19,888 nucleotides of DNA. It comes from an uncultured bacterium. Lineage in GTDB: Bacteria > Bdellovibrionota_C > UBA2361 > JANWWW01. Position 1 is the first letter of the stretch. Every line of letters starts with the position of its first letter. The notes under the pieces are model-generated. The model did no database searches. It was not told the origin of the DNA and was given only the letters and a program-made list of their open reading frames with translations. Of this stretch, positions 1 through 19,888 are shown piece after piece. A program made the translations under genes and the position numbers. Location: assembly GCA_938038205.1 (NCBI GenBank), contig CALHSA010000021.1:1-19888 (forward strand). The letters are read 5' to 3'.

Positions 1-198
1 GTATCCTCCGTTGGTTCGGGCTTTTTTTACACTAACAGGAAAAATCGAAAAAAAATCAGAGGGGGTAAAAAGCTGGAATTGAGAAAGTATGATCCGGTGT
101 TAAGAAAGCATGTTTTGTTTGTAGAGCAAAAACTATCTAAACTAAAAGTAAAATTCAATAGGGAAAAGGCACTTGAGAAACTCTCTAATCAGAACTGA
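1..198 (+). CDS. rpmG: 50S ribosomal protein L33, 5'-truncated by the window edge
   Basis: Frame 1 is open from the first base to a TGA at 196-198 and encodes the last 65 residues of a bacterial L33. The L33 signature is clear: a GSGFFYTNRKNR segment (canonical GTGHFYTTTKNKR), then KKLELRKYDPVLRKHVLF, the usual C-terminal core. No cysteines are seen, so this is the zinc-free type, although the first residues are missing. L33 is a small protein of the large ribosomal subunit near the E site. Typical L33 ends just after the KHVLFKEAKI segment; this copy continues for about 20 more residues rich in Lys and Leu, an unusual tail. The start lies outside the window. In many bacteria rpmG precedes tRNA-Trp, secE and nusG, but nothing of that kind follows here. 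It converges on acpP. Confidence 0.93.
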   Translation, partial: VSSVGSGFFYTNRKNRKKIRGGKKLELRKYDPVLRKHVLFVEQKLSKLKVKFNREKALEKLSNQN

Positions 199-368
199 TA
201 GTAAGGTCGTTACAGGAGGGGTTTTATTTTTTATTGATTTTAGATCTAGGGCCGCTAAGTTTATAGTCTAATATCTTTCGAAGCTCTCTTAATCAATGAT
301 AGTGAAGACTAGCTACAGTTGATATTTTTATTTGTTAAACAGAATGAGCTAGAGCCATATTTGCATTT

Positions 369-386
369 GATATTAAGCTTAATATC
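369..386. repeat. Perfect 18-base palindrome
   Basis: GATATTAAG is followed directly by its reverse complement CTTAATATC, centred on an AAGCTT. The symmetry stops at both ends. Neither strand has a T-tract after it, and there is no loop, so it is a poor intrinsic terminator. Perfect symmetry of this length suits a dimeric DNA-binding protein site, but no promoter or gene that it would control lies close by. Confidence 0.5.
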
Positions 387-477
387 GACAAAAAATTAAA
401 CCTACCACTTTTAGCTATGTGCCTATTTAAGGCCAAAAACTTGGAGATATTGTTACCCAGTCATATGTTATTACCAA

Positions 478-500
478 AATCGGTCGCAAAGCGATCGGTT
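478..500. terminator. Hairpin between convergent rpmG and acpP, possible bidirectional terminator
   Basis: A 10-bp stem with a 3-base AAA loop can form: AATCGGTCGC pairs with GCGATCGGTT, with two G-T wobbles. It is by far the most GC-rich hairpin in this AT-rich gap. Read on the plus strand it is followed by AATTTTAT; read on the minus strand, as acpP would be, by TTTTGGTAAT. Both T-tracts are short. It lies 39 bases beyond the acpP stop codon, so ending acpP transcription is its most likely role. Confidence 0.5.
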
Positions 501-538
501 AATTTTATGAAGTAGCAAACCTAAAATTAATTTAAATA

Positions 539-793
539 CTAATTCTTCTTTGTTGTTATAAACTGAATCGCATCACCAACCGTTTGAATTTTTTCTGCCT
601 CTTGATCAGATATCTCAATATCAAACTGTTCTTCTAAAGCCATAACGAGCTCAACGATGTCCAGGGAATCTGCCCCTAGATCATCCATAAATCGTGAGCT
701 CTCTTTAACGTTCTCTAAAGGAACACCTAACTGTTCTGCAATAATACTTTTTACTTTTGAACTAATTTCTTCATTTTGAGCCGTCGATTCCAT
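539..793 (-). CDS. acpP: Acyl carrier protein
   Basis: An 84-residue acidic acyl carrier protein. The protein carries the growing fatty-acyl chain on a 4'-phosphopantetheine arm in type II fatty acid synthesis in the cytoplasm. The DSL motif with the modification Ser43 lies within [18 protein letters not shown], followed by the usual helix III region ([11 protein letters not shown]). Length is a few residues above the family's usual 77-80 because of a short N-terminal extension; ATG at 793 is the only good in-frame start near the conserved [14 protein letters not shown] helix. There is no Shine-Dalgarno sequence, and the predicted promoter ends about 6 bases before the ATG. It stands alone rather than in a fab cluster. 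A phosphopantetheinyl transferase that could modify it is encoded at 13306-13815. The identity is near certain; whether it serves fatty acid synthesis or a specialised pathway is not shown by the sequence. Confidence 0.95.
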
Positions 794-799
794 ATTTAA

Positions 800-828
800 A
801 GTCTAGCAAATATTCGGTTATTATTCAA
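800..828 (-). promoter_or_regulatory. Predicted sigma-70 promoter of acpP
   Basis: Reading the minus strand, TTGAAT (828-823), a 17-base spacer, and an extended -10 TGCTAGACT (hexamer 805-800) are followed by 6 bases and the acpP ATG. With normal start-site spacing, transcription would begin at or within a base or two of the ATG, giving a leaderless mRNA. This is the best-formed promoter in the window. Confidence 0.6.
819..824 (+). promoter_or_regulatory. Predicted -10 element of the membrane-protein cassette
   Basis: TATTAT lies 8 bases before the GTG start at 833 and overlaps the -35 of the divergent acpP promoter. No good -35 is seen 17 bases upstream. The position again predicts an almost leaderless transcript. 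A single hexamer in AT-rich DNA is weak evidence on its own. Confidence 0.4.
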
Positions 829-832
829 ACAA

Positions 833-2806
833 GTGTTCCACATAGGTAGAGCTTTTCAAACCCTAGGTGTAGTGATTATTCTTTATGGATTCATAGGAGG
901 GGGGCTTTTTTTTCCAGTTTTTAACTTAAACTTAACAAGCACATTTAGAGAAACTTTTCCATTAGGGGCCCTAATATTTTTACTTGGATTGGCAATATCG
1001 AAAAAAATTGTTTTTCATCAGGGGGTTGTATTATTTTCGCCTTTGATTTTAATACTCAGCAATCATCAATTTAGTGGTAAAACCTTTTTTGCTCATTATT
1101 TTTATATTGCTGAATTAGTTTTATTTATTTCTCTGTTAATGATTTGCAAACCTGATCTAAAAAAAGTTACTCCAGTGGTGCTTGTTATCGGCCTTATCGG
1201 AATTAGTTATAATTTTTTTTTCCTGCTTAAGGATACAATTATTTTCTCTGATGATCTCCCAAGTTTCTTATACAGAGCTATAATATTAAGGGAAGCGAAT
1301 CCTATTTTTCCATCGTGGGACCCATTCTGGAATGGGGGTACATTAACTACCGGTATTTATGCTTCAGCAGCCTTAACATTACTCCCATTCTCATCATTCA
1401 TTGATACATTTTTAAGCTTTAACACAATTGTGTGGTTTATAGTCGTAGTTTTGCCAATAGGTGTAAGTGTTGTTGCTCTTAGATTACTTGGGGTTTCTTC
1501 GGTTAGCTTTGGAATTATTTTGACCCTAGCTTCTTCAACTATTTACTACAGATGGGCGTTAAAGTACGGAACCCTTGGTTACGTCCTTTCCTCACATGCA
1601 ACTCTACTTGCTTTATTAGTTTTAACAAAAATAATATCCTCTGAGAATTCCGCTAAATATAAGGCTATTTTTAACGCTTTGGTGTTTGTTGCTGCTTTTT
1701 GGCCACTCAACCTTTTGAACTTGTTAATTCCGCTAATGTTCGGAATCCTAAATAGAAAAATTATTTTTAAAGATTTGACAATTCTATCAACTATTTTGTT
1801 AATCCCATTCGGTCTCACATTTTTTGGGTTATCCCACTCAGAAAAATTTTTAACCTGGTTGAGCTCACCTATTGACTCTGGTTTACCAACAGTTCCACAA
1901 AGCTTAAAAGAATTAACACGGGAAACCCTTCTCAATTTTAATCCGGTTATTACTTTTATCGGTATTTTTTCGTTAATCAAATCTAATATCTCATTACAGG
2001 TTTCTGCTTTAAATTATTTCCTTGTAACGTTTTTACTTGGGTTTTATTTTCCTAAGCTCGAGTTAGTTAGAGTATCAGGTCATTTTGCGATGTTCTTAGG
2101 TATTATTGTAGCTGCTAAATACACGAAATTTATAGAGCGTCTGAGAGGTGTCCCCAATTATTTTTTAATTTCTCTCGTGACTGTTGGAATTATCCAATCT
2201 GCAGGTATTTTTTCGAATCAAAGCTTTGAAAAGTTTGCGCTTCTGGAGAAGCCTTACAAAAGGTTTATTGACTGGGCAAAAAATCAATCCCACTGTAAAT
2301 TTATGTTTTTGGGTCACATTTTGCATAATTTTTCGGGTGGACATATTTATCCTTTGCCATTTTTTACAGGAAAGGAATTTTGGTCAGCTTACCCTTTTCA
2401 CTCATCTTGGAGACCACGTGAAATAGTGCCAGAAAGCGCAAAAACATCCAAGCTTGTTTTAGCTCAGTTTCTTGATTTTCTTGAGGTAAAGTACGTTATA
2501 ACTGATAGGAGATTTTGGAAGAGAAAGCTTTCGAGGAAATTTAAGAGAGTGTATCAGTTTGATAATTTTTCAGTATACTTAATTAAACCTCTCAACAAAA
2601 GAAAGTATGAACCCTCTTTAAACTCTATCCGGTTTCAGCTGGATTCTAACACTACGAATTTATTAATACCTTACATATACTCAAAAATCTTAAAGGTTAA
2701 AGGATGTGATGGTTTAAGTTTTAAAAATCTTTGGGGATATAATTTCATTGTTTTAAAAAACTGTCAGGCAGGAGAGGTGATCATTTTTAACAAATACCAT
2801 AAATGA
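833..2806 (+). CDS. Multi-spanning membrane protein, probable GT-C-type glycosyltransferase
   Basis: A 657-residue protein with about 10-12 hydrophobic segments over its first 460 residues and a mostly soluble C-terminal part. The first large extracytoplasmic loop, around residues 139-169, has FSDDLPSFLYRAIILREANP followed by WDPFWNGG. An acidic pair followed by a 'WDPYWNGG'-like segment is typical of GT-C polyprenol-phosphate-sugar transferases and of the related YfhO/PTPS-related membrane families. Asp140 and Asp141 are candidate catalytic or metal-binding residues. GTG at 833 is the first possible start after an in-frame stop. The gene overlaps the next by ATGA, so the two are probably made together. 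Role in envelope glycan or lipid modification is inferred; donor and acceptor are unknown. Confidence 0.62.
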   Translation: MFHIGRAFQTLGVVIILYGFIGGGLFFPVFNLNLTSTFRETFPLGALIFLLGLAISKKIVFHQGVVLFSPLILILSNHQFSGKTFFAHYFYIAELVLFISLLMICKPDLKKVTPVVLVIGLIGISYNFFFLLKDTIIFSDDLPSFLYRAIILREANPIFPSWDPFWNGGTLTTGIYASAALTLLPFSSFIDTFLSFNTIVWFIVVVLPIGVSVVALRLLGVSSVSFGIILTLASSTIYYRWALKYGTLGYVLSSHATLLALLVLTKIISSENSAKYKAIFNALVFVAAFWPLNLLNLLIPLMFGILNRKIIFKDLTILSTILLIPFGLTFFGLSHSEKFLTWLSSPIDSGLPTVPQSLKELTRETLLNFNPVITFIGIFSLIKSNISLQVSALNYFLVTFLLGFYFPKLELVRVSGHFAMFLGIIVAAKYTKFIERLRGVPNYFLISLVTVGIIQSAGIFSNQSFEKFALLEKPYKRFIDWAKNQSHCKFMFLGHILHNFSGGHIYPLPFFTGKEFWSAYPFHSSWRPREIVPESAKTSKLVLAQFLDFLEVKYVITDRRFWKRKLSRKFKRVYQFDNFSVYLIKPLNKRKYEPSLNSIRFQLDSNTTNLLIPYIYSKILKVKGCDGLSFKNLWGYNFIVLKNCQAGEVIIFNKYHK

Positions 2807-4179
2807 ATTTTTTCGAGTGGTTAAAAAACAAAGGATTCATCACCTCGATTGATATTTTTGGAATAGTTCCTCAAGTTTATATCTCTAATTATATTTTTGT
2901 AATTTTCATTCTAACGTTTTTATTCCTATCAATAGCTTATAAAAGTTTCGTTAAAAGTTTAACTTTTGCTTTTATATACACTCTAACTTTTGGAATCTCT
3001 ATCCCTACTTTAATGCTTGTATTAGCCTTTTTGATATTATGCTTTAACTCCCTTTTTTTGGGAGTTTTATCAATCCTAATGTCCTATGTGTTAATTGGAA
3101 GCGTCACTCCGATTCTGATTCTTTTCAAGTATGTTGCTTTAAAACCTAAAGGAGCAAACCTTGCTTTTAATTTTTTTGTTAGTATTTTTTTTATTTTTAT
3201 CTTCGAGGTTCTAGATATTCCCCAGATTCTGAAATTTAAAATCGCTGATACTTTTGTAACCAGACTTGATCCAAGCTTCTTACTGGGATCATTTCATTAT
3301 TCATTTCCTAGAGCTTTACTGGGCGAGAAATTAAGCAGTCTAGCTCTTTTTGGAATTGGAATAATTCTGTTGGATGATATTTTTAGGCTTAAGAATTTCA
3401 TATTTTTTATTTTTTCTATATACCTTTTTTTTAAGCCAAACCTTTACTTGATCTATCTTTGTTTTTTTCTAATACCTGTTCTTGAAGTAAATAAATCTAA
3501 GAAATTTTTATTATTTATGTTTTATTGCCTTTTGCCAGAAAAATTAGCTACAACGATTGAATCATACGCTAATATCTTGCCTCTCTCGGTTTTTGAACGT
3601 TTATTTGAGCCGTTAATTCCAGGGGTAATAATTTGTATAGTTCTTTTTTCGATTTTACTAACTATAAAAGAGGTATCAAATTTTAGTTTGATAATTTTAA
3701 CTGGAATTATGGCATTTTATATTCAATCCCCTTTTTTACTCCCAGAATATGAATTTTCCGTTATTGAAATTCAGGATATACCCTCTCAGGAACTACTTGA
3801 GAAAATTAAGAGAGTAACTGTTGGTAAAATCAAGCTAGATCAATTTTTTCTGGAAAGATTTAAAGATAAAAATGTTGAGATTTTTTACTCTGAAAGTAAG
3901 TGGACATCTTTTGAACTGCAGAAGCCCATTTTTTTTAACAAAATTAGACTGGAATGGGGTCATCAATTAAAGCATCCATTAAAGCTATTTTTAAGGTGCG
4001 GAGATAAAGATGTAACAATTAATTTTAGGGGTTTAGTTCAGGGTAGTACTAGGGTAGCTGCAAAAAATTTAACAGGCTTAACACTATCAATTAATAGTTG
4101 GTGTCAAGAAATTTTAGTATCAGATTGCTGTGAAAAATTTGAATTTCCGTTTGAAATATCTAACTTAAGATACGAATAG
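2803..4179 (+). CDS. Polytopic membrane protein of unknown function with soluble C-terminal domain
   Basis: A 458-residue protein with roughly ten very hydrophobic helices over residues 1-325, then a soluble region of about 130 residues rich in beta-prone sequence (EWGHQLKHPLKLFLRCGDKD and onward). That tail looks like a small beta-sandwich and would most simply sit on the outer face of the membrane. I recognise no family motif. The ATG overlaps the upstream stop codon (ATGA at 2803-2806) and the downstream gene begins two bases after the stop, so it belongs to a three-gene unit with the GT-C-like protein and the PHP-like protein. A strong Shine-Dalgarno-like GGAGAGGTGATC lies 20-odd bases before the ATG, too far for normal use. 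It could be a flippase, polymerase or second GT-C partner of its neighbour; nothing in the sequence decides this. Confidence 0.7.
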   Translation: MNFFEWLKNKGFITSIDIFGIVPQVYISNYIFVIFILTFLFLSIAYKSFVKSLTFAFIYTLTFGISIPTLMLVLAFLILCFNSLFLGVLSILMSYVLIGSVTPILILFKYVALKPKGANLAFNFFVSIFFIFIFEVLDIPQILKFKIADTFVTRLDPSFLLGSFHYSFPRALLGEKLSSLALFGIGIILLDDIFRLKNFIFFIFSIYLFFKPNLYLIYLCFFLIPVLEVNKSKKFLLFMFYCLLPEKLATTIESYANILPLSVFERLFEPLIPGVIICIVLFSILLTIKEVSNFSLIILTGIMAFYIQSPFLLPEYEFSVIEIQDIPSQELLEKIKRVTVGKIKLDQFFLERFKDKNVEIFYSESKWTSFELQKPIFFNKIRLEWGHQLKHPLKLFLRCGDKDVTINFRGLVQGSTRVAAKNLTGLTLSINSWCQEILVSDCCEKFEFPFEISNLRYE

Positions 4180-4181
4180 CC

Positions 4182-4805
4182 ATGATAGTTGTAGATTTTC
4201 ATACCCATTTTTATAAAAATTTTTATTCCAATAATCTCAAAGAGATACTTTTAAATATTAAACCACTTAAACATTTTAAAGATGTGAAGGCTGTTTTTAT
4301 TATTCTTGCATATCACGGACGTGATGAAGACTTGGATAGTATAGCAGAACATTATGGCCTCACTGTACGAAGGCACTTGGGTTTGAAATACTCAAAAATC
4401 TCCCTTGAGATTGAATTTTATTTTGTTCAAGCAGAACAGATTGTTGATTCTTTTGGGGCCGAGTTTACCCAAATCGCTGGAAATTATTTTTTAACTTATA
4501 CGCCCTTAAAATACTCTTTTGGAATTAGAAAAAAAATTTTTTCACTTTGGACTGAGAAAAATAATTTAATTTTTACTCCCTCCTCTTTCCCAAACAGTTG
4601 TTTTTGTGGTAGTGATCTCCTTCCTTACTCAAGTGAAGTAAATTATCTTGCTTCAGTGGGAACAATTTTTGACAGTTTTAATTTAGATGATCTGCTTGAG
4701 CTTACACAATTAACTCCATTAGGAGTCTATAATTTTTACAACCGGCGTGTATTTAGAATTCTTTTTAGTCAAAGAATCTTTACCAGACTTCTTTGCAGAT
4801 TTTAG
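4182..4805 (+). CDS. PHP/amidohydrolase-like protein, degenerate
   Basis: A 207-residue protein that opens with VDFHTHFY, the first metal-binding motif of PHP phosphoesterases and related TIM-barrel hydrolases (His7 and His9 spaced HxH). Later, around residue 133, FTPSSF leads to FCGSDLL, which aligns by eye with the last PHP motif (GSDAH), but the final His is missing. Other metal ligands are not evident. It is shorter than most PHP enzymes (230-290). I infer a barrel related to PHP that may have lost or altered catalysis. It starts two bases after the upstream membrane-protein stop, so it is co-transcribed with that cassette. Its last 87 bases overlap the unknown gene on the opposite strand. 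The C-terminal 25 residues beyond the overlap point are Arg/Phe-rich and could be dispensable. Confidence 0.6.
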   Translation: MIVVDFHTHFYKNFYSNNLKEILLNIKPLKHFKDVKAVFIILAYHGRDEDLDSIAEHYGLTVRRHLGLKYSKISLEIEFYFVQAEQIVDSFGAEFTQIAGNYFLTYTPLKYSFGIRKKIFSLWTEKNNLIFTPSSFPNSCFCGSDLLPYSSEVNYLASVGTIFDSFNLDDLLELTQLTPLGVYNFYNRRVFRILFSQRIFTRLLCRF

Positions 4806-5261
4806 AAGGTTTTTTAAATATTTCGGGATATCGTCAATGTGTAAAGGTTGGTAATTTCGAGCTAAAGAAGAGGGAGGTGCCCAGCCAAGGAGATTTTTAA
4901 GGTAATCTGATCCAAAAAGAATGAAAACTGATTTTTCATAGTCCAGTAAAGCTTGCAAAAATGATGTCCCAGAGCGGGTATCATATTCTTTGATGAAGTA
5001 AGTCGGTAGATTTTTAGCATATTCAGAAGCTTTTTTTATATCGCTCTCGTAAGTGCGCTCATCGTTAAAAAATTTAAAAATTCTCTTAAAAACCCTAGCT
5101 AACGTTTGATAATCGGTTTTTTGATTCCATAATAATCTTTCAATAATAGAGTGTGCTTGGCTTATTTTTTTTTCCCGTAAGATTATAATTTTACTAACAA
5201 AAGCGGTTCTTTTCGCTCTAATTATTGCTTCTTTACTGAAAACCTTATCAAATCTACTCAC
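4719..5261 (-). CDS. Hypothetical protein, mainly helical
   Basis: A 180-residue basic protein that I do not recognise. It is charged, largely alpha-helical in appearance (FSKEAIIRAKRTAFVSKIII, then RVFKRIFKFF), has no membrane segment or signal peptide, and ends in a Lys/Ser-rich tail (residues about 155-172) that looks disordered. The chosen start is GTG at 5261; the nearby ATG at 5263 is followed at once by a stop. No Shine-Dalgarno sequence is seen. The gene is divergent from the HD phosphohydrolase gene (46 bases between starts), and its 3' end lies inside the PHP-like gene for 87 bases. The long open frame in AT-rich, stop-prone DNA supports a real gene, but with no homology the call rests on length and position. 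Confidence 0.55.
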   Translation of the reverse strand: MSRFDKVFSKEAIIRAKRTAFVSKIIILREKKISQAHSIIERLLWNQKTDYQTLARVFKRIFKFFNDERTYESDIKKASEYAKNLPTYFIKEYDTRSGTSFLQALLDYEKSVFILFGSDYLKNLLGWAPPSSLARNYQPLHIDDIPKYLKNLLKSAKKSGKDSLTKKNSKYTPVVKIIDS

Positions 5262-5295
5262 ATCGAATGTATGATCGGCTGATACTATTTTTTTC

Positions 5296-5301
5296 TAAAA
5301 T
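5296..5301 (+). promoter_or_regulatory. Predicted -10 element of the HD phosphohydrolase gene
   Basis: TAAAAT, preceded by C, lies exactly 6 bases before the ATG at 5308. No recognisable -35 is found at normal distance. The same CTAAAAT-N6-start layout occurs before the Ser/Thr kinase gene at 10345. Predicted transcript would be leaderless. Confidence 0.4.
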
Positions 5302-5307
5302 ATACGT

Positions 5308-6534
5308 ATGGAAGAGGTAAAAATTTTCTCCTATCTGGTAGATAAAATTCTTAAGTTCAGTGGTGATCAAGCCATAATAAAAGCTTTGATGCGCGTTGTA
5401 GATTCCCCTTGGTTTCAACGATTGAGGGATATATCTCAAACGGGTTTTTGTAGGTTAGTTTTTCCTTTCTCTGAGAATAGTAGGTTTGGACATAGTCTGC
5501 ACTCGTGCTTTTTAATGACAAAGTGTATGGAGGTATTGCGTAGAGACGTAGCTGATAATTTAAGAGTTGCGCTCATTTTTGCTGCGTTACTACATGACAT
5601 CGGTCATTTAGCACCAGGAAGTCACTCAGCATGGCGTGCTTGGTTTGGATCTGATCATCATGAACAGCTTGCTTCAAGAATAATAGGTGAAACTGAGATA
5701 GCTGATATATTATCGGAATTGAATATCATAGATCTTGTTATTGAACTTATCACAGAGGAAAAAAGGAATTTGCCAAAATTTGCTTACAGTTTAATAGCTG
5801 GAGATGCTTGGAATGTAGATCGTGGTAGCTGGATTTATACAGATGGTATTCTTTCAGGAGTAGGTTTTGGTCTCTATAATATTGACATACTCATAGAAAG
5901 TATCTGCTTGGTTGACGATTTACTATGTTTCAAGAATAAAAGGTCCTCAGCTTTGCTTGAGTTTTTGACATCTCGTTACGCCATGTACACTCAAGTTTTT
6001 TACCACCCTATGGTTTTATCCGGCGAAGTTATACTTAAATCCTTAATCAAGTTTCTGAGATCTGGAGTCGAATGTTTTAGTGACGAGGTTATGAGAAACT
6101 TTATTAATGCGAAAGGATATATGATGCTTGAATTAAAAGATATAAGGATTAACTCAGAGTCGTGGTTTCGTTACCATTTGTTAAGATGGAGAGAATCCTC
6201 AATTCCAATTCTGAGTGATTTAAGCGATAGGTTACTTAATAGACGCTTATTCAAAGCTATAACTGTTGAACCAAGCTCTAAGGATTACTATCTGAGTAAA
6301 GCTTATGATATAGCAGAGTCTCTTGGCTTGAGCTCAGAGTATTATGTTCATCTGATAAAGTTAGACCTCTCAGCTGCAAACTCTATCTCAGAGATTCTAA
6401 TTTTAGATGAAGAAACTGGTAAGATTAAAAGTTTTACGGGCTTAAATTTTCAAAACTTATTTCATGAGCCCTCAGAAAAAAATTATTTGTTCGCTCCCTC
6501 GGAGGTTGTTTGGCGGCTCAAGTTGAATACGTAA
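5308..6534 (+). CDS. HD-domain phosphohydrolase of the SAMHD1/dGTPase-like type
   Basis: A 408-residue cytoplasmic protein with the order of motifs seen in COG1078-type HD hydrolases: SPWFQRLRDISQTGF (residues 33-47; the family has 'QRLRRIKQLG'), SRFGHSLHS with His62, AALLHDIGH with His96-Asp97, a DHHEQLASRII helix (116-126), and DAWNVDR with Asp171, followed by a Gly-rich SGVGFG loop. The H...HD...D metal set is therefore complete. Family members cleave dNTPs to nucleoside and triphosphate, or have related nucleotide activities; substrate cannot be read from the sequence. The C-terminal 200 residues are helical without clear motifs. ATG at 5308 has no Shine-Dalgarno sequence. The last 52 bases overlap the small membrane ORF on the minus strand. 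Confidence 0.82.
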   Translation: MEEVKIFSYLVDKILKFSGDQAIIKALMRVVDSPWFQRLRDISQTGFCRLVFPFSENSRFGHSLHSCFLMTKCMEVLRRDVADNLRVALIFAALLHDIGHLAPGSHSAWRAWFGSDHHEQLASRIIGETEIADILSELNIIDLVIELITEEKRNLPKFAYSLIAGDAWNVDRGSWIYTDGILSGVGFGLYNIDILIESICLVDDLLCFKNKRSSALLEFLTSRYAMYTQVFYHPMVLSGEVILKSLIKFLRSGVECFSDEVMRNFINAKGYMMLELKDIRINSESWFRYHLLRWRESSIPILSDLSDRLLNRRLFKAITVEPSSKDYYLSKAYDIAESLGLSSEYYVHLIKLDLSAANSISEILILDEETGKIKSFTGLNFQNLFHEPSEKNYLFAPSEVVWRLKLNT

Positions 6535-6671
6535 TAATCGAAAAAAAACCAAACAACCAATACGTGGAAACTGCTAATTACTAATCCTTTTATGTTGTTG
6601 TCCGCAATTCCAGACAGGACCACCTTAAAAAGGATACCAAAACCAAGAATCCAAAAAAAAACCCTAAACAA
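6483..6671 (-). CDS. Small membrane protein, hypothetical
   Basis: A 62-residue ORF beginning with TTG three bases after the stop of the upstream minus-strand gene. It has two hydrophobic segments, about residues 4-20 (VFFWILGFGILFKVV) and 28-48, and a polar tail. The close spacing suggests translational coupling to 6675-7019. Its 3' end overlaps the end of the HD phosphohydrolase gene by 52 bases. No family recognised. Short length, a TTG start and AT-rich DNA, in which Phe/Leu/Ile-rich frames arise by chance, make this a tentative call, but it fills what would otherwise be an unusually long gap for this window. Confidence 0.4.
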   Translation of the reverse strand: MFRVFFWILGFGILFKVVLSGIADNNIKGLVISSFHVLVVWFFFDYYVFNLSRQTTSEGANK

Positions 6672-6674
6672 GCC

Positions 6675-7019
6675 CTACTTTAGAATGGAAAATTTATCAT
6701 CAAAAGCTTCCGGGTTTAATTCATAGTTTCTTAACATTCTCCTGAGTTCTTGAGGGTCAATTTCTAAGCTATGGCATACCCATTCAAAAGAGAAAGGTTT
6801 TGAGGGATCGTTGACTCCAAAAATCCATTGCCTGGCAGTTCGTCTGATATGCTTTTCAACATCTGCACTTCCAAAAGCATCGCAAATAGCCCTTGCTAAA
6901 ACTGCTGCAAGTAAATTTCTTTCAGCCTTATTATCACTATATAAGTACATGCCCTCTAAACAGGCATTGTACATTGTTTCAGTGCTTGAAAGTTTTTTAC
7001 TGCCAGCTTTTTTTGTCAT
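6675..7019 (-). CDS. Small conserved hypothetical protein with an HTH-like C-terminus
   Basis: A 114-residue soluble protein. The middle has a helical RNLLAAVLARAICDAFG stretch, then RTARQWIFG and FSFEWVCHSLEIDPQELRRML at residues about 80-100. From memory, the combination of an aliphatic helix, an 'EW/QWI' segment and 'PFSFE.IC..LGLDP..LR..L' occurs in small uncharacterised proteins of deltaproteobacteria and related phyla. The last part reads like a helix-turn-helix, so DNA binding is possible but unproven. ATG at 7019 follows a plausible promoter by 8 bases. It may be co-transcribed with the small membrane ORF downstream. The RecO-like gene lies upstream on the same strand with a 56-base gap. 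Confidence 0.72.
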   Translation of the reverse strand: MTKKAGSKKLSSTETMYNACLEGMYLYSDNKAERNLLAAVLARAICDAFGSADVEKHIRRTARQWIFGVNDPSKPFSFEWVCHSLEIDPQELRRMLRNYELNPEAFDDKFSILK

Positions 7020-7027
7020 ACACAGTA

Positions 7028-7057
7028 AAATTAAAACTTATTTAGAACACTTTTCAA
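7028..7057 (-). promoter_or_regulatory. Predicted promoter of the 6675-7019 gene
   Basis: On the minus strand TTGAAA (7057-7052), an 18-base spacer and TAATTT (7033-7028) end 8 bases before the ATG. This predicts a leader of about 0-2 bases, matching the pattern at other gene starts here. The hexamers are moderate matches. Confidence 0.42.
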
Positions 7058-7075
7058 GTTTTTTTATTATAAAAA

Positions 7076-7591
7076 TTAAAAATAGAATCTTCTTAAATCA
7101 TCGACCCCCTTAAATTTAGTTGAGTGTAAAACCTCTATTTGATTTATTTTGGAGATAGGGTTATCGTAAGTGGAGTTAATTCCAAGCTCCAAAAGTATAC
7201 TTTCTAGTAGTGAACTAAAACTCGCTTCTGACAAAGAAAGTACAAAGTTTTTTAAATTTTGAAAAATGTAACTACTTGCGTATCTGTTTTCAAAAGTTGT
7301 GTTTAGAATCTCTGAGATTAAATTTAAAAAAACAAAATTTTTTTGATCAGCTCGAGCACCGAAGTTTGTTTTTACAAAGAACAAGCCAGTGATGATGAAC
7401 TGGTCAATGTTCACTTGGGATAAGTCTAGAATCGCATAGTCCCCAACCTCTAATCTTCTAAAACTCTCCTGAGACAGGCTTAAAACACATTCAACCTTCC
7501 CAAGTAGTTTTGTAAAAGCAATGATATAATCTCTCTTTACACCTTTTCTTCTATCAATTACGACAGCTTCAGTAACGAAAATATTCCTCAA
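7076..7591 (-). CDS. recO: RecO-like DNA repair protein, short and divergent
   Basis: The N-terminal VTEAVVIDRRKG...RDYIIAFTKLLGKVECVLSLS matches the layout of the RecO OB-fold start ('TEAIVLRRRDYGEADRIVTLFT...G'), and a helical region follows (FVFLNLISEILNTTF, FQNLKNFVLSLSEASF) like the RecO C-terminal domain. RecO loads RecA at gapped DNA with RecF and RecR. I place the start at TTG 7591 (171 residues), because RecO proteins begin a few residues before this beta strand; the frame stays open to a TTG at 7657, which would overlap the start of the divergent HNH gene and give an odd hydrophobic extension. At about 170 residues it is well below the usual 230-250, and no zinc-finger cysteines are seen. 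Assignment rests on pattern alone. Confidence 0.5.
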   Translation of the reverse strand: MRNIFVTEAVVIDRRKGVKRDYIIAFTKLLGKVECVLSLSQESFRRLEVGDYAILDLSQVNIDQFIITGLFFVKTNFGARADQKNFVFLNLISEILNTTFENRYASSYIFQNLKNFVLSLSEASFSSLLESILLELGINSTYDNPISKINQIEVLHSTKFKGVDDLRRFYF

Positions 7592-7599
7592 ATAGCCGT

Positions 7600-7605
7600 A
7601 TTTTA
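7600..7605 (-). promoter_or_regulatory. Predicted -10 element of the RecO-like gene
   Basis: TAAAAT on the minus strand ends 8 bases before the TTG at 7591. It supports the shorter start. It sits inside the divergent promoter region shared with the HNH gene. No good -35 found. Confidence 0.35.
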
Positions 7606-7630
7606 AAACTTTTAAACATGAATCTATAAT
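7602..7630 (+). promoter_or_regulatory. Predicted promoter of the HNH-nucleotidyltransferase-HD operon
   Basis: A perfect -10 TATAAT (7625-7630) is preceded at 17 bases by TTTAAA (7602-7607), a weak -35. It lies 13 bases before the ATG at 7644, allowing a leader of about six bases, the longest predicted on the plus strand here. It overlaps the divergent RecO-like promoter. Confidence 0.5.
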
Positions 7631-7643
7631 AAAAATAATCTTT

Positions 7644-8150
7644 ATGAGGTTGGCCAAGCCCGTTTTGCTTTTAAATGCTAGTTATGAGCCATTAAAGGTT
7701 ATTCATTGGAAGAGGGCTCTTAACCTGTATTTTTGTAACAAAGCTGAAATTTTAGAGCACTATGATACTATCATTCGAAGTGTTAGCTTGAGTATCTACA
7801 TGCCCTCGGTTATGAGATTATTAAATATGACACGCTATTTTAGGAGACATATTCCACTAACCCGTCAGAATTTGCTTTTACGGGATGGATTTAAGTGTCA
7901 GTACTGTTTAAAAAATTTGCATCCAGCTATTGCTACAATTGACCATGTTATACCCAGGTCCAAAGGTGGTGACTCGACATGGGAGAACCTCGTTACAGCT
8001 TGCCCTGAGTGTAATAAAAAGAAAGGGGATAAAACCCCAGCTGAAGCTGGAATGATCCTTGTTGCCCCCCCCAAAAAGCCAGTTTGGTTACCCATAATTA
8101 AAGCCAAAGATGACCTTCCAGAAAGTTGGAAAGAATACATTTTCCATTAA
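7644..8150 (+). CDS. HNH endonuclease family protein
   Basis: A 168-residue protein. Residues 6-60 carry a conserved N-terminal region (PVLLLNASYEPLKVIHWKRA, then IIRSVSLSIYMPSVMRLL) found in a widespread bacterial HNH family. The nuclease core follows: RDGFKCQYC (Cys85, Cys88), TIDHVIPRSKGG (Asp100-His101), WENLVTACPECN (Asn115, Cys120, Cys123). The four cysteines should bind structural zinc and His101/Asn115 the catalytic metal. The core is complete, so DNA cleavage is likely; the biological role of this family is unknown. ATG at 7644 has no Shine-Dalgarno. The nucleotidyltransferase gene begins at the very next base after its stop codon. It is a standalone chromosomal protein, not obviously part of a restriction system. 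Confidence 0.85.
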   Translation: MRLAKPVLLLNASYEPLKVIHWKRALNLYFCNKAEILEHYDTIIRSVSLSIYMPSVMRLLNMTRYFRRHIPLTRQNLLLRDGFKCQYCLKNLHPAIATIDHVIPRSKGGDSTWENLVTACPECNKKKGDKTPAEAGMILVAPPKKPVWLPIIKAKDDLPESWKEYIFH

Positions 8151-9440
8151 ATGGAAAATTTTCTCGAAAAGCCTTTTTTAAAATCACTTTCCAGAAACAA
8201 GGATGTTTATATAGTTGGAGGAGCTGTGCGAGATGCTTTGCTGGGTAAAAACGATATAAAGGAAATAGATCTAGTTGTAGATAACTTTGAAAGTATTAAA
8301 GAAATAGTTAGTGGTAAACATTTTATTGAGTTATCAGAGAAATTTGGAACCTTAAGAGTTTTTACTGATGGTATTGCGTATGATATTACTCCGATGTCAG
8401 GAAAAATAGAGGATGACCTTATCAGACGAGATTTTACTATTAACTCAATCGCTTACCATCTTAGTTCTAAGTCATTTGTAGACCCGTTAGGTGGAGTTGA
8501 TGATTTAAAAAAAAAGGAACTCAAGCTGAGCTCGAGATTATCGTTCTGTGACGATCCAATACGAATCCTGCGTGCTGCAAGGTTTGGTCCTGGGCTTGGT
8601 TTTGAAGTTAATGAAGTTGTATACCTTGAACTTGAGAAAAATTTGCCCAAATTAAATAATTCGCCATTAGAAAGGATTGGGCAAGAATTTTTAAAACTTT
8701 GCGTTTGTGATAACCCTAGTAAGGCTATTACATGGTTGCATGATTATGGGATTCTAAGTTTATTAATTCCTGAGTGGAGAAATACCGTTGGCTTTTTGCA
8801 GAATGAATTTCATACTGAGGATGTTGCAAACCACACTTTGACTGTAATTCGAAGAATGGAAGATTTACTGAGAAATGATAATACTTTAAGTGAGAGTTAT
8901 AAACAAATCCTAATTTTATCTGCGCTTTTTCATGACATTATGAAACCTGCGAGTTTCTCTTTAGATAAAACTGGTAGGAGGCGATTTTATAATCATGAGT
9001 ATTTAGGAGCAATTGTTGCAGAGAGGGTTTTAAAGTCTTGGGCTATTCCATCGCAAGTAGTCTCTGGAGTAAAGCTTCTAGTTCGGCTACATATGAGGCC
9101 AATAACTTGTGGCTCTTCTGGAGCTAGGAGAATCCTGAGGGAGACGGGCGATTTGTTTAAACTGTGGAGGCTACTAAAAATAGCTGATAAACCACCCATC
9201 CAGCCTGATGATGAATTTTTTGCTGAACTTAATTCATTTGATGAGTTAGTAAAAGGTTTAACTCCTACCCAAATGAAAAAGTTTTCCTTTAATGGTAAAA
9301 CCTTGATTTCGCTTGGGATTATGGAGGGTCCGCGTCTAGGATCAATTCTTAAATCGTTGAAAATGAAGGCCTTGGAGAAACCAGAATATGATTCTGAGAG
9401 TTTTGTTCGAGATATAGTTTCCAGGTTTAGAAAAGGTTAA
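8151..9440 (+). CDS. tRNA nucleotidyltransferase / poly(A) polymerase with HD domain
   Basis: A 429-residue class II nucleotidyltransferase. The head has VYIVGGAVRDALLG (residues 19-32), the metal-binding segment KEIDLVVD (37-44), RRDFTINSIAYH, and DPLGGVDDL. The neck has DDPIRILRAARFGPGLGF, the arginine-rich nucleotide-template region. An HD-type domain follows (EDVANHTL, LSALFHDIMKP). The family adds CCA to tRNA 3' ends or poly(A) tails to RNA; an attached HD domain is common to bacterial members and can give phosphohydrolase activity. CCA- versus A-adding specificity cannot be told safely by eye. The first carboxylate of the usual DxD is Glu38 here, Asp40 being kept. It abuts the HNH gene with no gap and is followed after 9 bases by another HD gene. 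Confidence 0.9.
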   Translation: MENFLEKPFLKSLSRNKDVYIVGGAVRDALLGKNDIKEIDLVVDNFESIKEIVSGKHFIELSEKFGTLRVFTDGIAYDITPMSGKIEDDLIRRDFTINSIAYHLSSKSFVDPLGGVDDLKKKELKLSSRLSFCDDPIRILRAARFGPGLGFEVNEVVYLELEKNLPKLNNSPLERIGQEFLKLCVCDNPSKAITWLHDYGILSLLIPEWRNTVGFLQNEFHTEDVANHTLTVIRRMEDLLRNDNTLSESYKQILILSALFHDIMKPASFSLDKTGRRRFYNHEYLGAIVAERVLKSWAIPSQVVSGVKLLVRLHMRPITCGSSGARRILRETGDLFKLWRLLKIADKPPIQPDDEFFAELNSFDELVKGLTPTQMKKFSFNGKTLISLGIMEGPRLGSILKSLKMKALEKPEYDSESFVRDIVSRFRKG

Positions 9441-9449
9441 ATTTTAGAC

Positions 9450-10001
9450 ATGTGGTTACCTAGAGCTAAAACTCTTTTGCATGAGTACGTAACTGATGAA
9501 AAACTTCTACGGCACTCATATGATGTTGGAAAATGCATGATTTTTTATGCTCGTAAATTCAATCAGGATGAAGACCTATGGGGTGCTACTGGTTTAATTC
9601 ATGATTTTGATTATCAAATAACTCAGTCTTGTGATCCGCTAGATGGTCACCCCTACAAGGGTGTACGAATTTTGAGTCAATTAAATTTCCCAGCTGAATT
9701 AGTAGATGCCGTTTTAGGTCACGCAGAGTACACTGGGAAAAGTAGAGACACTTTACTTGCAAAATGCTTGTTTGCGTGTGATGAGATGTCTGGATTTATA
9801 TTTAGTTGTTCAAGAGTACATCCCTCAAAACAGATTGATCAGCTTACAGTTGAGTTTGTTTTAAAACGAATGAAAGAAAACTCATTCAGTAAAGCTGTTG
9901 ATAGAAATCTTTTAAGAAAGTCATCTGAAGAGCTTGGTTTGGATTTTGAAACTCACATATCTAACTGTATTACTGCTCTTTCATCTATTACGATACCTTA
10001 A
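9450..10001 (+). CDS. HD-superfamily hydrolase
   Basis: A 183-residue single-domain HD protein. Motifs are RHSYDVG (His22), GLIHDFDYQ (His51-Asp52), DGHPYKGVRIL, a later VLGHAEYTG and LFACDEMSGF with its Asp, in the order of the small predicted HD hydrolases (COG2316-like). Substrate unknown; phosphomonoester or nucleotide hydrolysis is typical of the superfamily. ATG at 9450 lies 9 bases after the nucleotidyltransferase stop; a weak AAAAGG sits too far upstream to act as a standard ribosome site. It is the last gene of the HNH-nucleotidyltransferase-HD unit and overlaps the CcmH-like gene by 21 bases tail to tail. Confidence 0.85.
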   Translation: MWLPRAKTLLHEYVTDEKLLRHSYDVGKCMIFYARKFNQDEDLWGATGLIHDFDYQITQSCDPLDGHPYKGVRILSQLNFPAELVDAVLGHAEYTGKSRDTLLAKCLFACDEMSGFIFSCSRVHPSKQIDQLTVEFVLKRMKENSFSKAVDRNLLRKSSEELGLDFETHISNCITALSSITIP

Positions 10002-10298
10002 GGTTTTTTTAAAAATGAGAAGTGCTATAATAAAAAAAACCCCAAGCGGTACTAAAGACACCAAAACGTGTACCCCCTGAGGCTCACTTAACATCTCTTG
10101 ATTATATTTTTGGTTAATCTCCTTAATGATTTCTGATTTAGGTATGCGCTTTAAAAAAAGTTGGCGAATCTCTTCCCTAAGCTGTTCAGCTTGCTCTGTT
10201 GGACAATCTGCTAGGCTCCTTCCAGGACAAAAAGGACTCCAAACAGACCTATAAAAAACCTGTAAATCACGCTCAAGCTTTAAATTGATTTCATTCAT
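9981..10298 (-). CDS. CcmH-like cytochrome c biogenesis protein
   Basis: A 105-residue protein from ATG 10298 (an upstream TTG at 10304 would add two residues). It has SPFCPGRSLADCPTEQAEQLREEIRQLFL near residues 20-50, aligning with the CcmH/NrfF segment 'LRCPVCQGQSIADS...LR..IR.L', then SEIIKEINQKYNQEML, and one C-terminal membrane helix (VLVSLVPLGVFFIIALLIF) with a basic end. CcmH helps reduce apocytochrome c for haem attachment, using a CxxC pair. Here the pair is Cys-x7-Cys, as I recall in some deltaproteobacterial CcmH-like proteins. No signal peptide or other ccm gene is in view, so thiol chemistry and cellular role remain uncertain. A weak AAAGG lies seven bases before ATG. Confidence 0.68.
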   Translation of the reverse strand: MNEINLKLERDLQVFYRSVWSPFCPGRSLADCPTEQAEQLREEIRQLFLKRIPKSEIIKEINQKYNQEMLSEPQGVHVLVSLVPLGVFFIIALLIFKKTLRYRNR

Positions 10299-10320
10299 AA
10301 TCAAGCCTTTAAAATTTTTT

Positions 10321-10349
10321 ATTGTAACCGACTAAAATTTCTGAGTGAA
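10321..10349 (-). promoter_or_regulatory. Predicted promoter of the CcmH-like gene
   Basis: On the minus strand TTCACT (10349-10344), a 17-base spacer and TACAAT (10326-10321) are in consensus arrangement, 22 bases before the ATG. The leader would be about 15 bases and would carry the AAAGG ribosome site. The -35 overlaps the GTG start codon of the divergent kinase gene, so the two genes may interfere with each other's expression. Confidence 0.5.
10333..10338 (+). promoter_or_regulatory. Predicted -10 element of the Ser/Thr kinase gene
   Basis: TAAAAT, preceded by C, ends 6 bases before the GTG at 10345, inside the divergent CcmH-like promoter spacer. No convincing -35. Same layout as at 5296-5301; predicts a leaderless mRNA. 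Confidence 0.42.
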
Positions 10350-12039
10350 TTCATCCAACTTGTTTGCTGATCGATACAAGTTCATTCAGAACCTTGGAAA
10401 AGGTGGAATGGGAGAGGTTTATCTCGTAGAGGATGTATTATTGTCCGAGTATGTGGCTCTAAAACTTATTAAAAAAGAGGCAACTTTGAACGCAAATTAC
10501 GTAGAGAAATTTATAAATGAAGTTAAACTCACAAGAAAAATATCCAATCCTTATGTTGTCAGAACCTTCGATCTTGGATGGTTTAATGGCGAGCTATATT
10601 ACACGATGGAATACGTTAGAGGGAATACCCTTAAAAGTTACCTATCGCAGACAAGGTCAATACCTTTCAATTTGGTGCTGAAATTTTTAATCCAGATCGC
10701 TGAGGGATTGTCCGCTATCCATAACGCGGGTATTGTTCACAGGGATCTTAAACCATCTAATATAATTCTGAATGAAAATCTTGATTGCAAAATAGCTGAT
10801 TTTGGAATTGCAAACCTTCTAACTGGTGATAAAAACATTGTTGATGGAAAAATTTATGGAAGTTTAGGTTATACAGCGCCTGAGATACTTAAAGGCGAAG
10901 CTCCTCATTTTCTCTCAGATATTTACTCTCTAGGAGTTATAGCGTATGAGTTATGCACTGGGGTTTGTCCATTTGACTCTGGTGATACTTCAATGGCTAT
11001 TACTCAGCATTTAAGTTATACTCCCCCCAGTTTAAAAAGCCTAAATGACAGTATACCACAAGAGTTCTCAGATCTGGTGCAAGCGATGTTAAGTAAAACG
11101 CCAGAGAATAGACCTAATACTGTTGATTCTATTCTTAGATCCTTGTTTGCTGTAAAAGATAAGCTTAAAAGTCAGAATTTTATTCTGCCCAATCTTGCAA
11201 AGCCAGGAGCAAGGAAAGGCAGTGTAAGGAGTAAGAGTGTAAGGGGTATATTTAGAGCAAAAAATCGTGTTGTTGAGAGTAAAAAAAATAAGCATGAGGA
11301 GAATTCTTCTAAAAACAAATCTGAGACCGGTTGGTTTTGGTTTTTGTTTTTTTACTCGCTGATAGCAGCTTTAATAGTTTTTACCTCACAAAGATATGAC
11401 TTTTTTAAGTTTCTTAATCATTCTTTTGCTTATCTGGCCGTTTTAATTATCCCATCTGTCATAATAAGAACATTGATTTTTGGATCAAAATCTTTCGTTA
11501 AAGAATTAATTAATACTTTAGCCATTTTTTACTTTTTAATTTTTCTTGCATTTTTATCTATTTATTATAATAAACAATTGAATACAGGCTTTTTAGTATC
11601 ACTTGACTACTTCTTAAAGGTTAAAGTAGCAGAGCTTGTACTTTTTGATCTGCAAGCTCGTCAATTCATTTTTGACCAGGCTTTCGGAATTATAACGTAT
11701 GTTGGAACCAGTAAGTTTTCCGTCGTTAATCTGGCGTGTATATACCTGTATTTATTGACTCTTTTTCGAGGAATGAAATTTATACCACTTCTCCTTACTA
11801 CCGTTAGCTTTTTAGCTTTATCTATAGCTTTGTGGTCCATTAAATATTTATTTGCTTCCTACGATAAACCATTATCTTTTGTCCCATGGTTAACTAATTT
11901 TTCGTTACTTAATGGAATTATTATTTGGCTAGGAATTTGTACTTTTACCTACAAGTTTAAGAGGGATTACTTTCTCTGCCACTTTGATCCCTATGATCGC
12001 TATAGTGTTTTTAACTTTACAAAATCCACCAAAGCTTGA
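10345..12039 (+). CDS. Hanks-type Ser/Thr protein kinase with polytopic membrane C-terminus
   Basis: A 564-residue kinase. Residues 11-275 form a full catalytic domain: glycine loop [12 protein letters not shown] (17-28), VALK with Lys40, Glu59 of helix C, HRDLKPSN with catalytic Asp134, DFG with Asp152, [11 protein letters not shown] of the activation segment, and [12 protein letters not shown]. All invariant residues are present, so it should be active. A basic linker (about 275-327) leads to about six hydrophobic helices over residues 328-540 instead of a single helix with PASTA or other sensor repeats. The kinase faces the cytoplasm and the membrane block may sense or anchor. GTG start at 10345 without Shine-Dalgarno. 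The final 111 bases overlap ygfZ on the other strand. Substrates unknown. Confidence 0.92.
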
Positions 12040-12726
12040 GTAAAATGATATTATCTTCCCAATCTTAGAACCAGAGCTTATATCAAAAATCTCTGTACCT
12101 TTGCTAATGGTAACTTGCTCATTAATAAAATAAGGTAGGATTAAGTACGGGGGTTTTCCGACTGCCAGAGCTTTTTCAACTGCTTCGTGACCTACGTAAC
12201 ACTTACCAATCTTTGGTAACAAATCACTAGAGGTAAGACAAAATAATCTCTCTCCTTTTTCAATATCTTTGAAAAATAGAGGTTGATTTCCAGCAATTCT
12301 ACTTTCGGTAAAAGCATTATCATCAATATTTGAGTATTTAATCTCAATACATTCATGAGCTGATAGTAAATAATCAAAGCCAACAACCTCTGTTCTTTTT
12401 GCCATGCAAAGAGGCTTCGGAGAAAGTTCATTAACTGAATGAAAAATTCGCTCATTCAAAATCTCAAAATTTATTTTTTCAGAAACTTTATACTTAAAGA
12501 GTGATTGGATTTGACTCTCAATCGATTCATCGGTTTCAAGTGATATCAGAAAATAATCATCTCTTTTTAAAACCCTAAAAAATCCCTCTATCCTCCCAGT
12601 ATGATCAAGGGCGAAGTTTGGCATAAAAAAATCTCGTGAATTAATTTCTCCAGAAAGTCTCGAATTAAGGTATCTATCTGCGTCTTTTCCCCAGACTTTA
12701 ATTACGGCAAAATCCAACTTAATCAC
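11929..12726 (-). CDS. ygfZ: YgfZ/GcvT-like folate-binding protein
   Basis: A 265-residue protein of the YgfZ family, tetrahydrofolate-dependent proteins that help build or repair iron-sulfur clusters. Visible signs: [18 protein letters not shown] at residues 11-28 (family 'GxDAxxFLQGQLTxDV'), [10 protein letters not shown] (family 'GRI'), and [14 protein letters not shown] at 174-187, matching the YgfZ signature K-G-C-Y-x-G-Q-E, with Cys176 kept and Gln replaced by His180. It starts at GTG 12726, overlapping the lepB stop by GTGA, so it is translated after lepB. Its last 111 bases lie inside the kinase gene on the opposite strand. The signature cysteine favours YgfZ over aminomethyltransferase GcvT. 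Confidence 0.82.
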
Positions 12727-13313
12727 TTAACTAGCAATAATCTTCTTTGAAAGTCTGATAGAGAAAAAACAACCAGAATAACCTTTCCACGTATCCTAGA
12801 GATATCTAAGAAAACATAGGACCAAACTCTCGAATCTGTTGAGTCATCCCTGTTGTCTCCTAATAGAAATACTTTCCCTTCAGGCACCTCTTGTGGGGGG
12901 AAGTCCAAAATCCCTCCTTTATAGTATCGAGCATAAGGTTCATCTAGCTCTTTGCCATTAATCAATACCTTCGTTCCTCTTACTTCAACTACCTCTCCAG
13001 GCAATGCTATGACCCTCTTTACAAAATTTTTAAAATTATCAGTAAGGGCTGTTCCATGACCGGAGTACGGATCTGGAGGTCTTGTAAAAATCACAATATC
13101 TCCCCTCTTTATGGGTCTATATTGAAAAAGCATGTGGTTTGTAAAAGGAATGCGGAAACCGTAACTCAGTTTACTCCCAATAACAACATCACCTTCTTGA
13201 AGAGTTGGTATCATTGATCCAGAAGGTATAGTGTAGGGTTCAAAAACTAGAGCTCTAGCAAGTATGATTGCTAGTAGAATAAGTAGGAAATCTTTTACAT
13301 CCTCCTTACTCAT
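12723..13313 (-). CDS. lepB: Signal peptidase I
   Basis: A 196-residue type I signal peptidase, which cuts signal peptides from exported proteins at the outer face of the inner membrane. One N-terminal membrane helix (residues 9-24) is followed by box B PSGSMIPTL with the nucleophile Ser33, box D FVKRVIALPGE with the general base Lys99, and box E GDNRDDSTDSR. I chose ATG 13313 (MSKEDVKDFLL) rather than the TTG at 13328, because charged residues then directly precede the helix and the start overlaps the upstream stop in an ATGAGTAA arrangement. Only one anchor helix is visible, unlike E. coli LepB with two. It is the middle gene of a three-gene operon between the phosphopantetheinyl transferase and ygfZ. 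Confidence 0.93.
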   Translation of the reverse strand: MSKEDVKDFLLILLAIILARALVFEPYTIPSGSMIPTLQEGDVVIGSKLSYGFRIPFTNHMLFQYRPIKRGDIVIFTRPPDPYSGHGTALTDNFKNFVKRVIALPGEVVEVRGTKVLINGKELDEPYARYYKGGILDFPPQEVPEGKVFLLGDNRDDSTDSRVWSYVFLDISRIRGKVILVVFSLSDFQRRLLLVK

Positions 13314-13815
13314 GAAAAACAATTCCAATAATCATATCCTCAAAAAAAAGGTTCATAAAGTTTGTTGGAATTCCTAGTGCTGAGGGTGCAGGTGAAAACG
13401 TAATATCTTTGAAATACAACTTAGTTTTTACAACTGGGCTTAAACACTTAATAGCAGCTTCTCTTAAAGTGAATTCTACTACAGGTTCCAAACCAGTTCG
13501 ACTATTATACCTAATCTGAGCTTTGTAACATTTTTTAACACTATCAATAAATTCAAGATCAATTCCGATAGCTTTAACATCCTTTGAGGCTACAACACCT
13601 AAAGTAAAATTATTTGAAGATCTTTTATGTGATAAAGATACAGCGGCGGTGTTGCTATTTGGATAAGGGAATCTAACAAAATTTGTATTTTTTCCTACAT
13701 AATTTCGCAAAAAATTTTCAATAATTGAGTTATCGTTTAGATCATTTTTAGTTAAATTCTTAAATATAGCTAAGGAAAATTTTTTCTTAAGTACAGAAAA
13801 ATTTACCACATCCAT
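13306..13815 (-). CDS. 4'-phosphopantetheinyl transferase
   Basis: A 169-residue protein with the core motifs of phosphopantetheinyl transferases: AVSLSHK with His63, AIGIDLEFID with Asp86 and Glu88 (magnesium binding), and FTLREAAIKCL with Glu119 and Lys123. It moves the phosphopantetheine arm from CoA to the serine of carrier proteins. At this length and with these spacings it is intermediate between the short AcpS type and the two-lobed Sfp type; the N-terminal half shows a shrunken, divergent first lobe. The only carrier protein in view is AcpP at 539-793. ATG at 13815 lies 39 bases from the divergent gene at 13855. Its stop overlaps the lepB start by 8 bases. A TTGACC lies upstream on the minus strand but lacks a matching -10. 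Confidence 0.8.
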   Translation of the reverse strand: MDVVNFSVLKKKFSLAIFKNLTKNDLNDNSIIENFLRNYVGKNTNFVRFPYPNSNTAAVSLSHKRSSNNFTLGVVASKDVKAIGIDLEFIDSVKKCYKAQIRYNSRTGLEPVVEFTLREAAIKCLSPVVKTKLYFKDITFSPAPSALGIPTNFMNLFFEDMIIGIVFHE

Positions 13816-13842
13816 GATGAAACTTTTGCCTCACTGGGTCAA

Positions 13843-13848
13843 TCTAAA
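13843..13848 (+). promoter_or_regulatory. Possible -10 element for the 13855 operon
   Basis: TCTAAA ends 6 bases before the ATG at 13855. The hexamer is a fair match only and no -35 is seen. It is listed because the spacing equals that at several other starts in the window. No sigma-54 GG-N10-GC element is visible in the 39-base gap. Confidence 0.28.
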
Positions 13849-13854
13849 TGGTAT

Positions 13855-14466
13855 ATGGAAAATCAAGAGGAAACAATAATAAGAATTAACGGCCAGGATT
13901 ATTTAGTTAATTTAAGCAACCTTAATAAACTAACGGAATTATTGGATTCACTGAGCCCGTATATTGATCCAGAGCATATGATCGTTGATATTACTTTTAA
14001 CGGAAATAATTTAGAGGAAACAGACTGGGACAGTTCAATAAAAAAGTTTTCTGGGGGTGTTTTTGAGATTAAGACAGATAGTCCTAAAAATTTTGCAATT
14101 TCTCGTCTAAAAGAATCGCCTTACATAGTAAACGCCATTTTGAAAATTATTAGGGAGGCCAGATTGTTATTTGCAGAGGGCAGAGTGAGAGAGGCTAACG
14201 ATATGATGGTTAAGGGGGTTAACGCTCTGAAGGAATTTTTTAATTGGTTTGGAGTCATATCTCGATTATTAGACCCTGAGATGGTGAAAATTTTTGACAT
14301 TAGCGAGGTTGTTGAAAATTTAGCTAATCAATGTGAAAAAGTCGCTAATGCGCAAATATATCAATCCTGGTGGGGTATCTCGGAGACCTTGAAAAATCAG
14401 GTTGAGCCTATTCTTGATGAGTTAGAAACTTTTCTACGAAAAACTTTAAGGAGCCAAGCACTATGA
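13855..14466 (+). CDS. Hypothetical protein with beta-rich N-terminus and helical C-terminus
   Basis: A 203-residue acidic soluble protein that I do not recognise. Residues 6-75 alternate short beta-type strands and a helix (TIIRINGQDYLV, LTELLDSL, HMIVDITFNGNNLE, GGVFEIKT), which looks like a small ubiquitin-like or beta-grasp fold. The remainder is helical: YIVNAILKIIREARLLFAEG, ANDMMVKGVNALKEFFNWFG, ISEVVENLANQCEKV, with an aromatic SWWG near residue 172. No signal peptide or membrane segment. It overlaps the next gene by ATGA and an AAGGAG ribosome site for that gene sits in its last codons. Its position at the head of a sigma-54/two-component operon suggests a partner of the 14463 protein. 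The helical part, with paired charged helices, could be a four-helix bundle chaperone-like domain; this is speculation. Confidence 0.78.
   Translation: MENQEETIIRINGQDYLVNLSNLNKLTELLDSLSPYIDPEHMIVDITFNGNNLEETDWDSSIKKFSGGVFEIKTDSPKNFAISRLKESPYIVNAILKIIREARLLFAEGRVREANDMMVKGVNALKEFFNWFGVISRLLDPEMVKIFDISEVVENLANQCEKVANAQIYQSWWGISETLKNQVEPILDELETFLRKTLRSQAL
14448..14453 (+). promoter_or_regulatory. Strong Shine-Dalgarno site for the 14463 gene
   Basis: AAGGAG lies 9 bases before the ATG at 14463. It is the only consensus ribosome binding site at usable distance that I find in the window, which suggests that this protein is made at a higher or separately set rate within the operon. Confidence 0.75.
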
Positions 14467-16421
14467 TTAACTTTTTATTATCTAAGCCAAATAAACTTGT
14501 TGAGCATTTTTTAGCACGTGTTTTCAAGGGATGTTCTTTTGACTCGAAAAAGATCGAATCAACTATTTTTGTTTTAACTGAATCTCATGAGATAAGTCCG
14601 CCTGATTTTGTTCCAGCTGGAGTGATTGATTGCCACTTAGGGGCACGATTAAGCGCAAACCCAGAGCTTTCTGAATGGTTCAACAAGTTTGATGGAAAGA
14701 AGATATCATTTAACCCAAATAGAAAAAACTTTCAGTTCAGAGATTTGAGATTGTTAAGTTTGCCAGAGACTTCTGAAGGCACCGATTCGTCCTCAAGAGG
14801 CACGTTGATAATCCTACCTGAAGCTGAATTTGATGAGGATCTGGTTGAAGCAATGAAGAATCATTGCCCTGATGTTTCAATAGTTGCTGCAGAGAGTATA
14901 GAATCTTTAGAGAGGTTATCAGAGTTAGTTTCAAAATACGCCACAATTGTAAACCCTACTCTTGAGGTAGATTTTCCATTAATTGAATTGCTAGCTTACC
15001 ACCACAGAAAAAGTATTATAACTACTCAGTATGGGTGTGTTTATGACTATTTAGGTAATCATGCATATTACTTTATCCCTGATAATCACAAAAGTTATGC
15101 AAGCTTGTTAAGAGTGGCAGGATTCCAACCGTCGGATCAAATTACTCTAGGTGGAGATTTATTTTCACAACTGCAGATGGATTTTGGTTATTTAAACTCT
15201 GAAGAAAGTGTTCTCGAGAAAGTTGAATTATTAATAGTGGAATCAAGATTAGATGAAGCTAAGTCACTCATAAAAAATGGGTTGGAGCAATTTAAGGACT
15301 CTGCTGTTTTAAGGCGAGCATATGGGATAATTTTAATGTCAGAGGGGTCTTTTGATGAGGCAAAAACCTGGCTATTAGAGAGTTACATATTAGATCCGAA
15401 TAATTCTAGAACCCTCTGTGCACTCGGTATGGTTTATGCAAACTCTGGGTTGGTTAACAAAGCTAAAGAGTTTTTGGTAAAAAGCTTTCATACTTCAGAT
15501 CAACCGTTGATTCCGTTGTTTAAATTAATCGAATTAGCTTACAGAGACTCAGATTTTTCCGAGGCGATCTCATGTTTGGAGGAGTATTTAGCAAAAACTA
15601 ATTTTGAGAATCTTGATTTAATTTTTACCCTAGCAGGTCTGCATTACAAGGCCCATAACTTCAAGGAGAGCTTAAAGCATTTAAATAGCGTTTTGGAAAG
15701 AAATCCAAATTACGAGGCAGCTGCACAGCTTAAGGAAATGGTTCTAGAGGCTATTAAAACTCAAGAGCCTTTATCGGAACCTGCCCAAGAGATTGTTGAG
15801 GAAATTCGAGTAACTGTTGAAAAAGATATCGAAGCGATTCTGAATAAAGTTGAGGCCTTAAAAAAATCTGGGGATTATCTCTCTGCATTTAAATTACTAT
15901 CCGATAATTACAACGAAGAACTTGATCCCGTACTACTTGAAAAAATGAGATTTTTGATGATGGAAATTAAAGTGTTAATGTGGGATCTTGATTTTTACAC
16001 TTCAAACTTTGAGTTTTTTGAACAGCAATATTCAAACCATCCAAGGTGGCTTAGTATTAAAGGTACTGTTGATTTAATCAATGGAAACCTTACCGAAGCA
16101 GAGAGGCACTTCAAAGAGGCTGTGGAATTAAATCCTAAAATGGATGTTCCTTGGGCAGGTTTAGCTCTGGTATCTGAGCTCAAAGAAGATTTTGAGACTG
16201 CTTACGAATACTATTTAAGAAGTCTAAAAATAAATCCATTAAATTTAAGAGCAGTTCTCGGCCTATCAGAAATATGTTTACGTAACAACAAGCCTCATGA
16301 GGCAATAGGGTGGGTCGAACGATTTATGAGTGAGTGCCCGGAGTGTGAGGAATTAAAAGAGGTTTACCAAAGACTACTCGCAGCTAAATCGGGTGAACTT
16401 GAGAATAACGTAGTTGGTTAG
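14463..16421 (+). CDS. Glycosyltransferase-like N-terminal domain fused to two TPR arrays
   Basis: A 652-residue soluble protein. Residues 100-240 read like the C-terminal half of a GT-B glycosyltransferase: GTLIILPEAEFDEDLVEAM, then LVSKYATIVNPTLEVDFPLIELLAYHHRKSII, the place where GT4 enzymes have 'PS..EGFGLP.lEAMA.G.PVI', followed by a nucleotide-loop-like stretch with DYLGNHAYYF. The usual Glu-x7-Glu is not preserved, so catalysis is doubtful. Residues about 255-430 and 530-635 form tetratricopeptide repeats (AYGIILMSEGSFDEAKTWL, LTEAERHFKEAVELNPKMD, ETAYEYYLRSLKINPLNLRA). An acidic linker with EEIRVTVEKDIEAILNKVEAL lies between. ATG overlaps the previous stop and has a strong ribosome site. 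TPR arrays bind partner proteins; TPR-glycosyltransferase fusions are known in flagellin glycosylation, but no such target is in view. Confidence 0.72.
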   Translation: MINFLLSKPNKLVEHFLARVFKGCSFDSKKIESTIFVLTESHEISPPDFVPAGVIDCHLGARLSANPELSEWFNKFDGKKISFNPNRKNFQFRDLRLLSLPETSEGTDSSSRGTLIILPEAEFDEDLVEAMKNHCPDVSIVAAESIESLERLSELVSKYATIVNPTLEVDFPLIELLAYHHRKSIITTQYGCVYDYLGNHAYYFIPDNHKSYASLLRVAGFQPSDQITLGGDLFSQLQMDFGYLNSEESVLEKVELLIVESRLDEAKSLIKNGLEQFKDSAVLRRAYGIILMSEGSFDEAKTWLLESYILDPNNSRTLCALGMVYANSGLVNKAKEFLVKSFHTSDQPLIPLFKLIELAYRDSDFSEAISCLEEYLAKTNFENLDLIFTLAGLHYKAHNFKESLKHLNSVLERNPNYEAAAQLKEMVLEAIKTQEPLSEPAQEIVEEIRVTVEKDIEAILNKVEALKKSGDYLSAFKLLSDNYNEELDPVLLEKMRFLMMEIKVLMWDLDFYTSNFEFFEQQYSNHPRWLSIKGTVDLINGNLTEAERHFKEAVELNPKMDVPWAGLALVSELKEDFETAYEYYLRSLKINPLNLRAVLGLSEICLRNNKPHEAIGWVERFMSECPECEELKEVYQRLLAAKSGELENNVVG

Positions 16422-16436
16422 AAGTTTCTATAAAAT

Positions 16437-17435
16437 ATGATTAGAAATTTTGCTGGTATAATTACTGCCTCATATAAATTAATTAAAGTTTGTGAACAGA
16501 TAGAGAAAGTTGCAACCACTGATGCAACGATTTTAGTCACTGGGGAGAGTGGAACTGGAAAAGAATTAGTTGCTAGGGCAATTCACAAATTATCAAAAAG
16601 GTCAGGTAATTTTATCAGTATAAATTGTGCAGCTATTCCAGATGATATTCTGGAATCGGAGTTATTTGGTTATGTTAAGGGAGCTTTTACCGGGGCTTTC
16701 AATTCTCGTGAGGGTAAGTTTCAAGCAGCGAATAAGGGAACGCTGTTTCTTGATGAAATTGGTGAGATGAGTTTGCGCTTACAAGCAAAATTATTACGAG
16801 TTATTCAAGAGAAAACAGTACAAAAATTAGGTAGCAATGTAGATGAACAAGTTGATGTCAGAATTGTAGCTGCAACAAATAAAAACCTTAGGGATGAGGT
16901 AGTAAAGGGCAACTTTAGAGAAGATTTACTTTACAGACTAGAGGTGGTTCATTTTGAACTACCACCTTTAAGAGAGAGAAAAGAGGATATATCTGTGCTT
17001 GCTCACCATTTCTTAGAAAAATTTAAATCCAAGTACTCCAAAAATATCTCAATGAGTCAATCTTTTATCGAGCCATTAAAAATGCATGAGTTTAGAGGAA
17101 ATGTACGAGAATTGCAGAATATCATTGAAAGGGCTGTCCTTCTGTGTGATAGCCCGGAGTTAACCTCAAAAGATTTACCTGCTTATGTTTTAAAAAATAT
17201 TGATGTAAAAGAGGAATATAAAACAGATGTTTGTGATAAGAAGGAGCTCCAGACATTTAATTTAGATTTTGATCGTATTAATTTAGTGGAGTTTTTAACC
17301 AATATTGAAAAAGAAATAATTTTGAGAGCACTTGAAAAAGCCGGGGGTAATAAAACTGTTGCCGCGGAAATGCTGAATGTTAACAGAACTACTTTGATTG
17401 AAAAAATAAAAAGATTATGCAAAGAAGCTGCTTAA
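16437..17435 (+). CDS. PspF-like sigma-54 transcriptional activator without receiver domain
   Basis: A 332-residue bacterial enhancer-binding protein. The AAA+ domain begins almost at once: Walker A GESGTGKE (36-43), the sigma-54 contact loop GAFTGA (82-87), Walker B GTLFLDE (101-107), sensor and arginine-finger region NFREDLLYRL, PPLRERKEDI, then GNVRELQN. A Fis-type helix-turn-helix ends the protein (GGNKTVAAEMLNVNRTTLIEKIKRL). It uses ATP to open sigma-54 promoters. With no N-terminal receiver, PAS or GAF domain it resembles PspF and must be controlled by partners or by its own level. It starts 15 bases after the TPR gene; the TATAAAAT directly before ATG is too close to be its promoter. 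The next ORF starts inside its last codons. Confidence 0.93.
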   Translation: MIRNFAGIITASYKLIKVCEQIEKVATTDATILVTGESGTGKELVARAIHKLSKRSGNFISINCAAIPDDILESELFGYVKGAFTGAFNSREGKFQAANKGTLFLDEIGEMSLRLQAKLLRVIQEKTVQKLGSNVDEQVDVRIVAATNKNLRDEVVKGNFREDLLYRLEVVHFELPPLRERKEDISVLAHHFLEKFKSKYSKNISMSQSFIEPLKMHEFRGNVRELQNIIERAVLLCDSPELTSKDLPAYVLKNIDVKEEYKTDVCDKKELQTFNLDFDRINLVEFLTNIEKEIILRALEKAGGNKTVAAEMLNVNRTTLIEKIKRLCKEAA

Positions 17436-18124
17436 CTGCGTTAATTTTGATTGCAATTGGATTAAATACAGAATCTTTGTTTGAAATATCACCAATGTCT
17501 ATGCAGAGTGCCATAGAAGTTATTAAAAATAAATCTGAGGATGATTTTAAAAACGCACTCGCTTATTTTAGTCTAGGTCTTGATGAAATTGCTTTTAAAT
17601 TATCAAAAGAATTATCTATTCGAAAAAATATAACACTAAACCAGAGGGTTCAGGCTCTAATGCTCAGTGGTATCACGGCTTATCGTTTGGCTAATTGGAC
17701 AGAGTGCGTAGATGCGCTTGAAAAACTTGAGTCTCTTAATGTTAAATCTCCCAGCTTACGGGATTTAAAAATTGTTTGTCAAATTAAGTCAGGAAATTCA
17801 AGCCAGGTTGAAATGCAATTAGAGGATGTAAATTCTCTTGATTTTAAACTTTTAGCCACTTTGCTTGAGTTGAGGATTAAGGAAAAAAACCATGAGGAGG
17901 CACTAAAACTTTTCAGAGCCCTACCTAATTCTTATAGAAACCTGTACCTTGGAGGGTTGTTAAAACTACTTCTTGAAAAAAAGGCATTCTTAGAGCTGGA
18001 GATGGTGGCTAACTTTTTCAACTTACAAAAATCGATTGGGATTGTAGTAAACATGATTGGCATCAACGTCGAGACTGATTTGGGTAAATTTAATGATCTT
18101 TTACAAAAACTAAATTTTTCATGA
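17417..18124 (+). CDS. TPR-like helical protein, possibly exported or membrane-anchored
   Basis: A 235-residue protein. The start (MQRSCLTALILIAIGL) is a short basic and hydrophobic segment that may be a signal peptide or anchor, though weak. The rest is helical with TPR-like spacing: ALAYFSLGLDEIAFKLSKEL, ALMLSGITAYRLANWTECVDALEKL, LLELRIKEKNHEEALKLFRALP. No catalytic motif. ATG at 17417 overlaps the activator gene by 19 bases and its stop overlaps the histidine kinase start by ATGA, so it is embedded in a regulatory operon. A protein-binding role toward the soluble kinase or toward the activator is a reasonable inference. The family is not recognised. Confidence 0.7.
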   Translation: MQRSCLTALILIAIGLNTESLFEISPMSMQSAIEVIKNKSEDDFKNALAYFSLGLDEIAFKLSKELSIRKNITLNQRVQALMLSGITAYRLANWTECVDALEKLESLNVKSPSLRDLKIVCQIKSGNSSQVEMQLEDVNSLDFKLLATLLELRIKEKNHEEALKLFRALPNSYRNLYLGGLLKLLLEKKAFLELEMVANFFNLQKSIGIVVNMIGINVETDLGKFNDLLQKLNFS

Positions 18125-18810
18125 GTCTGATTGAAAAATCTGACACCATATTAACAAAATCTGATAAAGGCATTGAGCCTTTTTTATCAGCTATATTAGC
18201 TCATGAAGTTCGAAATCCTCTTGGTTATATGAAACTGGCAGTATCTGGATTAAACTCTTTAGTTCAAGATCCAAGAGGCAAAACTTTTATCGATATTATT
18301 AGTAGGGGAATTGATCAGATTAATTCAACCATAGAGCAAGTTCTCTACTGCTCTGATTGTAAAAAATTAAATCTAAATTTAATTAACATTACGGATGAGG
18401 TAACAACGATAGTTGAGAATTTTAATAAAAAAAGTATACGACTAATAACTCCTACAATTTGCTATTGGTATTCAGATTGTGTAGCTTTTCGGCGATTGAT
18501 TACTAATTTAATTGAAAATGCTATAAAAGCTACAGAGAACATTCCGAATGATCCATTTATATTGGTAGAGGTTAAGAAGTTTGATGGAATTCTTTTAGTG
18601 AGGATACTCGATAATGGCGGAGGTTTCCCTGATGGTTTTAATGAAAAGTCTATTCAACCTGGTTTTTCTCTTTTTAAAAGAGGACTTGGTTTAGGGCTGT
18701 TTGTTTGTAAGCGTTTGGCCGAAAATTTGAATGCTCGGCTTATTATAAAAAACTCTGTTATAAATGGGCGTTTAGGAGCTCAAGTTAATCTAATTTTTAA
18801 ATCGGTATGA
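18121..18810 (+). CDS. Soluble histidine kinase of NtrB/FlrB type, lacking a sensor domain
   Basis: A 229-residue kinase made almost only of the catalytic core. H box AHEVRNPLG with phosphoacceptor His28, dimer helix around SRGIDQINSTIEQVL, N box NLIENAIKA, G1 box DNGGGFPDG, F box GFSLFKRG and G2 box GLGLGLFVCKRL are all present. No membrane segment, PAS or GAF domain precedes the H box; there are only about 20 residues. It should phosphorylate the response regulator that starts in its stop codon (ATGA, 18807-18810). The sensory input is absent from the chain and may come from a binding partner, for example the TPR-like protein encoded directly upstream. Five cysteines occur around YCSDCKK and YSDC, one CxxC-like pair, of unknown meaning. 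Confidence 0.92.
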   Translation: MSLIEKSDTILTKSDKGIEPFLSAILAHEVRNPLGYMKLAVSGLNSLVQDPRGKTFIDIISRGIDQINSTIEQVLYCSDCKKLNLNLINITDEVTTIVENFNKKSIRLITPTICYWYSDCVAFRRLITNLIENAIKATENIPNDPFILVEVKKFDGILLVRILDNGGGFPDGFNEKSIQPGFSLFKRGLGLGLFVCKRLAENLNARLIIKNSVINGRLGAQVNLIFKSV

Positions 18811-19888
18811 GTAAGATTCTAATTGTTGAGGATGATCTTAATTTTAGGAAAACCCTGGTGATGTTTTTGAGTGAAAATTATGATCTAGTAGAGGCAGAAA
18901 ATGGAGCAGAGGCATTAAAAATATTAGAGAATGAAAAAGATATAGATTTAATAATATCAGATCAGATAATGGAACCCATTAATGGGTGTGATTTACTAAA
19001 AAATATTAGACAGAGAGGTCTTAATACCTCTTTTATCCTAATAACTGCTTACGGATCGGTACAAACTGCTGTTGAAGCGATGAAGCTTGGAGCTAATGAT
19101 TTTATTCAAAAGCCATTCTCTCTGTCTGATATTAAGAGAGCGATTGAGAGAGTTCTTGAGGTAAGAGAGGATAAAGGATTAAGTCTTCTCGATATAAAAC
19201 TACCGATTGTTACAAAACATCCTAAAATGATTACATTACTAAAAATATGCGAAATTATAGCAAGAAGCGATTGTACTGTTTTAATTGAAGGTGAGTCTGG
19301 AGTTGGGAAAGAAGTCATCGCTAGAGCAATACATTCTATGAGTCCGAGACGCAATGGTCCGTGTATAGTTATTAATTGTGGAGCGATTCCAGATCATCTA
19401 CTTGAGTCTGAGCTTTTTGGTTTTGAAAAGGGTTCGTTTACTGGTGCGGATAGGAGAAAGCTTGGCAAGATTGAATTAGCTCATAATGGAACTTTAGTGC
19501 TCGATGAGGTGTCTGAGCTGCCTTTAAACCTTCAAGTTAAGCTTCTCCGGGTTTTACAAGATAGAAAAGTTGAAAGATTAGGAAGCACCGAATCTCAAGA
19601 GATAAATTTCAGATTAATAGCCATATCAAACAAAAGCTTACTTAAATGTTGCAATGAAGGAAAATTCCGATTTGATTTATACTACAGACTTAATGTAATG
19701 CCGTTATTCGTTCCTCCTCTCAGGGAGAGGAAAGAAGATATACCTTTATTGGCTAATTATTTCTTAAAGAAATTTTGCCCAAAATTTTCGACGCTTCCGG
19801 CAAACATTTGTGAGAAACTTATGGAGTATGATTGGCCAGGTAATGTTCGTGAGCTTCAAAACGCTTGTGAAAGAGTAGCAGTCCTTTC
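18807..19888 (+). CDS. NtrC-family response regulator, 3'-truncated by the window edge
   Basis: An open frame from ATG 18807 runs off the window end (360 residues seen). The receiver has the acidic pair Asp9-Asp10, phosphoacceptor Asp52 (ISDQIMEPING), Thr80 and Lys102 (FIQKPF). The AAA+ domain follows: Walker A GESGVGKE (162-169), sigma-54 loop GSFTGA (209-214; Ala to Ser at the second position), Walker B GTLVLDE, FRFDLYYRLNV, PPLRERKEDIPLL and GNVRELQN. The DNA-binding end is outside the window. Phosphorylated members activate sigma-54 promoters. It overlaps the upstream histidine kinase by ATGA, forming a cognate pair, the second sigma-54 activator within one operon. Confidence 0.93.
   Translation, partial: MSKILIVEDDLNFRKTLVMFLSENYDLVEAENGAEALKILENEKDIDLIISDQIMEPINGCDLLKNIRQRGLNTSFILITAYGSVQTAVEAMKLGANDFIQKPFSLSDIKRAIERVLEVREDKGLSLLDIKLPIVTKHPKMITLLKICEIIARSDCTVLIEGESGVGKEVIARAIHSMSPRRNGPCIVINCGAIPDHLLESELFGFEKGSFTGADRRKLGKIELAHNGTLVLDEVSELPLNLQVKLLRVLQDRKVERLGSTESQEINFRLIAISNKSLLKCCNEGKFRFDLYYRLNVMPLFVPPLRERKEDIPLLANYFLKKFCPKFSTLPANICEKLMEYDWPGNVRELQNACERVAVL

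Follow-up and report, generated by a model that had tools for sequence, protein, structure and literature searches.

Among the closest described counterparts of the locus considered here are the flagellar regulatory clusters FlrA-FlrB-FlrC of Vibrio and FleQ-FleS-FleR of Pseudomonas. In Vibrio, class I consists of flrA alone, and flrBC belong to class II (PMC6504787). FlgS, FlrB and FleS are cytoplasmic kinases that require the MS ring, the rotor and the export gate, and the authors of that work allow for an unidentified factor that signals to FlrB and FleS (PMC7064773). There is no master activator in Campylobacter (PMC7064773). A further point of reference is GmaR, a GT/TPR flagellin glycosyltransferase doubling as an antirepressor (PMC9638930).

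The analysed stretch of DNA (the window, 19,888 nucleotides) is one whole contig (C21) of a draft MAG, G000, which is 81% complete and 1.2 Mb in size. The host is an uncultured relative of predatory bacteria, and positions 13855 to 19886 of the window hold a probable flagellum-control operon. An earlier note, made from the sequence alone, had described six ORFs, and all of them are present at the positions given there; its spacings are correct as well. All are on the forward strand, and along the operon the genes overlap by 4, 19, 4 and 4 bases, with a single 15-base gap between genes 2 and 3. Gene 6 is truncated, as the window is the complete contig of a draft genome. In the six genes, two flagellar loci have probably been fused: genes 3-6 would be the flagellar sigma-54 control operon of the class, and genes 1-2 the tail of a flagellin-glycosylation locus. 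This assessment covers the fusion jointly with the working scheme described below.

Gene 3 (16437..17435, 332 aa) encodes a sigma-54 activator with an AAA+ domain, which starts at residue 8 and carries the GAFTGA motif, and a Fis-type HTH domain. Pfam finds neither a receiver nor the FleQ N-terminal (receiver-like) domain in it. The protein fails the curated PspF model (260.9 bits, cut-off 443.55). Gene 5 (18121..18810, 229 aa) encodes a soluble histidine kinase with HisKA and HATPase_c domains, in which no transmembrane segment and no PAS domain were found. In many class members the N-terminus of the kinase, judged by eye, is helical and coiled-coil-like. Gene 6 (18807..19886, at least 360 aa, open at the contig end) encodes a protein with a receiver and a sigma-54 AAA+ domain; the contig stops short of the C-terminal HTH, and the full-length protein is present in the sister genome G001. 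The loop motif of gene 6 is GSFTGA in the window and GAFTGA in G001 and G003. The Pfam assignments thus agree with the receiverless activator, the soluble kinase and the NtrC-type regulator of the earlier note.

The control block was compared across 33 loci from an uncultured class labelled "Deltaproteobacteria/Bdellovibrionales". The order of genes 3 and 4 is unbroken in all 33, and the kinase and the regulator come next wherever the contig runs on, with one or two annotation gaps. The activator is thus adjacent to a pair with the features of flagellar two-component systems: kinase domains without a transmembrane segment, a receiver joined to AAA+, and linkage to basal-body genes in several families. 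In these families flgB-flgC-fliE-fliF lie directly downstream of the block, which is not so in G001. FliE, FliF and the FlgC rod domain were assigned by Pfam, the remaining downstream flagellar genes by sequence. An orthologue of gene 3 is present in 34 of the 41 flagellin-bearing class genomes and in none of the four flagellin-less ones. G000 itself contains fliMNPQ, flhB, flhA, flhG, a FliA-like sigma factor gene and flagellins, that is, the gene set of a flagellated bacterium. The parallel with FlrABC and FleQ-FleS-FleR drawn earlier is upheld; the gene order recurs in relatives, flagellar genes adjoin it, and the regulon has sigma-54 promoters.

At a relaxed score, the pattern TGGYAY-N5-TTGC was found upstream of gene 3 in 24 of 29 loci, compared with 3 of 174 control regions. 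Four more sites lie above over-extended gene 3 starts, which brings the count to 28/29. Sites are also present 23 bp upstream of flgK in G000 and 25-26 bp before flgK and flagellin in G001. The flgB-like gene has a plausible site in just two of five tested loci. Sigma-54 promoters, named in the earlier note as a check, thus occur before gene 3 in most of the class and before flgK and flagellin. The promoter case is informative only by comparison across loci: a GG-N10-GC scan of single regions gave hardly more than chance, and a strict weight-matrix scan of G000 found nothing. The strict pattern occurs 10 times in G000 genome-wide, compared with 2 for the reversed control, a count that includes one repeated site (L208, L212); the G003 count is inflated, as a repeated element adjoins small four-helix-bundle-like genes (L202, L206, L214, L235). 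The case does not rest on these genome-wide counts.

The sigma-54 promoter before gene 3 is lost in the family of G000 and G001. A candidate promoter element, TGATGAAACTTTTGCC (13815..13830, forward strand), lies 40 bp upstream of gene 1. Thirteen bases within it, TGAAACTTTTGCC, are identical in G001 (TAGTGAAACTTTTGCC), a comparison of two genomes only. The element retains a -12-like TTGCC and lacks the GG of the -24 element, and thus its identity as a promoter is uncertain. The sigma-54 gene rpoN is present in nearly all class members, a check named in the earlier note, and was not found in the 81% complete G000. Its neighbours dcd and the lptB orthologue were likewise not found there, which suggests, though it does not prove, a gap in the assembly. 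The two-step cascade of the Vibrio type proposed for the operon is not supported: in most of the class one sigma-54 promoter precedes the entire activator-TPR-kinase-regulator operon.

Gene 4 (17417..18124, 235 aa) encodes a TPR alpha-solenoid, in agreement with the TPR-like protein noted before; the Pfam match is weak, and a fold search retrieved general TPR proteins that give no hint of function. Its place is always between the activator and the kinase. All 33 orthologues, drawn from within the class, have an export-signal-like N-terminus, compared with 12% of control proteins, and many have AxA before the mature start. The hydrophobic signal predicted for the window's own protein is less canonical than those of its orthologues in the class, with no clear AxA site. 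A secreted TPR protein, if export is as predicted, is a natural candidate part in sensing by soluble flagellar kinases.

Genes 1 and 2 do not belong to the FlrABC scheme, as had been suspected; they derive from a separate flagellar glycosylation locus. Their usual site is a second flagellar locus with the order fliD-fliS-glycosyltransferase-glycosyltransferase-gene 1-GT/TPR. They are joined to the control block only in the G000/G001 family and in one other genome, the more distant G003. The six-gene order of the window recurs in G001, including an identical 19-base overlap of genes 3 and 4, and in G003. In the tree of gene 3, G000 and G001 sit close to the outgroup on a long branch, with G003 placed elsewhere, so that both one and two origins of the joined arrangement are compatible with it.

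Gene 1 (13855..14466, 203 aa) has no Pfam family match. The AlphaFold2 model (pLDDT 93) supports the earlier guess of a beta-grasp protein, predicting a beta-grasp domain at about residues 6-75 followed by a four-helix bundle at 77-202. Its fold-search matches were for the most part designed bundles and sensor domains, with no hint of function. The helical domain superimposes on FliS (1orj) with Z 10.4 and rmsd 2.9 over 107 residues, which does not exceed the scores of unrelated bundles. A single-sequence scan of genome contigs found no homologues, whereas an alignment query succeeded: gene 1 is present in 40 of 45 class genomes, namely in 40/41 flagellin-bearing and 0/4 flagellin-less ones. 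It represents an unnamed, well conserved family that co-occurs with flagellin and is encoded alongside flagellin-glycosylation genes.

The TPRs noted in gene 2 (14463..16421, 652 aa) were confirmed by Pfam. A glycosyltransferase domain was detected by Pfam in the homologues from G003 and G026 and was not detected in gene 2 of G000 or G001. Alignment of the N-terminus with an intact glycosyltransferase by hhalign gave a probability of just 31% over 42 residues. Judging by this segment, its position and the absent Pfam match, the N-terminus resembles a group-1 glycosyltransferase that has decayed.

The proposed scheme, which together with the fusion of the two loci we consider likely, is as follows. 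Gene 3, an always-competent activator, would switch on early flagellar genes through sigma-54 and, across most of the class, probably its own operon too. Completion of the inner-membrane ring, rotor and export gate may then induce gene 5 to phosphorylate gene 6, by analogy with the described kinases. Phosphorylated gene 6 would activate late genes, flgK and flagellin among them, from their sigma-54 promoters, although the assignment of activators to promoters is putative. The gene 4 product would enter the periplasm, most likely as a part of flagellar assembly or of the motor scaffold that is made together with its regulators. The products of gene 1 and of the apparently decayed gene 2 may handle flagellin in the cytoplasm, as a chaperone or a glycosylation scaffold.

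The earlier note inferred sensing through a TPR adaptor. A two-step sigma-54 cascade in which a cytoplasmic gene 4 protein relays a signal to the sensorless kinase would suit the invariable position of the gene, the missing sensory domain of the kinase and the factor allowed for in FlrB and FleS sensing (PMC7064773). However, the export-signal-like N-termini of all orthologues, often with AxA, and the absence of transmembrane segments from the kinases make direct contact of the TPR protein with the kinase in the cytoplasm unlikely, and we consider this adaptor improbable. Still less credence is due to an operon governing chiefly type IV pili or secretion: sigma-54 sites do precede a type IV pilin gene in G000 and, in G003, pilin-like genes, but the block is physically linked to fliE/fliF and co-occurs with flagellin, and sites lie before flgK and flagellin. 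A flagellar control operon with a predicted exported TPR protein remains our preferred reading.

Another question is the joining itself. Genes 1-2 may stand beside the control operon by chance, merely co-expressed and with no regulatory role, which is compatible with the fusion of two loci and has only slightly less than an even chance of being correct. In most of the class they are part of the fliD-fliS glycosylation locus, remote from the block, and c1-c2 did not move with them in G000, G001 and G003; on the other hand, two genera of the G000/G001 family, as well as G003, retain the joining, and the overlaps within that family are tight. A GmaR-like role for gene 2, in which it would modulate the activator or kinase in the cytoplasm and link flagellin glycosylation to gene control, is doubtful. 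Such a role could explain why it directly precedes the activator and is co-transcribed with it in G000 and G001, and why it keeps TPRs while the glycosyltransferase domain goes undetected, and GmaR provides a precedent (PMC9638930); however, G003 has an intact domain at the same position, and the adjacency is confined to three genomes. Slightly more doubtful still is that a catalytically dead gene 2 and gene 1 were recruited into the flagellar sigma-54 switch to inform the receiverless activator of flagellin or glycosylation status, with a secreted TPR protein signalling from the periplasm.

Gene 2 resembles Listeria GmaR in its glycosyltransferase-like N-terminus, TPRs and flagellar setting, but has neither a detected glycosyltransferase domain nor an identified antirepressor domain. 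Gene 3, like PspF, is a sigma-54 activator cut down to AAA+ and HTH with no receiver, but its operon lacks a PspA partner, its context is flagellar and its score is far below the family cut-off. Gene 4 may be compared with PflA, the periplasmic TPR motor scaffold of Campylobacter and Helicobacter, as a putative exported TPR protein tied to flagella; this likeness extends to the TPR fold and predicted export only, and gene 4, unlike PflA, is encoded within a regulator operon. PflA is also larger. Campylobacter FlgS-FlgR share a cytoplasmic kinase without PAS and a sigma-54 regulator, but that scheme is not known to include a TPR gene placed between an activator and the kinase. With FlrABC and FleQ-FleS-FleR the locus shares a sigma-54 activator beside a pair of soluble kinase and NtrC-type regulator, flagellar neighbours, and sigma-54 sites before flgK and flagellin. 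It differs from them in that gene 3 lacks the FleQ-type N-terminal domain, gene 5 lacks PAS, and a predicted exported TPR gene separates activator and kinase. The new details are this TPR gene, which recurs throughout the class, the apparent loss of the glycosyltransferase domain in gene 2, the flagellin-linked gene 1 family and, unlike Vibrio, a wiring in which the master operon is itself sigma-54-driven, in most of the class from one promoter.

The six open reading frames (genes 1-6, positions 13855-19888 of the window, forward strand) proposed in the earlier note as one operon are borne out: successive genes overlap by 4, 19, 4 and 4 bases, apart from a single 15-base gap. The following domain assignments for genes 2-6 likewise hold in Pfam and NCBIfam: gene 2 contains TPRs, gene 3 encodes a sigma-54 activator without a receiver, gene 4 has a weak TPR match, gene 5 encodes a HisKA/HATPase_c kinase, and gene 6 a receiver/AAA+ regulator. 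Gene 1 has no family match in either database. Since the window is the complete contig C21 of a draft genome (1.22 Mb, 46 contigs, 81% complete), gene 6 is cut at the contig end. The sigma-54 contact loop of gene 6 (18807-19886) is GSFTGA, not GAFTGA as in its orthologues from the sister genome SKYG31 and the more distant UBA2409. A Ser/Thr protein kinase with a long membrane-like C-terminal part (10345-12039) lies beside the operon in SKYG31 too. The region 833-4179 encodes two large membrane-like proteins, neither with a Pfam match.

Recurrence in relatives is observed: all six genes occur in identical order in SKYG31 and UBA2409, the latter with an additional short ORF call ahead of gene 3. 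In most of the class (45 related genomes), genes 3-6, here called the control block, are at a separate locus from gene 1. Gene 1 is present in 40 of the 45 genomes, and for several relatives bearing it the records are of MAGs under the labels Deltaproteobacteria, Bdellovibrionales or Oligoflexia. The class may correspond to UBA2361 of "Bdellovibrionota_B" (PMC13200544). It is mostly preceded by two genes of the flagellin-glycosylation locus, a methyltransferase/glycosyltransferase gene and a GT9 gene; this locus is often downstream of fliS and fliD, and a large GT/TPR gene is often next after gene 1. The window's genome, SKYG31 and UBA2409 retain the glycosylation pair but without gene 1 behind it; genes 1-2 lead the control block instead. 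Gene 3 orthologues form a distinct score class in 34 genomes (at least 417 bits; next score 375). At 30 further loci gene 4 always directly follows gene 3, and the kinase and regulator then follow wherever the contig runs on, with one or two annotation gaps.

The suspected flagellar neighbourhood is seen in several families, where flgB, flgC, fliE and fliF come next after the control block. Of the 41 flagellin-bearing genomes, 40 have gene 1 and 34 have a gene 3 orthologue; neither occurs in the four flagellin-less ones. The window's genome has flagellins, fliM/N/P/Q (identified by eye from sequence), flhB, flhA, flhG and a FliA-like sigma factor gene. The function of the operon is ordinary, control of flagellar genes, and its arrangement is unusual and class-wide. 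In one family a transglycosylase gene separates flgB from the regulator (L149:5071-5814, genome G040), and a lytic transglycosylase gene adjoins flagellins in the window's genome (L172:10665-11525). That genome also has a second FHIPEP-family gene away from the flagellar genes (contig C2, L174:8130-9998), adjoining a long protein weakly similar to the protein kinase encoded in the window. At least two FHIPEP genes are present in most genomes of the class, suggesting an additional type III export system.

Candidate sigma-54 sites, anticipated in the earlier note, precede gene 3 at 24 of 29 class loci versus 3 of 174 control regions; four more sites are upstream of over-extended start calls. UBA2409 retains this site (TGGTAGGGGAATTGCA). 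None was found before gene 3 in the window's genome or SKYG31; both carry TGAAACTTTTGCC 40 bp upstream of gene 1 instead, a sequence without the -24 GG. The strict pattern TGGYAY-N5-TTGC occurs 10 times in the window's genome versus 2 for the reversed control, one site being 23 bp upstream of flgK; a variant, TGGTCTAAACTTTGCT, is 37 bp upstream of a flagellin. In SKYG31 flgK and flagellin each have a site upstream, at 25 and 26 bp respectively. Another site is directly upstream of a type IV pilin gene in the window's genome (contig C2, L188:1501-1944). UBA2409 contains further sigma-54-like sites (L202, L206, L214, L235), several as facing pairs about 184 bp apart, adjoining small genes of one family (MKNFRTY...); they were rejected as promoters and assigned to a repeated element.

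The presence of rpoN (PF04552), on which the sigma-54 reading depends, is confirmed in 39 of 43 genera searched and in SKYG31; the gene was not found in the window's 81% complete assembly. In SKYG31 rpoN is flanked by lptB and hpf-dcd (genes named by eye); searches of the window's genome yielded neither dcd nor an orthologue of lptB (best lptB match 31% identity). The simplest reading is an assembly gap.

The idea that gene 4 serves as a TPR adaptor for the kinase is unlikely. Each of the 33 orthologues of gene 4 carries a hydrophobic stretch at its N-terminus, versus 12% of controls (proteins lacking internal transmembrane segments), and A-x-A precedes the likely mature start in 18 of 33, versus 26 of 304 controls; the remainder is predicted to fold into a TPR-like solenoid. 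The gene 5 kinases have no transmembrane segment, and a periplasmic TPR protein could not contact a cytoplasmic kinase directly. More likely, gene 4 encodes a flagellar component or a flagellar assembly factor.

The structure predicted for gene 1, at high confidence (pLDDT 93), combines a beta-grasp with a four-helix bundle. By fold comparison the bundle resembles many unrelated ones, FliS among them, and so no function follows. Pfam finds no glycosyltransferase domain in gene 2 of the window or its SKYG31 homologue; the domain is present in homologues from UBA2409 and another class genome, G026.

The kinases FlgS, FlrB and FleS, which require the MS ring, rotor and export gate, are taken as the model (PMC7064773). 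By analogy, the gene 5 kinase probably responds when these structures are assembled and probably phosphorylates the gene 6 regulator, which would then switch on late promoters. The gene 3 activator would drive the early genes and its own operon, since it has no receiver and, at most class loci, a candidate sigma-54 promoter lies in front. This wiring differs from the Vibrio flagellar hierarchy, as there flrA is the sole class I gene and flrBC belong to class II (PMC6504787).
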